A stretch of 64,000 nt of DNA, taken from the NCBI RefSeq assembly GCF_007997155.1, contig NZ_VORT01000002.1, forward strand, positions 248,001 through 312,000, read 5' to 3'. Shown piece after piece: positions 1 to 64,000 of this stretch. Source of the stretch: Aequorivita antarctica (GTDB lineage Bacteria > Bacteroidota > Bacteroidia > Flavobacteriales > Flavobacteriaceae). The position numbers and the translations under genes are program-made. How positions within the stretch are numbered: the stretch's first letter is position 1; each line of letters opens with the position of its first letter. Below the pieces are notes generated by a model. It saw only the letters and a program-made list of their open reading frames with translations, ran no database searches and was not told where the DNA came from.

Positions 1-675
1 AAAAATGCAACAGCAGAACGTTTGGGTGAAAAGGACAAAAGCATATCGCAAGCGCAGAGCAAAGCAAACAGTTGGTCCGAAACTCGTCCAGAATGGGGTC
101 TCGCCAAAAACGCAAGTTTTATAGTCGCACCAAGAGAACTGACCAAAAATTTAAACCTTGGCGGACGTTGTTTTTTACATTCGTACGATTGGGAATTAGA
201 TACGGAAGGCGCCGCACTGGAAGGAATAATGCAGGGTCCGATGGTAGTAACACAATGGATCAATAACCATTATTACTTCTCAACTGTTGATAATGATACT
301 TTTGGTGGCGGTTCAAAAATAACCCATAATATCACTGGAAAATTTGGGGTAGTTCAAGGCAATGGTGGCGATTTGAAAATGGGACTTCCAAAGGAATCGG
401 TTAAACAAAGCGATACTGAAATGTACCACCAACCACTGCGACTTTCGGTTATTATTAAAGCTCCAATTCAAGGAGTGGAAAAAATACTACTCAACAATGA
501 AAACTTAAGAAGTCTTTTAGATAACGAATGGATTTATTTGATGGTTATGGATGTGAAAGACAACGATACTATTAAAAAATACAATCGAGGAATGAAATGG
601 GAAAATTTTTCAAATAGCCTGAAACCATTTGTAAAGAAGGATGAAATGAAGGTTAAATTAACAGCTACGGTTTGA
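1..675 (+). CDS. dabA: DabA (DUF2309/UPF0753) inorganic carbon transporter subunit, C-terminal part
   Basis: The reading frame is open from the first base of the window, so this is the 3' end of a gene that begins upstream. The visible part (about 224 residues) carries the conserved end of the DUF2309 family: GLAKNASFI, GGRCFLHSYD, PMVVTQWINNHYYFSTVD, the THNITG block and GNGGDLKMGLP. In characterised members, DabA is a zinc protein resembling beta carbonic anhydrase that works with the NuoL-like membrane protein DabB to accumulate bicarbonate in the cytoplasm. The zinc ligands are expected upstream of the window and cannot be checked. DabB would be expected just upstream as well. The following gene starts 13 bases after the stop, which suggests one operon. 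Family assignment is confident; the transport role is transferred from the family. Confidence 0.88.
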   Translation, partial: KNATAERLGEKDKSISQAQSKANSWSETRPEWGLAKNASFIVAPRELTKNLNLGGRCFLHSYDWELDTEGAALEGIMQGPMVVTQWINNHYYFSTVDNDTFGGGSKITHNITGKFGVVQGNGGDLKMGLPKESVKQSDTEMYHQPLRLSVIIKAPIQGVEKILLNNENLRSLLDNEWIYLMVMDVKDNDTIKKYNRGMKWENFSNSLKPFVKKDEMKVKLTATV

Positions 676-688
676 TTTTATATTGAAA

Positions 689-1549
689 ATGAAGAAATAT
701 AACGGTGTTGAAATTTTCAGAAAAAGGGACGTAATTATTGCTACAATGCACCGTAAGGAGAAGATTATAGCACCTCTTTTTAAAAATGAATATCAAATGA
801 AATGTGAAGTGCCAAAGGGTTTCAATACGGATCAATTTGGCACTTTTAGTGGAGAGATTGAACGAATAAAAAATCCATTAGAAACTGCTCGGGTCAAGGC
901 GCTCGCTGCCCTTTCAAATACCAGCGCAACTTTGGCGATTGCAAGTGAAGGTTCTTTTGGCCCAAATCCGGAAAGCCCATTTATTACTGGTAATGAGGAA
1001 TTGGTTATACTTATAGATGTAAAAAACGATTTTGAAATAATAGGGCGGCATTTCACCGAAAAGACAAATTTCAATCATCAAAAAATTGAAAACTTGAATG
1101 ATCTAAAGGAATTTACTACCCGAGTTGGATTTCCAGAACACGGCGTAATATTGAAATCTAGCGATAATACTCTTCCGGAAATAATTATAAAAGATTTTCT
1201 AAACTTCCTTTCATTAGAAAATCAAGTTATTGAACTTTTGAATAAAGGGAAAATTATCACCGCCGAAACCGATATGCGAGCGATGAACAATCCTACAAGA
1301 ATGGAAGCAATTCACTTGGCAACAAAAAACTTAATAGCTAATATAAATTTGCTTTGCCCAGAATGCAATGCGCCAGGCTTCAACATTGTTAACGCTATTC
1401 GAGGTTTAACTTGTAGCCTTTGTAAGCTGCCAACAAAAGGTATAAAAGCCTACAGTTTTTCCTGCAAAAAATGTTGTTTTAATTGTAACCGTGAAAAGAA
1501 TGGAGTAACATTCCAAGATCCCACATTCTGTGACTATTGCAACCCTTAA
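689..1549 (+). CDS. DUF6671-type conserved protein with C-terminal zinc-ribbon-like cysteines
   Basis: A conserved protein of unknown function, about 286 residues. The N-terminal half has the pattern I recognise from DUF6671 proteins: an IATMHRKEKIIAP start, TDQFGTFSGEIER, a run resembling NPLETARVKA and IASEGSFGPNP. The last 65 residues contain about a dozen cysteines in CxxC pairs (CPEC, CSLC, CKKC, CNR, CDYC), which look like two or three zinc-binding knuckles. I prefer the ATG at 689 to a TTG at 683. It follows the DabA gene with almost no gap and its stop overlaps the stop of the convergent LysR gene by four bases. The position suggests a part in inorganic carbon handling, but no biochemical role is known to me. 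Confidence 0.75.
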   Translation: MKKYNGVEIFRKRDVIIATMHRKEKIIAPLFKNEYQMKCEVPKGFNTDQFGTFSGEIERIKNPLETARVKALAALSNTSATLAIASEGSFGPNPESPFITGNEELVILIDVKNDFEIIGRHFTEKTNFNHQKIENLNDLKEFTTRVGFPEHGVILKSSDNTLPEIIIKDFLNFLSLENQVIELLNKGKIITAETDMRAMNNPTRMEAIHLATKNLIANINLLCPECNAPGFNIVNAIRGLTCSLCKLPTKGIKAYSFSCKKCCFNCNREKNGVTFQDPTFCDYCNP

Positions 1550-2469
1550 TATTTTTCTAACCAACTGTAATGAGCTTTTATTACAGATTCAATGTTTTCA
1601 TTCAAATATCCAAGATAAGCTAGGGCAGCAGGAGAGAATTTTTTTCCTTTTAACCAAATTAAATTCCAAGCAGTTTTTATAGGAAGTCCATTTACAGGAA
1701 CTATACTTATTTCATTGTCGTTAAGTTCATTTTTTAATCCTATTAAAGGCATTATACTAAAACCCAATCCTGCCAAAACCGCCTGTTTGACCGCTTCGTT
1801 AGAAGTAAGCTGAATTTTTTTATTCACTTGAATATTCTTATTCGCTATAAAACGCTCCATCGCCTGTCTTGTCGCAGAGCCTTCTTCGCGGTAAATCCAA
1901 GGTAAGTCATCAAAAATATCTTCAGTTTTATTTGAAAATGTTTTCGCCAATTCAGGGTTTGCTACCAAGAACAATTTGTTTTCCATAATGCTAATTTTCT
2001 CTACTTTCAAATTGTCTGGCAGAACCGAGACAAAGGCAAAATCAACTTCATTCTTTTCAAGAGATTCCAACACTTGATAACGGTTGGTTACATCCATAAC
2101 CAAATCCACTCCACCCTGGATTTTTAAGAATTCAGATATAAAAAATGGCATTACATATTTGCCTGTGGAAACCACTGCAATGGTTAAACGACCGGTAAGT
2201 TTTCCTTTAAAGGCCAAGCTTTTGTGTTTCATTGTTTCCACTTCGGCTAAAATCCGTTTTGTAGCCTCGGCAATTTCTTGACCAAAGGGCGTAACATAAA
2301 GTTGTCTGCCAATAACTTCTGTCAATGGAATTTCAAACTGATCTTGAAAATTTTTAAGTTGAATGGATACTGCTGGCTGTGTTAAATAGAGTGCTTCCGC
2401 CGCCTTGGTAATGCTTTTTAGCTCTGTGATTTTTAAAAATATATTGAGCTGATTGAGAGTATAATTCAT
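1546..2469 (-). CDS. LysR-family transcriptional regulator
   Basis: A full-length LysR-type regulator (307 residues). Residues 1-60 form the winged helix-turn-helix, with the typical ITKAAEALYLTQPAVSIQLKNFQ. The rest is the two-lobe effector-binding domain, including FAFVSVLP and a C-terminal GLGFSIMPLIG. The gene is convergent to the DabA/DUF6671 pair and divergent from the small gene at 2560. LysR proteins of the CbbR type control carbon fixation and carbon-concentrating genes in other bacteria, so control of the neighbouring carbon-uptake locus is a reasonable inference. The sequence alone does not distinguish CbbR from other LysR branches. The AT-rich stretch at 2470-2559 would hold its operator. 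Confidence 0.9.
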   Translation of the reverse strand: MNYTLNQLNIFLKITELKSITKAAEALYLTQPAVSIQLKNFQDQFEIPLTEVIGRQLYVTPFGQEIAEATKRILAEVETMKHKSLAFKGKLTGRLTIAVVSTGKYVMPFFISEFLKIQGGVDLVMDVTNRYQVLESLEKNEVDFAFVSVLPDNLKVEKISIMENKLFLVANPELAKTFSNKTEDIFDDLPWIYREEGSATRQAMERFIANKNIQVNKKIQLTSNEAVKQAVLAGLGFSIMPLIGLKNELNDNEISIVPVNGLPIKTAWNLIWLKGKKFSPAALAYLGYLNENIESVIKAHYSWLEKY

Positions 2470-2559
2470 TAAATAATTTTATTAATAGCATAGTAAATAT
2501 AAATAAAAATATATGAATAAACATACCCATATTTGTATCGATCTTTAAAAAAAACTTAG

Positions 2560-2838
2560 ATGAAAAAGCATGAAACCGTAGATTTAATAAAGGGAAAATT
2601 TACACCTGAAGAAGCCGCAGAAATATTGTTTTCAATTATTGGCAATAAAATCAAATTTAATAATAGACAAATATTTAGCCGCGAAGAACGCAATCTTGGA
2701 AATATTGATAAATACAAAAGACGATTAGAAGAATTAAAAGAGTCGCAAACAAAAATTTCAAGACTTATTTCCGAGGCCAATGCGGGAAATGATATCCTAG
2801 AAATTAATGCTACTATAGATATCAAAATAAATCAGTAA
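2560..2838 (+). CDS. Small conserved hypothetical protein
   Basis: An ATG-initiated 92-residue protein with no recognisable domain. It is charged and mostly helical by composition, with a lysine/glutamate-rich stretch around residues 48-70 that could form a short coiled coil. No signal peptide or membrane segment. It resembles small proteins I have seen as unnamed genes in Flavobacteriaceae, but I cannot give it a function. It is transcribed divergently from the LysR gene, sharing a 90-base AT-rich intergenic region. A same-length frame on the opposite strand is its shadow. The next feature downstream is the terminator of the tRNA genes. Confidence 0.65.
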   Translation: MKKHETVDLIKGKFTPEEAAEILFSIIGNKIKFNNRQIFSREERNLGNIDKYKRRLEELKESQTKISRLISEANAGNDILEINATIDIKINQ

Positions 2839-2860
2839 AAGATACTTTATAAAAAACAAA

Positions 2861-2882
2861 AAATCCCCTAAGTAGGGGATTT
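2861..2882 (-). terminator. Rho-independent terminator after tRNA-Arg
   Basis: A perfect 9-bp inverted repeat (AAATCCCCT / AGGGGATTT) with a 4-base loop, followed on the minus strand by a T-rich run. It lies just after the 3' end of tRNA-Arg and could also stop transcription of the 92-residue gene from the other side. Confidence 0.8.
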
Positions 2883-2885
2883 AAG

Positions 2886-2959
2886 TGATCGCGACAGGAT
2901 TCGAACCTGTGACCGTCTGCTTAGAAGGCAGATGCTCTATCCAGCTGAGCTACGCGACC
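2886..2959 (-). tRNA. tRNA-Arg (anticodon TCT)
   Basis: A 74-base cloverleaf is readable on the minus strand. The acceptor stem GGTCGCG pairs with CGCGATC with one G-U pair and a discriminator A. The D arm (AGCTCAGCTGG), the anticodon loop CTTCTAA with anticodon TCT, and the T arm GGTTCGAATCC are all present. The 3' CCA is not encoded. Confidence 0.95.
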
Positions 2960-2971
2960 AATAATAAACAG

Positions 2972-2998
2972 AAAAACCGAACAATGTGTTCGGTTTTT
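2972..2998 (-). terminator. Terminator hairpin between tRNA-Pro and tRNA-Arg
   Basis: A perfect 11-bp inverted repeat, AAAAACCGAAC / GTTCGGTTTTT, with a 5-base loop and A/T-rich ends, lies directly after the 3' end of tRNA-Pro on the minus strand. It could end a tRNA-Pro transcript or act as a processing site within a longer tRNA transcript. Confidence 0.7.
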
Positions 2999-2999
2999 G

Positions 3000-3074
3000 T
3001 CGGGGTGGCAGGATTCGAACCTGCGGCCTCCTGCTCCCAAAGCAGGCGCGATAACCGGGCTACGCTACACCCCG
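3000..3074 (-). tRNA. tRNA-Pro (anticodon TGG)
   Basis: The minus strand reads a cloverleaf with acceptor CGGGGTG pairing with CACCCCG and discriminator A. The D arm is GTAGCGTAGCCCGG, the anticodon loop TTTGGGA has anticodon TGG, and the T arm contains GGTTCGAATCC. The CCA end is not encoded. Confidence 0.95.
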
Positions 3075-3134
3075 TGAACAGCAATTAATATTGTTCACTG
3101 TAATTTGTGAGTTTTCTATTTAAACTCTATAATG

Positions 3135-3218
3135 CGGAGAGACAGGGATTCGAACCCTGGCGACGGTTACCCGTCGACAGATTAGCAATCTGCTCCGTTA
3201 CCACTCCGGCACCTCTCC
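3135..3218 (-). tRNA. tRNA-Ser (anticodon GCT)
   Basis: An 84-base class II tRNA on the minus strand. The acceptor GGAGAGG pairs with the 3' end, with the G discriminator characteristic of serine tRNAs. The anticodon loop TTGCTAA has anticodon GCT. The long variable arm GTCGACGGGTAACCGTCG is self-complementary, and the T arm contains GGTTCGAATCC. Confidence 0.95.
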
Positions 3219-3253
3219 AGTTTTTATGAACGTGTCATCCTAAAATGCGGTTG

Positions 3254-3285
3254 CAAATGTAAGTCTTCAAATGTAATAACGCAAA
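3254..3285 (-). promoter_or_regulatory. Bacteroidota-type promoter for the tRNA genes
   Basis: On the minus strand, TTTG (3285-3282) is followed after 20 bases by TACATTTG (3261-3254). This matches the Bacteroidota -33 TTTG / -7 TAnnTTTG promoter pattern. It lies 36 bases upstream of mature tRNA-Ser and is probably the main start of this tRNA group. Confidence 0.6.
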
Positions 3286-3369
3286 CAAAAAATAGCCTTT
3301 TTTGCAGATAAATTTTAAAGCGGTTGAAATCAATTGAATGGTAAATAAATTTCTTAAAAAAAAACCGTT

Positions 3370-4539
3370 TTAAACCTTTGAACAAACAATTATTTCCTTT
3401 TTATCTTCCAAATTGGTCACAAAAAACAAATAAACATCTCCACCATCTGCAATTTTCCACTTTTTACGGAGGGTTTCTACAGATTCCGGAAAATTTCTGG
3501 TTGCAACATTCGCCTTTTTGAAGGATAGCGCAGCACGCATTTCAGATTTGGAGTAAGGAACCGTTTTTTCAATAAAAAAACTTCTTCCCGGGAAATCTAC
3601 TAATGTTTCGTATGTGAAAAGATGTGTGTTTTTATGAAGTTTGTTCAGCTTCAATTTTTCAGAAACCAAATCGAATGCACCGCTTTTTAAAATGGCAGTA
3701 TTGGGCTCAAATAGATATTTTTGTGGCAAACTATATTTGGCAGTTGCGGACTCATTCCATTCAAAATTAAATTTTTCAGTGCCGAATTTCGTGAAATTAA
3801 CTGTTTTGATTTTTGGATTGGCATCCGCTTCTTTCTTCAGCAACCACAATAGTTCTTTCACTTCATTATCAACTGCTACAATATGAATTTCTGAAACCCC
3901 CTGTAATTCACTCAAACCAACAGTAATATCTAACATTGGTGAAGTTTTTAAAAGAAATTGATCACAATGGTTAAGAAGTTCAGAAATATTCTCGGGAATA
4001 TTGGGTTGACAATCCTTTAGAAAAAAAACCTTGCCTTTACTCTCGTGACGGCGGGAAGGGTCTGCATAGATGGTACTGTATTTATTGTTTAAAACAGCTT
4101 TTAAGCCATCTTCAGAGAAACAAGCAATATTCTCTTTCCCGAGAGCTCCAAAGTTGTGTTGCGCTATTTTAGAAAGCCTTTCGTTCGTTTCAAAATGATG
4201 CACGGTCTGGAATTTTTCAGAAAAGAAAAAACTATCCACACCGAAACCGCCCGTAATATCCGCAATTGTGTTTCCACTAATCAAAGAAGCTTTGTATTTT
4301 GCAGTGATTTCCGAAGAAGTCTGTTCCAAATTCAACTTTGGCGGAAACAAAATATTTAGAGTTTCAAACCAGGTGGGTAATTTTTTCACTGCCTTTTTTC
4401 TACTTTCAATTTGCTGCATTAGCTCTTGCACAGTAACTTTTTCAAACGGACTTCCAGCGAAAGCGAGTTTGGAAACTTCCCCCTCAAAATTTCTAATAAA
4501 ATCCTGTACTTCGGTATTTAAAAGTAATTGGTTGAACAA
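3370..4539 (-). CDS. Class I SAM-dependent methyltransferase with THUMP-like C-terminal domain
   Basis: A 389-residue protein. The SAM-binding motif DITGGFGVD sits at residues 94-102. YADPSRRHE (residues 158-166) resembles the catalytic DPPY-type motif but with DPSRR instead. The C-terminal third matches the THUMP-like domain of Bacteroidota proteins usually annotated only as class I methyltransferases, implying an RNA substrate that is not established. It is the last gene of the minus-strand operon that begins with tsaD, and it follows the AI-2E-family gene with three bases between them. Membership in an operon with tsaD and rsmE fits a role in tRNA or rRNA modification, by inference. Confidence 0.75.
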   Translation of the reverse strand: MFNQLLLNTEVQDFIRNFEGEVSKLAFAGSPFEKVTVQELMQQIESRKKAVKKLPTWFETLNILFPPKLNLEQTSSEITAKYKASLISGNTIADITGGFGVDSFFFSEKFQTVHHFETNERLSKIAQHNFGALGKENIACFSEDGLKAVLNNKYSTIYADPSRRHESKGKVFFLKDCQPNIPENISELLNHCDQFLLKTSPMLDITVGLSELQGVSEIHIVAVDNEVKELLWLLKKEADANPKIKTVNFTKFGTEKFNFEWNESATAKYSLPQKYLFEPNTAILKSGAFDLVSEKLKLNKLHKNTHLFTYETLVDFPGRSFFIEKTVPYSKSEMRAALSFKKANVATRNFPESVETLRKKWKIADGGDVYLFFVTNLEDKKEIIVCSKV

Positions 4540-4542
4540 ACC

Positions 4543-5637
4543 TTAAAGATTTTTGGTAAGTCGTTTAACAACTTTATATTCCGAAAGAAATTCCTTGGCA
4601 ATCACCTTTAAGGCTGTGTAAGTTGGAACGGCGAGTATCATCCCTGGAATACCAAAAACGAAACCTCCTATTAAGATAATTATGAAAATTTCTAGCGGAT
4701 GTGAACGCACACTATGACCAAAAATAACGGGCTGCGATATAAAATTATCGAAAACCTGTGCGATAGCATAACCACCCGTAACAATAAGCAATAAAGGTAA
4801 AAGTCCGCTGGAAAAATCGGCGCCAAGGTTGTTTGAAACTACAACAAGCAACATTAGAACCCAGCCTATTATTGGGCCCAAGTAGGGGACAATGTTTAAA
4901 AATGCACAGATTATTGCAACTGCTACTGCATCGCGAATATCCAGATAGAGCAATAATACGGAGTAAAAAAGAGCTAAAATTGAAATTTGCAACAGTAAAC
5001 CGATGAAGTATCTAGAAAGTAACTCTTTAATCTTTATTAATATTCGTTTGAACTTTTCTTCATTTCCGTTTTTCGCAAAGACGAGTACAGAGCGGGCTAT
5101 TAAGTATTCATCTTTTAATAGAAAAAATGAAATAAACAAAACGGAGAATATACCAACAATAGTTCCGCCAATATTTCCAAAGAAAATATCAATAAAACTG
5201 GGTATAATTTCAACATTCAAGTTTTGAATGTAAGTAGTGCGTTTGACGGCCTCAACCAGCTGAAAGTGGTCCACGCCAAGATAATCACTGGCTTGAATGT
5301 TCAATTCATTTAAATCGCGTTTTACCTGATCAAAATCTATTTTGGAAATATGTTTTCCTTGCTCAATGATTATAGGAACAAAAATACTGAGAAGCAAACT
5401 GATGGTGCCTATAATCAAAAGAAGGGTAATAACAGAGGCAGATGTATTGCCGAGTTTTAATCTTCTTTTTAAAAATAACACAACTGGCCTGCCAATCAAA
5501 GAAAGTACCAAGGCCAAACCAATGTAGAGTATGAGTGCTTGGATTTCAAATAAAAACCAAAGTAATATCACGATCCCCACCAATACAGCGAGGGCTCTTA
5601 AAATACCTAAGGTTATTGCTTTTGCGGTGGTCTTCAC
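4543..5637 (-). CDS. AI-2E family transporter (TqsA/YdiK/PerM-like membrane protein)
   Basis: A 364-residue polytopic membrane protein with about seven or eight hydrophobic segments: two near the N terminus, one after residue 60, and a cluster over the last 200 residues. The C-terminal GPIIGWVLM, DNFISQPVIFGHSVRSHPLEIF and GIPGMILAVP blocks are diagnostic of the AI-2E transporter family (PF01594). Family members have been linked to autoinducer-2 export and to Na+/H+ antiport, so the substrate cannot be given. It sits in the tsaD operon between DUF4159 and the methyltransferase. Confidence 0.88.
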   Translation of the reverse strand: MKTTAKAITLGILRALAVLVGIVILLWFLFEIQALILYIGLALVLSLIGRPVVLFLKRRLKLGNTSASVITLLLIIGTISLLLSIFVPIIIEQGKHISKIDFDQVKRDLNELNIQASDYLGVDHFQLVEAVKRTTYIQNLNVEIIPSFIDIFFGNIGGTIVGIFSVLFISFFLLKDEYLIARSVLVFAKNGNEEKFKRILIKIKELLSRYFIGLLLQISILALFYSVLLLYLDIRDAVAVAIICAFLNIVPYLGPIIGWVLMLLVVVSNNLGADFSSGLLPLLLIVTGGYAIAQVFDNFISQPVIFGHSVRSHPLEIFIIILIGGFVFGIPGMILAVPTYTALKVIAKEFLSEYKVVKRLTKNL

Positions 5638-5726
5638 GCCGTAAATATACTATATTCCGAGGTACAAAAAATCAAAGTTTTGTTAAGGGATTCAGATAGT
5701 ATTTGAATAGGTTAAATACAAGAAAA

Positions 5727-6380
5727 TTAATTTTCAAAAACGTATTTAATAATGTTGGCGCCCATTTGTAGTGCTTTCAACCTAACCTCCTGTGGGTCGT
5801 TATGCACTTCGGGATTTTCCCAACCGTCGCCAAGATCGGTTTCGAAAGTGTAGAGTAAAACCAATCTACCTTCCTCAAAAATTCCAAAGGCCTGTGGTCG
5901 TCCACCATCGTGTTCGTGGATTTTGGGCATTCCCTGTGGAAACTTATAAACATAACTAAACATAGGGTAACTGGCTGGAAGCTCTTTCAGTTCTTTATTC
6001 GGAAAAATTTTCACGATTTCCTTACGAATATATTGGTCTATCCCATAGTTGTCATCAATGTGAAGAAAGCCGCCACTCATTAAATAGGTCCTGAGATTTT
6101 GAGCTTCTTCAGTAGAGAAAAATACATTTCCGTGTCCTGTCATATGAACAAAAGGGTAATCAAAAATATCAACACTTCCGGGAGTAACAGTTTGTGGTTT
6201 TTCTTTTATAGCCGTGTCAATATGTTCGTTGCAAAATTTTGCAAGATTAGGTAACGAAGTTGGATTTGCATACCAATCACCTCCGCCACCGTACTGCAAA
6301 AGGGCAATTTCTTGGGCCGAAATGCTTCCAATGAAAACGAAAAAGAAAAGAGAAAAGAGTTTTATTCGCATAGCTTTCAA
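5727..6380 (-). CDS. DUF4159 domain-containing secreted protein
   Basis: A 217-residue protein with an N-terminal signal peptide (about residues 1-22, ending ...SISA-Q), so it is exported to the periplasm or beyond. The mature part is the DUF4159 domain, with YGGGGDWYANPTSLPNL near the start, the FPFVHMTGHG-like block (YPFVHMTGHGN), GGFLHIDDNYG and GWENPEVHNDPQEVR near the end. The fold resembles glutamine-amidotransferase-like domains, but the function is unknown. It lies 67 bases after rsmE in the same operon. In many Bacteroidota this gene follows rsmE, so the linkage appears conserved. Confidence 0.88.
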   Translation of the reverse strand: MKAMRIKLFSLFFFVFIGSISAQEIALLQYGGGGDWYANPTSLPNLAKFCNEHIDTAIKEKPQTVTPGSVDIFDYPFVHMTGHGNVFFSTEEAQNLRTYLMSGGFLHIDDNYGIDQYIRKEIVKIFPNKELKELPASYPMFSYVYKFPQGMPKIHEHDGGRPQAFGIFEEGRLVLLYTFETDLGDGWENPEVHNDPQEVRLKALQMGANIIKYVFEN

Positions 6381-6447
6381 AAGTACTAATTCGGAAAGAA
6401 TATTAAAGAATTTAAAACGAAGTACTTTAAATTATGTGTTTGTTTTA

Positions 6448-7158
6448 TTACTCATTTATAAAAGCGACGCTGTGGCAGGCCACAATCGCAGCGGTTTCTG
6501 TACGTAAACGGCTTTCACCCAAAGTAACTGGTATAAAACCACTCGTTTTTGCAAATTCAATTTCTTCGTTAGAAAAATCGCCTTCAGGTCCGATGAGGAT
6601 TATCACTTTTTTCTTCGGAATAAGTACCGATTTCAACGATTTTTTATCGGTTTCTTCACAATGGGCAATACATTTTAGGCTTTCAGTAGTCTTTTCAGAA
6701 GTTACAAAATTTTTGAAGGAAACAGCTTCGTTCAAAATAGGCAAATAGGCCTTCAATGATTGTTTCATTGCGCTTTGCAGGATTTTTTCGTAGCGTTCGG
6801 ATTTAATTACTTTTCGTTCGCTGTGATCGCAGATTATTGGTGTAATCTCTGAAATACCAATTTCTGTAGCTTTTTCCATAAACCATTCGTAACGATCGTT
6901 CAGTTTTGTGGGAGCAACGGCTATATGTAGTTGATAGGAAAGGGGTTGCTGAACTTCTTCAGAAATGATTTTTACCAAACATCCTTTTGGGTTGGCACTT
7001 ATTACTTCTGCATCAAAAAAAGAACCTTTTCCATTTGTGATTTTAAAGGAATCACCTTCCTTCATCCGTAAAACCTTGACGATGTGGCGACTTTCTTCTT
7101 TATCAAAGGTTATTTCTTTTGAATTTTCAGAAATGTTGGGAGTGTAAAAAAGCTGCAT
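6448..7158 (-). CDS. rsmE: 16S rRNA (uracil-1498-N3)-methyltransferase RsmE
   Basis: A 236-residue SPOUT-family enzyme that methylates U1498 of 16S rRNA near the decoding centre. The N-terminal PUA-like domain contains the ESRHIVKVLRMKEGD motif. The SPOUT domain has EKATEIGISEITPI (about residues 94-107), IGPEGDFSNEE and LGESRLRTETAA, the trefoil-knot SAM-binding motifs. Its start codon immediately follows the stop of the TfoX-like gene (no gap), showing tight operon coupling. Length and all motifs are normal. Confidence 0.96.
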   Translation of the reverse strand: MQLFYTPNISENSKEITFDKEESRHIVKVLRMKEGDSFKITNGKGSFFDAEVISANPKGCLVKIISEEVQQPLSYQLHIAVAPTKLNDRYEWFMEKATEIGISEITPIICDHSERKVIKSERYEKILQSAMKQSLKAYLPILNEAVSFKNFVTSEKTTESLKCIAHCEETDKKSLKSVLIPKKKVIILIGPEGDFSNEEIEFAKTSGFIPVTLGESRLRTETAAIVACHSVAFINE

Positions 7159-7491
7159 CTATTTCAGTTTTGTTTTTGCGTGCGCGACGCCAATCTCAAT
7201 CCACTGTTGTAATTTTTCTTCGGTATCAAAACCTTGGGTTGTTACAAAAATGAATTCTTTCATCGGCTTTCCAGTAAAATCCATTGGTTTTACGAATGGA
7301 CTATTTGTTACTTCTTTCATTCTTTCAGCGGGAACCCTAACCATTAGACGTTCTTTGGTTTCGCCCACACACATTTTTCCTTTAAAAAGAAAACATGTAC
7401 CACCGAACATGCGCTTTTCCTCAATGTCTTTCTTCCAAGGGCTGAGTGCGATTCTAATGCGTTTTAATATTTCTTCGGAATTGGGGTTCAT
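7159..7491 (-). CDS. TfoX/Sxy N-terminal domain protein
   Basis: A 110-residue protein consisting only of the TfoX N-terminal domain, with the signature EKRMFGGTCFLFKGKMC at about residues 25-41. Proteobacterial TfoX/Sxy regulates competence and has an additional C-terminal domain, which is absent here. The short form is common in Bacteroidota and its role is not known, so a competence function should not be assumed. It lies between tsaD (4-base gap) and rsmE (no gap). Confidence 0.85.
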   Translation of the reverse strand: MNPNSEEILKRIRIALSPWKKDIEEKRMFGGTCFLFKGKMCVGETKERLMVRVPAERMKEVTNSPFVKPMDFTGKPMKEFIFVTTQGFDTEEKLQQWIEIGVAHAKTKLK

Positions 7492-7495
7492 ATTC

Positions 7496-8518
7496 TCAAA
7501 ACTTCATGCGTGCCGAAGCTACAACATTATTTTCCGCAAAATTTTGGGTTTTGTATTTCAATTCGCCCACCATGGCAATCATTGCCGCATTATCGGTGCA
7601 AAACTCAAATTTTGGGATGTGGGTTTTCCAGCCGTATTTTGTTTCAGCTTCTTTTAAAGCAGTGCGAATACCGCTATTCGCTGAAACTCCACCGCCTATA
7701 GCTATTTCTTTTATACCTGTTTTTTTTACTGCGTTTTTCAGTTTATCCATCAAATAATCTACTATTGTGAATTGCAGACTCGCACAAATGTCTTCCATGT
7801 TTTCAGAAATAAAGTCAGGGTTTTTAGCTACTTCTTTTTCAACAAAATAAAGCACTGAAGTTTTCAAACCACTAAAGCTGAAATCCATAGGATTCACTTT
7901 AGGCTTTGGAAACTTGAAAGCTTTTGGATTTCCTTTCTGGGCATATTTATCAACCAACGGCCCACCAGGATAGGGCAGTCCAAGGATTTTTGCGCTTTTA
8001 TCAAAAGCTTCTCCTACAGCATCATCAATTGTCTGGCCAATGATTTCCATCTCAAAATAATCAACCACTTTCACAATCTGTGTGTGGCCACCACTGATAG
8101 TCATCGCCAAAAAAGGAAAATTCGGTGCAATCTGTCCTTCGGCCTTAATAAAATGTGCTAAAATATGTGCCTGCATATGGTTCACATCTATCAGCGGAAT
8201 ACCCAAGCCCATCGCCAAAGATTTTGAAAATGAGGCACCTACGAGAAGCGAACCCATCAATCCAGGTCCGCGCGTAAAAGCAATGGCAGATAACTGATTT
8301 TTATCGATATTTGCTTTGCGTAACGCTTGGTGCACTACGGGAACAATATTTTGTTGGTGCGCACGCGAGGCAAGCTCTGGGACCACACCGCCATATTGTT
8401 CGTGTATTGCTTGTGTAGCAACAACATTGCTCAGTATTTCGCCGTTATTTATTACGGCAGCAGCAGTGTCGTCGCAGGAAGATTCAATGCCGAGGATGTA
8501 GCAGTTTTTTTGTGTCAA
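7496..8518 (-). CDS. tsaD: tRNA N6-adenosine threonylcarbamoyltransferase TsaD
   Basis: A 340-residue ASKHA-fold enzyme that transfers the threonylcarbamoyl group to A37 of ANN-decoding tRNAs, together with TsaB, TsaE and TsaC. Visible motifs are IESSCDDTAAAV at the N terminus, the metal-binding NHMQAHILAH (His114 and His118), ISGGHTQIV, and the late metal/nucleotide motif CTDNAAMIA. It is the first gene of the minus-strand operon 8518-3370 and is divergent from tamB, an arrangement I recognise from other Flavobacteriaceae. Confidence 0.97.
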   Translation of the reverse strand: MTQKNCYILGIESSCDDTAAAVINNGEILSNVVATQAIHEQYGGVVPELASRAHQQNIVPVVHQALRKANIDKNQLSAIAFTRGPGLMGSLLVGASFSKSLAMGLGIPLIDVNHMQAHILAHFIKAEGQIAPNFPFLAMTISGGHTQIVKVVDYFEMEIIGQTIDDAVGEAFDKSAKILGLPYPGGPLVDKYAQKGNPKAFKFPKPKVNPMDFSFSGLKTSVLYFVEKEVAKNPDFISENMEDICASLQFTIVDYLMDKLKNAVKKTGIKEIAIGGGVSANSGIRTALKEAETKYGWKTHIPKFEFCTDNAAMIAMVGELKYKTQNFAENNVVASARMKF

Positions 8519-8615
8519 AGCAAAAGAGGTATATTTATTGGTTGTAAAATTAAAACTTTAAAAGCGTATCAAAAAACTTCGGAAAATAATAGTTCGCACC
8601 TTCGTAATCATTGTA

Positions 8616-11600
8616 TTGCTGCTCGTGCTTATAGTGATTATTTTTTCTATTCCCTCAGTACAGACTTGGGCCGCAAAAAAAGTGACAACTAACCTTAACG
8701 AAACTTACGGTACCGATATCAATATAAAACGTTTGGGCCTTAATTGGAAAGGTGAAGTTGATATTCGGGAAGTTTTTATTGCCGACCATCATCAAGATAC
8801 CTTAATTTATAGTAAAGAAGTTCAAACCAACATTATAAGTTTTCAAAATTTGATACAAGGTAATCTTGGTTTTGGAAAGATAGTGCTGGACCACGCCAAA
8901 CTCTACGTTAAAACATATAAAGACGAAGAAACCGATAACCTTTCCATTTTCGCAAAAAAGTTTGATACCGGCAAACCAAGTACTTCCCCATTTTCGCTGT
9001 TCAGCAATGATGTAACCTTAACCAATAGCAGAGTTAAAATTACAGATGAAAATCTTGAAAACCCCGACGTTTTCATTTTGGACAATGTAAATGTGGTTGC
9101 CAATAATTTTAAAATCAATGGCCCAGAAGTAAAAGCAAATATCAAGGAACTTTCATTGGTAGCCGCACGCGGAATCACAATTAAGAATATGCAAGCGGAT
9201 TTTTCATATACTGAAACAAATATCACCCTGAAAGACCTCAACCTTGAAACCGCAGAATCAAAAGTTATGGGCGATGTGGATTTGGATTATTCTAAAAATG
9301 GAATGACCGATTTTGTAAATAATGTAGTGATTACAGCAAATTTGAAGGATTCCAAAGTCGCAACAAACGATTTAAATGGTTTTTACAACGAATTTGGTCC
9401 AGATCAACTGATTTTATTGGACACCGAGCTTAAAGGAACTTTGAATGATTTTACAGCGAACAATGTAACTCTTAAAACAGGAGACACCAATATTCAAGGC
9501 GATTATACTTTTAAGAATATTTTAGATTCAGAAAAAGAGTATACTATTATTGCTAACAATCACAATATTTCTACTAATTATTTTGATCTGAGAAGGTTTA
9601 TGCCTCGTGTATTGGGCGATGTGGTTCCAGTTGAATTGAAAGAGTTGGGAGGTTTCAGCCTTAATGGAAATACCTCAATAATTGGCAATGAACTTAATAC
9701 AAAAAGCATTTTACAAAGCGGAATAGGGCAGGCCAATGTAGATTTAAAGATGGGCAACATCAACAATATAGACAACGCCTACTATAAAGGAAACGTGGTT
9801 TTGAAAGATTTTAATCTAGGTAAGATCGCAAACACCACTTCCCTCGGAAAAATGACAGCCAATCTTGATTTTGACGGTAGCGGTTTTAATAAAAAGAACA
9901 TAAATACTGAAATTTCGGGAACGGTTTCTTCATTTGCTTTTGAAGGATATAATTATAAAAATATAGTTGTTTCGGGGAATATGAAAAATCCGCTTTTTAA
10001 CGGTGAACTTTCCATAGACGATCCAAACTTAAAATTACAGTTTAAAGGTTTGATAGATGCTTCCTCGGACACGAATCAACTTGATTTTGAGGCAGATGTT
10101 GAGTATGCGGAATTGAATCAACTAAATCTGATAAAGCGTGATAGTATTTCAGTCTTTACAGGGAAAGTTGTGGTTGATATGCAAGGAAAAACAATTGACG
10201 ACGTTATAGGTACCATTAATTTTAGCCAAACGTTTTATCAAAACGAACGCGACAACTTTTATTTCGATGATTTTACAGTCACTTCTTCTTTCGAAGGCCC
10301 TAAACGAACTATTGAAATTAACTCGCCCGACATTATTAATGGTCAAATCTCGGGAGAGTTTTTAATTGAAGATATGCCCAATCTATTTCAGAACGGGATC
10401 GCTAGTATCTATACAAACTACATTCCACAGGAGGTTACTACAAATCAATATTTAGATTATGAATTTGTGATCTATAATAAAATTATTGACGTCTTTGTAC
10501 CACAACTGAAACTTGGCGATAATACACGTGTGAAAGGTTCTGTTTCTTCAGATGAATCTAAGTTTAAGCTTGATTTCCGTTCGCCGGAGGTTATTATTCT
10601 TGATAATTATATAAGTAAATTAAACATTCAAGTAGATAATGATAACCCGCTGTATAACACATATATATCAGCTGATTCAGTTTACACTGGTTTTTATAAT
10701 TTGAAAGATGTAAACGTCATCAACAAAACCTTGAACGACACTATGTATGTGAGGTCTGAGTTTAAGGGTGGCGAAAAGAAAGAGGACCTTTTCAACCTCT
10801 CTTTATACCATACTATCAATCCGGAAGGGAAATCTGTAATTGGGGTAAAAAAATCTGATATAACTTATAAAGGCAATGTTTGGTTTCTTAACGAAAACAA
10901 TAACCGTTTAAACAAGGTTGTTTTTGATGATAATTTTAAGGAAATCCGAATAGATTCGTTGGTGCTTAGCCATAATAATGAATTAATACAGATGGCGGGA
11001 GTAATGAGGGATTCTACGTATAAGGATTTGAAAGTGCGTTTCAAAGATGTCAATATTGGTAATATAACCCCTGAAATAGACAGTTTACGGCTTCAGGGAA
11101 ATATGAACGGGAAGTTCGATTTTATTCAGAAGAACGGTGCATATTATCCCAACAGTGCGGTTACCATTGACGGCGTAATTATAAATGAAATTCCATTCGG
11201 TGATTTGGATTTAAAGATTGACGGCAATGAAGATTTGACCAAATACAGGATAAATACTTCACTAACAAATAACAATGTGAAGTCAATCAACGCAGTGGGC
11301 GAGATAGATGTTTCTGCCAAAAACCCGCAAATACAGTTGAATGTTGATCTTAACCAATTCAATATGCAGGCATTTAGCCCTTTTGGTGGCGATGTAATAA
11401 CAAATATCCGTGGACTAATAACGGGTAATGCACGGGTTTCGGGCAATTACAAGTCACCCGATATTTTGGGACGTTTCACACTGGAGAACAGTGGATTGAA
11501 AATTCCTTATCTAAATACCGATTTTGATATTGAAACCGGCGCCCAAATTATTGTGACTAAAAATAAATTTGAAATTGATGGCACACAAATAGAGGACACA

Positions 11601-13010
11601 AAATATAAAACTTTAGGTGTGTTATATGGAAATGCAACCCACACTAACTTTAGCAATTGGGAACTGAACCTACATATAGAAGCGCCTGAAAGATTATTGG
11701 TCCTGGACAAACCACCTGAGGAAGATGCTTTGTATTACGGAACAGCATTTATAAGTGGAAGGGCAGACATTGAAGGGCCTATTGACGAATTGGTTATTAA
11801 TGTTGATGCAACTACTGAAAGAGGCACTACGTTTAAAATTCCTATTAGTGATACAGAATCTATCAGTGATGATTCCTTTGTGTATTTCCTTTCGCCAAAA
11901 GAAAAAGAAGCGCGTATTAACGGAGAAACATTAGTCACTAATGAATCGAAGGGATTAACGCTTAATTTTGAATTGGACATCAATAAAAATGCTGAAGTAG
12001 AGGTAGTGGTAGATAAGGTGAATAATTCCACCTTGAAAGGACGTGGAGCGGGAATTCTTCTTATTGAAATTAATACAAAAGGAAAATTCCAGATGTATGG
12101 CGATTTTCAAGTTTATGAAGGAGTATTTGATTTTCGCTATAGTGGAATAATTCAACGAAAGATTGGGGTAGTACCTGGTGGAAACATAACTTGGGATGGT
12201 GCCCCAGAAAAAGCAAACTTAAACTTGAGTGCTATCTATAAAACACAGGCCAATCCATCTATTTTGTTGGATAACCCTTCCATAAACCGAAAGATTCCAG
12301 TTGAGGTTATCGTAGGGTTAAATGGTGAACTTGCCCAACCAGCTTTAAAATTTGACATAGAGTTTCCGAATGTAAGTTCAACACTAAAGAGCGAGCTAGA
12401 ATACAAACTTAAAACTGATGATCAGAAACAGAACCAAGCTATCTTTTTATTGGCAACAGGTAATTTTGTGAACGATAATTACAGAGGTTCCAATGCTTTT
12501 GCGGGAACTTTAGCAGATAGGGTTTCAAGTTTAGTCAATGATCTTTTTGCAGATCAAGATGGAAAATTTAGTCTTGGCGTTGGGTACACTGTTGGCGATA
12601 ATACCCCAGACCAAGAAACCGCTGATTATGTAGATCTTACAATTTCTACAAAAATTACGGAACGAATTCTTATCAATGGAAAAGTAGGAGTGCCCGTGGG
12701 TGGTGCCAACGAAACTTCCGTTGCGGGCGATATTGAGGTGCAATGGCTTATCAATGATGATGGAAGCCTGCGTATGACATTCTTTAACCGACAAGCAGAC
12801 TTACAATTTATAGGGGAAGACCAGATATTTGAGCAGGGAGCAGGAATTTCATATTCAGTGGATTTTAACACCTTTCGAGAGTTATACCAAAAGCTTTTCA
12901 ATAAAAAATTGACTTTGGAGTTTGAGGAGCTACCAATAACGCCAGATGATAATAGTGATCCAGTAGATTTTGATCCAAATGCAATAAAGACTGAAGAAGA
13001 TGGGGAGTAG
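8616..13010 (+). CDS. tamB: TamB-like translocation and assembly module / AsmA-type lipid-bridge protein
   Basis: A giant 1464-residue envelope protein with an N-terminal membrane anchor (FSIPSVQTWAAKK follows it) and long beta-rich repeats. The C-terminal DUF490/TamB domain covers roughly the last 350 residues (GRGAGILLIEINTKGKFQMYGDF-type region, GVVPGGNITWDG, and LLATGNFVND). TamB-family proteins bridge the inner and outer membranes and are linked to outer-membrane protein assembly and phospholipid transport. The start is a problem. The first recognised start codon (TTG at 8616) falls inside the anchor. In the same frame, 8562-8615 encodes a basic stretch plus the missing half of the anchor, but contains no ATG, GTG or TTG. 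True initiation is therefore probably upstream at a non-standard codon, or a sequence error removed it. Confidence 0.92.
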   Translation: MLLVLIVIIFSIPSVQTWAAKKVTTNLNETYGTDINIKRLGLNWKGEVDIREVFIADHHQDTLIYSKEVQTNIISFQNLIQGNLGFGKIVLDHAKLYVKTYKDEETDNLSIFAKKFDTGKPSTSPFSLFSNDVTLTNSRVKITDENLENPDVFILDNVNVVANNFKINGPEVKANIKELSLVAARGITIKNMQADFSYTETNITLKDLNLETAESKVMGDVDLDYSKNGMTDFVNNVVITANLKDSKVATNDLNGFYNEFGPDQLILLDTELKGTLNDFTANNVTLKTGDTNIQGDYTFKNILDSEKEYTIIANNHNISTNYFDLRRFMPRVLGDVVPVELKELGGFSLNGNTSIIGNELNTKSILQSGIGQANVDLKMGNINNIDNAYYKGNVVLKDFNLGKIANTTSLGKMTANLDFDGSGFNKKNINTEISGTVSSFAFEGYNYKNIVVSGNMKNPLFNGELSIDDPNLKLQFKGLIDASSDTNQLDFEADVEYAELNQLNLIKRDSISVFTGKVVVDMQGKTIDDVIGTINFSQTFYQNERDNFYFDDFTVTSSFEGPKRTIEINSPDIINGQISGEFLIEDMPNLFQNGIASIYTNYIPQEVTTNQYLDYEFVIYNKIIDVFVPQLKLGDNTRVKGSVSSDESKFKLDFRSPEVIILDNYISKLNIQVDNDNPLYNTYISADSVYTGFYNLKDVNVINKTLNDTMYVRSEFKGGEKKEDLFNLSLYHTINPEGKSVIGVKKSDITYKGNVWFLNENNNRLNKVVFDDNFKEIRIDSLVLSHNNELIQMAGVMRDSTYKDLKVRFKDVNIGNITPEIDSLRLQGNMNGKFDFIQKNGAYYPNSAVTIDGVIINEIPFGDLDLKIDGNEDLTKYRINTSLTNNNVKSINAVGEIDVSAKNPQIQLNVDLNQFNMQAFSPFGGDVITNIRGLITGNARVSGNYKSPDILGRFTLENSGLKIPYLNTDFDIETGAQIIVTKNKFEIDGTQIEDTKYKTLGVLYGNATHTNFSNWELNLHIEAPERLLVLDKPPEEDALYYGTAFISGRADIEGPIDELVINVDATTERGTTFKIPISDTESISDDSFVYFLSPKEKEARINGETLVTNESKGLTLNFELDINKNAEVEVVVDKVNNSTLKGRGAGILLIEINTKGKFQMYGDFQVYEGVFDFRYSGIIQRKIGVVPGGNITWDGAPEKANLNLSAIYKTQANPSILLDNPSINRKIPVEVIVGLNGELAQPALKFDIEFPNVSSTLKSELEYKLKTDDQKQNQAIFLLATGNFVNDNYRGSNAFAGTLADRVSSLVNDLFADQDGKFSLGVGYTVGDNTPDQETADYVDLTISTKITERILINGKVGVPVGGANETSVAGDIEVQWLINDDGSLRMTFFNRQADLQFIGEDQIFEQGAGISYSVDFNTFRELYQKLFNKKLTLEFEELPITPDDNSDPVDFDPNAIKTEEDGE

Positions 13011-13100
13011 TTTTAAGAAATCATCTTAGCCTAGAAACACTTATTTCTTTCAAAAAATTTAAAAAGGTTTAAGAGTTTTTTAGAAAATAAATCTACTTCG

Positions 13101-13721
13101 TTAATTAGCAACAATAGTTCTAAAGGTTAAATTAATTCTAGCTTCATTCACTTTTTTAGTTGGAGGCAATCTGTGCAGCCAATGTGTTTGCGTAGTGCCT
13201 TTCATTATCAAAAGACTTCCAGGCTCCAAGTTAAAATAGACCGTTTCCTTAGTTTCTTTGTGTTTAAAAGCAAACTTGCGTTCTACTCCAAAACTTACAG
13301 AGGCAATTGCGCCGTTCTTTTTTAGATCTTTTTCGGCATCGCTGTGCCAGGCCATTCCTTCTTCGCCAGAATGGTAGAGGTTCAGCAAACAACTATTGAA
13401 GGTTTCACCGCTTTTTTTTTCAATCTGTTTTTTTAGTAATACTAATTCTGGTGTCCACAAATGTGCTTTTTTGGTAATTTTTGAATAGGTGTAGTCAAAC
13501 CCATGGTCTCCATACCAAGCCACTTTCCTTTTGGTAACAATCTTTTTTCCAAAGATCATTGCTTCGTCGTTTTTCCAATCGATTGTATTGAGAAGAATTT
13601 TGAAATAACGGCTGGCTTCTTCTTCAGAAAAAACTTTTCCAAAGTAATTCACCGTTCCGTCTTTTGGAAGCAGGTTTTTTTCCGTATCCATTTCAAAGTG
13701 GAACAAATTTATTTGCGACAT
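13101..13721 (-). CDS. AlkB-like alpha-ketoglutarate-dependent dioxygenase
   Basis: A 206-residue Fe(II)/2-oxoglutarate dioxygenase that repairs N-alkylated bases in DNA or RNA by oxidative demethylation. The iron triad is visible: His126 and Asp128 in WHSDAE, and His183 in THWLHRLP. The 2-oxoglutarate-binding arginines lie in EARINLTFRTI (Arg195, Arg201). The layout matches the human ALKBH2/3-like branch common in Bacteroidota rather than E. coli AlkB. It is convergent with tamB and appears to be a single gene, 32 bases after the start-proximal end of the porin gene's 3' end. Confidence 0.92.
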   Translation of the reverse strand: MSQINLFHFEMDTEKNLLPKDGTVNYFGKVFSEEEASRYFKILLNTIDWKNDEAMIFGKKIVTKRKVAWYGDHGFDYTYSKITKKAHLWTPELVLLKKQIEKKSGETFNSCLLNLYHSGEEGMAWHSDAEKDLKKNGAIASVSFGVERKFAFKHKETKETVYFNLEPGSLLIMKGTTQTHWLHRLPPTKKVNEARINLTFRTIVAN

Positions 13722-13753
13722 AGTGTTTTTCTAAAAGTGCTTCTTCAAAAATA

Positions 13754-14938
13754 TTAAAACCCAATATTAAAATCCAGACGTATGCGATTGCCATTTTCCT
13801 TGGCGATTCCATACGTCACTATTTGCTCAACGGTAAAGAACCGCAGTCTTAAATCCATATTTTCTGCCAACGCATATCCAGCCATTATTTCCAAACCTTT
13901 AAAGTTTGTTAGCCTTCCGTCTGGCGAGTTTTGGGAGGAATAATCCCAGCGAGCCCAATCGTTTTGTGCCAAATAATCCACAACCGCAAAACGTTCTAAA
14001 TAGGTGTAGGTCAGCTGAATTTTCCAGTCGCCTTTTTTGTCTAATTTCCCAATACCGGCATTGGCAACATAAGCTGTTTTTTGACTTTGTAATAGCTTCG
14101 GAATAGAATCATTTCCGTTATAATCCTGCACGTTTTGATAATAGTCGAAACCTACTATTATTTTTGGGTTTTTAAAGATATCTACTTTCGCCCCCATGTG
14201 AACAATTGCGTATTCTATATTGAACGTATCATTCCCATCTGGAATGTTCGGCATGTTTTTAAAATAATAAAAAGCAGGGAAAAATTTTATCCGGTTTTGC
14301 CAGTGTGAAGAGACGAGCTGAATTCCTTCAAAATAGCTGTCTTTGTCCAAGGAAGTGCCGCTAGTAGCGAAAATAAAATGACCGGTATTTACTTTTAATG
14401 ATTGCAGAAAATCGTTTTCAAAATTGAATTTTCCCGAAAAATAAATACCTTCAGGAGAAACATTGTCGCTCCAAAAAAGCTCGTTCTGCATTTCAAAAGG
14501 AAATGAATTTTTTCCCACCCAAGCACTCAACCAATCGTAGCTGAAATTGGCGTATAATTTTTCAAAAGTAATGGGTACGCTACTAAACTGGTCGCCCAAA
14601 GTTAAATGTGCATCCTGTTGTTTGTTGGCTTGTCCGGTCCGTATCCGCATTCCGAAGGACACCCAATCTTTAAAGGCATAGGTTGCGCCTAGTCTTGCGC
14701 GGTATCGCAGACGGGTTCGGTCGTCGCGATAGGTTCCGTCTGATTTTTGGGAATCCCAGTCTTCTTCCACTCGAAATTTAAAATCAGCAGAGAATTTTAG
14801 TTTTTTTTGAATACTGTCGGTTTGTCCAATTAAATAGCAGGGAATCAATAGAAAGAATAGGAGGTAGGTAGTTTTTTTCAAAATCGGAAAATTTGGTTGG
14901 TTAGTGTTCTTTATTCTTTTTTGAAAAGAATCTAGCAT
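13754..14938 (-). CDS. Putative outer membrane porin
   Basis: A 394-residue protein with an N-terminal hydrophobic signal (about residues 24-40) and no internal membrane helices. The rest alternates polar and aromatic residues typical of a beta-barrel, with the first barrel strands in KFSADFKFRVEEDW and RLRYRARLGATYAF. It ends in RIRLDFNIGF, a terminal aromatic strand expected for BAM-assembled barrels. It resembles the alginate-export or putative-porin families of Bacteroidota. The substrate is unknown. No other start codon fits near the signal peptide, so the long N-terminal region is kept. Confidence 0.75.
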   Translation of the reverse strand: MLDSFQKRIKNTNQPNFPILKKTTYLLFFLLIPCYLIGQTDSIQKKLKFSADFKFRVEEDWDSQKSDGTYRDDRTRLRYRARLGATYAFKDWVSFGMRIRTGQANKQQDAHLTLGDQFSSVPITFEKLYANFSYDWLSAWVGKNSFPFEMQNELFWSDNVSPEGIYFSGKFNFENDFLQSLKVNTGHFIFATSGTSLDKDSYFEGIQLVSSHWQNRIKFFPAFYYFKNMPNIPDGNDTFNIEYAIVHMGAKVDIFKNPKIIVGFDYYQNVQDYNGNDSIPKLLQSQKTAYVANAGIGKLDKKGDWKIQLTYTYLERFAVVDYLAQNDWARWDYSSQNSPDGRLTNFKGLEIMAGYALAENMDLRLRFFTVEQIVTYGIAKENGNRIRLDFNIGF

Positions 14939-15098
14939 TGCGAAGCTATTAAATTAATGTTTTTGTTTTAAAAATAATTAAACCATAGTAGTGTTTTATT
15001 TTGGCAGTATAGAATATAAAGCGAATAAAAATGTATCTTAGTAATTCATTATGAAATGATTACTTCATTAAAAAATAATCAATAAACCCTAACCAATT

Positions 15099-15659
15099 AT
15101 GAGTATTGTACTTCTTCTTATCGGCGTCCTTGTGGTGATTGTCTTTTTGCTAGTCATTGTCTTTAACCGTTTCGTAAAAAACAGAAACGTGGTAAAAGAT
15201 GCATGGAGCAATATAGACGTGGCTTTAAAACGTCGTTACGACTTAATTCCGAACCTTGTGGAGACTGTAAAAGGTTACGCCGCCCACGAAAAAACAACTT
15301 TGGAAAGCGTTATCAACGCCCGTAACGCAGCAATGGCCGTACCTTCAGATGATATAAACGCAAAGATAAAGGCCGAAAACCAATTGCAGCAAACCCTGCG
15401 AAGCATTTTTGCTTTGGGAGAAGCATATCCAGATTTAAAAGCAAATGCTGGCTTTTTAGATTTGCAACAAAAACTCAACGAAATTGAGGAAAACTTGGAG
15501 CGCAGTCGTCGTTACTACAATGGCACTGTACGCGAGAACAATACTTATGGTGAAAGCTTTCCCGGCGTATTGTTTGCGGGAATGTTCAGTTATCAGCATT
15601 TTGAATATTTTGAAACAGAAGAGGCTAGCCGTGAAAACGTAAAAGTGAGTTTTAATTAA
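15099..15659 (+). CDS. LemA family protein
   Basis: A 186-residue protein with an N-terminal membrane helix (residues 3-23) and a helical LemA domain carrying the hallmark DAWSNIDVALKRRYDLIPNL and VKGYAAHEK. The C-terminal part has RRYYNGTVRENN and FPGVLFAGMF, also typical. LemA proteins are widespread, short, membrane-anchored helical proteins with no firm biochemical role. The DUF2207 gene follows 11 bases after the stop, a common pairing that suggests the two act together at the cell envelope. Confidence 0.95.
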   Translation: MSIVLLLIGVLVVIVFLLVIVFNRFVKNRNVVKDAWSNIDVALKRRYDLIPNLVETVKGYAAHEKTTLESVINARNAAMAVPSDDINAKIKAENQLQQTLRSIFALGEAYPDLKANAGFLDLQQKLNEIEENLERSRRYYNGTVRENNTYGESFPGVLFAGMFSYQHFEYFETEEASRENVKVSFN

Positions 15660-15670
15660 ATACGTTGGTT

Positions 15671-17365
15671 ATGAAAAAACTATTCCTGTTTCTTTTTGGA
15701 GTTTTGTTTTTTCTTGAGGGTTTTGCACAAGATTTTACTGTTAACAAGGCTCAAATAGATATTTATATCAATAGCGAGGGTTATTTTGATGTGGTGGAGG
15801 ATTACGACCTCACTTTTACCGCCTACAAACACGGAATCTTTAGAGACATCCGGACTGAATATGATTTGGTTACAGCTGAAGGCAAACAGGAAAAACGCAA
15901 AATCAAAATCAGGAAAATTGACGTTCCAGACCATAAGTTTGAGGCAGACTTTGATTTTGTTCAAAAACTATCAAGTAACCTTAAAATTAAAATTGGTGAT
16001 AAAGATTTAACGGTTATTGGGCCGCAGCACTATCAAATAAAATACAGGGTTTACAACGCTTTTCTTTTTGAGAAGGAACAAATACAGTTTTATTGGAATG
16101 TAAAGCCAGATGATTGGTATGCTGCATTTCAGCAGATAGATTTTTCGGTCCATCTTCCAATAAATGTAGATGCAGATGTGGAAGATTTTTTTGTGTATTC
16201 TGGTTTCATCGGGGATACAGCTGTTAGTAAGGATTTTGATATTAAATACACCGACGGAGTTTTTACTGTCGAAAGTCACAAAGACTTTCTATCTGGCCCT
16301 GGGCAGAGTGTAACGGTTTTATTAAACCTTCCCGTGGGATCGGTAAAGGAGTTGAAACCGTGGTGGCCTTTTTGGACTGATTACGGTTGGACGTTGATTC
16401 TTGGGGCAATGCTGCTCATCTTTTATTTAATATGGAACAAATACGGCAAAGATGATAGGGTAGTGGCAACCACGAGTTATTTTCCACCAAGCGGTGTGGA
16501 TCCGGCAATGGCAGGATTTTTAATTGATGACAACGCAGATACTCCAGATCTTATATCCTTGATACCTTATTGGGGATCTCGCGGCATTATCAAAATGGAA
16601 CAGATTCCCAAAAAGGGCTGGTTCGGGAAAGACGATACTAAGCTTACCCGATTGCGACCATTGCCAGCTGATGCACCCAAATATGAAGAAACCATTTATA
16701 GGGGGCTCTTTGGAATTGGTTCTAGTACTAACGAAAAAGAAATCTTAGTCAGCAGCCTGATAGATACCTTTTATACTACAATGAGTACAGCAAAGATGAT
16801 TTTGAAGGATAAGGCACAAATTTATTACGATTCACAGGCTAAGAAAATGCAAACTAGGACCGTTATAGGTATTTCGCTTCTTGGAGTCTTGCTCTTTTTT
16901 GTCTTTTTGTTCTTTTGGGGACTTTGGGCAGCTCTGGCAGTAGTTCCTATTGGAATTTTCCTGTTGTTTATGACGGTTTATATGGTAAAGAAGAATGCAA
17001 AGGGCAATGATGTTTTCTCGGATTTAAAAGGTTTTAAAAACTTCATAAAAATTGCTGAGCAAAACAAACTGAAAATGCTTTTGCAGGATAGTCCTTCCTA
17101 TTTTGAAACGACGATGGGTTATGCGCTAGCTTTTGGCCTTTTTAATCAATGGGCGAAGAAGTTTGAAGCACTAAATATACAGCCACCCAGTTGGTACACT
17201 TCATCTGCGGGCGCATTTACCATGCATAATTTCTCGAATTCTTTTTCAGAGTCCATTTCATCGGCCCAGTCTACCATGGTCAGTTCGCCTTCTAGCAGTG
17301 GCTCTTCGGGTGGAGGAGGATCCTCGGGCGGTGGTTTTGGAGGCGGCGGCGGCGGAAGCTGGTAA
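15671..17365 (+). CDS. DUF2207 domain-containing membrane protein
   Basis: A 564-residue membrane protein, starting at the ATG at 15671 rather than a TTG two codons earlier. It has an N-terminal signal peptide, a DUF2207 extracytoplasmic domain to about residue 225, a membrane helix near residues 240-257 (WTLILGAMLLIFYLIW), and two further helices near residues 400-440. The C terminus is extremely glycine/serine-rich and ends in GGGGGGSW. Glycine-rich tails of this kind are typical of the family. Function is unknown. It is the second gene of the lemA operon. Confidence 0.92.
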   Translation: MKKLFLFLFGVLFFLEGFAQDFTVNKAQIDIYINSEGYFDVVEDYDLTFTAYKHGIFRDIRTEYDLVTAEGKQEKRKIKIRKIDVPDHKFEADFDFVQKLSSNLKIKIGDKDLTVIGPQHYQIKYRVYNAFLFEKEQIQFYWNVKPDDWYAAFQQIDFSVHLPINVDADVEDFFVYSGFIGDTAVSKDFDIKYTDGVFTVESHKDFLSGPGQSVTVLLNLPVGSVKELKPWWPFWTDYGWTLILGAMLLIFYLIWNKYGKDDRVVATTSYFPPSGVDPAMAGFLIDDNADTPDLISLIPYWGSRGIIKMEQIPKKGWFGKDDTKLTRLRPLPADAPKYEETIYRGLFGIGSSTNEKEILVSSLIDTFYTTMSTAKMILKDKAQIYYDSQAKKMQTRTVIGISLLGVLLFFVFLFFWGLWAALAVVPIGIFLLFMTVYMVKKNAKGNDVFSDLKGFKNFIKIAEQNKLKMLLQDSPSYFETTMGYALAFGLFNQWAKKFEALNIQPPSWYTSSAGAFTMHNFSNSFSESISSAQSTMVSSPSSSGSSGGGGSSGGGFGGGGGGSW

Positions 17366-17378
17366 TGAATTTATAGAA

Positions 17379-17404
17379 CAAAAAACATCTGAGAAGATTT
17401 TTTC
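17379..17404 (+). terminator. Possible terminator after the lemA-DUF2207 operon
   Basis: A short A-rich hairpin (AAAAACATCT / AGATTTTTT with one bulged base) followed by T-rich sequence, 14 bases after the DUF2207 stop. The stem is weak, so the call is tentative. Confidence 0.4.
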
Positions 17405-17482
17405 CGGACGTTTTTTTAATTCTGGTGTTATTTTTTCACTCCGTAATTCAGTTCAATAGCCTTCTTTCCGCTCGATTATTTT

Positions 17483-17692
17483 TTATTCAAATTCTTCGCA
17501 GTAGAAATTATGAGTTTTTAGCAAATTTATTATTGGTAAAATAATATTTTCTTCACTATCAATACACAAAATTTTATCGATGTCATCAAGATCAAAATTC
17601 CATTTTGCTTTCGGCAGACTATTGTCAATATGGGGTTTGAGCTTATTTATTTGCATTTTAGTTTTGACAGATGTTTTGAATACGTAAATCAT
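17483..17692 (-). CDS. Small conserved protein in the ArsR/SRPBCC operon
   Basis: A 69-residue protein whose start overlaps the stop of the SRPBCC gene (ATGA). The sequence opens with YVFKTSVKT and has a centre [17 protein letters not shown]. Its size and the beta-alpha-beta pattern suggest a ferredoxin-like fold similar to heavy-metal-associated domains, but the metal-binding CxxC is absent. I recognise similar small proteins in Flavobacteriaceae without a function. Translational coupling with the two upstream genes indicates a shared role. Confidence 0.65.
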
Positions 17693-18189
17693 TTTTGCGT
17701 CAAACTTGCCAATAATTTTTCCAAGTTATTCATTGTCATTGTAAATCCTTCCTTGAAGCCCATTTCAATCATCTTTTCCATTCTAGAAAGTGATTCGTTA
17801 TAAATGGTAATACGCACTTTTGTCTTTCCGTTTTGTTCGCTGAAATTTAGATCCCATTCAGAACCTGGCAATTCTGGGTTTTCATCTTTGTCTGCAAAAG
17901 CATTCCATAGTTTGAAATTAGTTTTTGGACTAATGGAAGTATATTTTTGAATGGACCAATGCTCTTGACCCTCCGGGCTTACCATCGCATAAAATCTTCG
18001 TCCGCCAACTTCAAAATTCATAAGTTTTGTTTTTGAAGCCCAAGGTTTAGGCGCCCACCATTGGTCCAGAATTTCTTGTTTGGTATATGCATCCCAAACC
18101 AAAGGAAGTTCAGCTGCAAATTCTCTGACAATTGTTACCGTTTTAGTTGCTTTCTCCACGGTAAAATCAAATAGCAAATCATTATTCAT
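17689..18189 (-). CDS. SRPBCC (AHSA1/START-like) domain protein
   Basis: A 166-residue single-domain protein of the Bet v1-like SRPBCC fold. AHSA1-type features are visible: [20 protein letters not shown] near residue 35, the [13 protein letters not shown] turn, and the C-terminal [15 protein letters not shown] helix. Such proteins bind hydrophobic ligands, but the ligand is unknown. It is the middle gene of a three-gene operon with overlapping stop and start codons, downstream of an ArsR regulator. This ArsR-SRPBCC pairing is very common in bacteria and suggests that the regulator controls its own operon. Confidence 0.92.
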
Positions 18190-18506
18190 TTTTTCTGTTT
18201 TTTAGTTGTTGATAATACGTTGTCAAGTTGATTAAATCGCGTTTCCCAAATTTTCCTGTATTGAGCAAGCCATTTATCAATCTCTTTCATTTTTTCAATT
18301 TCAAGTGAGTAGTAAATTTCTCTACCTTGTTGTTCCTGTTTCACCAATTCGCATTCTGTAAGTATGCGAAGGTGTTTAGAAATAGCTTGTCGGCTAGTGT
18401 TGAAGTTTTCAGCAATAGCGTTGGGTGTCATTGCTTGCAATGCAATTAAGGCAATAATAGCCCGTCTTGTGGGGTCGGCAATTGCTTGAAAAATGTCCCT
18501 TCTCAT
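18186..18506 (-). CDS. ArsR-family winged helix transcriptional regulator
   Basis: A 106-residue ArsR-type repressor starting at [18 protein letters not shown]. The helix-turn-helix contains [18 protein letters not shown]. No metal-sensing cysteine pair is seen, so it is probably not a metal sensor. The frame extends to 18569, but I place the start at 18506. Family members begin at this point, and a promoter with a -7 box at 18541-18548 lies inside the longer frame. The SRPBCC gene overlaps its end. Confidence 0.9.
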
Positions 18507-18540
18507 CTCATTAGGTTTTATTTGCGAAACTGTTCGGTTG

Positions 18541-18572
18541 CAAATATAAATGCAACTATTCGGTTTCACAAA
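18541..18572 (-). promoter_or_regulatory. Promoter and likely operator of the ArsR operon
   Basis: On the minus strand, TTTG (18572-18569) is followed after 20 bases by TATATTTG (18548-18541), a good -33/-7 match for Bacteroidota. The -7 box is embedded in the inverted repeat GTTGCA-N8-TGCAAC (as seen on the minus strand, GTTGCATTTATATTTGCAAC), flanked by near-direct repeats of AACCGAA. A repressor bound there would cover the promoter, fitting autoregulation. Confidence 0.6.
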
Positions 18573-18725
18573 TTTTTTAGTTTTTTTTATTGAAATATAT
18601 GGAGGAGTTTTCCATTTTGTGAACTTTTTAAATTGCCACTAACATTTCAGCTATAATTAGTATGGCATTTAAAAAGTGCTATACTCTAGGTTAAGTGACT
18701 AAGCCCCCATTAATTATAGTCATAG

Positions 18726-20162
18726 CTATTCATCTTTTTTATTTATACACCGTCCTCTAGGCTCATCACCCTCATGCAAAACAATTTCGGAATGTAGGAA
18801 CTGTGCAGCGGCGGCTGAATCTTTCACTTTGGAAGCACTGCGTGCTAACATTTCTGATTCAAAATCAGTTAATACACTTTTCCTCACTCCAGTTTCTCTC
18901 CAGTTCGATAAAGGCCTACAACCTCTTGAGATGCCCCGAGCCAGTGCCAGCGCATCCAGCAACGCTTGATTAGCACCCTGTCCTTTGAATGGACTCATAG
19001 GGTGAGCCGCATCTCCAATCAGCGTTATTGGGCCACTTTTCTCTAACAATTCCGGCTTGAGTAATGCTCGGTCATAAACGGGATAGCCAGAAACCTGAGA
19101 TTCTAGGGTAACCGCTAAAATCTGAGGTATGGGATCGTGCCACTGAGTTCTAAGGCAGGCTTCTTTCTTTAGAGCTTGAGCTCCTTGAGCACTCAAGGCC
19201 TGAGCCTCTTCTTCTGGCATTTGGAAGCTAAGTTGCCACATCACCGAGTCTGACGCATAAGGCATCACATAAATCCTTTCATTGCCATTGGCGGTTTGAA
19301 ATACCGTAGCAGAGTCCAACAAATCACTATCGAGACCATCAAGCGCCTCTAATGGACAAATACCCAAAATCACAATACAACCTAGGTACCTTAAAGGGTT
19401 AATATCCTCACCAATGAGCAAGCTTCGCACCGAACTTCTAATACCATCGGCTCCAACCAGAAGGTCTGCCTTCGCTATTTTTATATCTCCGTTTATTTGA
19501 AAGCTTAGATTAACGCTTTTATCTTCACATTCCTTAAAATCTACTAACTGGTGTCCCCACTGAACCACATCATGGCCGCCGAGTTGCTCAAGCAGCGCTA
19601 AGCGCAAGGACTGCCGTGAAATATGTACATTTGTACGCTTTGAAAATGATTGCGCATCTGCATCCATCCACTTTCGCATGCCCCATTCGCCAATCACTTT
19701 TCCATCTGTGGTATGAACCACATGTCTTGTTGAAATTACGCCTTCTTCTAATGAGAAAAGGCCCAAGCCCTCAATGGCTTTACTAGCTTGTTGCAAAGTA
19801 AGTCCATAGCCTTGTGATCGAGCCTCGAAGTTGTTATCGCGTTCATAAAGAGTAAAAGGAATTCCGCGGTGTAAACAAGCCACAGCCAAAGCCACGCCTC
19901 CTATACCACCACCAATAATAGCAATATGTGGGTAGTTATCCTTATCAACTATAGGAGGGCTGTCAGCAGGAACCAACCCAGATCCGTTACAGTTTATGCA
20001 GGAATCTAAGTGACCTTTTGGAGGGACAGGAGCCGTCCCTTCACCCTTCGTTTTTTCAAATTGATTTAATGCTAACTGGTAACGGAGTTTAACTTTCTTG
20101 CGGAGCCTCCGGCTTTTTTTGCCGCGGCCTAAGCATTCCGGGCAAATAGTCCAACTCGTCAT
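18726..20162 (-). CDS. FAD-dependent monooxygenase with N-terminal DnaJ-like zinc motif
   Basis: A 478-residue flavoprotein starting at MTSWTICPEC. Residues 1-60 contain two CxxCxGxG motifs (Cys7/Cys10 and Cys55/Cys58), like half of a DnaJ zinc finger, separated by a basic helix (KKSRRLRKK). From residue 80 it is a class A flavin monooxygenase: GGGIGG at 84-89, the DG motif GADGIRSSVR and the GD motif GDAAHPMSP. Such enzymes hydroxylate aromatic or related ring substrates. The frame continues upstream into the dus gene, but the start at 20162 leaves a clean 32-base gap. By eye its base composition is richer in GC than its neighbours, suggesting horizontal acquisition. Substrate unknown. Confidence 0.82.
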   Translation of the reverse strand: MTSWTICPECLGRGKKSRRLRKKVKLRYQLALNQFEKTKGEGTAPVPPKGHLDSCINCNGSGLVPADSPPIVDKDNYPHIAIIGGGIGGVALAVACLHRGIPFTLYERDNNFEARSQGYGLTLQQASKAIEGLGLFSLEEGVISTRHVVHTTDGKVIGEWGMRKWMDADAQSFSKRTNVHISRQSLRLALLEQLGGHDVVQWGHQLVDFKECEDKSVNLSFQINGDIKIAKADLLVGADGIRSSVRSLLIGEDINPLRYLGCIVILGICPLEALDGLDSDLLDSATVFQTANGNERIYVMPYASDSVMWQLSFQMPEEEAQALSAQGAQALKKEACLRTQWHDPIPQILAVTLESQVSGYPVYDRALLKPELLEKSGPITLIGDAAHPMSPFKGQGANQALLDALALARGISRGCRPLSNWRETGVRKSVLTDFESEMLARSASKVKDSAAAAQFLHSEIVLHEGDEPRGRCINKKDE

Positions 20163-20194
20163 TTCATTTTCCGCCTTATTCAATTCTTCTACAT

Positions 20195-21157
20195 TTAATA
20201 GCTTGCAACTTTCATTTCGGTATTTAAAATTTGAGCAACAGCCTGTTTGTATTTTATAGGATTTGTGGCTTTCTTTATGGCTTTGTATGTTTTCTGCGGA
20301 TTTGATGTTGCTTGGGAAAAGAACTCCCAAAAACCGAGCATTTTCATTTTTATAGGTGTGGGCCCAGACAAATAGGCGTCGTATTGCTGATAAATAGTGT
20401 CGTGAAATTCTGAGAAAATAGCCCATCTGTTTTCGGGATATTCCGTAGTGTTATTTTTGATCATACTAGGTAAAAAAGGATCGGCAATTAAGCCACGGCC
20501 AATCATAAAATGATCAATTGTTGGAAAGCGTTTTTCAATAGCTTTATAAGCGGCAACGCTGGTAATATCTCCGTTATAGTACAACTTGTGTCTGGTACTA
20601 CCAATGCACTTTTCAAAGGCATCTAAATCTACCGGACCTTTGTAAAGTTGCTTTCCTATTCTGGCGTGAATGGCAATGTTTTTAAGGGGATATTTGTCTA
20701 AAATAGGAAAGGCATCTAGAATTTCTTCAGCGTTCTCGTATCCCATCCGCATTTTCATTGAAACCAAAATATCTGTTTCGTTGTGGGCTTTGTGTAAAAC
20801 CTCGTTTATTTTTGAGGGATTGCAGATTAGGCCAGAGCCCATTCCAGATTTGGCAACCATTGGGTACGGGCAACCTAAATTCCAATTCAATTCTTTATAA
20901 CCTAAACTTAGCACGTATTTGGCAACATATACAAATTCATCGGCATCATTAGTAATTATTTGTGGTATCACCTCTAAGCTTGTGTTGTTTTGGGGTAATA
21001 TATCATTTTGATAGGATTGCTTAATCTTCAGTTTTCCATTCAGCCTAATATACGGCGAATAGAATGTATCAATCCCACCAAAGTAATGATTGAACGCATT
21101 GCGAAACCTGTAATCTGTAAAACCCTGTAAAGGGGATGAAAGTAGAGTAGAAGCCAT
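20195..21157 (-). CDS. tRNA-dihydrouridine synthase
   Basis: A 320-residue FMN enzyme that reduces uridine to dihydrouridine in tRNA D-loops. Visible features are SPLQGFTDYRFRN at the N terminus (substrate/FMN start of Dus), the active-site Cys96 in NWNLGCPYPMVAKSGMGSGL, the SMKMRMG strand, and GRGLIADPFLP. It looks closest to the DusC-like group, which is short at about 310-320 residues, but the target position cannot be read from the sequence. It is followed by the FAD monooxygenase gene after 32 bases, so the two may be co-transcribed. Confidence 0.93.
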   Translation of the reverse strand: MASTLLSSPLQGFTDYRFRNAFNHYFGGIDTFYSPYIRLNGKLKIKQSYQNDILPQNNTSLEVIPQIITNDADEFVYVAKYVLSLGYKELNWNLGCPYPMVAKSGMGSGLICNPSKINEVLHKAHNETDILVSMKMRMGYENAEEILDAFPILDKYPLKNIAIHARIGKQLYKGPVDLDAFEKCIGSTRHKLYYNGDITSVAAYKAIEKRFPTIDHFMIGRGLIADPFLPSMIKNNTTEYPENRWAIFSEFHDTIYQQYDAYLSGPTPIKMKMLGFWEFFSQATSNPQKTYKAIKKATNPIKYKQAVAQILNTEMKVASY

Positions 21158-21382
21158 CTTATTGTTTAGTCGGGCAAAGATAGGACAATTGAGTGATGGT
21201 TTTTATAAACGAATAGTAGCTATCTGTATCTTATGAAGTAGATTTTAAAATGAGTAAATAAATAATTCTTATTACTGAAGACGACGTTTATGTTTAAGGA
21301 TGGTTGCTTATAAGCTACTAATTTCCTAAAAATGGAACGAACGAAGCATTTATTTTACACGTTCTTAGCAATATGCAATTTA

Positions 21383-22330
21383 TTATTCAGCTTTATTCCA
21401 TTCTAAATAAACATTTGCTACCGAGGGATGTACTTCTTTATTTAACATGCTAATAAATGCTTCAACATTCATTTCTTCTTGATGATTTTCTAAAGCTCTC
21501 CAAAGTTTTTGCAATACCTCTTTTCCAGCACTATTGTAAATATCTTTGGCGGCTGAATGGAGTTTGCTTTGATACCATCCGTAATTTTTAGGTCCCATCC
21601 CCAAAGTTGGATACAATTCTTCAAAGTCTTTTAAACTAGTATATTTATATGCTGCCGTACCGGCTCCTACTACCATATTAGGAAAAGCTTCCAAAGCTGA
21701 CAAAAGTTCGGGTTGTTTTTCGGCTATATACGCATGCAACATGATGTTTACAAACAATTCACCCATCAAATAGTTATGCATTTTCAGACCAGCCTGTGCC
21801 GTATAGGAATGTCCCATTTCATGAAGGGCGAGCAAATCAAAGAAGGGCATCATGCTGAAAGAACCGTCTGGTTTACCATAAGCTTTTATAACTTCTGTTG
21901 CGATAGGGGATGGAAGTTGTTCTATAGGGGGCAAAAAACTGCGCCAAAAATCATTGTCTTCGGCTGCAATTACCAAGTGACCACTATCTACATTATGGGG
22001 AAATCCATAGACCTCTTGAAGCGGTTTGGCGGCAAAATCTTTCCAGTCTTGAGGGGCAAGTATATACAGTGTAGTTTTGGGTGTAAATCCTATCTCTTTT
22101 TGAAAATAAGTTCCGGCATTGTCCATAAAAACAGCAATACTATTAGCTCTTTCCTCTTGGCCCTGACTATAATAGAATGTTTGCGTAAAACCTGTTAACT
22201 CTTCCAGGTGTAAGGGTTTGGTTATTGTGTTTAAAGTATCTTGTGCAAAAGAAAAATCACAAAACAAAAGGAATACTATGGTGATGCGAATTGCACTGAT
22301 CATTATGCTGTTTTTTGAATTTGCTGTCAT
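21383..22330 (-). CDS. Secreted gluzincin-like putative metallopeptidase
   Basis: Read from the second methionine (MTANSKNSIM...), the protein has about 315 residues; the frame also starts nine residues earlier and the true start is uncertain. A signal peptide ends near ...CDFSFAQ. In the longest numbering HEMGH (residues 179-183) is a zinc-binding HExxH motif, and MGELFVN (Glu200) supplies a plausible third ligand as in gluzincins. No other peptidase domain marker was recognised. It follows an AraC-family regulator with a gap of 57 bases or less, on the same strand, so the two are likely co-transcribed. Peptidase activity is inferred from the motif only. Confidence 0.7.
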   Translation of the reverse strand: MTANSKNSIMISAIRITIVFLLFCDFSFAQDTLNTITKPLHLEELTGFTQTFYYSQGQEERANSIAVFMDNAGTYFQKEIGFTPKTTLYILAPQDWKDFAAKPLQEVYGFPHNVDSGHLVIAAEDNDFWRSFLPPIEQLPSPIATEVIKAYGKPDGSFSMMPFFDLLALHEMGHSYTAQAGLKMHNYLMGELFVNIMLHAYIAEKQPELLSALEAFPNMVVGAGTAAYKYTSLKDFEELYPTLGMGPKNYGWYQSKLHSAAKDIYNSAGKEVLQKLWRALENHQEEMNVEAFISMLNKEVHPSVANVYLEWNKAE

Positions 22331-22387
22331 GTTTTTTAACAAAGATATGTGGAGCACATAGGGTCTGCATAGTAAAAAATAGACAAC

Positions 22388-23215
22388 TTAATATCGCAGG
22401 TCTTTTTGCATCCGCAAAGGTGTGGACAGAAGTTGCTGCTCAATTACGGAAGGATTTACCCCAGCAAAGGTTTTGAAATCCCTAATCATATGCATCTGAT
22501 CATAGTACCCTGCTTCGTAAGCTATTTGTGTCCAATTAAGTTCTGGGCAAGATTCGTGCAATCTGTAAGCTTTTGAAAATTTTAAAATACGTGCAAATAG
22601 TTTTGGATTCATCCCAATTCTTTCTTTGCACTTCCTTTCGAATTGTTTTATACTCAAACACGAAACCGAGGCGGTTTTTTCGATGGGCATATTGCCGTTA
22701 TGGGTCATGAGCAGGCGCAAGGCAGCATCAACGGGCAATACTCCTTTAAGTTTCGTAACTTGATTTAAAAGGAATTTCTCTACAATATTTTTTCCTTCCT
22801 CTATATTAGGGGTGTTCTGCAATTGCTCGTTGATACTCCTCATTTCGCTACCGAAGAAATCGAGTGCATCAAAACCAGCATCGAACAGTTCATGCATGGG
22901 GATGCCCAACATACGATACATGCCACCTGGAAGAAAATCGACACGTATTGCCGTTAACTGACGATGTACTTTGATGTTCACACGCGAAAACTGGGGACCT
23001 ATTAGTACCGTAAGTGGCTGTTTTTGAAAATCACCTTCCACTACCTTTCCCATGGACACAGGATGATTGCAGTAAAACATCAACGATTGAAATGGAGTAG
23101 GAGGATAAGGTGTTACCACATCATTAATACCCTCGGGAAGCAAGACGTTTACAGTGGATATGTTTAAAACATATTCCTGAAGGGCAGCGCGCGGTGTGTA
23201 TACTTTTACCTCCAA
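22388..23215 (-). CDS. AraC-family transcriptional regulator
   Basis: A 275-residue regulator. The C-terminal 100 residues form the double helix-turn-helix, with LSIKQFERKCKERIGMNPK and WTQIAYEAGYYDQMHMIRDFK. The N-terminal part (KVYTPRAALQEYV, LTVLIGPQF) matches the DUF6597-type sensor domain found with many Bacteroidota AraC proteins, whose ligand is not known. It is upstream of the putative metallopeptidase gene on the same strand and may regulate it. Confidence 0.92.
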   Translation of the reverse strand: MEVKVYTPRAALQEYVLNISTVNVLLPEGINDVVTPYPPTPFQSLMFYCNHPVSMGKVVEGDFQKQPLTVLIGPQFSRVNIKVHRQLTAIRVDFLPGGMYRMLGIPMHELFDAGFDALDFFGSEMRSINEQLQNTPNIEEGKNIVEKFLLNQVTKLKGVLPVDAALRLLMTHNGNMPIEKTASVSCLSIKQFERKCKERIGMNPKLFARILKFSKAYRLHESCPELNWTQIAYEAGYYDQMHMIRDFKTFAGVNPSVIEQQLLSTPLRMQKDLRY

Positions 23216-23250
23216 TTTAAGTGCTATTGAATTTTATCTAAATGGCTTTT

Positions 23251-23420
23251 TATGCTTGTGCACAACGTTTAGCATAAAAGAAGTAGGGCTGTAAATAAAC
23301 AATTATGTTTCGGATTATCCACAAGCCAAATCTTTTGTATTTTGTTTTAAATTATTTTTCTAAAAGCCAAATCAAAAGATTTGGCGACCTCGCAAATATG
23401 CCTGAAACATTGGGTTTAGC
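23251..23420. repeat. Inverted-repeat-rich intergenic module (cassette boundary candidate)
   Basis: An ORF-free stretch dense in hairpins. It holds TATGCTTGTGCACAACGTTTAGCATA (arms TATGC / GCATA), then CCAAATCTTTTG near 23325 and its complement CAAAAGATTTGG near 23375, and an inner GCCAAATC-AAAA-GATTTGGC hairpin. Similar sequences recur between genes in Flavobacteriaceae as I remember them. They are located immediately outside the inverted repeat that bounds the membrane-protein gene. Confidence 0.5.
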
Positions 23421-23439
23421 ACTTACTTGCCCTATTTTT

Positions 23440-24105
23440 TTATACATTGTTGCCAGTAGTTTTTTCTCGAAATATCATTTTCAAATCCACTATAAGATAA
23501 AAGGAAACCATTGCAAGGCTTCCTAATGCCAAAATATATTGTCCGTTCGGAATGATTAAAAAAACATTTATTCCGATTAGAAATAAGCAAAATGGATATG
23601 TGAAAAGTCTAATTAAAATGTTTTTGGCAGACCACTCTTTTTCAGGTTTCTTCTCTTCAATTTCTATATCTAATTGTTCAAATATATCGTCGAGTTGATT
23701 TCGTTTTTCAAAAAGGTATAATTTCCGAAAAATAAAAATCAAAATAAATAAGAAAATAATTACCACGGAAATTGGCAACCAATAACTTAAATAGTCGAAT
23801 TCGGTAGGGTTTTTTGGAAAAATACCGATTATAAATCCACAAGATATAAGTCCAATCAGCAATTTAGCAATGGGATTAAGTTTGCCCGTTATATTTATCA
23901 AATGATTATTTGCATTGAACTCAAATCTAAAAACAGGATAAAATCCTCCATTCCAAAAACTCTGTTTCCAAACTTTTATAAAGCTTCTACTAATTTCGCC
24001 TTGCGCTCGGTAATCACGAGAAATAAAATTCCATAAATGATTGAGAAAAGAATCTGCTTTCTTTATTTCAATTAGTTTCTCTACGTCTTTTTTGGTTACT
24101 TCCAA
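23440..24105 (-). CDS. Orphan membrane protein inside inverted repeats
   Basis: A 221-residue protein of unknown function. It has a charged N terminus and four hydrophobic segments: two around residues 80-125 and two around residues 168-208. No known domain is recognised. Its C terminus (TTGNNV) is encoded by the flanking repeat itself, since the stop lies inside TATACATTGTTGCCAGTA (23441-23458). The matching inverted copy is at 24119-24137, just before its start codon. The arrangement is that of an accessory cassette rather than a core gene. Confidence 0.65.
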   Translation of the reverse strand: MEVTKKDVEKLIEIKKADSFLNHLWNFISRDYRAQGEISRSFIKVWKQSFWNGGFYPVFRFEFNANNHLINITGKLNPIAKLLIGLISCGFIIGIFPKNPTEFDYLSYWLPISVVIIFLFILIFIFRKLYLFEKRNQLDDIFEQLDIEIEEKKPEKEWSAKNILIRLFTYPFCLFLIGINVFLIIPNGQYILALGSLAMVSFYLIVDLKMIFREKTTGNNV

Positions 24106-24137
24106 GATTCTTTCAAATTACTGGCAACATGTGTATA
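23441..24137. mobile_element. Cassette-like unit bounded by 18-19 bp inverted repeats (candidate)
   Basis: The left end TATACATTGTTGCCAGTA (23441-23458) and the right end, read on the minus strand as TATACACATGTTGCCAGTA (24137-24119), are near-perfect inverted copies. They enclose one orphan membrane-protein gene. No transposase or integrase is encoded, and target-site duplications were not identified. Mobility is an inference from the symmetry and content. Confidence 0.4.
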
Positions 24138-24435
24138 AATGCAACTGTTACATTTATACGCCCTTATAGGGTTATATTGTTTAACTCCAAATATAGCTAA
24201 AAACCCAACTACTTCCGCCTTAACTCCATAAGCGTTGCCAGCTTGGTGTTCAGCAGTTAGTTTTTGGCCTCCATAGTGACAATAAATCCTGTATATCTAA
24301 ACCTTTATCATATTGCGAATTCGCTAGCTCAAAAGCCATTGGATGAAATTCTATTAGTTTCAAAAAAAAAGGATTACGTATTTACGTAAACCTTAATTGG
24401 AAATAGTAATAAAAAAAACTTTAATCTATCTTCAT
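24106..24435. other. Gene-poor stretch with hairpins and a possible 37-residue frame
   Basis: This 330-base interval begins with the right inverted repeat and a perfect 9-bp hairpin (GTATAAATG / CATTTATAC, 24133-24159). GTTGCCAGC with a nearby TGTTCAGCAGTTAG lies around 24231-24260 and resembles the other repeat sites. A minus-strand frame from TTG at 24363 (or ATG at 24339) to a stop at 24250 encodes a 29-37 residue peptide (FHPMAFELANSQYDKG...), preceded by the palindrome TTTACGTAAA (24381-24390). It may be a truncated gene or chance. No terminator or RNA gene is evident. Confidence 0.45.
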
Positions 24436-26043
24436 TTAATTCTCTATAATTAATTTATGCGTTACTTTTCCAGTTGAAGTTTCAAGAGTGATTAGATACA
24501 CACCTCCTTTGGTAAGATTTTTAATTTCCTTTGAATAATTGTTTTTACCTGCTTTTAAATTTTTCAAAACAACTTTATCTACTAGCACTCCTTTAACATC
24601 GAAAACGGAAATTTTCACATCATCTTTTTCTATTAAATTAAATTGTAGATTTAAAATTCCGTCATTTGGATTTGGATAAATTTTTAAATTAAGCACATCT
24701 GTACTTGCGGCGTTAAAGTCATCAATTGATAGTGGGGAAGCTGCTTTTATAAATACTTTAAATATCTGGTTGTTTGCCGTACTTTGAGTTCCATCATTAA
24801 TGAAAAAAATGTTTGGCTGAGAACTACTAATCCCACCAAATATATACCCTATTAAGGTATTTTCATTTGTAATGTTGTCTAGTTTAAAAACCATATTTTC
24901 AAAATGCGGGAAATTTAAATTTGGAATAAACTCTGCGCCAGATCCAAGTAATGCGGGCATTTCTATTGGTAATTTATGCTCAGACATTACGCCATTGGCA
25001 TCTCTTGTAACTCGTGCTATTGTATTTACAAAAGGCACATTGTCATCCTGAACTAAGGTGCCATTATTATCATAAAATTGAGCAATGCCTCCAAAAAACA
25101 CTGAGTGCATTTCATTTTCTGTTATTGAATATATTGGCAATACGGGACAATGATAATGATTGTAATATTGTTGAAATGCATTATTTACAGCATATCCATC
25201 AGAAGCTACAGTAACAGAGTTTAAAAAAGGTAAATCTATAGTTTGTTGAAAAACTCCTGAAAACATAGTGATACCTTCTGTTCCATCTGGTAATATTTGA
25301 CTTTCTGCATTATAATCTCTTCGATGCAAATTTTCAGTATCTGTATAAGATGGCAGGTGATTAATTGTTATGGAAGTTCCATTATCTGCGATTGTAAATC
25401 TTCTAATTTGATTGGAATATTCCTGAACAAATGTTGGTCCGTTATTGGGGTTATATCTACCAATAAATTTTTGCCCACCAAGCAAATGATAAACATCATA
25501 TATCTTATTTAATCCACCACCTGTAACTTGAAATTGAGGGTCTGCAATTTGCCTAAAATAGCTTGAAAAGCTTGAGTTTGTTACAATGGCATTAATTACA
25601 TCAGAAACTTTTATTGCAGTAAGATTGGCATATGTTGTATGATCACCTGCTGTTGCACTATATCCATAACCACCTATACAATATAAATAATCTCCTTCTT
25701 GAAAAAACTCCATATTAGTGGAACTTAATTGTTCTTGGATTCCTGTTGGCAATGAAGTAAGTGGTGCTGACCATTTTTGTTCTGTGAGTGGATCTATAAC
25801 AATTAATTGATTGTTATTTCCCGCGATATCAAAAGCGGCCCAAGGCTGTCTTCGGTGCAATCCATCTAAACGGCCACCAACAATAAGCCATTTGCCATTG
25901 TCTTGGCCAACGGCATATGATTGAATTCCTCCTAAACCATTAATATTTATTGGCTCTATGCTAAGTTCAAAAGGAGCTGTTTGCGAAAAGCTGCAAAATG
26001 AAATTAATGTTGCTGCTACTAATAATATAATTCTTTGCATCAT
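24436..26043 (-). CDS. Secreted protein with type IX secretion (Por) sorting domain
   Basis: A 535-residue exported protein. The signal peptide is at residues 1-20 (ending SFCSFSQ). The last 80 residues are a T9SS type A sorting domain (KIYPNPNDGILNLQF, VFDVKGVLV, GVYLITLETSTGKVTHKLIIEN), which directs passage across the outer membrane and removal of the domain. The body has several stretches that read like Kelch-type beta-propeller blades (SYAVGQDNGKWLIVGGRLDG, YLYCIGGYGY, YHLLGGQKFIGRYN), but the repeat is irregular. Function unknown. The start may be either of the first two methionines. Confidence 0.85.
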   Translation of the reverse strand: MMQRIILLVAATLISFCSFSQTAPFELSIEPININGLGGIQSYAVGQDNGKWLIVGGRLDGLHRRQPWAAFDIAGNNNQLIVIDPLTEQKWSAPLTSLPTGIQEQLSSTNMEFFQEGDYLYCIGGYGYSATAGDHTTYANLTAIKVSDVINAIVTNSSFSSYFRQIADPQFQVTGGGLNKIYDVYHLLGGQKFIGRYNPNNGPTFVQEYSNQIRRFTIADNGTSITINHLPSYTDTENLHRRDYNAESQILPDGTEGITMFSGVFQQTIDLPFLNSVTVASDGYAVNNAFQQYYNHYHCPVLPIYSITENEMHSVFFGGIAQFYDNNGTLVQDDNVPFVNTIARVTRDANGVMSEHKLPIEMPALLGSGAEFIPNLNFPHFENMVFKLDNITNENTLIGYIFGGISSSQPNIFFINDGTQSTANNQIFKVFIKAASPLSIDDFNAASTDVLNLKIYPNPNDGILNLQFNLIEKDDVKISVFDVKGVLVDKVVLKNLKAGKNNYSKEIKNLTKGGVYLITLETSTGKVTHKLIIEN

Positions 26044-26154
26044 TCTTAAGTTTTAATCAAAATTAATTGTTAAAAATGATTTGTTTTGTAGCCTTTGTTA
26101 CAAACGGGCTTGTTTTTTAAAAAAATATCAGACTATATTAGTAAAGGCTTTTAA

Positions 26155-26190
26155 TAAAAAAACCCCCACGTTTAAAAGTAGGGGTTTTTT
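26155..26190 (-). terminator. Terminator after ridA
   Basis: AAAAAACCCC..AC and GT..GGGGTTTTTT pair across an 8-base loop with one mismatch, followed on the minus strand by a T run. It lies 20 bases after the ridA stop. Confidence 0.75.
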
Positions 26191-26209
26191 AAAATTTTCT
26201 AATAGTCAC

Positions 26210-26590
26210 TTATAACGAAGCAATCACTGAAATTTCCACATTCACAAATTTGGGCAGGTTTGCTACTTCAACCGTTTCGCGGGCTGGGGCAGTGGCTTCA
26301 TTAAAGTAAGTTGCATACACCTCGTTGATGGCTGCAAAGTTGTGCATGTCGCTAATAAAAATGCTGGTTTTCAAAACATTCTCAAACGTCATTCCGGCTT
26401 CGGTAAGGATGGCCTTTAAGTTTTCCATTACCAGTTTAGTTTCGGTTTTAATATCATCCGTTACCAAGTTACCTGTTTTTGGGTCAATGGCTATCTGCCC
26501 AGAAGTGTAGAGCATAATGCCGTTAAGAACCGCTTGATTGTATGGGCCAATTGGAGCAGGGGCGTGCAGTGTCGTAATTATCTTTTTCAT
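26210..26590 (-). CDS. ridA: RidA family enamine/imine deaminase
   Basis: A 126-residue YjgF/YER057c/UK114 family protein that hydrolyses reactive enamine and imine intermediates such as 2-aminoacrylate. The family pattern is complete: APAPIGPYNQAVLNGIMLYTSGQIAIDP at the N terminus and the catalytic arginine in APARETVEVANLPKFVNVEISVIA near the end. Length is normal. It is followed by a terminator and preceded by a repeat-containing spacer separating it from lptD, so it is probably a separate transcript or the tail of the lptD transcript. Confidence 0.95.
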   Translation of the reverse strand: MKKIITTLHAPAPIGPYNQAVLNGIMLYTSGQIAIDPKTGNLVTDDIKTETKLVMENLKAILTEAGMTFENVLKTSIFISDMHNFAAINEVYATYFNEATAPARETVEVANLPKFVNVEISVIASL

Positions 26591-26596
26591 GTTTTA

Positions 26597-26638
26597 GTAA
26601 TTAGTAGTGAGTAATTAGTAGTGAGTAATTAGTAATGA
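26597..26638. repeat. Three tandem copies of a 14-bp AT-rich unit
   Basis: GTAATTAGTAGTGA occurs twice exactly (26597-26610, 26611-26624) and a third time with one change (26625-26638, GTAATTAGTAATGA). It lies between ridA and lptD and looks like replication-slippage repeats common between Flavobacteriaceae genes. Confidence 0.85.
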
Positions 26639-26679
26639 ATGATTAGTATAATCTAACTACTCATTAATAATCATTCATT
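26634..26679 (-). terminator. Hairpin downstream of lptD
   Basis: AATGAATGATTA (26634-26645) and TAATCATTCATT (26668-26679) form a perfect 12-bp inverted repeat three bases after the lptD stop. A long AT-rich stem with no clear T run; it may be a terminator or only an RNA-stabilising hairpin. Confidence 0.45.
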
Positions 26680-26682
26680 GAT

Positions 26683-29445
26683 TTAAAGCCTTTTATCACT
26701 TTCCCTACGCTTGTCATACTTAATATCACTAAGCATAGAAGATTTTATACCTATAAAGAAATACCAAGCCGTGTTGATACTGCCTATGGGCGTCCAGTTG
26801 AAGCTCATTTGCCAGCTTTCCAGATCGCGTTGGAAACGGAACTGTGTAAGGGTAACTCCTTTGTTCTTAAAATCATAACCCGAGGAAACGCCTACGGTCC
26901 AGCGGGGCGCAAGTTCCATATTGGTGCTCATCATAAACGATTGGCTAGATATTTCATTTTGCCGCTGGCCATTGCCGTAGGTGATGGTATATGCAAAGCG
27001 AACATCCCAGGGAATGGTGAAATTGTACCACTCAATGTTAGTTTTATCAACGTCTTCTTCCTCGTTGTTTTTATAAATCTGCCCATCATAAATATTGGAA
27101 GCTTCCCCAAAAAGATCATCCGGTCGGCCACCGTTTCGGAAGGTTTCATTGTCTATCCCAGTATCCTTGGTTTTTGCTTCAAAATCTTTACTGCTAAAGG
27201 AATAGTTGATACTCACATTGGCATTGGTAAGCCTAAACAGACTTCCACCATTGTTAATGTTGAAAACATCTATTTTGTTATTGTTGTTATCTAAGGCATA
27301 GGGATCCAAAGACCCACTGAAGTTGAAATCAAGTTTTGGCACAATGGGGATGCTTCCGTTAAATTGCAGCGGGCTCCAATTTAAAGAATCACCCGCAAGA
27401 TTATAAGCCGTAGAAAAGTTCAGGTTGTTCAATAACGTAACTTTTTTGGGTTCCACAGCTGTGGTATCGCTATCCCGCATCTTGGCTTCAAAAGTATTGC
27501 TCAAGGACATCCCGATACTGCTGGAATATACTTTACTCGGCGGACCGTAGAGCGTGTTTTCAAAACGGGAATATTGCACGGTTTCACCCGCAGCCTCATT
27601 GGCTGTTTCGGGTATAATGAACTCGTCATAATACCTATCAAATGCCGGATTTATGTTATAACTGACGGAAGGGCGCACCACGTGGCGAATGGCCTGTATT
27701 TTTTTATCATTTCCGAAGTTAAAAAGTCCGTACAGCGTAGTTCCTAAACTGGTTGAGAAGTTATAGGTTCGGTAACTTTCAAAGCCAGGGATTGTGTCCT
27801 GAACAACGCCACCTTGACCATCAAAAGCGGCTTCGTCATAGCGTTTGCGAGTGCTTTTTAAAACCCAGGTTTCCCGATAGTTAGTTCCTGCGGAAGCACT
27901 TAAATATTTAAGAATTTTAAAATTTGTGGTGAGGGGAATATTGTGCTGCGCCCCAATCTGCGCGCTGTTGAACATCTCTGGTTTAAAGAAAAGCGAATCG
28001 GTAGTCTGGATTCGGTTTTCTGCGGAAATATCATATTGAAAATTTATATTCTGAATAATGCCTTTTTTAGTGCCATCCTTTGGGGCAAAAGGGTATATTC
28101 TGGAAACACTCGCATTTAGGTTTGGCAAAGACATGGATATTTGCTGCGTATTTGTGTTTTGCGAATGGGTGGCAGCAAGTGTAAAATTTACCTGCGGATC
28201 ACCTTCAAATGATTTTGCGTAAGAAATGGAAGAACTCAGCGTATTCACCAATGCGCTGGCATTGTTGGTTTGATTAATGGACTGGTTGAAATATTTACTG
28301 CTCCCCAAGTTTACTGAAGCCGAAAAACGAGAACTCGGATTACTCTTTGTGTCCTGCATGTGCGACCAGCGAATGTTATAAATAGCGCTTTCTTGGAAAT
28401 TAGGAAAACCACGCTCTTCTTGAACAAGGTACTCATAACGTGCACTGAAGTTTCCGCGATATTTATATTTCAGCACATAAGCAGATTCCCCACGAAGGGC
28501 ATAGCTTCCGTTGGTGTAATAATCCCCCAAAAGGCTAAAATCCAAATAATCATTGATGGCGAAGTAATAACCGCCATTTTGAAAAAAGAAACCGCGACTA
28601 TTGTTCTCCCCAAACGAAGGAATAATAAAACCAGAAGTACGGTCTTCTGTCAACGGGAAATATGCAAACGGTAGTCCCACAGGTGTTGGCACATCGGCAA
28701 TGTACATATTGGTTAAACCTGTTACAATTTTTTTCTTGGGAACAAACTTCGCCTTACGGGTGTAGAAATAATATTCCGGATCGTCAATGTTTTTTGAAGT
28801 GGTAAACTTCACATTCCGAAGATAAACCACAGAATCGTTTACTTTTTTGGTCACTTCGGCAATAACCCGAAAACCGTTTTGCTCCGTTCGGCTGTTATAA
28901 ACAAGTGCTTTTTTTGTGTCAAAATTATACCGAATGGAATCAGGCTCCACTTTATTAGCTGCTTGCACGAAAATGGGTCGTTGGCTGTAAACCCCTGCGC
29001 TGTCTATTCCTTTTGCATAAACTTCGTTTTTGTTGTAGTCAAGAATTATCAAGCCCGCATCTATACGCATATCTCCATAGATAATGTAAGCTTTGTTGTA
29101 CATATAAACTCTATTCTCCTTTCTGTTGAGAAGTACATAATCTTCGCCATAATAATCAACCACATCCGTCAAGGTTTCTTTGGGAGGCTTTATAGAATCA
29201 GTCTTTACGGTGTCTTGAGCTTGCTCGTTGATTTCATCAACAATCGGTTTTAGATTTACTGAAATAGTATCTTCTTTGGTGGTTTTGGGGATGTTAGCTT
29301 CATTCTTTGGCGGAATGTCCTGTGCATGTAAAACTGCACTGCAAAGAAGCAGGAATGTTAAGAAGATTGTTAAGTAATGCCTATTGGTCTGCAATGCTCT
29401 GATGCTATTATTTTGTAGATTTGGCTCAGTATTTGAAACGGTCAA
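26683..29445 (-). CDS. lptD: LPS assembly protein LptD (OstA/LptD family)
   Basis: A 920-residue outer membrane protein. The signal sequence lies around residues 22-42 (LTIFLTFLLLCSAVLHA-Q). It is followed by an OstA-like jelly-roll domain (about residues 90-250) with the YMYNKAYIIYGDMRIDAG pattern, and a large beta-barrel with aromatic-rich strands to the C terminus. In Gram-negatives LptD/LptE inserts lipopolysaccharide into the outer leaflet. The Bacteroidota form is often called putative LPS assembly protein LptD. It is divergent from the amidase gene; the 265-base spacer holds both promoters. Confidence 0.88.
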   Translation of the reverse strand: MTVSNTEPNLQNNSIRALQTNRHYLTIFLTFLLLCSAVLHAQDIPPKNEANIPKTTKEDTISVNLKPIVDEINEQAQDTVKTDSIKPPKETLTDVVDYYGEDYVLLNRKENRVYMYNKAYIIYGDMRIDAGLIILDYNKNEVYAKGIDSAGVYSQRPIFVQAANKVEPDSIRYNFDTKKALVYNSRTEQNGFRVIAEVTKKVNDSVVYLRNVKFTTSKNIDDPEYYFYTRKAKFVPKKKIVTGLTNMYIADVPTPVGLPFAYFPLTEDRTSGFIIPSFGENNSRGFFFQNGGYYFAINDYLDFSLLGDYYTNGSYALRGESAYVLKYKYRGNFSARYEYLVQEERGFPNFQESAIYNIRWSHMQDTKSNPSSRFSASVNLGSSKYFNQSINQTNNASALVNTLSSSISYAKSFEGDPQVNFTLAATHSQNTNTQQISMSLPNLNASVSRIYPFAPKDGTKKGIIQNINFQYDISAENRIQTTDSLFFKPEMFNSAQIGAQHNIPLTTNFKILKYLSASAGTNYRETWVLKSTRKRYDEAAFDGQGGVVQDTIPGFESYRTYNFSTSLGTTLYGLFNFGNDKKIQAIRHVVRPSVSYNINPAFDRYYDEFIIPETANEAAGETVQYSRFENTLYGPPSKVYSSSIGMSLSNTFEAKMRDSDTTAVEPKKVTLLNNLNFSTAYNLAGDSLNWSPLQFNGSIPIVPKLDFNFSGSLDPYALDNNNNKIDVFNINNGGSLFRLTNANVSINYSFSSKDFEAKTKDTGIDNETFRNGGRPDDLFGEASNIYDGQIYKNNEEEDVDKTNIEWYNFTIPWDVRFAYTITYGNGQRQNEISSQSFMMSTNMELAPRWTVGVSSGYDFKNKGVTLTQFRFQRDLESWQMSFNWTPIGSINTAWYFFIGIKSSMLSDIKYDKRRESDKRL

Positions 29446-29710
29446 AAATAAACATATTTTTTGGGGTACGTTTTTTTAATTGAAATTTTTGAAAAAAAGA
29501 AAATATCATTGAAATGGTAGTGCGAAACATGACTGAAATGAAACAGGATTAAAGGGAGACAGTTAAAATGACGGCTTGGTTTTGTAAGTTAGATACTCCT
29601 TATTTTAAATTCGAATCTGTCCTGTTTCCTTAGCCTTTTTGCACAGCGGTCGTGGTTAAAACCGTCAATTTTTGTAATAATAATGAATAATATCAATCGT
29701 TAACAAGTAT

Positions 29711-30832
29711 ATGCAAACGAAAACTCTTACTGCTTTCTTATTAATAATAATTTTCACAATAATTAATTTACCTGCTTCTGCAGCTGAAAACCCTATAAAA
29801 ACATTTGTTGTTGTTTTGGATGCTGGGCACGGTGGGCACGACCATGGAAACAAAGGAAATGGTTATAAAGAATCTGAAATATCACTCAATATTGTTTTAA
29901 AAGTAGGGGCAGAGCTGGAAAAACTTCCAAACATAAAAGTAATCTATACCCGCAAAACAGATGTTTTTATTGAATTACGTGAACGTGCCGCAATAGCTAA
30001 TAGGGCAGATGCAGATCTTTTTGTTTCCGTTCACTGTAATGCCCACAGCAGCAATGCCTTTGGCACAGAAACCTTTGTTCTTGGATTGCACAAAAGCCAA
30101 GCCAACTTTGAGGTTGCAAAGAAAGAAAACGAGGTTATTTATTTGGAAGACAACTATAAGGAAAAATACGGCGGTTTCGATCCAAATGCCCCAGAATCGT
30201 TAATAGGAATGGTATTAATGCAAGAAGAATACCTAGACCAAAGTATTCTTTTGGCAAGTTTGGTGCAAAATAATATTGTAAACAATCTGAAACAAAACGA
30301 CCGCAGTGTAAAACAGGCTGGGTTTTGGGTACTTCACAACACTTATATACCAAGTGTGTTGATTGAAACAGGTTTTCTTACCAATAAAAACGAAGGGGCT
30401 TATTTGAATTCCGCAAAAGGACAGACCGATATGGCACGGGAAATAAGTAGTGCCATTAAAACCTACATTAACAGTCTTTCCGTAGCAAACAATAATATTA
30501 AAGACCCCGAAGTAAAGGAACTAGAAGTTGAAAAAGCAATCCAAACAACTAAAGTAGATAACTACGAAGGCGTGGTTTTTAAAGTACAATTGGCTGCTAC
30601 CAGCCGAAAATTGGACCCGAAACCCAGTAATTTTAAGGGACTCAAAGATGTAGCGCGCGTCAAGGAAGACGGACTATTTAAGTATTACTACGCCGAAACC
30701 TCTGACTACAACAAAATTCAGGTTATGAAAACATTTGTGCAGCAAAAAGGTTTTCCATCTGCATACATTGTTGCATTCAAAAATGGAAAAAAAGTTAATG
30801 TGCCAGAAGTGTTAAAATCGAAAGCCAATTAG
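29711..30832 (+). CDS. N-acetylmuramoyl-L-alanine amidase (Amidase_3) with SPOR-like tail
   Basis: A 373-residue exported peptidoglycan hydrolase that cuts the bond between muramic acid and the peptide stem during cell separation. The signal peptide ends near residue 25. The amidase domain has LDAGHGGHD (His40), a TRKTD and RAAIAN block, FVSVHCNAH (His108), and IETGFLTN (catalytic Glu). The last 85 residues (VVFKVQLAATS, YYAETSDYNKIQ, AYIVAFKNGKKV) resemble a SPOR domain, which in other proteins binds denuded septal glycan. The MCE-domain gene follows after 54 bases. Both genes belong to the envelope. Confidence 0.93.
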   Translation: MQTKTLTAFLLIIIFTIINLPASAAENPIKTFVVVLDAGHGGHDHGNKGNGYKESEISLNIVLKVGAELEKLPNIKVIYTRKTDVFIELRERAAIANRADADLFVSVHCNAHSSNAFGTETFVLGLHKSQANFEVAKKENEVIYLEDNYKEKYGGFDPNAPESLIGMVLMQEEYLDQSILLASLVQNNIVNNLKQNDRSVKQAGFWVLHNTYIPSVLIETGFLTNKNEGAYLNSAKGQTDMAREISSAIKTYINSLSVANNNIKDPEVKELEVEKAIQTTKVDNYEGVVFKVQLAATSRKLDPKPSNFKGLKDVARVKEDGLFKYYYAETSDYNKIQVMKTFVQQKGFPSAYIVAFKNGKKVNVPEVLKSKAN

Positions 30833-30886
30833 CAAGCTTTCTTTATATTTATCACTTAAATTTGTTCAAAATCTAAAATTGCACTC

Positions 30887-31837
30887 TTGAGACTATCCAA
30901 AGAAGTTAAAACCGGAATTCTTGCCATTGGCGCCATATTGTTATTAATATTTGGCTATAGTTTTTTAAAAGGCACCAACCTTCTCGATAAAAACCGTGAA
31001 TTTTTCGTGAAATATGACAATGTGGAGGGTTTGGCTCAAGCGGCCCCAGTTACAATTAATGGTCTCACCGTGGGGAAGGTGCAAAAAATTTCCTTTGCCA
31101 ATTCAAAAGGGGGGTTAGTGGTTAAATTTACCTTAGAAAAAGATTTCGACTTTTCTAGAAATAGTGTAGTTAGAATATATAGTTCAGGCCTTCTCGGCGG
31201 AAAAAACTTAGGTATTTACCCTGAGTACGATGCAAATAATATTGCCAAAAGTGGCGATACCCTGCGTGGCGATGTGGAAGATGGTATGCTGACCGCCGTT
31301 ACTAAAGCACTCGGGCCCTTAGAGAAAAAAGTAAACAATACATTGGCTACCGTTGACACACTATTGTTGAATGTGAACGACATAGTTGATGAAAAAACGC
31401 GAAAAAACCTGAAAGAAGCCATCGAAAACCTGAATAATACTTTGAATTCGTTCTCAGGAGTTTCCGAAAACCTAAACCATATTCTGGCTAACAATACAGG
31501 AAAACTGGACAATACGTTTACCAATCTGGATAAAACCGCAACTAATCTTTCCCAACTTACCGATTCCTTGGCACAATTAGAAACTGGAAAATTGGTTTCA
31601 GACCTGCAAGATATGATTGACAGGATGAATAAAATTGTGGTTGGAATTGATAGTGGTGAGGGCTCTGTTGGAAAACTGCTTAAAGACGACAAACTATACG
31701 ACAATTTAGAAGGTGCTTCAAGACAACTTGAACAACTTCTTCAGGATGTTAAACTAAATCCAAAACGTTACGTAAACATTTCAGTCTTTGGTAAAAAGCA
31801 GAAAGAATACGTAACACCGGACAACCCAGACGAATAA
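30887..31837 (+). CDS. MlaD/MCE domain-containing protein
   Basis: A 316-residue protein with an N-terminal membrane helix (ILAIGAILLLIFGYSFL) and an MCE domain (DNVEGLAQAAPVTINGLTVGKV) at about residues 40-115. A long helical C-terminal part follows (about residues 140-300). MCE proteins are substrate-binding parts of lipid transporters between the membranes, such as Mla, partnered with an ABC transporter. The Mla permease and ATPase genes are not in this window. The start is TTG at 30887, matching the homologue N terminus RLSKEVKTGI. The next gene starts three bases after the stop. Confidence 0.9.
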   Translation: MRLSKEVKTGILAIGAILLLIFGYSFLKGTNLLDKNREFFVKYDNVEGLAQAAPVTINGLTVGKVQKISFANSKGGLVVKFTLEKDFDFSRNSVVRIYSSGLLGGKNLGIYPEYDANNIAKSGDTLRGDVEDGMLTAVTKALGPLEKKVNNTLATVDTLLLNVNDIVDEKTRKNLKEAIENLNNTLNSFSGVSENLNHILANNTGKLDNTFTNLDKTATNLSQLTDSLAQLETGKLVSDLQDMIDRMNKIVVGIDSGEGSVGKLLKDDKLYDNLEGASRQLEQLLQDVKLNPKRYVNISVFGKKQKEYVTPDNPDE

Positions 31838-31840
31838 ATC

Positions 31841-33172
31841 ATGCAGTATCTTCCTAACATACTCTTCAGCATTGCCCTCGCGGCGGGAATAGGTTATTTT
31901 ACGCTCAACATCCGTAAAATAATCCGCAATATCAAATTGGGCCAAGAAGTGAACGCTTCTGATAATAAAGGGCAACGATGGAGTAATATGGTCCGTATTG
32001 CACTGGGACAATCAAAAATGGTTGTTAGACCCATTCCGGGTTTGCTGCATATTTTTGTTTATGTTGGTTTTGTAATTATTAATATTGAAGTGCTGGAAAT
32101 TATCATCGACGGTATTTTCGGGACGCATCGCGTTCTTTCCACAATACTTCCAGAAGGACTATACAACTTTTTAATTGGATCTTTTGAAATATTAGCACTA
32201 TTGGTTTTAGTGGGCGTTATTCTTTTCTGGACTCGAAGAAATATTCAAAAATTAAAACGATTTTGGAATCCTGAAATGAAAGGATGGCCAAAAAACGACG
32301 GTAACTTTATCCTTTATTTTGAAATGGTATTAATGGTACTGTTTTTAACAATGAACGCTGCCGATCAATCATTACAATCTCTTGGAGCGGCCCATTATGT
32401 TGAAGCTGGATCATTTCCTATTAGTAAATTCATCGTTCCGCTTATAGACGGGTTTTCAGAAGGAACACTTTTCGCCATTGAGCGGGGTGCGTGGTGGTTG
32501 CATATCTTGGGAATACTCATCTTCCTTAATTATCTATATTTTTCCAAGCACCTACATATTTTATTGGCTTTCCCGAATGTTTACTTCGGAAAAGTAACCC
32601 CAAAAGGAAAATTTAAAAACTTAGAATCAGTTACAAACGAAGTGAAAATGATGATGGATCCAAACGTAGATCCATTTGCGGCTCCCGCTGAAGGAACACA
32701 AGAAGCTCCTTCAAAATTTGGCGCTAGCGATGTAATGGATTTAAGCAGGATTCAACTATTAAACGCATACACATGTACAGAATGTGGCCGCTGCACCAGT
32801 GAATGTCCAGCAAATATTACGGGTAAAAAACTTTCACCCCGAAAAATAATGATGGACACCCGAGACCGCTTGGAAGAAATAGGGAAGAACATCGACAAAA
32901 ACGGCGAATTCAAACCAGACGGAAAACAGTTGTTGGACGATTATATTACACGCGAAGAACTTTGGGCCTGTACCACTTGTAACGCCTGTGTAGAGGCTTG
33001 TCCCGTAAGTATAGACCCCTTGAGTATTATTATGGATATGCGCCAATATTTGGTAATGGAACAGTCTGCTGCGCCAACTGAGTTGAACGTTGCAATGACC
33101 AACATAGAAAACAACGGAGCGCCTTGGCCCTATAACCAAATGGACCGTTTGAACTGGAAGAATGAGAATTGA
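31841..33172 (+). CDS. Membrane-anchored iron-sulfur reductase subunit
   Basis: A 443-residue protein with four or five hydrophobic segments in the first 230 residues (NarI-like) and a cytoplasmic domain carrying two 4Fe-4S motifs, CTECGRCTSECP and CTTCNACVEACP. This layout corresponds to the membrane and ferredoxin part of heterodisulfide-reductase-like enzymes (HdrE/HdrC or GlpC-like). The electron donor is unknown. The matching CCG-domain partner is encoded at 33739, with a HAD-like gene in between. Together they resemble a membrane-bound quinone-linked oxidoreductase. Confidence 0.88.
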   Translation: MQYLPNILFSIALAAGIGYFTLNIRKIIRNIKLGQEVNASDNKGQRWSNMVRIALGQSKMVVRPIPGLLHIFVYVGFVIINIEVLEIIIDGIFGTHRVLSTILPEGLYNFLIGSFEILALLVLVGVILFWTRRNIQKLKRFWNPEMKGWPKNDGNFILYFEMVLMVLFLTMNAADQSLQSLGAAHYVEAGSFPISKFIVPLIDGFSEGTLFAIERGAWWLHILGILIFLNYLYFSKHLHILLAFPNVYFGKVTPKGKFKNLESVTNEVKMMMDPNVDPFAAPAEGTQEAPSKFGASDVMDLSRIQLLNAYTCTECGRCTSECPANITGKKLSPRKIMMDTRDRLEEIGKNIDKNGEFKPDGKQLLDDYITREELWACTTCNACVEACPVSIDPLSIIMDMRQYLVMEQSAAPTELNVAMTNIENNGAPWPYNQMDRLNWKNEN

Positions 33173-33216
33173 TTGAAAATTTTGATTAAAACGAAAAGAT
33201 ATCCGCGATTGCGGTC

Positions 33217-33657
33217 ATGACTATGAAAAAAGAAGAAGTAGAAAAAATGTTGCACGATAAAGTAGAAAAGGGCGAACATGTGAGCCCAATTCTTCCTGAA
33301 GGGATAAAAAACTACTTGATTGATATTGATGGAACCATTACCGAGGATATTCCCAATGAAGAACCTGAAAGAATGGCAACCTGTGAACCATTTCCCGATG
33401 CGTTAAAAACATTGAACAAATGGTATGACGAAGGCCACATCATTTGTTTTTTCACCTCTCGAACAGAAGCCCATCGTGAAGTAACAGAGACTTGGCTTGA
33501 CAAACACGGTTTTAAATACCACACAATGTTGATGGGAAAGCCCCGTGGCGGTAACTATCACTGGGTTGATAACCATTTGGTGAGAGCCACGCGATACAAA
33601 GGAAGATTCACCGACTTGGTGGAAAAAGAAGTAACAATAGAAGTATTTAAAGATTAA
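33217..33657 (+). CDS. HAD-like small phosphatase-type protein
   Basis: A 146-residue protein with a HAD motif I (YLIDIDGTI), a motif II-like threonine (FFTSRTE), and MGKPRGGNYHWVDNH near the C terminus. Size and motifs resemble small capsule-type or phosphoglycolate-type HAD hydrolases; some databases label similar proteins phosphoheptose isomerase, without support here. The start may be 33217 or the second methionine at 33223. It lies between two Fe-S reductase genes. Substrate unknown. Confidence 0.7.
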   Translation: MTMKKEEVEKMLHDKVEKGEHVSPILPEGIKNYLIDIDGTITEDIPNEEPERMATCEPFPDALKTLNKWYDEGHIICFFTSRTEAHREVTETWLDKHGFKYHTMLMGKPRGGNYHWVDNHLVRATRYKGRFTDLVEKEVTIEVFKD

Positions 33658-33698
33658 ATCTAAAATTCCAAATTAAAAGCTCCAACGTTCAAAGTTAT

Positions 33699-33733
33699 GA
33701 ACTTGAAACTTGAAACCTGGAACCTGAAACCTT
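33699..33733. repeat. Five tandem copies of a heptamer (RAACYTG type)
   Basis: GAACTTG, AAACTTG, AAACCTG, GAACCTG and AAACCTT run head to tail between the HAD-like gene and the CCG-domain gene. The same heptamer recurs at 37972-37999 upstream of bshA. No coding potential is evident. Confidence 0.75.
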
Positions 33734-33738
33734 AAGGA

Positions 33739-34530
33739 ATGAGTGAACCAATAAAAGTCCCAACAATGGCCGAATATATGGCACAAGGCAAGCAGCCCGA
33801 AGTGCTTTTTTGGGTGGGCTGCGCAGGGAGTTTTGACGACCGAGCAAAAAAAATAACCAAAGCCTTTGTGAAATTACTTCACAAAGCAAACATAGATTTC
33901 GCAGTTTTGGGAACAGAAGAAAGCTGTACGGGCGATCCCGCTAAAAGAGCTGGAAATGAATTCCTCTTCCAAATGCAGGCTATGGCTAATATAGAAGTGC
34001 TGAATGGTTATGGAATAAAGAAAATTGTAACAGCTTGTCCGCACTGTTTTAATACAATAGGCAATGAATATCCCGAACTTGGTGGTACTTATGAAATAAT
34101 GCACCATACCCAGTTCCTTAAGTCATTATTGGATGAAGGTAAATTGAAAGTGGAAGGCGGAAAATTCAAAGGAAAAAAAATCACTTTCCACGATCCATGT
34201 TATTTGGGAAGAGCCAATGGCGAATACGAAGCTCCAAGAAATCTACTCGAAAAACTGGAAGTGGAATTGGTAGAAATGAAACGCAACAAAAAACACGGAA
34301 TGTGCTGTGGTGCTGGCGGAGCGCAGATGTTTAAGGAACCAGAAGCTGGAGATAAAGACGTGAATGTAGAACGAACCGAACAAGCTATGGAGACTTCGGC
34401 AAAAATAATTGCTACCGGTTGCCCGTTTTGTATGGTAATGATGACGGATGGGGTAAAGGCCAAAAACGCTGAAGAAAACGTGCAAGTGATGGACGTTGCA
34501 GAAATGATTGCAAATGCAGAAGATTTATAA
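33739..34530 (+). CDS. CCG-domain Fe-S protein, heterodisulfide reductase B-like subunit
   Basis: A 263-residue soluble protein of the cysteine-rich CCG family. One motif is split as SCTGDPAKRAGNE with CPHCFNTIGNEYP. The second is FHDPCYLGRANGEYEAPR, CCGAGGAQMF and GCPFCMVMM. Such proteins carry noncubane Fe-S clusters and form the catalytic half of heterodisulfide-reductase-like and lactate-utilisation (LutA) enzymes. The membrane partner (31841) lies upstream. The substrate in Flavobacteria is not known to me. It is co-directional with the following gene after three bases. Confidence 0.88.
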   Translation: MSEPIKVPTMAEYMAQGKQPEVLFWVGCAGSFDDRAKKITKAFVKLLHKANIDFAVLGTEESCTGDPAKRAGNEFLFQMQAMANIEVLNGYGIKKIVTACPHCFNTIGNEYPELGGTYEIMHHTQFLKSLLDEGKLKVEGGKFKGKKITFHDPCYLGRANGEYEAPRNLLEKLEVELVEMKRNKKHGMCCGAGGAQMFKEPEAGDKDVNVERTEQAMETSAKIIATGCPFCMVMMTDGVKAKNAEENVQVMDVAEMIANAEDL

Positions 34531-34533
34531 ATA

Positions 34534-35019
34534 ATGTTGATAGATTTTAAAAACCTGCCTGATGATTCCCGAGTATGGGTATATCAGGCCAATAGAAAGT
34601 TGAGCGATGATGAAGTTGCTCAAATTACCGAACTTACAAACGATTTCCTCACCAAATGGACCGCCCACGGCGCAGAACTTGAAGCTGGACTCGAAATAAA
34701 ATACAACCGCTTTATTGTTCTCGGCCTCAATCAGGCCAATGCGTCGGCTTCGGGCTGCAGTATTGATGCGTCGGTACATTTTATTCAATCGCTTCAAGAA
34801 AAATTTGATGTGGACTTGCTCGATAAAATGAATGTTACCTTCTATTCGGGCGAATATATAGCCTATAAACCTTTGACCGATTTCAGAAAAATGGCAAAGG
34901 ACAAATCGGTTTCAAAAAATACTGTCGTCTTTAACAATCTTGTAAATACAAAAGAAGAATACCTTGAAAATTGGGAAGTTCCTGCCACAGAAAGTTGGCA
35001 CAATCGGTTTTTATCATAA
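34534..35019 (+). CDS. Conserved Bacteroidota protein, so-called ABC transporter ATPase (misnomer)
   Basis: A 161-residue protein conserved in Bacteroidota, often labelled ABC transporter ATPase although it has no Walker motifs and no ABC signature. The sequence is soluble, with conserved patterns RVWVYQANRKLSD, TKWTAHGAELEAG, NRFIVLGLNQANASASGCSIDASVHF and SGEYIAYKPLTDF. The central cysteine-containing segment looks like an active or binding site. It follows the CCG protein by three bases, and the GH3 fusion follows 15 bases later. Confidence 0.75.
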   Translation: MLIDFKNLPDDSRVWVYQANRKLSDDEVAQITELTNDFLTKWTAHGAELEAGLEIKYNRFIVLGLNQANASASGCSIDASVHFIQSLQEKFDVDLLDKMNVTFYSGEYIAYKPLTDFRKMAKDKSVSKNTVVFNNLVNTKEEYLENWEVPATESWHNRFLS

Positions 35020-35034
35020 TCCCTTTTCCATGCT

Positions 35035-37953
35035 ATGAAGAAATTTTTGCTAGCCTGTATTCTTATATCTATATATTTCCCGGCAATTGCTCAGGAAAAC
35101 AATCCCTTGATCCTTAAAAAGGATTTCCAAAACCAAAAGAAATGGGTTGATAGCATCTACGAAAATATGACTTTGGAAGAAAAAATGGGCCAGCTTTTTA
35201 TGGCTGATATTTTCAGTAGCGATCCAAAAGCCAAAACCGATAAAATAAAAGACTTAATCACGAATTATCATCTGGGAGGAATTATCTTTTCAAAAGGAGG
35301 ACCAGTACGCCAAGCGAAACTGAATAATGAATTTCAATCATTAGCCAAAATACCTTTAATGATTGGGATGGACGCAGAATGGGGGTTGGCAATGCGACTT
35401 GACTCTACGTATGCTTTTCCGTGGAATATGACATTGGGTGCCATTACCGACAATAAAATTGTTGAAAAAGTAGGTCGCCGTATTGGTGAACAATCCAAAC
35501 GGTTGGGTGTTCATATAAACTTTGCTCCAGTTGTGGATATTAATACAAATCCAAAAAACCCAATAATCGGTAACCGTTCTTTTGGAGAGGACAGAGACAA
35601 CGTAACCGAAAAGGCACTAGCTTTCATGAAGGGAATGCAAAGTGCAGGAATTATGGGAAGCGCAAAACATTTTCCTGGCCACGGCGATACTGATATGGAC
35701 AGCCATAAAACCCTACCCACCTTGGATTTCTCAAGGGAAAGGTTGGATACTTTGGAATTGTATCCCTATAAAAAACTGATAAACCAAGGCTTGAATAGTG
35801 TGATGGTGGCGCATTTGAATATTCCTGCTTTGGAACCGCAAATGAATTACCCTTCTTCACTTTCTTCAAAAGTGGTTACAGATCTTTTGAAAAAAGAAAT
35901 GGGTTTCAATGGCCTTATTTTTACCGATGCCCTCAATATGAAAGGTGCATCAGACTTTAAGAATCCTGGCGAAATTGAACTGGCAGCTTTCTTGGCCGGA
36001 AATGATGTGCTTTTAATTTCCGAAGATGTTCCGAAGGCTATGGAATTTCTCATTAATTCATACAACGAAGAAATAATTACCGAAAAACGCTTGGCATATT
36101 CAGTAAAGAAAATTCTTTATGCTAAATACAAAGTTGGCTTAAATCATTACAAACCCGTAAGTCTGGCCTATCTGGTTGAAGATTTAAACTCCGTGAACGA
36201 TGATGCGCTTTACGAAGAAGCGATGGACAATGCATTGACCGTAATTAAAAACGACCGCGCCATTCTTCCTATTAAAGATCTTCAAAAGAAAAAAATTGCA
36301 TACCTCAATTTTGGCGATGATTCCGGAGAAGATTTTTTAAACGAGTTAAAAAAATACGGCAATGTAGATTGGGTTAAGGCTATTAGTCTAGACGATTATG
36401 TTCAGAAATTAAAGGAATATAATTATGTAATTATCGGCTTTCACAGAAGCAACGAAACCCCTTGGAAAAAGTTTGAATTTTCTGAAAATGAACTCGTTTG
36501 GCTTTATGAAATTGCAAGGACAAATACTGTAATACTAGATGTTTTTGCGAGACCATATGCTATGCTAGATTTGAAAACCACCGCAAATTTTGAAGGTGTA
36601 ATAATGTCTTATCAAAACAGTAAAATTTCACAACAACTTTCTGCTCAACTAATTTTTGGGGCTCGAGAGGCGAAGGGCAAATTGCCAGTTTCATTAGGAG
36701 AAGATTTTCCATTGAACACTTTTTTGCAAACAAAATCTTTGCGAAGATTACAATATGGAACTCCCGAAAGCGTGGGCGTGAACAGCTATAAACTGAAAAA
36801 AATAGATTCACTCGCAAATTTGGGGATCCGTGAAGGAATGTATCCAGGAGCGCAGATTTTAGTGGCACGAAAAGGAAAGATTATTTATCAGAAAAATTTC
36901 GGCTACCACGAATACGATAAAAAACAGGAAGTTCGCGATTCCACTGTTTACGACCTCGCTTCATTGACAAAAATTTTAGCAAGTCTGCCCATAGTGATGG
37001 AATTAGCAGATAAGAAAGAATTAAGCTTGAATACAAAGCTTTCTGAAATGCTTCCTGAGTATAAAAACTCAAACAAAGCAGATGTTACTTTAAAGCAAAT
37101 GCTTTCGCATTATGCGCGTTTCAAGGCTTGGATTCCTTTTTACAGGCATACTTATAATGAACAAAAAACAGGCGTTTCCTCAAAATATTATTCCGATATT
37201 CCAGGAAAGGATTTTAACGTGCAAGTTGCTGAAAACCTTTATATGCGAAGGGATTATATGGATACTATATACAAAGATATTCGTGAAAGTGATTTAAACC
37301 CAAAACTGGAATATAAGTACAGCGATCTTCCATACTACATTTTGAAGCAATATCTTGAACGGAAATTTGAACAACCAATGGAAATGATTGTCCAAGAAAA
37401 CCTTTACGAATCTTTGGGTGCCAATTACACAATGTACCATCCTTTAGAAAAGTTTTCAAAAGACAATATTCCGCCTACCGAACAAGATGATGTTTTCAGA
37501 AAGCAGAAAGTTCAAGGTTATGTGAACGACCAAGGAGCAGCGATGCTTGGCGGCGTAAGTGGTCATGCGGGATTATTCAGCAATTCTAACGATGTTGCAA
37601 AAATAATGCAAATGTATCTTTGGAAAGGTTTTTATGGCGGTAAGCGTTATTTCAACCCCGACATATTGGATCTTTTCAACACTTGTTATTATTGCGATAA
37701 AAATGTGAGACGTGGAATTGGTTTTGATAAACCCCAATTGGGAACTTCCGGGCCAACTTGCGGCTGTGTTTCAATGACAAGCTTTGGGCACAGCGGATTT
37801 ACAGGAACATTTGCATGGGCAGATCCTGAACAAGAAATAGTGTACGTCTTTTTATCGAACCGCACCTTTCCCGATCCCGAAAATAGAAAGTTGATTAAGA
37901 GTGATTTGCGCAGCAAAATCCAAGAGGCCATATACGAGGCGATTGACTATTAA
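35035..37953 (+). CDS. Glycoside hydrolase family 3 fused to a class C beta-lactamase-like serine hydrolase
   Basis: A 972-residue exported fusion. The signal peptide ends at ...FPAIA-Q. Residues 30-380 are a GH3 domain of the NagZ type, with KHFPGHGDTDMDSH as the acid/base loop and IFTDALNMKG holding the nucleophile aspartate. A linker domain follows (to about 570). The C-terminal 370 residues are a serine hydrolase: SLTK is SxxK, YSD is the second motif, and HSGFTGT is the third. The family pairs probable beta-N-acetylglucosaminidase activity with an esterase or carboxypeptidase-like domain, consistent with peptidoglycan fragment recycling in the periplasm, though the second activity is not proven. 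Confidence 0.9.
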   Translation: MKKFLLACILISIYFPAIAQENNPLILKKDFQNQKKWVDSIYENMTLEEKMGQLFMADIFSSDPKAKTDKIKDLITNYHLGGIIFSKGGPVRQAKLNNEFQSLAKIPLMIGMDAEWGLAMRLDSTYAFPWNMTLGAITDNKIVEKVGRRIGEQSKRLGVHINFAPVVDINTNPKNPIIGNRSFGEDRDNVTEKALAFMKGMQSAGIMGSAKHFPGHGDTDMDSHKTLPTLDFSRERLDTLELYPYKKLINQGLNSVMVAHLNIPALEPQMNYPSSLSSKVVTDLLKKEMGFNGLIFTDALNMKGASDFKNPGEIELAAFLAGNDVLLISEDVPKAMEFLINSYNEEIITEKRLAYSVKKILYAKYKVGLNHYKPVSLAYLVEDLNSVNDDALYEEAMDNALTVIKNDRAILPIKDLQKKKIAYLNFGDDSGEDFLNELKKYGNVDWVKAISLDDYVQKLKEYNYVIIGFHRSNETPWKKFEFSENELVWLYEIARTNTVILDVFARPYAMLDLKTTANFEGVIMSYQNSKISQQLSAQLIFGAREAKGKLPVSLGEDFPLNTFLQTKSLRRLQYGTPESVGVNSYKLKKIDSLANLGIREGMYPGAQILVARKGKIIYQKNFGYHEYDKKQEVRDSTVYDLASLTKILASLPIVMELADKKELSLNTKLSEMLPEYKNSNKADVTLKQMLSHYARFKAWIPFYRHTYNEQKTGVSSKYYSDIPGKDFNVQVAENLYMRRDYMDTIYKDIRESDLNPKLEYKYSDLPYYILKQYLERKFEQPMEMIVQENLYESLGANYTMYHPLEKFSKDNIPPTEQDDVFRKQKVQGYVNDQGAAMLGGVSGHAGLFSNSNDVAKIMQMYLWKGFYGGKRYFNPDILDLFNTCYYCDKNVRRGIGFDKPQLGTSGPTCGCVSMTSFGHSGFTGTFAWADPEQEIVYVFLSNRTFPDPENRKLIKSDLRSKIQEAIYEAIDY

Positions 37954-37971
37954 TTTTTAGAATATTTTAGA

Positions 37972-37999
37972 AAACCTGAAACCTGAACCTTTAAACTTG
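37972..37999. repeat. Heptamer repeats before bshA
   Basis: AAACCTG occurs twice in tandem (37972-37985), with a related AACCT and AAACTTG downstream. Same family as the array at 33699-33733. Confidence 0.6.
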
Positions 38000-38010
38000 A
38001 AAACTATAAA

Positions 38011-39141
38011 ATGAAAATAGCAATAGTATGTTATCCAACCTTTGGTGGAAGTGGAGTAGTAGCCACAGAGTTGGGCTTGGCACTTGCCGAGCACGGTCAC
38101 GAAGTACATTTTATAACCTACAAACAACCTGTTCGGTTGGAATTGCTTTCAAAAAACATTCACTTTCACGAAGTTTCTGTTCCAGAATACCCCCTGTTTC
38201 ACTATCAGCCATACGAGCTGGCGCTTTCCAGCAAGTTGGTAGATATGGTTAAACTCCATAAAATCGAGGTACTTCATGTACATTACGCCATTCCGCATGC
38301 ATATGCTGGTTATATGGCGAAAAAAATGCTGGAAGAAGAAAACATTTATATCCCAATGGTTACAACACTTCACGGAACCGATATTACGTTGGTTGGGAGC
38401 CATCCTTTTTATAAAACAGCAGTTACCTTCAGCATAAATAATAGTGATGTAGTAACTTCCGTTTCAAAGAGCTTGAAAGAAGACACGCTACAACTTTTCG
38501 ATATTAGAAAGGAAATTCATGTAGTTCCAAATTTTATTGATATTCCAAAGAAAGTAAATACTTTTACCGAATGTCAGCGTGATTTGATGGCAGACAAAGA
38601 CGAACGTATCATTTCTCACGTAAGTAATCTTCGGAAAGTGAAACGTGTAAAAGATGTAATTGAAGTCTTTGACCGTATTCAGAAAAAAATTCCTTCAAAG
38701 CTAATTATTGTTGGCGAAGGCCCCGAACGCGAAGCCTGCGAAAATCTGTGTATCAAAAAAGGTATTGAGGAAAAAGTTCTATTTGTGGGCAATAGCAATG
38801 AGGTTGATAAAATTCTTTGTTTTACAGATCTTTTTATCCTTCCTTCTGAAAAGGAGAGCTTCGGACTTGCTGCCTTAGAAGCTATGGCTTGTGGAGTTCC
38901 TGTAATTTCAAGTAATACTGGAGGTTTGCCAGAAGTGAATATTGAAGGAATAAGTGGTTTTTTAAGTGATGTAGGCAATGTGGACGAAATGGCTGAAAAC
39001 GCTATGAAGATTTTAGCATCTGATGAAGTTTTGAACCAATTCAAGAAACAGGCAATAGAGGCTGCAATGATTTACGATACAAAAAAAATTGTGCCTTTGT
39101 ATGAAAAGCTATATGAAGAAGCTATATCGAAAGTACATTAA
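38011..39141 (+). CDS. bshA: N-acetyl-alpha-D-glucosaminyl L-malate synthase BshA (bacillithiol pathway)
   Basis: A 376-residue GT4 glycosyltransferase. The opening MKIAIVCYPTFGGSGVVATELG is specific to BshA, which makes GlcNAc-malate from UDP-GlcNAc and L-malate, the first step of bacillithiol synthesis. Further motifs are LHVHYAIPHAYAGYMAKKM, THHG-type TLHGTDITLVGSHPFY, the nucleotide site SNLRKVKRVKDVIEVF and PSEKESFGLAALEAMACGVPVISSNTGGLPE. Bacillithiol is the low-molecular-weight thiol of many Bacteroidota. BshB and BshC are not in this window. The next gene overlaps its end. Confidence 0.95.
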   Translation: MKIAIVCYPTFGGSGVVATELGLALAEHGHEVHFITYKQPVRLELLSKNIHFHEVSVPEYPLFHYQPYELALSSKLVDMVKLHKIEVLHVHYAIPHAYAGYMAKKMLEEENIYIPMVTTLHGTDITLVGSHPFYKTAVTFSINNSDVVTSVSKSLKEDTLQLFDIRKEIHVVPNFIDIPKKVNTFTECQRDLMADKDERIISHVSNLRKVKRVKDVIEVFDRIQKKIPSKLIIVGEGPEREACENLCIKKGIEEKVLFVGNSNEVDKILCFTDLFILPSEKESFGLAALEAMACGVPVISSNTGGLPEVNIEGISGFLSDVGNVDEMAENAMKILASDEVLNQFKKQAIEAAMIYDTKKIVPLYEKLYEEAISKVH

Positions 39142-39604
39142 AAGTATTGTAATTTTAATTCCTTTGTTATTATTAACGGCTTGCAAAACGGCTGTTCCAG
39201 AAACTAATGTGTCTGGCAAAAACATTCCGTTTCAGGTACTTATCTCAAACTCACACAGCAATTTTACTACTCAAAGAAATCTAATTATTGAAACGCCTGA
39301 GGTATTTCAGGAAATCTTCGCTACTATTAATTCTACTCGTAAGCCGGGGATTCCTCTTCCAGAAGTAGATTTTGAAAAGGAAAACGTAGCTTTCATAAAT
39401 AGTGGCGAAACATCCACAGGAGGCCATTCCGTTGCGGTAATAGAAATTATTGAAAAGGAAAACAAGGTTGTAATTCATTTCGAAGGAAAAGGTCCAAAAG
39501 CAGGAGAAAATGCCACCATGGTTATTTCTACGCCTTTTACTATGGTTAAATTCAAGAAACTACCAAAACCCATGATTTTTGAATGGATGCTGAGTAGTAA
39601 TTGA
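39113..39604 (+). CDS. PrcB-family lipoprotein
   Basis: About 163 residues from the start chosen here, where MKKLYRKYIKSIVILIPLLLLTAC gives a lipobox (LLTAC) with the acylated cysteine at residue 24. Longer starts at 39089 and 39101 also exist. The mature domain matches the protease complex subunit PrcB family (EVFQEIFATINSTRKPGIPLP, VAFINSGETSTGGHSVAV, VVIHFEGKGPKAG). PrcB is a periplasmic accessory factor of the Treponema dentilisin complex. Overlap with bshA by 29 bases suggests co-transcription. The role here is unknown. Confidence 0.8.
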   Translation: MKKLYRKYIKSIVILIPLLLLTACKTAVPETNVSGKNIPFQVLISNSHSNFTTQRNLIIETPEVFQEIFATINSTRKPGIPLPEVDFEKENVAFINSGETSTGGHSVAVIEIIEKENKVVIHFEGKGPKAGENATMVISTPFTMVKFKKLPKPMIFEWMLSSN

Positions 39605-39610
39605 CAATCT

Positions 39611-41065
39611 TTAATAATTTCTATTAATAAACTCCATCGCATTAACGTGCATCACGCGCTCCACGATTGTTTCTGCATTGATTCTGTTTAAATCATTGAG
39701 ATTTATAAGATTTTTTGAAAGATAATCTTCAGCGTGGTCCAGCATTTCTTCGGCAAGATCTTTCATGTTTTCGGCGGTCCACAAACCGTTGATTGGATTC
39801 ACAATTCCGTCAAAATCACTACCAATACTCTGTATTCCCCAACAAAATAGTTTTTCTTTGTCCAGTACTTCGGCAATATGTTGTACTTGCCTCCAAACCA
39901 ACAGCGCTTTCTTCTGAAGTTGTTTTCGTTTATTTGGAAAAATCATTTTACTATCAGAGATTGCTTTGCTACTACCAATACGCCTTTCGTCCAATTGTAT
40001 ACCAAAAATTCCATCACTTTTAGCAATTCGTATCAATTCGTTATCATAAAAATTGATGTCAATATCGCAGAACCATTCTCTGTGTTCGGGAATGCCAACT
40101 TGATCCCATTGCACGATGGAATGTTTGCCGTTGCAAGCTGCATGACTGGCGATAATTGGAATTTTTTCTGATGTATATTTTGTATCGAGTAGGTTATAAT
40201 ATGCTTTCCTAGAAGTCGTACTCAAGTGTTTTATATCAATTGGGATCCTTTTTCCTTCAGTGTTATCAAGTAAGAGATCGATTGCTTCAAAACCCAAATC
40301 GGTAATGCCAGAATTTAAGCCTCGATCTTGGTTTTCTTTTAACTTTCCAATCGTTATGCTGCGAGCGTGTCCGCAAAGCTCATTGTAAAAATGATGCGCC
40401 AACGTAATAAATAATGGTCGGTGTTCCCAGTCTTTAATGGCTTTTATGTTACCTAAAACTTCACTGCGGCTCGCCATGTCTTTATTCATCTCTATGCCTG
40501 TATTGAAACTATGCCCGCCTTCAATGGTGATTAGGATATTAATGATTTTCTTGAGCTCGGTTTCTTTGGCAAAATTATTTTCAATATCCTGAAAACTTCG
40601 CACCAATCTGTAAGTATATATTTTCCCGTCTATGTTTTCAACCTGATTGTGGAGCTTTTGGTAATACTGATATTCATCCATCAGGTCCACGAAATAATCA
40701 TTACTGTTGCGTATATAATCCATCCGTGATTGGCTAATGTTTGCCGTAAAGTTTACCAAAAAATCGGTTACTCTTTTTACCCTGATTATTTCCTTCCCAA
40801 AAAAGTGTTTTTCAAAAGGATAAAGTGAAACAACAACAACTTTAGATTTTGCTTTTGCCAGAGCAGTAAGATCAGTTTGTGTAAATTTTGTAAGCGTTAT
40901 CAATCGGTTTACAAACTTTTCAAGAAAATTAGGAGGGTTGTAATGCCATATGGAGTTTTTCCTATTGGGATCCAGCGCATTTTGTTTTGTAGGTTGATCT
41001 TTAAAACTTTTGCTATAGGGTTTTAAAGAGGGGTGGCAGTGAATATCTACACAATGCTTTTCCAT
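39611..41065 (-). CDS. M19-like dipeptidase family protein
   Basis: A 484-residue protein resembling membrane dipeptidase (M19). The metal-binding DIHCH is at the very N terminus, EGGHSFNTG (glutamate-bridging ligand candidate) near residue 178, and IIASHAACN (His ligand) and GSDFDGIVNPING near the C-terminal part. M19 enzymes hydrolyse Xaa-Xaa dipeptides with a binuclear zinc site; the protein lacks a signal peptide, so it is likely cytoplasmic. It is longer than typical M19 enzymes, with an extra 100 residues between the first two metal motifs (charged, helical). It is convergent with the PrcB-like gene. Confidence 0.75.
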   Translation of the reverse strand: MEKHCVDIHCHPSLKPYSKSFKDQPTKQNALDPNRKNSIWHYNPPNFLEKFVNRLITLTKFTQTDLTALAKAKSKVVVVSLYPFEKHFFGKEIIRVKRVTDFLVNFTANISQSRMDYIRNSNDYFVDLMDEYQYYQKLHNQVENIDGKIYTYRLVRSFQDIENNFAKETELKKIINILITIEGGHSFNTGIEMNKDMASRSEVLGNIKAIKDWEHRPLFITLAHHFYNELCGHARSITIGKLKENQDRGLNSGITDLGFEAIDLLLDNTEGKRIPIDIKHLSTTSRKAYYNLLDTKYTSEKIPIIASHAACNGKHSIVQWDQVGIPEHREWFCDIDINFYDNELIRIAKSDGIFGIQLDERRIGSSKAISDSKMIFPNKRKQLQKKALLVWRQVQHIAEVLDKEKLFCWGIQSIGSDFDGIVNPINGLWTAENMKDLAEEMLDHAEDYLSKNLINLNDLNRINAETIVERVMHVNAMEFINRNY

Positions 41066-41148
41066 AAATGCACTTCTAAGAGAATTTGATTAAAATTGCG
41101 ATAAAATATGGAAACTTGAAACAGGGTTTTTCCTGTTTTTTAAAAAGG

Positions 41149-41176
41149 GAAATGCCCCTTTTAGGTGGGGCATTTC
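41149..41176 (-). terminator. Terminator after the small beta-barrel gene
   Basis: A perfect 10-bp repeat, GAAATGCCCC / GGGGCATTTC, with an 8-base loop. The minus strand continues with CCCTTTTTAAAA, a T-run. It lies 28 bases after the stop of the beta-barrel gene. Confidence 0.8.
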
Positions 41177-41203
41177 TTTCAAAAATAATATGAATATGAT
41201 TTT

Positions 41204-41704
41204 CTAAAACTGATAACGCGCGCTTAAACCTACGTCAAAACTAACGTCGTCTCTATATCCTAGATTTGCTTGTGGTCGGAAATCAAAAGAAATAAGCAGC
41301 GGAAAATCAAAGCTGTATTCTATCCCAACATCCCCAGTTAAAAAGGCAAATGCCTCAGAATCGTCATATCTGTCGTCATAAGGATAATCCTTATGCTTAT
41401 TATCATAATTCACAACCCCCGCGCCCAAACCAGGCCCGGCGTACCAATTAAATCCACCGTCTATGTTCCAGACCCATTGGTAGATGGCAGTAAATTTTGC
41501 GGCATCCCAATAACGTTTGCTGTGAAAGGCCAACCCAAGTTCCAACCGGTTTGAATCGCCCAATGCACGTTGATAGTTTACTTCTGGGCCAAAACCGTCA
41601 CTTTCGCTTAGACGAATCCCAATAGCATTTTTTGATATTTCTTGGGCGTTGGTTTGTATTCCTAACGCAATAAAAGTCAAAAGCAATAAAATTGATTTTT
41701 TCAT
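41204..41704 (-). CDS. Small outer membrane beta-barrel protein
   Basis: A 166-residue protein starting at MKKSILLLLTFIALGIQTNA, with a signal peptide ending before QEI. The mature part has alternating strands and ends in DVGLSARYQF, a terminal aromatic as in BAM substrates. It belongs to the general outer membrane beta-barrel family of Bacteroidota; no ligand is known. A longer frame to 41758 is rejected because it begins without a start-compatible signal and a promoter lies at 41731-41758, directly upstream of the chosen start. Confidence 0.85.
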   Translation of the reverse strand: MKKSILLLLTFIALGIQTNAQEISKNAIGIRLSESDGFGPEVNYQRALGDSNRLELGLAFHSKRYWDAAKFTAIYQWVWNIDGGFNWYAGPGLGAGVVNYDNKHKDYPYDDRYDDSEAFAFLTGDVGIEYSFDFPLLISFDFRPQANLGYRDDVSFDVGLSARYQF

Positions 41705-41730
41705 AATTTTTCTTTTAGTTATAAGAAGTG

Positions 41731-41758
41731 TAAATGTAGGTGTATTATAAAGTGGCAA
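41731..41758 (-). promoter_or_regulatory. Promoter of the small beta-barrel gene
   Basis: On the minus strand, TTG (41758-41756) is followed after 17 bases by TACATTTA (41738-41731), close to the Bacteroidota -33/-7 pattern with the last G replaced by A. It is 27 bases upstream of the ATG at 41704. Confidence 0.55.
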
Positions 41759-41836
41759 TAGTTAAGGCAAAGCCAATCTGCAGTAGAAAATTTACAAAAT
41801 TTTGTTAAGGAATTTTCTACATTTACAGTACATAAC

Positions 41837-44770
41837 ATGAAAACACAATTCCAAGACTTTCAAAGAATATTCAACGGCGAATTTTTTACAGATTCCCTTC
41901 ATACTCTATTGTATGCTACAGACGCTTCGGTATATCGAAAAGTCCCAAAGGCTGTGGCATACCCAAAAAATGAAAGAGGTATAAAACAGCTCGTTTCCTT
42001 TGCCGAAACAAATGGAATATCACTTATTCCACGAACGGCGGGCACTTCTCTTGCGGGTCAATGTGTTGGCGATGGAATTGTGGTTGATGTTTCAAAACAT
42101 TTCACCAAAATAATTTCTTTAGATACTGAAAAAAGGACAGTTACCCTTCAACCTGGAGTTATTAGGGATGAATTGAATTCATATCTTAAACCTTTCGGAC
42201 TTTTCTTTGGGCCAAATACCTCAACAAGCAACCGTTGTATGATCGGTGGAATGGTGGGCAACAACAGTAGTGGTACGACTTCCATTCAATATGGAGTAAC
42301 GCGCGACAAAGTTCTAAAACTGAAAACAATCCTTTCAAATGGCGAAGAAGTTATTTTCGAAACGCTTTCAAAAAAAGAATATTTATATAAAACAGAATTG
42401 AATTCTTTGGAAGGAAAAATATACCAGACCCTTTATAATGAATTAATTCCTGAAGAGACACAGCAAGAAATTTGGAAAGAGTTTCCAAAACCTGAGATAC
42501 ACCGAAGAAACACAGGTTATGCAGTTGACAGTCTGCTTAACACCTCAGTTTTTGGGGATTTTAAGGAAGAAATCAACCTTTGCAATCTGCTTTGCGGAAG
42601 TGAAGGAACACTAGCTTTTACAACTGAGATAACGCTTCAATTAGACCCTTTACCGCCACAATTTACGGCAATGGTCGCTACACACTACGAAACCTTGGAA
42701 GCTTGCTTGAATGATGTGGTTGTTGTAATGCAGCACAACCTACACACTTGCGAAATGATGGACAACGTGATCTTGGACTGTACCAAAAAGAACAAAACCT
42801 ACGAGCCATACCGTTTTTTTGTGAAAGGAAATCCGAAAGCCGTTCTATTGTTGGAACTGAAGAGTAATTCGGAAGAAGATTTGGAAAAACAAACAGAATC
42901 TTTATTGGAATCATTAAAGGTTTCAAATTATTCCTATGACAATCCAGTTTTAAAAGGTGAAGAGATTGAAATGGCGCTTGAACTCCGAAAAGCGGGTTTG
43001 GGACTTTTGGGAAATATGGTTGGCGATCGGAAAGCCGTTGCATGCATTGAAGATACGGCGGTAGCTTTGGAAGATTTGCCAGCCTATATCAGCGAATTTT
43101 CTGCCTTGATGAAAAAATATGACCAACAAGCGGTTTACTACGCACACGCTGGAGCTGGAGAGCTGCATTTGCGGCCCATACTCAATTTGAAAGAGAAAAA
43201 AGGTGTGGGATATTTCAGAAAAATCACAACTGATGTGGCGTTGCTTTGCAAAAAATACAAAGGCTCCTTTTCTGGTGAACACGGCGATGGCATTGTGCGA
43301 GCAGAGTTTATTTCGTTGATGATTGGCGATAATAATTACGAGCTTTTAAAGCGTATTAAAGCCGTTTTCGACCCACATAATATCTTCAATCCTGGAAAAA
43401 TTGTCGATGCTTTTAAAATGGATGAATCGCTTCGTTATGAAGTTGGTAGAGTAGAACCAATTATTGAAACATTGATGGATTTTAGTGATTCTGAAGGGAT
43501 CCTTCGTTTAGCTGAAAAATGCAATGGGAGTGGTGATTGCAGAAAAACTTCAGAAGCAGCTGGAGCAATGTGTCCCAGCTATCACGCCACCAAAAATGAA
43601 AAAGATACAACTCGGGCTCGGGCCAACGCCTTGCGAGAGGTTTTAACAAATAATGAGGCCGTCAATAAATTCAATTCCAAGGTGTTAAAAGAAGTTTTTG
43701 ATCTTTGCCTCAGCTGCAAAGCCTGCGCTAGCGAATGCCCCAGCAATGTGGATATTAGCACGGCTAAGGCTGAATTTTTATACCAATACAATAAAGCGAA
43801 CGGCATTTCATTTTCCAATAAAATATTCGGAAAAAGTACGAAACTGAACAAAATGGCCTCCAAATTTCCGAAACTTTCAAATTGGTATTTTGCGAATGGA
43901 TTCACTTCAAAAATTATAAAAAATATTGGAGGAATTCATCAAAATCGTTCGTTGCCAAAAATTTCGATTAAAAGTTTCAGTAAAGAAATACAAGGTATTA
44001 AATATCAAAATATTACTTCAGGTAATATTTATAAAGAAATTCAAAAAAATGTATTGCTCTTTGTTGATGAATTCAGCAATTATCTGGATGCTGAAATTGC
44101 ACTGGATTCATTTCTACTATTATCAGGTTTGGGTTATAAAGTGACCGTAATTGATACTTTGGATAGTGGCCGAGCACTTATTTCAAAAGGTTTATTGGAT
44201 GAGGCGAAGAAGGAAGCAAACAAAAACCTTGCGTTTTTAAAAGAAAAAGTATCTAAAGAAACTCCTTTGGTTGGTATAGAACCTTCCGCTATCCTTTCAT
44301 TTAGAGACGAATATCTTAGATTGGCAGATGATAGAACTTCTGCAGAGAACATTTCAAAACATACTTTTTTGATAGAAGAATTTTTAGCAAACGAAATTGA
44401 AAAAGGGAACATTTCGGCAGCGCAGTTCACTTCGGAAGAAAAAGAAATTAAAATCCATTCGCATTGTCACCAAAAATCGCTCAGCAATCAGAAAGTTACT
44501 TTTGATATTTTAAACCTTCCCGAAAATTACAAACCAACCATCATTACTTCAGGTTGTTGCGGAATGGCTGGAAGTTTTGGTTATGAAAAGGAGCACTACG
44601 ATGTGAGTATGAAAATAGGGGAGTTGAAGCTATTTCCATCGGTGAGAAAAACTACTGGAGCAACATTAATTGCAGCAAATGGAACAAGTTGTAGACATCA
44701 GATTCTTGATGGAACTGGAAGGAAAGCCTTGCATCCAGTAACTATTTTGAAAAATGCTTTAAAGTACTAA
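41837..44770 (+). CDS. FAD-binding and Fe-S cluster-containing dehydrogenase (D-lactate/2-hydroxyacid type)
   Basis: A 977-residue fusion oxidoreductase. Residues 1-500 form an FAD-linked oxidase of the GlcD/D-lactate dehydrogenase type (PRTAGTSLAGQCVGDGIVVD, GGMVGNNSSGTTSIQYG, GEHGDGIVRAEF, FDPHNIFNPGKIVD). A 4Fe-4S module follows (CNGSGDCRK, CLSCKACASECP), and the C-terminal 350 residues form a CCG-domain region (SHCHQKSLSNQ, GCCGMAGSFGYE, NGTSCRHQI). This is the YdiJ-like architecture that oxidises 2-hydroxyacids and passes electrons to a quinone or other acceptor. The exact substrate cannot be read. It stands alone, convergent with the LpxH-like gene two bases beyond its end. Confidence 0.9.
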   Translation: MKTQFQDFQRIFNGEFFTDSLHTLLYATDASVYRKVPKAVAYPKNERGIKQLVSFAETNGISLIPRTAGTSLAGQCVGDGIVVDVSKHFTKIISLDTEKRTVTLQPGVIRDELNSYLKPFGLFFGPNTSTSNRCMIGGMVGNNSSGTTSIQYGVTRDKVLKLKTILSNGEEVIFETLSKKEYLYKTELNSLEGKIYQTLYNELIPEETQQEIWKEFPKPEIHRRNTGYAVDSLLNTSVFGDFKEEINLCNLLCGSEGTLAFTTEITLQLDPLPPQFTAMVATHYETLEACLNDVVVVMQHNLHTCEMMDNVILDCTKKNKTYEPYRFFVKGNPKAVLLLELKSNSEEDLEKQTESLLESLKVSNYSYDNPVLKGEEIEMALELRKAGLGLLGNMVGDRKAVACIEDTAVALEDLPAYISEFSALMKKYDQQAVYYAHAGAGELHLRPILNLKEKKGVGYFRKITTDVALLCKKYKGSFSGEHGDGIVRAEFISLMIGDNNYELLKRIKAVFDPHNIFNPGKIVDAFKMDESLRYEVGRVEPIIETLMDFSDSEGILRLAEKCNGSGDCRKTSEAAGAMCPSYHATKNEKDTTRARANALREVLTNNEAVNKFNSKVLKEVFDLCLSCKACASECPSNVDISTAKAEFLYQYNKANGISFSNKIFGKSTKLNKMASKFPKLSNWYFANGFTSKIIKNIGGIHQNRSLPKISIKSFSKEIQGIKYQNITSGNIYKEIQKNVLLFVDEFSNYLDAEIALDSFLLLSGLGYKVTVIDTLDSGRALISKGLLDEAKKEANKNLAFLKEKVSKETPLVGIEPSAILSFRDEYLRLADDRTSAENISKHTFLIEEFLANEIEKGNISAAQFTSEEKEIKIHSHCHQKSLSNQKVTFDILNLPENYKPTIITSGCCGMAGSFGYEKEHYDVSMKIGELKLFPSVRKTTGATLIAANGTSCRHQILDGTGRKALHPVTILKNALKY

Positions 44771-44772
44771 CG

Positions 44773-45630
44773 TTAAATCGTGATTTTAAATGCTTTCATT
44801 GCTGCAACCATGGTTCCAATATCCTCATCTTCACTTTCAATTTGGTTTTCTATATGAACCAAAAGATGTTCGCGTTCGTGGTAAGAATATAATGTCCATC
44901 TTTCATTATTGTATTCCAACGCTGTAAGATTTTCAACCCAATCGCCGCTATTTAAATATTCACAACTTCCTTGGGCTGTAACTATTTTTTTAATGCAAGG
45001 CTGATGAATGTGGCCACAGACAACATAGTCAAATTCATTATCAATTGCTAAATCTGTCGCTGTGGTTTCAAAATCGTCAATAAACTTCAAGGCGCTTTTT
45101 ACACTGTTTTTAATTTTTTTTGAAAGAGAATACTTTTCTTGGCCCGCTTTTTCAAGAAAATAATTAATGAAACGATTGAAAAGGATAAGCATGTCATAAC
45201 CCCAGCCTCCCAACTTTGCTATCCATTTAGCGTGCTGGACGGAAGCATCAAAAACATCGCCGTGAAAAAACCAAACTTTTTTTCCATCTAAATTGAGAAG
45301 TAATTTATCAATAATTTGAATGTTACCCATTTTCGTATTGCTGAACCTCCGAAGCTTCTCGTCGTGATTTCCAGTTATATAATAGACCTTGGTTCCCTTG
45401 GTAGCAAGCGATAATATCTTTTTGATAATTAAGAGATGTGCTTTTGGAAAATAACTTTTTCTAAATTGCCAAATATCAATAATATCGCCATTTAAGATTA
45501 TTTTTTTGGGTTTTATAGAATTTAGATATTTCAGCAATTCTTTGGCGTGGCAGCCGTAGGTTCCCAAATGGACATCAGATATTACAACAAGTTCAACCTT
45601 TCTTTTCAAACAAAAATATTTATCGAACAA
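44773..45630 (-). CDS. UDP-2,3-diacylglucosamine diphosphatase-like metallophosphoesterase (LpxH-like)
   Basis: A 285-residue calcineurin-fold phosphoesterase with all five metal motifs: SDVHLGTYG, LNGDIIDIW, GNHDEKLR, FHGDVFD and CGHIHQP. LpxH-type enzymes hydrolyse UDP-2,3-diacylglucosamine to lipid X in lipid A synthesis. Flavobacteria have more than one relative, so a strict lpxH name is withheld. It is divergent from aroC; the 152-base intergenic stretch at 45631-45782 holds both promoters and the short inverted repeat CACAAC/GTTGTG. Confidence 0.85.
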   Translation of the reverse strand: MFDKYFCLKRKVELVVISDVHLGTYGCHAKELLKYLNSIKPKKIILNGDIIDIWQFRKSYFPKAHLLIIKKILSLATKGTKVYYITGNHDEKLRRFSNTKMGNIQIIDKLLLNLDGKKVWFFHGDVFDASVQHAKWIAKLGGWGYDMLILFNRFINYFLEKAGQEKYSLSKKIKNSVKSALKFIDDFETTATDLAIDNEFDYVVCGHIHQPCIKKIVTAQGSCEYLNSGDWVENLTALEYNNERWTLYSYHEREHLLVHIENQIESEDEDIGTMVAAMKAFKITI

Positions 45631-45782
45631 ATTTCGAAAAATTAACGGCTAAGTATTTTATCACAACGTTACGTTTGTTGTGCTTTGTGGTTATTTGGAT
45701 TGTATAATGTTTCTTAAAGATTAAGAATAATGTTTATTTTCATTATTCGTCTCTATCGTTTACATTTGTTGAAAACCAACCT

Positions 45783-46847
45783 ATGGCGGGCAATTCCTTC
45801 GGAAAAATATTTAAACTTACCACCTTTGGCGAATCGCATGGCGCGGCCATTGGCGGAATTATAGATGGCTGCCCCGCAGGACTTTCCTTGGATTTTGAAA
45901 CAATCAACACTGAAATGCAACGCCGCAAACCCGGTCAGTCTTCAATAGTTACCCAACGTAAAGAAGAAGACAAAGTAAAATTTCTTTCAGGAATATTTGA
46001 AGGAAAAACTACAGGAATGCCTATTGGTTTCGTTATTGAAAATACAGATCACAAGAGCCAAGATTACAGCCATATAAAAGATGTTTATCGTCCTTCCCAT
46101 GCCGATTATACATACGATAAAAAATATGGAATACGTGATTATCGCGGTGGTGGGCGCTCTTCAGCACGTGAAACTGCTTGTAGGGTTGTTGCTGGTGCTA
46201 TTGCAAAACAACTACTTCAGAATATAAAAATTACAGCTTATGTTTCTTCCGTTGGCGAAATGGAATTGAAGAAAAATTATTCTGAAATTAATTTTTCAGA
46301 AATTGAGAAAAACCCTGTTCGATGCCCCGATGCCGAAATGGCCTCAAAAATGGAGGATTATATAAAATCGATTCGAAAAGAAGGCGATACTGTCGGCGGA
46401 ACCGTTACTTGTGTAATTCAAAACGTACCCATTGGTTTGGGCGAACCGGTTTTTGACAAATTGCATGCCGAACTAGGCAAAGCAATGCTCTCCATAAATG
46501 CCGTAAAAGGTTTTGAATATGGAAGCGGCTTTGCAGGAACTGTAATGAAAGGCAGCGAGCACAATGATATTTTTAATGAAGACGGAAGCACTAAGAGCAA
46601 CCACAGTGGTGGAATTCAAGGCGGAATAAGCAATGGCGAAGATATTTACTTTAAAGTAGCCTTTAAACCCGTTGCAACCATTATGCGAAAGCAAGAAACA
46701 ATTGACAGCAAAGGAAACAAGGCCGAAGCTGAAGGCAAAGGGCGTCACGACCCTTGTGTGGTGCCTCGTGCGGTGCCCATAGTTGAAGCTATGGCTGCAT
46801 TGGTTATGGCAGATTTTTATTTATTGAACAAAACTTCGAGACTTTAA
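45783..46847 (+). CDS. aroC: Chorismate synthase
   Basis: A 354-residue enzyme of the shikimate pathway that converts EPSP to chorismate with reduced FMN. Diagnostic motifs are [60 protein letters not shown] and [13 protein letters not shown]. Length and motifs are normal. The symporter gene follows 16 bases after the stop, so the two may form a transcriptional unit, though no functional link is apparent. Monofunctional type without an appended flavin reductase. Confidence 0.97.
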
Positions 46848-46863
46848 ACAATCAAAAACTTAT

Positions 46864-48309
46864 ATGAAAAAACTAGCGCTTCACTGGAAAATAATCATCG
46901 GATTGATATTAGGAATAATCTGGGCATTACTTTCCAGCCAGCTTGGATGGAGCGAGTTTACCATCAATTGGATAGCGCCGTTTGGAAAAATTTTCATCAA
47001 TCTTTTAAAACTTATTGCAGTGCCTTTGGTTTTGGTTTCTATAATCAGTGGTGTAGCGAATATTGGAGACGCATCCAGTTTGGGAAGAATGGGAGGTAAA
47101 ACACTCTTGGCGTATTTGCTTACCACACTGTTTGCTGTGACTTTGGGATTGGTTATGGTAAATGCCATAAAACCTGGAGAACTAATTGATGAGCAAAGTA
47201 GGATTGACAACAGGATAAGTTATGAAATTTGGGCAGCCTCGGAAGGTCACCCAGTTAAAGATGGAATAAATTATTTACAGGATCCCGCCTTCTTTGAGCG
47301 TGCTCAAAAAATTACGGATCTTTCTAAAGGTGAATTGAGAGATGCTTCCGTTACCGAAAAAATGCAGACAGTCGAAAAAACAAAAGAAACCACACCATTG
47401 CAACCGTTGGTTGATATTGTTCCAGAAAATTTCTTCTTTTCATTGACAGACAATGGGTTGATGCTTCAGATTATTTTCTTCGGAATATTTTTTGGAGTTT
47501 GCCTGTTATTGATTCCCAATGAAAAATCGAAGCCTGTCACCGCTTTTATGGACAGCACAATGGAAGTCTTTCTGAAAATGGTTGATTTGGTGATGCAAGC
47601 AGCACCTTTCTTTGTTTTTGCTTTGTTGGCGGGTGTTGTAAGCAGAATGGCCGGAGATGATATTGGCAAAGTGTATGAAATTTTTAAAGGCCTAAGCTGG
47701 TATTCACTTACTGTGTTTTTAGGATTGATGTTGATGATTTTTATTGTCTATCCTTTATTGATGAAACTTTTCGTGAAAATAATTCCCTATAAAGGATTTT
47801 TTAAAGCAATGGCACCAGCACAGACGTTGGCCTTTTCAACTTCAAGTAGTGCGGCGACACTGCCCGTGACAATGGAATGTGTTGAAGAAAATCTGGGTGT
47901 TGATAAAAAAATAACCAGTTTCGTTCTCCCCATTGGCGCTACCGTAAATATGGATGGAACTTGCTTATATCAAGCCGTAGCGGTTGTTTTTCTTGCGCAG
48001 TTGCATATGATTGATTTGACTATGGGTCAACAATTAACGATTGTGTTGACAGCTACTTTAGCATCCATAGGTTCGGCGGCTGTGCCGAGCGCAGGATTGG
48101 TAATGCTTATTATCGTTTTGGAATCGGTTGGTTTGAACCCTGCTTGGATAGCCATAATCTTCCCAGTGGATAGAATTCTGGATATGTTTCGTACAGTCGT
48201 CAATGTTACTGGAGATGCCACGGTTTGCACCATTATAGCTAAAGGTGAAGGAATGCTTAATTATGATCCGCAGGAAAATCCTTCTGAAACCTTCGATTTG
48301 GATTCTTAA
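46864..48309 (+). CDS. Dicarboxylate/amino acid:cation symporter
   Basis: A 481-residue DAACS (GltPh-type) transporter with about eight transmembrane segments and two re-entrant loops. The family hallmarks AFSTSSSAATLPVTMECVEE (HP1 serine-rich loop), LPIGATVNMDGTCLYQ (TM7 NMDGT) and GSAAVPSAG (HP2) are all present, followed by the FPVDRILDMFRTVVNVTGD sodium-site segment. An extracytoplasmic insertion of about 80 residues (residues 100-190, charged) is typical of Bacteroidota members. Probable substrate: aspartate, glutamate or C4-dicarboxylates with sodium or protons. Confidence 0.93.
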   Translation: MKKLALHWKIIIGLILGIIWALLSSQLGWSEFTINWIAPFGKIFINLLKLIAVPLVLVSIISGVANIGDASSLGRMGGKTLLAYLLTTLFAVTLGLVMVNAIKPGELIDEQSRIDNRISYEIWAASEGHPVKDGINYLQDPAFFERAQKITDLSKGELRDASVTEKMQTVEKTKETTPLQPLVDIVPENFFFSLTDNGLMLQIIFFGIFFGVCLLLIPNEKSKPVTAFMDSTMEVFLKMVDLVMQAAPFFVFALLAGVVSRMAGDDIGKVYEIFKGLSWYSLTVFLGLMLMIFIVYPLLMKLFVKIIPYKGFFKAMAPAQTLAFSTSSSAATLPVTMECVEENLGVDKKITSFVLPIGATVNMDGTCLYQAVAVVFLAQLHMIDLTMGQQLTIVLTATLASIGSAAVPSAGLVMLIIVLESVGLNPAWIAIIFPVDRILDMFRTVVNVTGDATVCTIIAKGEGMLNYDPQENPSETFDLDS

Positions 48310-48524
48310 TACATTTTAAAATTGAATACTATTTTATTTTTTAGAATATAACGAATGGCAGTTTAAGGTTATAAAATTTATAATTGATTGTATTTTAACA
48401 GTTTAGTTTTTTGAAAAAAGATTAAATTTTATTAATTTAGATTATCACTTCTCCCCGGGAACAATTGCCCGATCTAAAATTTTTCTTGAATTTACCTATT
48501 TGGCTATGACTAAATATCATAGTT

Positions 48525-49322
48525 ATGAAAACAGTTGTCTTAGTTTTTTGTGTTGGCTTTGCAATGGGAAATTTGTTTGGCCAGGTGGGGATTGGAACCG
48601 TAAATCCCACTAATTCTTCAATGCTTGAAGTGAGCAGTACCTCTGATGGAGGCAGTACTTACAAAGGTTTTATGCCGCCTCGGGTACCGAACATTCCTGC
48701 ACGTAATGCAATAATTCCCAATATATCCGACGCGGGATTATTAGTTTTTGTGATGAACAATGGAAATGGACAAAGCTGTCTACAAATATGGGATGGAGGA
48801 GTCTGGAACGATATTTATTGCGTTACGATTCCATCTCCTGAAATATGGATCAATGAATTTCATTATAAAAACATGGGTACAGATTCTGGAGAATTTGTTG
48901 AGATCGCCGGTCCTGCGGGTTATGATTTAGGTACTTGTACAATTGAATTGTATAATGGCGCTACAGGCACCAATTACCAAACTATTCCTTTGAACGGATT
49001 AATTCCAAATCAATCAAATGGAGTTGGAACCCGTTCATTTGTGGCTACAGGACTTCAAAATGGACCAGCGGACGGAATTGCAATTGTAAAAGCGGGCATA
49101 GTCATCCAATTTCTTAGCTACGAAGGAACATTCATGGCAAATAACGGCCCTGCCAACGGAATAAATTCAACCGATATTGGTGTAAAAGAATCGAAAATTA
49201 CAACCCCAATTGGCTTTTCTTTACAACTCACAGGAAATGGAAACACCTACGGAGATTTTATATGGAATGCCCCAGCGGATGATTCACCAGGAGATTTGAA
49301 TGTGGGGCAAAATATTAATTAA
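48525..49322 (+). CDS. Secreted lamin-tail-like surface protein
   Basis: A 265-residue protein with a signal peptide ending at ...NLFG-Q. The N-terminal stretch VGIGTVNPTNSSMLEVSS is the typical opening of Flavobacteria surface proteins that follow tandem-repeat regions, and the second half (PEIWINEFHYKNMGTDSGEFVEIAGPAG) matches a lamin-tail-like (LTD) fold. No T9SS sorting domain or catalytic motif was found, so it is probably cell-surface or a decorative part of a larger export system. An unlabelled 215-base intergenic region at 48310-48524 precedes it with nothing recognisable. Confidence 0.7.
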   Translation: MKTVVLVFCVGFAMGNLFGQVGIGTVNPTNSSMLEVSSTSDGGSTYKGFMPPRVPNIPARNAIIPNISDAGLLVFVMNNGNGQSCLQIWDGGVWNDIYCVTIPSPEIWINEFHYKNMGTDSGEFVEIAGPAGYDLGTCTIELYNGATGTNYQTIPLNGLIPNQSNGVGTRSFVATGLQNGPADGIAIVKAGIVIQFLSYEGTFMANNGPANGINSTDIGVKESKITTPIGFSLQLTGNGNTYGDFIWNAPADDSPGDLNVGQNIN

Positions 49323-49720
49323 AGAAACTTTGCTTTCAATTCTTTAGTAGGAATCATACAGCTTTCCTTCTTTCCAAACCATTTGTAACGGTTTCGTGCA
49401 ATGTAATCATACACTGCATTTCTGATAAATTTCGGAACAATCATAAACCCAAAAAGTAGGGGATAAGCGCCAGAAAGATTCTTAGTTATATGAAGTGCCG
49501 CTGAAGACTTTTCGTAATGTTTTTCGTCATCAATAAGAATAATGGAATCTACTTTTTCAGTATCAATATTGAATTTTGCAACCAATTGTTTTCCAATCTC
49601 ACTCTGAAGCGCCGCAAATTTGAAAACATTTTTTTTGTCGTGCTTTATAATATAGGTAACTGCGCCATTGCAAAGGTTGCAAACGCCGTCGAACAATATT
49701 ATTTTGTGTTTTTCATTCAT
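49319..49720 (-). CDS. DCC family thiol-disulfide oxidoreductase-like protein
   Basis: A 133-residue DUF393 protein with the family's FDGVCNLCNGAVTYIIKHD (DxxCxxC) at the N terminus and FAALQSEIGKQL downstream, C-terminal RYKWFGKKESC. Thioredoxin-like fold is predicted for the family; activity is not established. It is convergent with the lamin-tail-like gene, overlapping its stop by four bases. Confidence 0.92.
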   Translation of the reverse strand: MNEKHKIILFDGVCNLCNGAVTYIIKHDKKNVFKFAALQSEIGKQLVAKFNIDTEKVDSIILIDDEKHYEKSSAALHITKNLSGAYPLLFGFMIVPKFIRNAVYDYIARNRYKWFGKKESCMIPTKELKAKFL

Positions 49721-49732
49721 AATATCCTTTCA

Positions 49733-49770
49733 ACTGCGCTCGATTAGACAAATGTCCGGTCGAGCGCAGT
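49733..49770. repeat. REP-like palindromic element
   Basis: ACTGCGCTCGA (49733-49743) and TCGAGCGCAGT (49760-49770) form a perfect 11-bp palindromic pair across a 16-base loop containing GACAAATGTC. The GC-rich stem is unlike the surrounding AT-rich DNA. The same motif family is common between genes in Flavobacteriaceae in my experience. Confidence 0.75.
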
Positions 49771-49780
49771 CGAGACCTAA

Positions 49781-51979
49781 TTAAACTTTTTCTAGTTCCT
49801 CCAGACTTACGTTAGTCGTAAACATTCCGTAATTAACAATCGCCTTATTTTTTTCTATGGTATCAATCGTTCCAATTGCTCTTCCATCAATCATTCGAAC
49901 TCTGTCACCAAGTTTGAGTGTAACTTTCGGTTTTGGCGGGGGTAGCTTTTTGGCTTTTTCCTTCTCTTCTTTTTTGCGTTCCCGGATTACTTCCACCTTT
50001 TTTTCAACTTCCTTGATAACCTTTTGTTCCTTGGCTTTTACGGCTTTCTTAACTTTTGGCTCCAGTTTTTTGCGCTTGCTGTTTTCAATCATAACCAGCT
50101 TCATCAACTCGTCAATCAACTGCTTTTTCTGTTTATTGTTGAAATATTTTTCTGAAAGTGCATCAACTTTTTTCCCCAAACTGATTAGCTTTTGGTTTGC
50201 ATCAAACAATTCTTGATAGCTTTCCAGTTTTTCCTGTACACGTGCGTTCACTTCTTCTAGTTGCTTGCCTTCAACCCGAGCTTTTTGTTCCTCTGTTTTT
50301 AAAGATTCTGAAGTTTTTCTGAGATTTGACCGCTCTTTTTGAAGATTGGCTATGGTTTTATCAAAACGCACTTTCCCGCGTTCAATCTTTTTCTTTGATC
50401 TATTTATAAGACTATAAGGAATTCCGTTTTTTTGGGCAACTTCAAAAGTATAACTGCTTCCAGCTTCGCCCAAATGCAAATGATAAAGTGGTTCCAACGA
50501 TTTATTATCGAATTGCATATTGGCATTGATTGCGTATGGCAGCTCGTTTGCCAAAAGTTTTAAATTGGTGTAATGCGTTGTGATTATCCCAAAAGCCTCT
50601 CGTTCATAAAAAACTTCCAAAAAAGTTTCGGCCAAAGCTCCGCCGAGTTCTGGATCACTTCCAGTTCCAAATTCATCAATTAAAAAAAGTGTTTTTTTAT
50701 CGCACTTTTTCAAAAATTGATTCATTTTTTTTAAACGGTAACTATAAGTACTTAAATGATTTTCAATAGATTGGTTGTCGCCAATATCTGTCAAAATTCG
50801 TTTAAAAAAGCACATTTCGCTTTGGGGTTCAACGGAAATCAACAGACCACTTTGAAGCATTACCTGCAAAAGCCCAACTGTTTTAAGCGTAATACTTTTA
50901 CCGCCAGCGTTTGGCCCAGAGATTACAATGATTCGCTTATCGGGAACCAGTTCAATGCTCTGCGGAAATGTTTTTTCTTTCCGTTTATTGTTTGAAACCA
51001 ACAACAGCGGATGAAATGCATTTTGAAGTGAAATCTTTTTTTCTGAAGTGATAATAGGTAATACTCCATTTATTTTCAGTGCGTACTTTGCTTTTCCGTA
51101 AAGCACGTCCATACTTGTTAAATATTCTTGATAGCTCGCCAAAAGTGCCGTGTGTGGCCTTACAAATTCTGTCAATGCTTTTAGAATTCGTTTTATTTCT
51201 TCGTCTTCTTCGTAAATTAAATTACTCAGCTCGTTGGCATATTCTAGTGTTTCTTGAGGTTCAATATAAACGATGCTTCCCGTTTTTGAACTGCCCAAGA
51301 CTGAGCCTTTTACTTTTTTGCGGTGCATCGCTTTTACTGCCAGAACCCGACGGTTTTCCACCACAGACTCACGGATTTCATCCAGATAATCGTTTTGTAT
51401 GTATTGCGAAAGTGCTTTTGTAAAAGAGGAATTTATCTTTCCCTTCACCACATTCAATCTTCTACGAATAACGCCTAGTTCGGTGGAAGCATCATCATTA
51501 ATTTCGCCATATTTATCAATCCGTTTATTTACTTCTTCTGAAATGATTGAATTGTAATCTACTTCTTCGGAAAAAGAATTCAAGTGAATATAGAATTCCT
51601 CAAACTTTTTAAAGAATTTAAGGAGAATTCGAGTGGTTTCAGAAATGGAAAGAATTTTTCGAAACCCAGAAATTTCAAGCGTACTGTTTTCAATATCTAG
51701 CAATCGCAACTCTCTGAAAATAGGATCAAAGCCGTGGTTTGGAATCCGGTTGTCACCATCAAGTGAAGCCGTAAACTCCTTAACACGTTGCAATTCGGGT
51801 TCAATTTCAGCAAATTCTTGAAAGGGCACAATTGAAAGTACATTCTCACGCCCCGGTTCGGTAACGCAAAATTCTGAGACTTGGCGCAGCACCGAAGGAA
51901 ATTCAAGGTCCTCTAAAGTTTTACTGTCTATACGGGCTTTCCGTTTTATTTCCATTAATTTTACTTTTTCAGCAATCAT
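49781..51979 (-). CDS. MutS2-type endonuclease/ribosome-splitting factor without Smr domain
   Basis: A 732-residue MutS2 family protein (the longer ATG at 51979 is used; an internal ATG at 51955 also fits). It has the MutS ATPase core: VISGPNAGGKSITLKT (Walker A), LFLIDEFGTGSDPELGGALAE (signature/Walker B) and ITTHYTNLKLLANE. After a charged coiled-coil region it ends with LKLGDRVRMIDGRAIGTIDTIEKNKAIVNYG, a KOW-like segment. The usual C-terminal Smr nuclease domain (about 80 residues) of MutS2 is absent, as in many Bacteroidota. In Bacillus, MutS2/RqcU splits collided ribosomes. Confidence 0.92.
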   Translation of the reverse strand: MIAEKVKLMEIKRKARIDSKTLEDLEFPSVLRQVSEFCVTEPGRENVLSIVPFQEFAEIEPELQRVKEFTASLDGDNRIPNHGFDPIFRELRLLDIENSTLEISGFRKILSISETTRILLKFFKKFEEFYIHLNSFSEEVDYNSIISEEVNKRIDKYGEINDDASTELGVIRRRLNVVKGKINSSFTKALSQYIQNDYLDEIRESVVENRRVLAVKAMHRKKVKGSVLGSSKTGSIVYIEPQETLEYANELSNLIYEEDEEIKRILKALTEFVRPHTALLASYQEYLTSMDVLYGKAKYALKINGVLPIITSEKKISLQNAFHPLLLVSNNKRKEKTFPQSIELVPDKRIIVISGPNAGGKSITLKTVGLLQVMLQSGLLISVEPQSEMCFFKRILTDIGDNQSIENHLSTYSYRLKKMNQFLKKCDKKTLFLIDEFGTGSDPELGGALAETFLEVFYEREAFGIITTHYTNLKLLANELPYAINANMQFDNKSLEPLYHLHLGEAGSSYTFEVAQKNGIPYSLINRSKKKIERGKVRFDKTIANLQKERSNLRKTSESLKTEEQKARVEGKQLEEVNARVQEKLESYQELFDANQKLISLGKKVDALSEKYFNNKQKKQLIDELMKLVMIENSKRKKLEPKVKKAVKAKEQKVIKEVEKKVEVIRERKKEEKEKAKKLPPPKPKVTLKLGDRVRMIDGRAIGTIDTIEKNKAIVNYGMFTTNVSLEELEKV

Positions 51980-51994
51980 GCAAAAGTAACAATA

Positions 51995-52660
51995 ATGGAG
52001 GTAACAATCGAGCCAGGATGGAAGGCGATTTTAAAGGAAGAATTTGAGAAACCTTATTTTAAAAATTTGGTGGAATTCGTAAAAACAGAATATATTTCAA
52101 AACATTGTTTTCCGCCGGCAAAGCAGATTTTTTCAGCCTTTAATCATACGCCTTTTAAGGGTGTCAAAGTTGTCATAATAGGGCAGGACCCCTATCACGG
52201 ACCAGGACAGGCACATGGTTTGTGCTTTTCAGTTGGAGAAAACGTAGCGGTTCCACCTTCGCTGAAAAATATTTTTGAAGAAATAAGAACTGATATCGGC
52301 TCCCCAATTCCAAAAAATGGCAATTTGGAACGCTGGGCAGATCAGGGCGTGTTATTGTTGAACGCCACCTTAACTGTTCAGGCACATCAGGCAGGGAGCC
52401 ATCAAAACAAAGGTTGGGAAAAATTTACGGATGCAGTTATTGAAAAGCTTTCTATGGAAAGGGAAGGATTGGTATTCCTGCTTTGGGGAGGTCCCGCAAA
52501 AAAGAAAGGTGCCAAGATTGATACGTCAAAACATTTGGTGCTAAGCAGTGGTCATCCTTCGCCATTAGCCGCAAATAGGGGCTATTGGTTTGGAAATAAA
52601 CATTTCGGTAAAACAAACGAATACTTAAAGAAAAAAGGCAAAAACCCAATTAAATGGTAA
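51995..52660 (+). CDS. ung: Uracil-DNA glycosylase (family 1)
   Basis: A 221-residue UDG that removes uracil from DNA. Motif A, GQDPYHGPGQAHG, has the catalytic Asp65; motif B, SSGHPSPLAANRG, has the catalytic histidine. Length is normal for bacterial Ung. It is divergent from MutS2, with only 15 bases between start codons, which implies overlapping regulatory sites. Confidence 0.97.
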   Translation: MEVTIEPGWKAILKEEFEKPYFKNLVEFVKTEYISKHCFPPAKQIFSAFNHTPFKGVKVVIIGQDPYHGPGQAHGLCFSVGENVAVPPSLKNIFEEIRTDIGSPIPKNGNLERWADQGVLLLNATLTVQAHQAGSHQNKGWEKFTDAVIEKLSMEREGLVFLLWGGPAKKKGAKIDTSKHLVLSSGHPSPLAANRGYWFGNKHFGKTNEYLKKKGKNPIKW

Positions 52661-52692
52661 TTTTAATGAAAGAAAAGAAATGGGGATATTTC

Positions 52693-52800
52693 TTATTCTT
52701 CTTCGGGTACTTCTGATTCGGTAGCGTCATTGCAACTAAACTGCAGTAGCAAGAAATTTGTGACTAACAACGCCCCCAAAACGATTAAAAAAGTAGTCAT
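52693..52800 (-). CDS. 35-residue membrane-associated small protein
   Basis: A minus-strand frame of 35 residues with a hydrophobic stretch (FLIVLGALLVTNFLLLQF) followed immediately by SCNDATES and an acidic tail. The SC after the hydrophobic run could be a lipid-modified cysteine as in small lipoproteins. Similar tiny genes occur in Flavobacteriaceae. Start ATG at 52800. It lies convergent with ung and just after the periplasmic-binding-fold gene cluster, in a 195-base interval otherwise empty. Confidence 0.5.
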   Translation of the reverse strand: MTTFLIVLGALLVTNFLLLQFSCNDATESEVPEEE

Positions 52801-52855
52801 AATACTTGGTTTTATAATAACAAGATGCAAGTTCTACTTTCGGGTTGCGTAAATA

Positions 52856-53722
52856 TTAAGATTTTTTTTGGATATTATGTAATATACTGTTTTTCTGAAC
52901 TTTACTTTCAATTAAATCTAGTTCCAATAGTTTCTGTTGAATATTTTCCAGTTCTTTTGAGCTTAGCTGCCGGTCGCTCCATTCGGTTAACGACAGCCAT
53001 TCACGTACATCTTCAATTTTTAGGCCGTAGCGTTTTGCAATCATCTCATCAATCTTTGGTATATTTTTGAAGTTTTCAGTAGTGTTGTTTATCACTTTCA
53101 AAATTGATTGAACACTTTCTAAATCATTCTCTAAAACATCATTTCGAACAGCGATGACAAAACTTGGCCACGGAGTAGGAGATTCACCAATTAAACGTAA
53201 AGTACCGTTGTCCACATGTGGTTTGGTCATAAATTTTTCCCACATAAAATAGTCGCCGTTTCCTTTTGGAAGTCCTTCCAAAGCGCCTTCTAAATCCTTT
53301 ATCACTTTAAAATTCAAGTCGGTTTTTAAATCCCAATCAAGGGTTTCAGCATTTACGAAAGCCATTAAATGTGATCCGGAGCCAAAACGACTTATTGCGG
53401 CTTCTGTTCCTTTTAAATCTGAAACTGTTTCATAATCTGAATTGGCTGCAACGTGGATTCCCCATAAAAGAGGCGTTTTCACGAAAACTTGGATAATCTT
53501 ACAATCGTTTCCTTTAATTATATCACGAACAATTCCCTCGGTGAGGATTACAGCCATGTCTATTTCTTTTTCGCGCAGTGCACGGGACATTTGACCAGTT
53601 CCGCCTGGGTAATCTTTCCAGCGTAGATTGATTCCTTTTTCCTGAAAATCCTTATCGCGAAGTGCAATATACCAAGGCAGGTTGAAATGTTCTGGCACAC
53701 CGCCAATTAGAAAATTTTTCAT
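52856..53722 (-). CDS. Periplasmic-binding-fold protein without a signal peptide
   Basis: A 288-residue protein resembling ABC transporter substrate-binding proteins of the nitrate/sulfonate/taurine or Thi5-like group (PBP2 fold). Recognisable parts are FNLPWYIALRDKDFQEKGI, ALREKEIDMAVILTEG, KGTEAAISRFGSGSHLMAF, and DYFMWEKFMTKP. There is no signal sequence or lipobox, so it is predicted to be cytoplasmic. It overlaps the stop of the nucleoside phosphorylase gene by four bases (ATGA), so the two are translationally coupled. A ligand or enzymatic role is unknown. Confidence 0.8.
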   Translation of the reverse strand: MKNFLIGGVPEHFNLPWYIALRDKDFQEKGINLRWKDYPGGTGQMSRALREKEIDMAVILTEGIVRDIIKGNDCKIIQVFVKTPLLWGIHVAANSDYETVSDLKGTEAAISRFGSGSHLMAFVNAETLDWDLKTDLNFKVIKDLEGALEGLPKGNGDYFMWEKFMTKPHVDNGTLRLIGESPTPWPSFVIAVRNDVLENDLESVQSILKVINNTTENFKNIPKIDEMIAKRYGLKIEDVREWLSLTEWSDRQLSSKELENIQQKLLELDLIESKVQKNSILHNIQKKS

Positions 53723-54591
53723 TCTGTAACTTTTTCTAAAGTGTATTGAATAAGTGCATCTATGGTTTTTGATGCATTTTTACTGAAAGTTCCGGAAGCA
53801 CGATTAGCAATAATTGCATTCATTGAAATAGCTCGATGGCCTAGCAATTTGGCCATCCCGTACATTGTTGCGGTTTCCATTTCCAGGTTGGTGATCTTTT
53901 TCTTTTTATAGCGGAAGGAAGTTAGCTTTTCATTTAGTTTTTCATCCTTCAATTTTGCGCGAAGCACCCGGCCTTGCGGCCCATAAAAACCAACATTGGT
54001 AATAGTTATACCTTGAATAGTATTTTCAGATGTAAATTTTTTCAGCAAAGTTTTATCAGCCTCTACGGCATAGGGAACCGAATTGTCTGGATTCCATTGG
54101 GTATGGTCAATAAACGATTGTGCAAAATCGCGATTGAAAATTTTATCCGTTTTGTCGTAATAATGCATTACGTTATCTAATCCGATGCCGAGTGTACTAA
54201 TCAAAAAGCTATCCACTTTAACATCGGGAGTCAAGCCTCCAGAGGTTCCAATCCTAATAATATCAAGCGACGTCAGCTTTTTCTTGACTTGACGCTTTTC
54301 AAAATCTATATTCACCAAAGCATCCAGTTCATTGAAGACAATGTCAATATTGTCGGGACCAATTCCGGTAGAAATCACGCTAATACGCTTTCCTTTGTAG
54401 GTTCCAGTGTGGGTTTTGAATTCGCGATGTTCGGCCTTTGTTTCAATGGTGTCGAAATATTTGGAAACCATTTCTACACGGTCGGGATCGCCTACAGTAA
54501 TTACGGTTGCAGCAAGCTGTGAAGGAGCCAGATTCAAATGGTAAATTTTACCTTCAGGCGTCAATATTAGTTCAGATTCTTCAATTCTCAT
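53719..54591 (-). CDS. Nucleoside phosphorylase (uridine/purine phosphorylase family)
   Basis: A 290-residue phosphorylase of the PNP/UDP family, using the ATG at 54591 (a longer TTG start at 54612 would overlap SUI1). Motifs: VGDPDRVEMVSKYFD at the N terminus, IRIGTSGGLTPDVKVDSFL, TNVGFYGPQGRVLR, and NLEMETATMYGMAKLLGHRA (Glu-Met-Glu/Thr pattern that binds the ribose). Closest in pattern to uridine phosphorylase. It cleaves nucleosides with phosphate into base and ribose-1-phosphate; base specificity cannot be fixed. It follows SUI1 and precedes the PBP-fold gene in one operon. Confidence 0.9.
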   Translation of the reverse strand: MRIEESELILTPEGKIYHLNLAPSQLAATVITVGDPDRVEMVSKYFDTIETKAEHREFKTHTGTYKGKRISVISTGIGPDNIDIVFNELDALVNIDFEKRQVKKKLTSLDIIRIGTSGGLTPDVKVDSFLISTLGIGLDNVMHYYDKTDKIFNRDFAQSFIDHTQWNPDNSVPYAVEADKTLLKKFTSENTIQGITITNVGFYGPQGRVLRAKLKDEKLNEKLTSFRYKKKKITNLEMETATMYGMAKLLGHRAISMNAIIANRASGTFSKNASKTIDALIQYTLEKVTE

Positions 54592-54601
54592 CCTTTTATT
54601 T

Positions 54602-54931
54602 TTATCCCCCAACCCGTTTAACCTTAAATCCCTTTTCTTTTAGGAATTTCATAATCTTATCGCGATAGTCTCCTTGAATAATAATTTGTTCATTTTTAAA
54701 ACTTCCCCCAACACTTAATAGCTGTTTCAATTCCTTTGCAAGAATCTTGAAATCACTATCCGCACCGGTGTAGCCTTCTATAATGGTAATCGGTTTCCCC
54801 TTTCTCTTTTCATACTTACAAATTAACGGGTCGTCTTGCATCCAAATAGTAGGTTCCTCATTCGTTTCGGGAACATCTTTTGGATCGTGGTCGGGAAATA
54901 GATTTTTTAATTGTTCTTCTAAGGAATTCAA
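54602..54931 (-). CDS. SUI1/eIF1-like translation factor (YciH family)
   Basis: A 109-residue protein with the SUI1 fold: RKGKPITIIEGYTGADSDFKILAKELKQLLSVGGSFKNEQIIIQGDYRDKIMKFLKEKGF, the C-terminal glycine-rich strand characteristic of the family. YciH-like proteins in bacteria affect start-site fidelity in vitro but are not essential. First gene of the three-gene minus-strand operon to 52856. Confidence 0.93.
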   Translation of the reverse strand: MNSLEEQLKNLFPDHDPKDVPETNEEPTIWMQDDPLICKYEKRKGKPITIIEGYTGADSDFKILAKELKQLLSVGGSFKNEQIIIQGDYRDKIMKFLKEKGFKVKRVGG

Positions 54932-55003
54932 GATTTAAAATTTAAGATTTGTGATTTCGGCTCCGCACAATCCCCGAATCGGTCCCTGAGCGAAATAGAA
55001 GGG

Positions 55004-55954
55004 TTATTTTTTAATTAATCCAATTTCCACCAATCGCTGGTGTAAAAATTCACCTGCTGTAATATCACCAAATGCTTTTGGGTGTGCTTCGTCAATACAT
55101 TCTGGCAAACAATTCAATTTCATATCGCAGCGCGGATGCATAAAGAAAGGTATTGAGTAGCGCGGGCTTCCCCATTCTTCACGAGGTGGATTTATAACCC
55201 TATGTATAGTAGAGCGAAGTTTATTGTTAGTGAGGCGTTCAAGCATATCGCCCACGTTTATAACCAATTCGTCATCCTTAGGAATTGCATCAATCCATTC
55301 GCCATCTTTTCTCAAAACTTGAAGACCACCAGCAGAGGCTCCCATTAATAGTGTAATAAGATTGATATCTCCGTGGGCTCCTGCACGCACCGCTCCTTTG
55401 GGCTCTTCAGTAATAGGAGGGTAGTGAATTGGGCGAAGGATGCTATTGCCATTATTTGCCCAATGGTCAAAATAGAACTCATCCAAGCCAATATAAAGTG
55501 CCAATGCTCTAAGCACATAAATTCCAGTTTTTTCAAGCATTCGGTATGCTTCCATACCAGTATGGTTAAAATCGAGCAATTCCTTAACATGAACGTTTTT
55601 CGGATATTCTTCCTCGAGTTTAGCATCTGCAGAAGGCTCTTGTCCAAAATGCCAAAACTCTTTTAAGTCTCCTTCTTTTTTTCCTTTAGCATGCTCTTTT
55701 CCGAAGGAAATATAACCGCGCTGTCCGCCTAGACCTGCAATTTCATATTTTTCTTTCACTTCAAGTGGAAGTGCAAAAAAGTTTTTCACTTCTTTATATA
55801 GTTCATCGACCAAATCATCACTTAGGAAGTGATTTTTAAGGGATACAAAACCTATGTCTTCGTATGCTGAACCTATTTCATTTACAAACTTTTGCTTTCT
55901 ATTTGGGTCTTCAGAAAGGAAATCGGCTAAATCTACACTGGGTATATTGTTCAT
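55004..55954 (-). CDS. Isopenicillin N synthase-like 2-oxoglutarate/Fe(II) oxygenase
   Basis: A 316-residue IPNS/ACCO-family oxygenase. The iron ligands His194 and Asp196 (HGD) and His251 (IHRVINPP), plus Arg265/Ser267 (RYS), are all in place. Such proteins oxidise many small molecules; a plausible non-antibiotic role cannot be excluded and no antibiotic cluster surrounds it. It stands alone, divergent from the E1 fusion gene with a 119-base spacer. Confidence 0.85.
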   Translation of the reverse strand: MNNIPSVDLADFLSEDPNRKQKFVNEIGSAYEDIGFVSLKNHFLSDDLVDELYKEVKNFFALPLEVKEKYEIAGLGGQRGYISFGKEHAKGKKEGDLKEFWHFGQEPSADAKLEEEYPKNVHVKELLDFNHTGMEAYRMLEKTGIYVLRALALYIGLDEFYFDHWANNGNSILRPIHYPPITEEPKGAVRAGAHGDINLITLLMGASAGGLQVLRKDGEWIDAIPKDDELVINVGDMLERLTNNKLRSTIHRVINPPREEWGSPRYSIPFFMHPRCDMKLNCLPECIDEAHPKAFGDITAGEFLHQRLVEIGLIKK

Positions 55955-56076
55955 AGCAATTGAATTTAGCTTACAAAGATACCAAATTGTAAAAGTTTTT
56001 CCTCAGATAAAATTTGCTTTAATAATCCTTATTACAATGGGTTTTTTTCTACTTTTGAATCTTCTAATTACTAATG

Positions 56077-58083
56077 ATGAAACCTGAAACAACACCACAT
56101 ATTTTCTTCGATTATAACCGAAAAAATCTTGACAATGAAACCTTGCTAAAACTTTACCGTGGAATGCTGAAGCCACGGATGATAGAAGAAAAAATGCTCA
56201 TTCTTCTGCGTCAAGGAAAAGTTTCAAAATGGTTTAGTGGCATAGGTCAAGAAGCTATTTCAGTAGGGATTACAGCTGTTTTGGACAAAGACGAATACAT
56301 TTTACCCATGCACCGAAACTTGGCGGTTTTCACGATGCGCGATATTCCGCTCCACAGATTGTTTTCGCAATGGCAGGGAAAAGCAAACGGATTTACAAAA
56401 GGTCGCGATAGAAGTTTTCACTTTGGAACACAGGAATTCCACATTATTGGAATGATTTCGCACTTAGGCCCTCAATTTGGTGTTGCTGATGGAATTGCTC
56501 TGGCAAACAAATTAAAAGGAAATAATAAAGTATGTGCCGTATTTACAGGAGAAGGTGGCACTAGTGAAGGTGATATTCACGAAGCGTTAAACGTTGCTTC
56601 TGTTTGGCAACTTCCTGTTCTTTTTTGTGTTGAAAACAACGGTTACGGCCTTTCAACGCCAACCAACGAACAGTATAATTGTGAAAATATAGCCGATCGT
56701 GGAAAAGGCTATGGGATGGAAGCCCATATAATTGAAGGCAACGATATTTTGGAAGTTTATACCAAACTGAAAGATTTAGTTGAAAGTATGCGGAAAAATC
56801 CACGTCCGGTGTTGTTAGAGTTCAAAACCTTCAGAATGCGCGGTCATGAAGAGGCGAGTGGCACAAAATACGTTCCAACAGACTTGATTGACGAATGGGG
56901 ACTGCGAGATCCGCTTGTAAATTATGAAAGCTATTTGCTCGGGGAAGGTATACTTTCTGAAGAAAAAATCCAAGAGTTTAAAGATGAATTCAAGCACGAA
57001 ATTGATTCGAATCTAGATATTGCTTTTGCAGAACCAAAAATAGAATCTACTGAAGCTAATGAATTAAATGATGTTTACAAAGAGTTTAATTATCAGGATG
57101 TTAAAGAAAATTCAAATAAAGAAAATATTCGCTTAATTGATGCTATTTCTCAAGGTTTGAAACAATCCATGGAACGTCACGACAATCTTGTGATTATGGG
57201 CCAAGATGTTGCTGAGTACGGCGGAGTTTTTAAAATAACAGAAGGGTTTTTGGAGCAGTTCGGTAAAGAACGGGTCCGCAACACACCTATTTGTGAATCT
57301 GCCATCGTTTCTGCGGCAATGGGACTTTCCATTAATGGATTTAAAGCGGTAGTGGAAATGCAATTTGCAGATTTTGTTACTTCGGGTTTTAACCCAATTA
57401 TAAATCATCTTGCAAAAAGTCATTACCGATGGAATGAAAAAGCTGATGTAGTAGTCCGAATGCCCTGTGGCGCAGGAGTAGGAGCGGGGCCGTTCCATAG
57501 TCAAACAAATGAGGCGTGGTTTACACACACACCTGGCTTAAAAGTTGTTTACCCAGCTTTTCCTTACGATGCCAAAGGATTATTGGCTACATGTATTGAA
57601 GATCCCAACCCCGTGATGTTTTTTGAACATAAAGCATTGTATAGAAGTATTAGACAAGATGTGCCCACGGATTATTACACACTTCCTCTGGGTAAAGCTT
57701 CCGTTTTAAAAGAAGGAAAAGACGTTACTATAATAACTTATGGAGCCGGAGTACATTGGGCTTTGGAAACTCTGGAACAAAATCCAGAAATAAGTGCAGA
57801 CTTAATCGATTTGCGAACATTAATCCCTTTGGATACCGAAGCAATTTACAGTTCAGTTAAGAAAACTGGAAAGGTAATTATCCTTCAAGAAGATTCAATA
57901 TTTGGGGGTATTGCTTCAGATATCTCCGCATTGATAATGGAGAATTGTTTTGAAAATTTGGACGCTCCTGTAAAGCGGGTTGCCAGTCTAGAAACACCTA
58001 TTCCTTTTGCGGCAAACTTAGAATCTTCTTATCTTCCTAAAGAAAAATTTAAAAAAAACCTATTAAATTTATTATCTTACTAA
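56077..58083 (+). CDS. Fused alpha/beta E1 of a branched-chain 2-oxoacid dehydrogenase type complex
   Basis: About 668 residues from the second methionine (56077). The N-terminal half is the E1 alpha-type thiamin-pyrophosphate domain (GEGGTSEGDIHEALNVASVW, ENNGYGLSTPTNEQY). The second half is the E1 beta type (MGQDVAEYGGVFKITEGF, EMQFADFVTSGFNPI, DLRTLIPLDTE). Fused E1 proteins of this kind are typical in Bacteroidota for the branched-chain 2-oxoacid dehydrogenase. E2 and E3 are encoded elsewhere. Catalytic histidine and Mg-binding features appear intact. Confidence 0.92.
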   Translation: MKPETTPHIFFDYNRKNLDNETLLKLYRGMLKPRMIEEKMLILLRQGKVSKWFSGIGQEAISVGITAVLDKDEYILPMHRNLAVFTMRDIPLHRLFSQWQGKANGFTKGRDRSFHFGTQEFHIIGMISHLGPQFGVADGIALANKLKGNNKVCAVFTGEGGTSEGDIHEALNVASVWQLPVLFCVENNGYGLSTPTNEQYNCENIADRGKGYGMEAHIIEGNDILEVYTKLKDLVESMRKNPRPVLLEFKTFRMRGHEEASGTKYVPTDLIDEWGLRDPLVNYESYLLGEGILSEEKIQEFKDEFKHEIDSNLDIAFAEPKIESTEANELNDVYKEFNYQDVKENSNKENIRLIDAISQGLKQSMERHDNLVIMGQDVAEYGGVFKITEGFLEQFGKERVRNTPICESAIVSAAMGLSINGFKAVVEMQFADFVTSGFNPIINHLAKSHYRWNEKADVVVRMPCGAGVGAGPFHSQTNEAWFTHTPGLKVVYPAFPYDAKGLLATCIEDPNPVMFFEHKALYRSIRQDVPTDYYTLPLGKASVLKEGKDVTIITYGAGVHWALETLEQNPEISADLIDLRTLIPLDTEAIYSSVKKTGKVIILQEDSIFGGIASDISALIMENCFENLDAPVKRVASLETPIPFAANLESSYLPKEKFKKNLLNLLSY

Positions 58084-58180
58084 TAATTTAACATTCGTTG
58101 TTAAACTTTAGACAAAGATAATCCAAACGTTAAAATTGTTGTTTAATTTAGTGCCATACTAATCATTAAACCCAAAAACT

Positions 58181-58342
58181 ATGTTACGTTGGATCGTTAT
58201 TTTCTTAGTTATTGCAATCATTGCAGCAATTTTTGGTTTTGGAGGCATCGCAGAAGGTGCAGCTGATATCGCAAAAATTATCTTTTACATCTTTATAGTT
58301 CTTTTAGCAATATCATTACTCTCAAGATTATTTAAAAGATAA
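58181..58342 (+). CDS. DUF1328 (YtjA-like) small membrane protein
   Basis: A 53-residue protein with two transmembrane helices separated by a short loop, [19 protein letters not shown], matching DUF1328. These proteins are stress-inducible in many bacteria; function unknown. The gene has an ATG at 58181. It lies 45 bases upstream of the lipocalin-like gene and could share its promoter. Confidence 0.85.
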
Positions 58343-58386
58343 AAAATTTACTAACCCCTTTTTTTTAAACACAAAAACTATCATTT

Positions 58387-58866
58387 ATGAAAAAAATCCT
58401 CATTTTGGCCCTGATTGCGGCCACAGCATTTTCTTGCGGAACACCAAAAACCGTTCAAGAATCTCGAAAAGTTATTAAAGGCTATTGGACTTTGGAAAAT
58501 ATAACATACGGTTCCTCAGGAACTTATAATGTTACTTTATTCAACGATACTTCAGTAGAATGTTTCGAAGGAAGTACTTGGAGATTCATTCCAAATAACA
58601 ATACTGGTAATTATACTATTGACAACTCTAACTGTCCAACAGGTCAACGCGATTTCATCTTTACTATAATAGAAATTGATCCCGCTTCTGGACTATATGA
58701 TTTTATGGTAAAACCAACAGATGCAAAGGGAAGATCAGAAGATAAAACTGGATTCAGATTGCACCTTGCCCAACTTAACGATAACTCAATGCGTTGGGAA
58801 CAAACGGTGAGTTTGGATGGCAAACCTTTTAAAATAAACATGAATTTTTCTAAAATAAACGAATAA
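58387..58866 (+). CDS. Lipocalin-like lipoprotein
   Basis: A 159-residue protein with a lipoprotein signal (TAFSCGTPK, cysteine at about residue 17). The mature part (GYWTLENITYGSSGTYNVTLF, SVECFEGSTWRFIPNNNTGNYTI) resembles the lipocalin-like domain of Bacteroidota lipoproteins, which bind or shield hydrophobic ligands in the outer membrane. Ligand unknown. The OmpA-like gene follows by five bases. Confidence 0.85.
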   Translation: MKKILILALIAATAFSCGTPKTVQESRKVIKGYWTLENITYGSSGTYNVTLFNDTSVECFEGSTWRFIPNNNTGNYTIDNSNCPTGQRDFIFTIIEIDPASGLYDFMVKPTDAKGRSEDKTGFRLHLAQLNDNSMRWEQTVSLDGKPFKINMNFSKINE

Positions 58867-58871
58867 TAATT

Positions 58872-59579
58872 ATGAAAACATATTTAAAACAAACCGCATT
58901 AGTAGCTTTAGCTTTTACACTTATTTTAAGCCTAGGAAGCTGTGAAGCCACTAAAAATGCTAACAATAAACAAAAGGGTGCCGTAATTGGAGCCACAAGC
59001 GGAGCCGTATTGGGTGCAATACTTGGTAACAATATTGGTAAAGGTGGCAATGGAGCGCTTGGCGCAGTCATTGGCGGCGTAGTTGGTGGTGGAGCTGGAG
59101 TTCTTATTGGAAACAAAATGGATAAGCAGGCCCAAAAGATTGAGCAAGAAATCCCCGGAGCTCAAGTAGTAAGAGTAGATGACGGAATCGTGATTACTTT
59201 TGACGAAAATAGTGGCGTTTATTTTGATACAGCTAAATATAATATCAACGCAGCATCACAGGCCACTTTAGATAAATTGGCAAATGTATTAAAAGAGTAT
59301 GCAGATACTGATGTTCTTGTTGTGGGTCATACTGATAGCGTAGGTGCTGATGAAATGAACATGACACTTTCAAAGAATAGAGCGCAGTCCGTTACTAATT
59401 ATTTTGTACAGAGCAAAGGTTTAAGCGCTGGCAGATTCACTACCAATTGGTATGGTGAAACGGCTCCAGTTGCAGACAATACAACAGCTGAAGGTCGTGC
59501 TAAAAACCGCCGTGTAAACCTTGCTATCATTCCAAATGAAAAAATGAAGAATGAAGCTAAGCAACAAGCTGGCGAATAG
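58872..59579 (+). CDS. OmpA-family lipoprotein with glycine-zipper domain
   Basis: A 235-residue protein: lipoprotein signal (LGSCEAT), a glycine-zipper region (GAVIGATSGAVLGAILGNNIGKGG, GAVIGGVVGGGAGVLIGN) and a C-terminal OmpA peptidoglycan-binding domain (YFDTAKYNINAASQATLDKLA, VGHTDSVGADEMNMTLSKNRAQSV). It links the outer membrane to the cell wall. Follows the lipocalin-like gene and ends at a terminator, so the DUF1328, lipocalin and OmpA genes form a small envelope unit. Confidence 0.93.
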   Translation: MKTYLKQTALVALAFTLILSLGSCEATKNANNKQKGAVIGATSGAVLGAILGNNIGKGGNGALGAVIGGVVGGGAGVLIGNKMDKQAQKIEQEIPGAQVVRVDDGIVITFDENSGVYFDTAKYNINAASQATLDKLANVLKEYADTDVLVVGHTDSVGADEMNMTLSKNRAQSVTNYFVQSKGLSAGRFTTNWYGETAPVADNTTAEGRAKNRRVNLAIIPNEKMKNEAKQQAGE

Positions 59580-59598
59580 TTAGAAACTTAAATATTTT

Positions 59599-59637
59599 AA
59601 AAAATCCCTACCTCTCTTTAGGTCGGGATTTTTTTTT
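59599..59637 (+). terminator. Terminator after the OmpA-like gene
   Basis: AAAAAATCCC-ACCT and AGGT-GGGATTTTTT pair across a short loop with one mismatch and end in a T-run, 20 bases after the stop. Confidence 0.75.
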
Positions 59638-59653
59638 AGCTTTAAAGTCAAAC

Positions 59654-60781
59654 ATGGCAAATAGAACAAAACGAGATGTTGTAATAATAGGCGGTGGCCT
59701 GGCAGGCCTTTCAGCCGCATTGCATCTTGCTAACAACAATTGTAAAGTATGTTTGATTGAGAAAAATGAATATCCGCACCACAGAGTTTGTGGCGAGTAT
59801 GTGAGTAACGAAGTATTGCCTTATCTAATTTCTTTGGGAATCAATCCCTTTTCAGTTGGAGCCAAAAAAATATCAAAATTTGAAATTACCGACTCCAAAG
59901 GTGCTCCATTAAAAGCCAGTTTGCCCCTCGGAGGTTTTGGGATTAGCCGTTATGCTTTTGACAATTTGTTGTTTGAAGCCTTAAAGAATAAAGCTGAAAT
60001 TATTTTTGACACCGTTGAAAAAGTAACTTTTGAAGAGAATCATTTTTCGGTTACAACCAAAAAAAAGAATATTTTGAAAGCAGATTTTGTGATAGGAGCC
60101 TATGGAAAAAGATCTAATTTGGATTCTTTTTTAAATCGAAAATTTATGCAGCAAACTTCGCCTTGGCTTGCTGTGAAAGCTCACTATGATTATGATTTCC
60201 CTGATGATACTGTTGCATTGCATAATTTTAAAGGTGGCTATTGCGGGTTAAGCAAAACTGAAACCAATACCGTAAACGCTTGTTATTTGTCCACTTTTAA
60301 GTCCTTTAAGAAATATGGTGTTATTGATGCCTTTCAGAAAAAGGAGCTTTCAAAAAATCCTTATTTGGATAAATTTTTTAAAGAAGCAAAACCGATCTTC
60401 AAAAAACCATTAACCATCAGCCAGGTTTCTTTTCAGAAAAAAGAGCCTGTAAAAAACCATATCTTTATGTTGGGTGATAGTGCAGGACTCATTCACCCGC
60501 TCTGCGGTAATGGAATGGCAATGGCAATAAAGAGCTCCCAAATTTTTTCAGAATTGTTTCTCAAAGCATTTCAAGAAAACAATTTTGATAGAACCAAATT
60601 GGAAGAGGATTACACAGCACAATGGCAAAAAGAATTTGGAGAGAGATTAAAAACAGGAAGATTTATCCAGCGTATTTTGATGGATCCCTTTGCTTCAAAA
60701 GTAGGTTTTTCATTAGCAAAGATTGTTCCTTCGTTGTTGCCGAAATTAATTGAAAAAACACACGGAAGCCAAACAAAATGA
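59654..60781 (+). CDS. FAD-dependent oxidoreductase (geranylgeranyl reductase-like/SrsC-like flavoprotein)
   Basis: A 375-residue flavoprotein with the N-terminal GGGLAGLSAALHLANNNCKVCLIEKN dinucleotide fold, GEYVSNEVLP, GAYGKRSNLD (DG-type motif) and MLGDSAGLIHPLCGNGMAMAI (GD-type motif). It belongs to the group I flavin hydroxylase/geranylgeranyl reductase-like family. In this cluster, between a terminator and an ATGA-overlapped methyltransferase gene, it could hydroxylate the ring made by the type III PKS as SrsC does in Streptomyces. No membrane segments. First gene of the cluster. Confidence 0.85.
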   Translation: MANRTKRDVVIIGGGLAGLSAALHLANNNCKVCLIEKNEYPHHRVCGEYVSNEVLPYLISLGINPFSVGAKKISKFEITDSKGAPLKASLPLGGFGISRYAFDNLLFEALKNKAEIIFDTVEKVTFEENHFSVTTKKKNILKADFVIGAYGKRSNLDSFLNRKFMQQTSPWLAVKAHYDYDFPDDTVALHNFKGGYCGLSKTETNTVNACYLSTFKSFKKYGVIDAFQKKELSKNPYLDKFFKEAKPIFKKPLTISQVSFQKKEPVKNHIFMLGDSAGLIHPLCGNGMAMAIKSSQIFSELFLKAFQENNFDRTKLEEDYTAQWQKEFGERLKTGRFIQRILMDPFASKVGFSLAKIVPSLLPKLIEKTHGSQTK

Positions 60782-61503
60782 TAACCTTCAGCCATAAATA
60801 TAGGTCAGACCAAGTCGAGATAATGGACGACTTGGATTTTCAAGGGGAAGAAATGAAAAATCTTCTAAAAGACTTGAAAACAGTTAACAAATGGCTGGGT
60901 GGAAATAATATTACAATCGATGGCTTACAAAAGTTATTGAAAAATCATCCAAAAAGCAAAAGCATTACGCTTTTAGACATTGGGTGTGGTGATGGCGAAT
61001 TCCTCCGAAAATGCAGTGATTTTGGAAATAAAAACCATTTCAATTTTAAATGTATTGGATTGGATTTCAACGAAAACATTATAGCGGTTGCCAGAAAGCA
61101 AAGCAATAATTATCCAAACATTTCTTTTGAAAAAGTTGATGTTTTTTTGAATGAAGAATCAATTCCAAATTGCGATATTGCATTGTGTACGCTGTTTTTA
61201 CATCATTTCAGTAATGAAAAGATTGAAAGTTTATTGAATACGTTATTGAAAAAAGTAAATATAGGCTTGATAATAAACGACTTGCAACGCAGCAAACAAG
61301 CCTTTAACCTGTTTAAGATAGTAAGTAAACTATTTTTGAAAACAAAAACCGCAAAACACGATGGATTGGTTTCCATTGCGCGAGGATTCAAAAAAAGTGA
61401 ATTGGAAAGTATTTCCAAAAAAATCCCAAATCAACAAAGCGCTATCCACTGGCGTTGGGCATTCCGATATCAATGGATACTTAAAAAAACTTATGAACGT
61501 TAA
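60778..61503 (+). CDS. SAM-dependent methyltransferase
   Basis: A 241-residue class I methyltransferase with motif I LLDIGCGDGEFLRK and post-motif residues CIGLDFNENIIAVAR. The N-terminal region (RSDQVEIMDDLDFQGEEM) resembles UbiE-like methyltransferases that modify phenolic rings. It overlaps the flavoprotein gene by ATGA and its 3' end overlaps the start of the type III PKS by 11 bases, indicating tight coupling. A role in methylating the PKS ring is inferred. Confidence 0.85.
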   Translation: MITFSHKYRSDQVEIMDDLDFQGEEMKNLLKDLKTVNKWLGGNNITIDGLQKLLKNHPKSKSITLLDIGCGDGEFLRKCSDFGNKNHFNFKCIGLDFNENIIAVARKQSNNYPNISFEKVDVFLNEESIPNCDIALCTLFLHHFSNEKIESLLNTLLKKVNIGLIINDLQRSKQAFNLFKIVSKLFLKTKTAKHDGLVSIARGFKKSELESISKKIPNQQSAIHWRWAFRYQWILKKTYER

Positions 61504-62545
61504 AATAACCACAGTAGCAAAACAGCTTCCTGCATTCAGCAGAGAGACTGCGGAAGTAATTCCATTTGTAAAACAATGGATGCATGCACAAGACAGCCGA
61601 TTCCAAAGAAAAGTGATAAAAATATTTGAAGGAGCGGGAGTGGACAAACGTTATTCTATTATGGATCCTATTGAAGTTTTCACAAAAACAAGTTTTGAAG
61701 AACGCAATGATATCTACGTCCGAGAAATAACGAAGCTAGGCAAACAATGCCTCCTAAAAGCACTTGATAAAGCAAACTGGAAACCTACAGATATAGATTT
61801 TATAATCACCGTTAGCTGCACTGGAATTATGATTCCATCAGTAGATGCCTATTTGATTAACGAACTGAAAATGAAGCAAGACATTGTGCGTCTTCCCGTG
61901 ACAGAAATGGGTTGTGCTGCTGGGATTTCGGGAATTATTTATGCAAACAATTTTTTAAAGGCAAATCCTGGAAAGCGTGCCGCGGTTATTGCATTAGAAG
62001 CACCCACTGCCACTTTTCAATTGGAGGATTTTTCAATGGTGAACATTGTTAGCGCGGCAATCTTTGGTGATGGCGCCGCCTGTGTGTTGCTATCCTCTAA
62101 TGAAGCAGATGAAGGCCCCGAAATACTCGCTGAAGAAATGTACCATTTTTATGACGCTACTGATATGATGGGCTTTAAACTTGTAAACACAGGACTTCAA
62201 ATGATTCTCGACAAAAATGTTCCCGAAAAGATTACAGAACACTTTCCAGAAATTGTATATCCCTTTCTGAAAAAAAACAATCTTGAAATTAAAGATATTA
62301 ACCACCTTATTTTTCATCCCGGGGGACGAAAAATATTGGAAACCGTTGAGGATTTGTTCGGCAGTTTGGGCAAAAATATTGAAGATACCAAAGAAGTGCT
62401 TAAATTGTATGGCAATATGAGCAGTGCCACAGTGCTGTATGTTTTAGAACGCTTTATGGACCAAAAACCCAAAAGTGGGGATTTGGGCTTGATGCTCAGT
62501 TTTGGTCCTGGTTTTTCGGCACAAAGAGTTTTACTTAAATTTTAA
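61493..62545 (+). CDS. Type III polyketide synthase (chalcone/stilbene synthase family)
   Basis: A 350-residue type III PKS, started at MNVKITTVAKQLPAF (61493); an upstream in-frame extension to 61361 overlaps the methyltransferase and is rejected. The catalytic triad is complete: Cys141 in EMGCAAGISG, His275 in FHPGGRKIL, Asn308 in YGNMSSAT. The C-terminal GLMLSFGPGFSAQR matches the substrate-gating GPG loop. The enzyme condenses a starter acyl-CoA or acyl-ACP with malonyl-CoA units to give pyrones, resorcinols or phloroglucinols; the family range cannot be narrowed from sequence. The surrounding fatty-acid type genes suggest a long-chain acyl starter. Confidence 0.92.
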   Translation: MNVKITTVAKQLPAFSRETAEVIPFVKQWMHAQDSRFQRKVIKIFEGAGVDKRYSIMDPIEVFTKTSFEERNDIYVREITKLGKQCLLKALDKANWKPTDIDFIITVSCTGIMIPSVDAYLINELKMKQDIVRLPVTEMGCAAGISGIIYANNFLKANPGKRAAVIALEAPTATFQLEDFSMVNIVSAAIFGDGAACVLLSSNEADEGPEILAEEMYHFYDATDMMGFKLVNTGLQMILDKNVPEKITEHFPEIVYPFLKKNNLEIKDINHLIFHPGGRKILETVEDLFGSLGKNIEDTKEVLKLYGNMSSATVLYVLERFMDQKPKSGDLGLMLSFGPGFSAQRVLLKF

Positions 62546-62607
62546 AATTCGTTGTTCAATTATTTAATACCGGTTACTTAGCAGAGCCGTAGTGACATAG
62601 ATTATTT

Positions 62608-63381
62608 ATGAAAGAATTCAAAAATCAATGGGCATTAATCCTTGGCGGAAGTAGCGGACTTGGCCTTGCCAGTGCTAAAAAACTTGCATCCGAAGGGATG
62701 AATATTTGCATTGTCCATCGAGATTTGAAGAATAGTTTGGCTGCTTTTGAGGAAGAGATGAAAAAGATGAAATCCTATGGAGTTTTAGTAAAATCCTTTA
62801 ATCAGGATGCTTTGAATGGAGATGTTAGAAACGAAATACTTAATGAGCTCCCGAAGCATAGCGTTAAAATACTTCTGCACAGCATTGCTAAAGGAAGTTT
62901 AAAAAAAATGCACGACGATAAAAATGAAATCCTTTCAAAGCAGGATTTTGACATAACTATTCACGCAATGGCCGTTAGCTGGTATGAGTGGGTTCAAGCT
63001 TTAATTCAAAAAGAAATATTTGTTGCCAAAGCAAGAAGTATAGCTTTTACAAGCGAAGGAAACTCAAAAGTATGGCCTGGCTACGGGGCTGTTTCTGCGG
63101 CGAAGTCAGTACTGGAAGCTTTAATGCGAAATATGGCGGTAGAGTTGGCCCCATTGGGAATTACAACCAACTGTATTCAGGCCGGAACTACAAAAACACC
63201 TTCATTTTTGGCAATTCCCGGAAGTGATAAATTAGCTGAAATGGCTAAAATGAGAAATCCTTTCAATAGACTAACAACTCCAGAAGATGTTGCCAACGTT
63301 GTGTCGCTACTCTGTAAAAAAGAAGGAGATTGGATAAACGGAACCATAGTGAAAGTGGATGGAGGCGAAAGTTTAAGATGA
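62608..63381 (+). CDS. Enoyl-ACP-reductase-like SDR enzyme (FabL/FabI type)
   Basis: A 257-residue short-chain dehydrogenase with NAD(P)-binding LGGSSGLGLASAKKLA and HSIAKGSL. The catalytic pair reads Y159-x6-K166 (YGAVSAAK), the spacing of FabI/FabL enoyl-ACP reductases, not the usual SDR Y-x3-K. The C-terminal GTIVKVDGGESLR is typical. It probably reduces a 2-enoyl thioester in chain elongation. It starts 62 bases after the PKS stop and precedes the dehydratase. Confidence 0.85.
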   Translation: MKEFKNQWALILGGSSGLGLASAKKLASEGMNICIVHRDLKNSLAAFEEEMKKMKSYGVLVKSFNQDALNGDVRNEILNELPKHSVKILLHSIAKGSLKKMHDDKNEILSKQDFDITIHAMAVSWYEWVQALIQKEIFVAKARSIAFTSEGNSKVWPGYGAVSAAKSVLEALMRNMAVELAPLGITTNCIQAGTTKTPSFLAIPGSDKLAEMAKMRNPFNRLTTPEDVANVVSLLCKKEGDWINGTIVKVDGGESLR

Positions 63382-63396
63382 TTTTAAAAAGATAAT

Positions 63397-63873
63397 TTGA
63401 AGATTAACGAAATTATATTGCAGCTACCGTACTCCGAACCTTTTTTGTTTGTGGATGAAGTGCTTTCCGTTTCCGAAGAAACTATTTCTGGAACCTATAC
63501 TTTTCACAAAGACGCATTTTTTTATAAAGGTCATTTCAAAAACAATCCTGTTACTCCAGGTGTAATCTTGACGGAATGTATGGCGCAGATTGGGTTGGTA
63601 TGTCTTGGTATTTATCTTTTGGACAAAGAGAATAGTTTAACATCACCAACATTTGCTATGAGTAGTATCGAAATAGATTTTTACCTTCCTGTTTTTCCAG
63701 GTGAAAAAGTCAAAGTGCTTTCGGAAAAAAAATACTTCAGGTTTAATAAATTAAAATGTGAAGTGAAAATGCTAAATAATAATGATGAAATTGTTGCGAA
63801 AGGAACTATCAGTGGAATGATAATCAATAAGAAAAGAGAAGAAACAATTCATTCAAAGAAACTTCCTCAATAA
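63397..63873 (+). CDS. FabZ-like 3-hydroxyacyl-ACP dehydratase (hotdog fold)
   Basis: A 158-residue hotdog protein with FYKGHFKNNPVTPGVILTECMAQIG, where His46 and Glu60 correspond to the FabZ catalytic pair. It starts at a TTG (63397) 15 bases after the reductase stop. Together with the reductase and the following ketoacyl synthase it could form a chain-building module for the PKS starter. No other domain. Confidence 0.88.
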   Translation: MKINEIILQLPYSEPFLFVDEVLSVSEETISGTYTFHKDAFFYKGHFKNNPVTPGVILTECMAQIGLVCLGIYLLDKENSLTSPTFAMSSIEIDFYLPVFPGEKVKVLSEKKYFRFNKLKCEVKMLNNNDEIVAKGTISGMIINKKREETIHSKKLPQ

Positions 63874-63881
63874 ACATTTAA

Positions 63882-64000
63882 ATGAAGAAACGTGTAGTAG
63901 TTACTGGTCTTGGAGTGGTTTCACCAAATGGGGTGGGTCTTCCGAAGTTTTCGGATTCCATAAAAAAAGGTATTTCCGGAATCCGCTTTTTCCCAGAACT
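63882..64000 (+). CDS. Beta-ketoacyl-ACP synthase (FabF/KAS-II type), N-terminal part
   Basis: The ATG at 63882 opens a frame that runs off the window: MKKRVVVTGLGVVSPNGVG is the classic start of FabF-type ketosynthases. Only about 39 residues are visible, before the catalytic Cys. It begins eight bases after the dehydratase stop, so it belongs to the same transcript. Confidence 0.9.
   Translation, partial: MKKRVVVTGLGVVSPNGVGLPKFSDSIKKGISGIRFFPE

Follow-up and report, generated by a model that had tools for sequence, protein, structure and literature searches.

The window, the whole stretch of 64,000 nucleotides of Aequorivita antarctica DNA that was analysed, holds six genes on the plus strand at 59654-64000. 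The open reading frame listing matched in place and strand the six co-directional genes with overlaps or short gaps reported in a preliminary description of this DNA, and Pfam and NCBIfam concurred with the gene classes given there. That description had proposed to look beyond 64000 for a carrier protein, and the sequence past the window completed the FabF-like synthase and contained a predicted acyl carrier protein (ACP) that closes the operon; the gene after it lies on the minus strand, making the ACP the last of seven genes. The features are as follows (positions in the window, except those on contig C22).

59600 to 59637, plus strand: terminator-like imperfect hairpin with a T run, found by eye in the interval that separates the FAD gene from the OmpA-family gene upstream
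59654 to 60781, plus strand: FAD-dependent oxidoreductase, 375 aa (open reading frame, Pfam, NCBIfam)
60778 to 61503, plus strand: SAM methyltransferase of the Methyltransf_31/25 type, 241 aa (open reading frame, Pfam, NCBIfam)
61493 to 62545, plus strand: type III polyketide synthase (PKS), 350 aa; C141/H275/N308, second Cys109, Phe228
62608 to 63381, plus strand: SDR, FabL-like enoyl reductase by motif, 257 aa; Y159-x6-K166
63397 to 63873, plus strand: FabZ-like dehydratase, 158 aa, TTG start; His46/Glu60
63882 to 64000 and on to C22:313153, plus strand: FabF-like ketosynthase (KS), 5' part in the window, 423 aa when complete; C169/H311/H348
C22:313159-313410, outside the window: predicted ACP, 83 aa; Ser41

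The FAD and methyltransferase genes overlap by 4 bp (start at 60778, end at 60781). The PKS reading frame is listed from 61361, within the methyltransferase gene; its plausible start is the ATG at 61493, and with this start the catalytic triad had been numbered correctly. The hairpin was absent from the pattern-scan list, and the promoter and terminator scans gave counts no higher than those of shuffles. No ketoreductase, malonyl transferase or starter-loading enzyme was found in the operon, either among the reading frames of the window or in the sequence beyond it.

Close homologues of the PKS were found in 142 of 397 sampled Flavobacteriaceae genomes, about a third. The set for gene order comprised 80 loci, and in all 75 with enough flanking sequence the order FAD–MT–type III PKS–(SDR)–FabZ–FabF–ACP was fixed; it recurred in 12 of 20 further regions examined, the remaining eight holding other PKS types. 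Adjacent genes were mostly separated by a few bases, with median gaps of -2.5 to 16. Since the order was kept in all flanked loci and the catalytic residues did not vary, the cassette is far beyond what chance would produce. Known plasmids yielded no cassette-type PKS at the sensitivity of the search: the 257 matching records were all below 60% identity, the best-ranked at 34.5%. A PKS tree built by a quick method placed the 92 cassette rows on one side, with 43 of 94 inner branches open and five very long-branched outgroup rows.

The PKS had Pfam domains above cut-off, and its model aligned with Pks11, CylI and THNS at TM-scores of 0.90-0.95 normalised by query length. With its Cys-His-Asn triad in a CHS/FabH-like fold, it is a type III PKS. 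C141, H275, N308, Cys109 and Phe228 were each present in 92/92 aligned members. The nearest solved PKSs by sequence and fold were Pks11 (29% identity) and CylI (24%), the latter ranking second in the structure search, and THNS was among the nearest structures. We take the THNS residue aligned with Phe228 to be Tyr224 and, from spacing, Phe228, THNS Tyr224, ORAS F252 and ArsB W281 to be one position. As described in the available parts of PMC8086630 and PMC6274091, the substitutions ORAS F252G and ArsB W281G convert resorcinol formers into pyrone formers. Phe228 therefore favours a resorcinol ring, as far as a residue comparison may suggest; it is not decisive, because the pyrone synthase Pks11 carries a Trp, likewise aromatic, at the aligned position.

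The catalytic residues of the chain-building enzymes were intact. The SDR carried the enoyl-reductase Y-x6-K spacing noted earlier, with both residues in 53/53 SDR-bearing loci as in FabL/FabI, although it scored 125 bits against the NCBIfam FabL model, under the cut-off of 328. Among aligned members, the FabZ-like His46/Glu60 were present in 92/92, the FabF-like catalytic Cys in 89/89 and His in 90/90, and the ACP Ser41 in 89/89. The cassette KS had FabF/FabB as its best NCBIfam matches, not a flexirubin model, and was at most 33% identical to the genome's five other KS matches; six PP-binding matches in the genome exceed the cut-off, the ACP among them. What the sequence shows is a set of genes conserved as a block, with intact catalytic residues and with a KS and an ACP distinct from those of housekeeping and flexirubin synthesis. 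In a tree with the genome's own paralogues the cassette KSs formed one group; long branches meet there and the nearest paralogue is unsettled. The flexirubin cluster of this genome lies at C11:486000-505900, with FlxA, FlxB and DarB above cut-off. Like the cassette, this flexirubin/dialkylresorcinol cluster represents an aryl lipid pathway of Bacteroidota and includes KS, DH-like, SDR and ACP genes, whereas it is a separate locus and its ring is made by DarA and DarB. No cassette protein reached the DarB, FlxB or FlxJ cut-offs, and FlxA was not among the matches listed.

The SDR was present in 40 of the 75 full loci and absent from 35. No SDR orthologue was found elsewhere in the genome in 7/7 SDR-less genomes searched and, given both results, the SDR is not essential to the pathway. 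The gap between the PKS and FabZ genes in SDR-less loci exceeded 60 bp in 10 of 39 and was at most 60 bp in the other 29; in those ten, six SDR protein queries gave no tblastn match to a remnant at E 1e-3. A strong raw association of residues with SDR presence (FabZ C61 in 45/53 loci with SDR versus 1/39 without) was rejected as evidence, because kinship leaves only five independent pairs on well-supported branches and significance is unreachable by any test.

Both putative tailoring enzymes retained their motifs. The FAD protein had the GxGxxG glycines in 89/89 aligned members and the GD-motif Asp in 90/90. Its best NCBIfam model was the geranylgeranyl-reductase superfamily, under cut-off, and its structural model matched aromatic hydroxylases, halogenases and geranylgeranyl reductases alike, which does not separate hydroxylase from reductase. 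We propose that it acts as a ring hydroxylase, and it could instead be a reductase. The methyltransferase, with the SAM motif D67, G69 and G71 in 90/90 aligned members and PRK06202 as best NCBIfam match (111.6 bits versus a cut-off of 243), is proposed as the ring methylase.

Type III PKSs that receive acyl-ACP have been described before, as have PKS–MT–oxidoreductase triads. In the available parts of PMC9927152, the srs operon of Streptomyces griseus (methylated alkylquinones) and pkqA-C of Mycobacterium smegmatis and Streptomyces sp. MNU77 (polyketide quinones) encode, like the cassette, a type III PKS, a methyltransferase and a hydroxylase or oxidoreductase together. Likened by description, they have the PKS first, in contrast to FAD–MT–PKS here, and dedicated FAS genes or an ACP are not named in them, whereas the cassette has both. 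The hidABC operon for picocyanobacterial hierridins and a planctomycetal operon likewise combine a methyltransferase, an FAD-dependent oxidoreductase and a PKS (PMC10896814, available text), but have three genes with no KS, DH, ER or ACP named; the string 'Bacteroid' occurs 0 times in that text. As in the srs, pkq and hid triads, the three cassette genes are adjacent on one strand. The planctomycetal PKSs, when expressed, are described as yielding pentadecyl- and heptadecylresorcinols (PMC10896814), and HidC is proposed to use an acyl-ACP starter (PMC8086630); operons of this kind in other phyla are reported in the passages available to lead to methylated resorcinols or quinones (PMC10896814, PMC9927152).

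The ars operon for Azotobacter vinelandii phenolic lipids is the counterpart for the supply of the chain, as it encodes its own FAS and passes fatty acids from the ACP of this FAS to type III PKSs (PMC6274091, PMC3098273, as far as described there). The cassette similarly has chain-elongation genes and an ACP beside the PKS, with FabZ, FabF and ACP in 75/75 flanked loci, and differs from ars in having separate FabF-, FabZ-, FabL-like and ACP proteins and one PKS instead of a type I multidomain FAS and two PKSs. These descriptions of the ars genes include neither a methyltransferase nor a flavoprotein. In the cylindrocyclophane (cyl) cluster, a carrier-bound chain also ends on a resorcinol-forming type III PKS, CylI (PMC8086630, in part), while extension there uses a type I PKS and the cluster includes a halogenase and an alkylating enzyme. 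Against the srs and ars precedents, the cassette also stands apart in the best NCBIfam model of its flavoprotein, matched under cut-off, and in lacking a ketoreductase or malonyl transferase.

Overall, we consider it reasonably probable that the genes of the operon work as a unit to make a phenolic lipid. The FabF-like synthase, the FabZ-like dehydratase and, where present, the FabL-like reductase would extend an acyl chain on the ACP encoded beside them, while the ketoreductase and malonyl transferase would come from housekeeping fatty-acid synthesis. The chain would pass from acyl-ACP to Cys141 of the PKS, which would add malonyl units and form an alkylresorcinol through ring closure by aldol condensation. 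Methylation of this ring by the methyltransferase and its hydroxylation or oxidation by the FAD enzyme may follow and yield a methylated alkyl hydroquinone or quinone that probably resides in the membrane. The acyl hand-off, the type of ring, the tailoring and the location are what we infer. The preliminary description had offered much the same pathway, and it stands in part: FAS genes and an ACP are in the operon, and the srs and ars systems that it named are fitting parallels for how the pathway would work.

An alternative explanation is that the same acyl-ACP-fed PKS lactonises its product to a pyrone, which the methyltransferase then O-methylates, as in alkylpyrone synthases with a neighbouring methyltransferase. 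The closeness to Pks11 would fit this route, which we nevertheless regard as unlikely: the bulky Phe228 is invariant at the presumed ring-choice position, and a flavoprotein accompanies every full locus, a feature shared with the resorcinol/quinone triads known from other phyla. Moreover, an ICMT-family (PF04140) methyltransferase adjoins six of the seven other PKSs of the phylum examined (34-38% identity), a pair of the 'bps-like' type, whereas the cassette methyltransferase matches Methyltransf_31/25 and no ICMT.

The chain built by the mini-FAS could also be unsaturated or a polyene, like those of flexirubins and aryl polyenes; the product would then be a coloured polyenyl ring compound in which the SDR, where present, reduces at least one double bond. 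KS, DH and ACP in all full loci, beside an enoyl-reductase-like SDR so often missing, point in this direction, and an Aequorivita region is termed T3pks-arylpolyene in the available part of PMC6139392. We think it very unlikely, as the SDR is present in over half of the loci, a housekeeping enoyl reductase could substitute, the operon lacks a ketoreductase and the KS resembles FabF/FabB rather than a flexirubin KS. Highly improbable, finally, is a PKS whose product is a small ring derived from malonate (phloroglucinol or of the DpgA type), to which another step later joins the FAS-built chain. DpgA is indeed the best NCBIfam model of the PKS (NF042429), with THNS among the nearest structures, but the score of 170.6 bits is far below the cut-off of 425, DpgB-D partners were not seen among the operon genes, and no acyltransferase is in the operon to couple the two parts.

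In the open-access library searched, we found no PKS–MT–oxidoreductase triad accompanied by dissociated FAS genes and an ACP of its own, nor any paper that describes this order of genes or what it makes. Counts of biosynthetic clusters in Flavobacteriaceae already include type III PKS clusters (PMC7440613, PMC10734526, PMC6139392, as far as available); these make up 10.74% of the clusters counted in the family and close kin in the available part of PMC10734526, and none of the open-access papers found names a product for them. The statement that such a lipid had not been ascribed to this group hence holds for a product in that literature and fails for the clusters. The close homologues examined belong to a single conserved cassette that carries genes of its own for chain building, and therefore one characterised member should explain many. 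The SDR is missing repeatedly, which allows the same PKS to be compared in nature with and without an enoyl reductase. A bolder reading of the phenolic-lipid pathway, which we hold to be distinctly unlikely, is that the cassette makes a polyketide quinone assembled on a dedicated carrier protein. Such a quinone would be a class new to Bacteroidota and would serve as an electron carrier alongside menaquinone in roughly a third of Flavobacteriaceae, and its side chain would have changed between saturated and unsaturated as the enoyl reductase was lost on repeated occasions. If the product is a quinone, it would be an unrecognised redox lipid in a large group of marine and polar heterotrophs; if it is a phenolic lipid, it would be an unrecognised membrane component of the same organisms.

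Overall, the six co-directional genes that the preliminary description placed at the end of the window are present as open reading frames (ORFs) within 59654-64000, and the proposed type III PKS cluster equipped with dedicated fatty-acid genes was confirmed: FabZ-like, FabF-like, ACP and enoyl-reductase-like SDR genes all lie in the operon. The carrier protein predicted to follow was found right after the FabF-like gene.

Genes of the cassette (window coordinates, or positions on the source contig C22, of which the window spans 248001-312000)
59654-60781, + strand, FAD protein (flavoprotein), ORF matching FAD_binding_3 and the geranylgeranyl-reductase superfamily
60778-61503, + strand, methyltransferase (MT), ORF matching Methyltransf_31/25
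From 61493 (probable ATG start), + strand, CHS/FAE1/RppA-type type III PKS of 350 aa
62608-63381, + strand, enoyl-reductase-like SDR, ORF
63397-63873, + strand, FabZ-like, ORF for a FabA-like hotdog protein
63882, past the window edge, to C22:313153, + strand, FabF-like, ORF read from window and downstream sequence
C22:313159-313410, outside the window, + strand, ACP of 83 aa

The PKS triad Cys141/His275/Asn308 is correct as first described with the start at ATG 61493. The ACP matches PP-binding at 21.7 bits (cut-off 20.8) and solved ACPs (best E 1.2e-8), carries its attachment serine within I-N-S-A-H-L-V-D and is followed by a gene on the opposite strand. None of the operon's genes encodes a ketoreductase, a malonyl transferase or an acyl ligase.

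A scan of named genome contigs returned at least 577 relatives in at least 592 matching stretches, the nearest named relatives among the matches listed being Aequorivita. Among the best 80 of these, the order FAD-MT-PKS-(SDR)-FabZ-FabF-ACP was found on one strand in all 75 loci with enough flank, while the remaining five, near contig ends, keep it in the portion present. Most neighbours are a few bases apart. Twenty further chosen regions comprised 12 of the cassette type and eight with other PKS types. Catalytic residues were counted over 92 cassette loci (loci with a truncated, split or sub-40-bit copy of a gene drop out of its total) and were invariant: PKS Cys, His, Asn and Phe228 (each 92/92), FabZ His46 and Glu60 (92/92), FabF Cys169 (89/89), His311 and His348 (90/90), ACP Ser41 (89/89), SDR Tyr159 and Lys166 (53/53), the flavin-motif glycines of the FAD protein (89/89) and the SAM-motif residues of the MT (90/90). 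Judged from these residues, every cassette enzyme appears active. Frame breaks, reflecting either decay or sequencing error, interrupt FAD, MT and FabF in one SDR-bearing locus (L174, Lacinutrix neustonica) and split FAD and PKS in one additional cassette (L090, genome G199).

The SDR, which shows the enoyl-reductase spacing Y-x6-K and whose best NCBIfam model is FabL (score under the cut-off), is the variable member, present in 40 and absent from 35 of the 75 full loci, absent from two of the 12 additional cassettes, and changing state at least eight times on the PKS tree. No orthologue was found elsewhere in any of seven SDR-less genomes searched (best matches 26-30% identity), compared with 55-79% identity in three SDR-bearing genomes. 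Five SDR-less Polaribacter cassettes (L128, L143, L151, L156, L173) have 669-814 bp between PKS and FabZ. In L128 this slot holds an ORF (L128:10048-10716) with palindromes on both sides; its match to an IS200-type transposase reaches 20.9 bits, short of the cut-off of 23. Similar repeats occur in L143 and L156; the insert looks like a REP-type element within the operon.

Close PKS homologues occur in 24 of 27 other Aequorivita genomes. Across the family, 143 of 397 genomes (own included) match at E 1e-30, spread over 92 of 237 genera; one (G121; 34% identity) is another PKS type, leaving 142. Across the phylum, 171 of 395 match at E 1e-25, but no more than 33 show at least 63% identity, three of the 33 coming from two other families of the class, and all other matches listed reach at most 38%. 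In six of seven regions inspected from the latter set (L096-L101), the PKS adjoins an ICMT-family methyltransferase; in the seventh (L102) it is followed by a methyltransferase and a FAD protein. Given this gap among the listed matches and the different neighbours below it, the cassette PKS forms a sharply bounded group. Cassettes from the two other families (L085 in G519, L086 in G677; PKS identity 73%) adjoin the Flavobacterium group on the PKS tree (fork support 88, open), and transfer between families is possible.

The PKS model (pLDDT 91.7) is nearest to M. tuberculosis Pks11 (29%), then CylI (24%) and THNS (28%). Phe228 aligned with a Trp in Pks11 and with a Tyr in THNS, which we take to be Tyr224, the position of CHS Gly256. 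We infer that ArsB W281 and ORAS F252 share this column. According to the consulted parts of the sources, ArsB W281G (PMC6274091) and ORAS F252G (PMC8086630) lose resorcinol and gain pyrone, and a bulky residue such as Phe228 would favour a resorcinol ring. However, Pks11, a pyrone former, likewise has a bulky residue there. The flavoprotein model (pLDDT 86.1) is about equally like phenolic halogenases, 3-hydroxybenzoate 6-hydroxylase, UbiI and geranylgeranyl reductases, so that a hydroxylase and a reductase are both possible.

In the best reading, the cassette's mini-FAS and ACP would provide acyl-ACP, which the PKS would convert to an alkylresorcinol, to be methylated and oxidised by the MT and FAD enzyme; a membrane lipid or quinone is the hypothesised product. 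The sequences establish no more of this mechanism than which genes are present, that they are conserved as a block and that their active sites are intact. In the portions consulted, acyl-ACP use is on record for the type III PKSs ArsB/ArsC, SCO7671 and GCS (PMC6274091) and proposed for HidC and CylI (PMC8086630), while in other phyla PKS-MT-oxidoreductase operons yield resorcinols or quinones (PMC10896814, PMC9927152). Type III PKS clusters are tallied as common in the family, at 10.74% of clusters in Flavobacteriaceae and close kin (PMC10734526) and 0.39 per marine genome, and the consulted part of an Aequorivita paper (PMC6139392) mentions such a cluster without a product. The triad combined with dissociated FAS genes and an ACP did not turn up in the open-access library searched. 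Acyl-ACP-fed type III PKSs and PKS-MT-oxidoreductase operons are already known, and the cassette would be a variant of them with dissociated FAS and ACP.

Besides the cassette FabF-like gene, the genome holds five KS matches (identity at most 33%), and the cassette ACP is one of six PP-binding matches over the cut-off. A further ACP-KS pair (82-aa ACP, then 400-aa KS) lies at 16105-17428 of contig C14 (L189, L192), downstream of an ORF that is peptidase-like by eye, and a lone 79-aa acyl carrier protein at 21520-21681 of contig C10 (L194), where the short stretch read shows no biosynthetic gene. Part of the KS and PP-binding matches belong to a flexirubin cluster at C11:486000-505900 (L209; FlxA 900 bits, cut-off 700; FlxB 420, 340; DarB 666, 550). 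By sequence, the cassette is distinct from the housekeeping and flexirubin sets. With the flexirubin cluster in the same genome, two aryl-lipid pathways would coexist in this organism.
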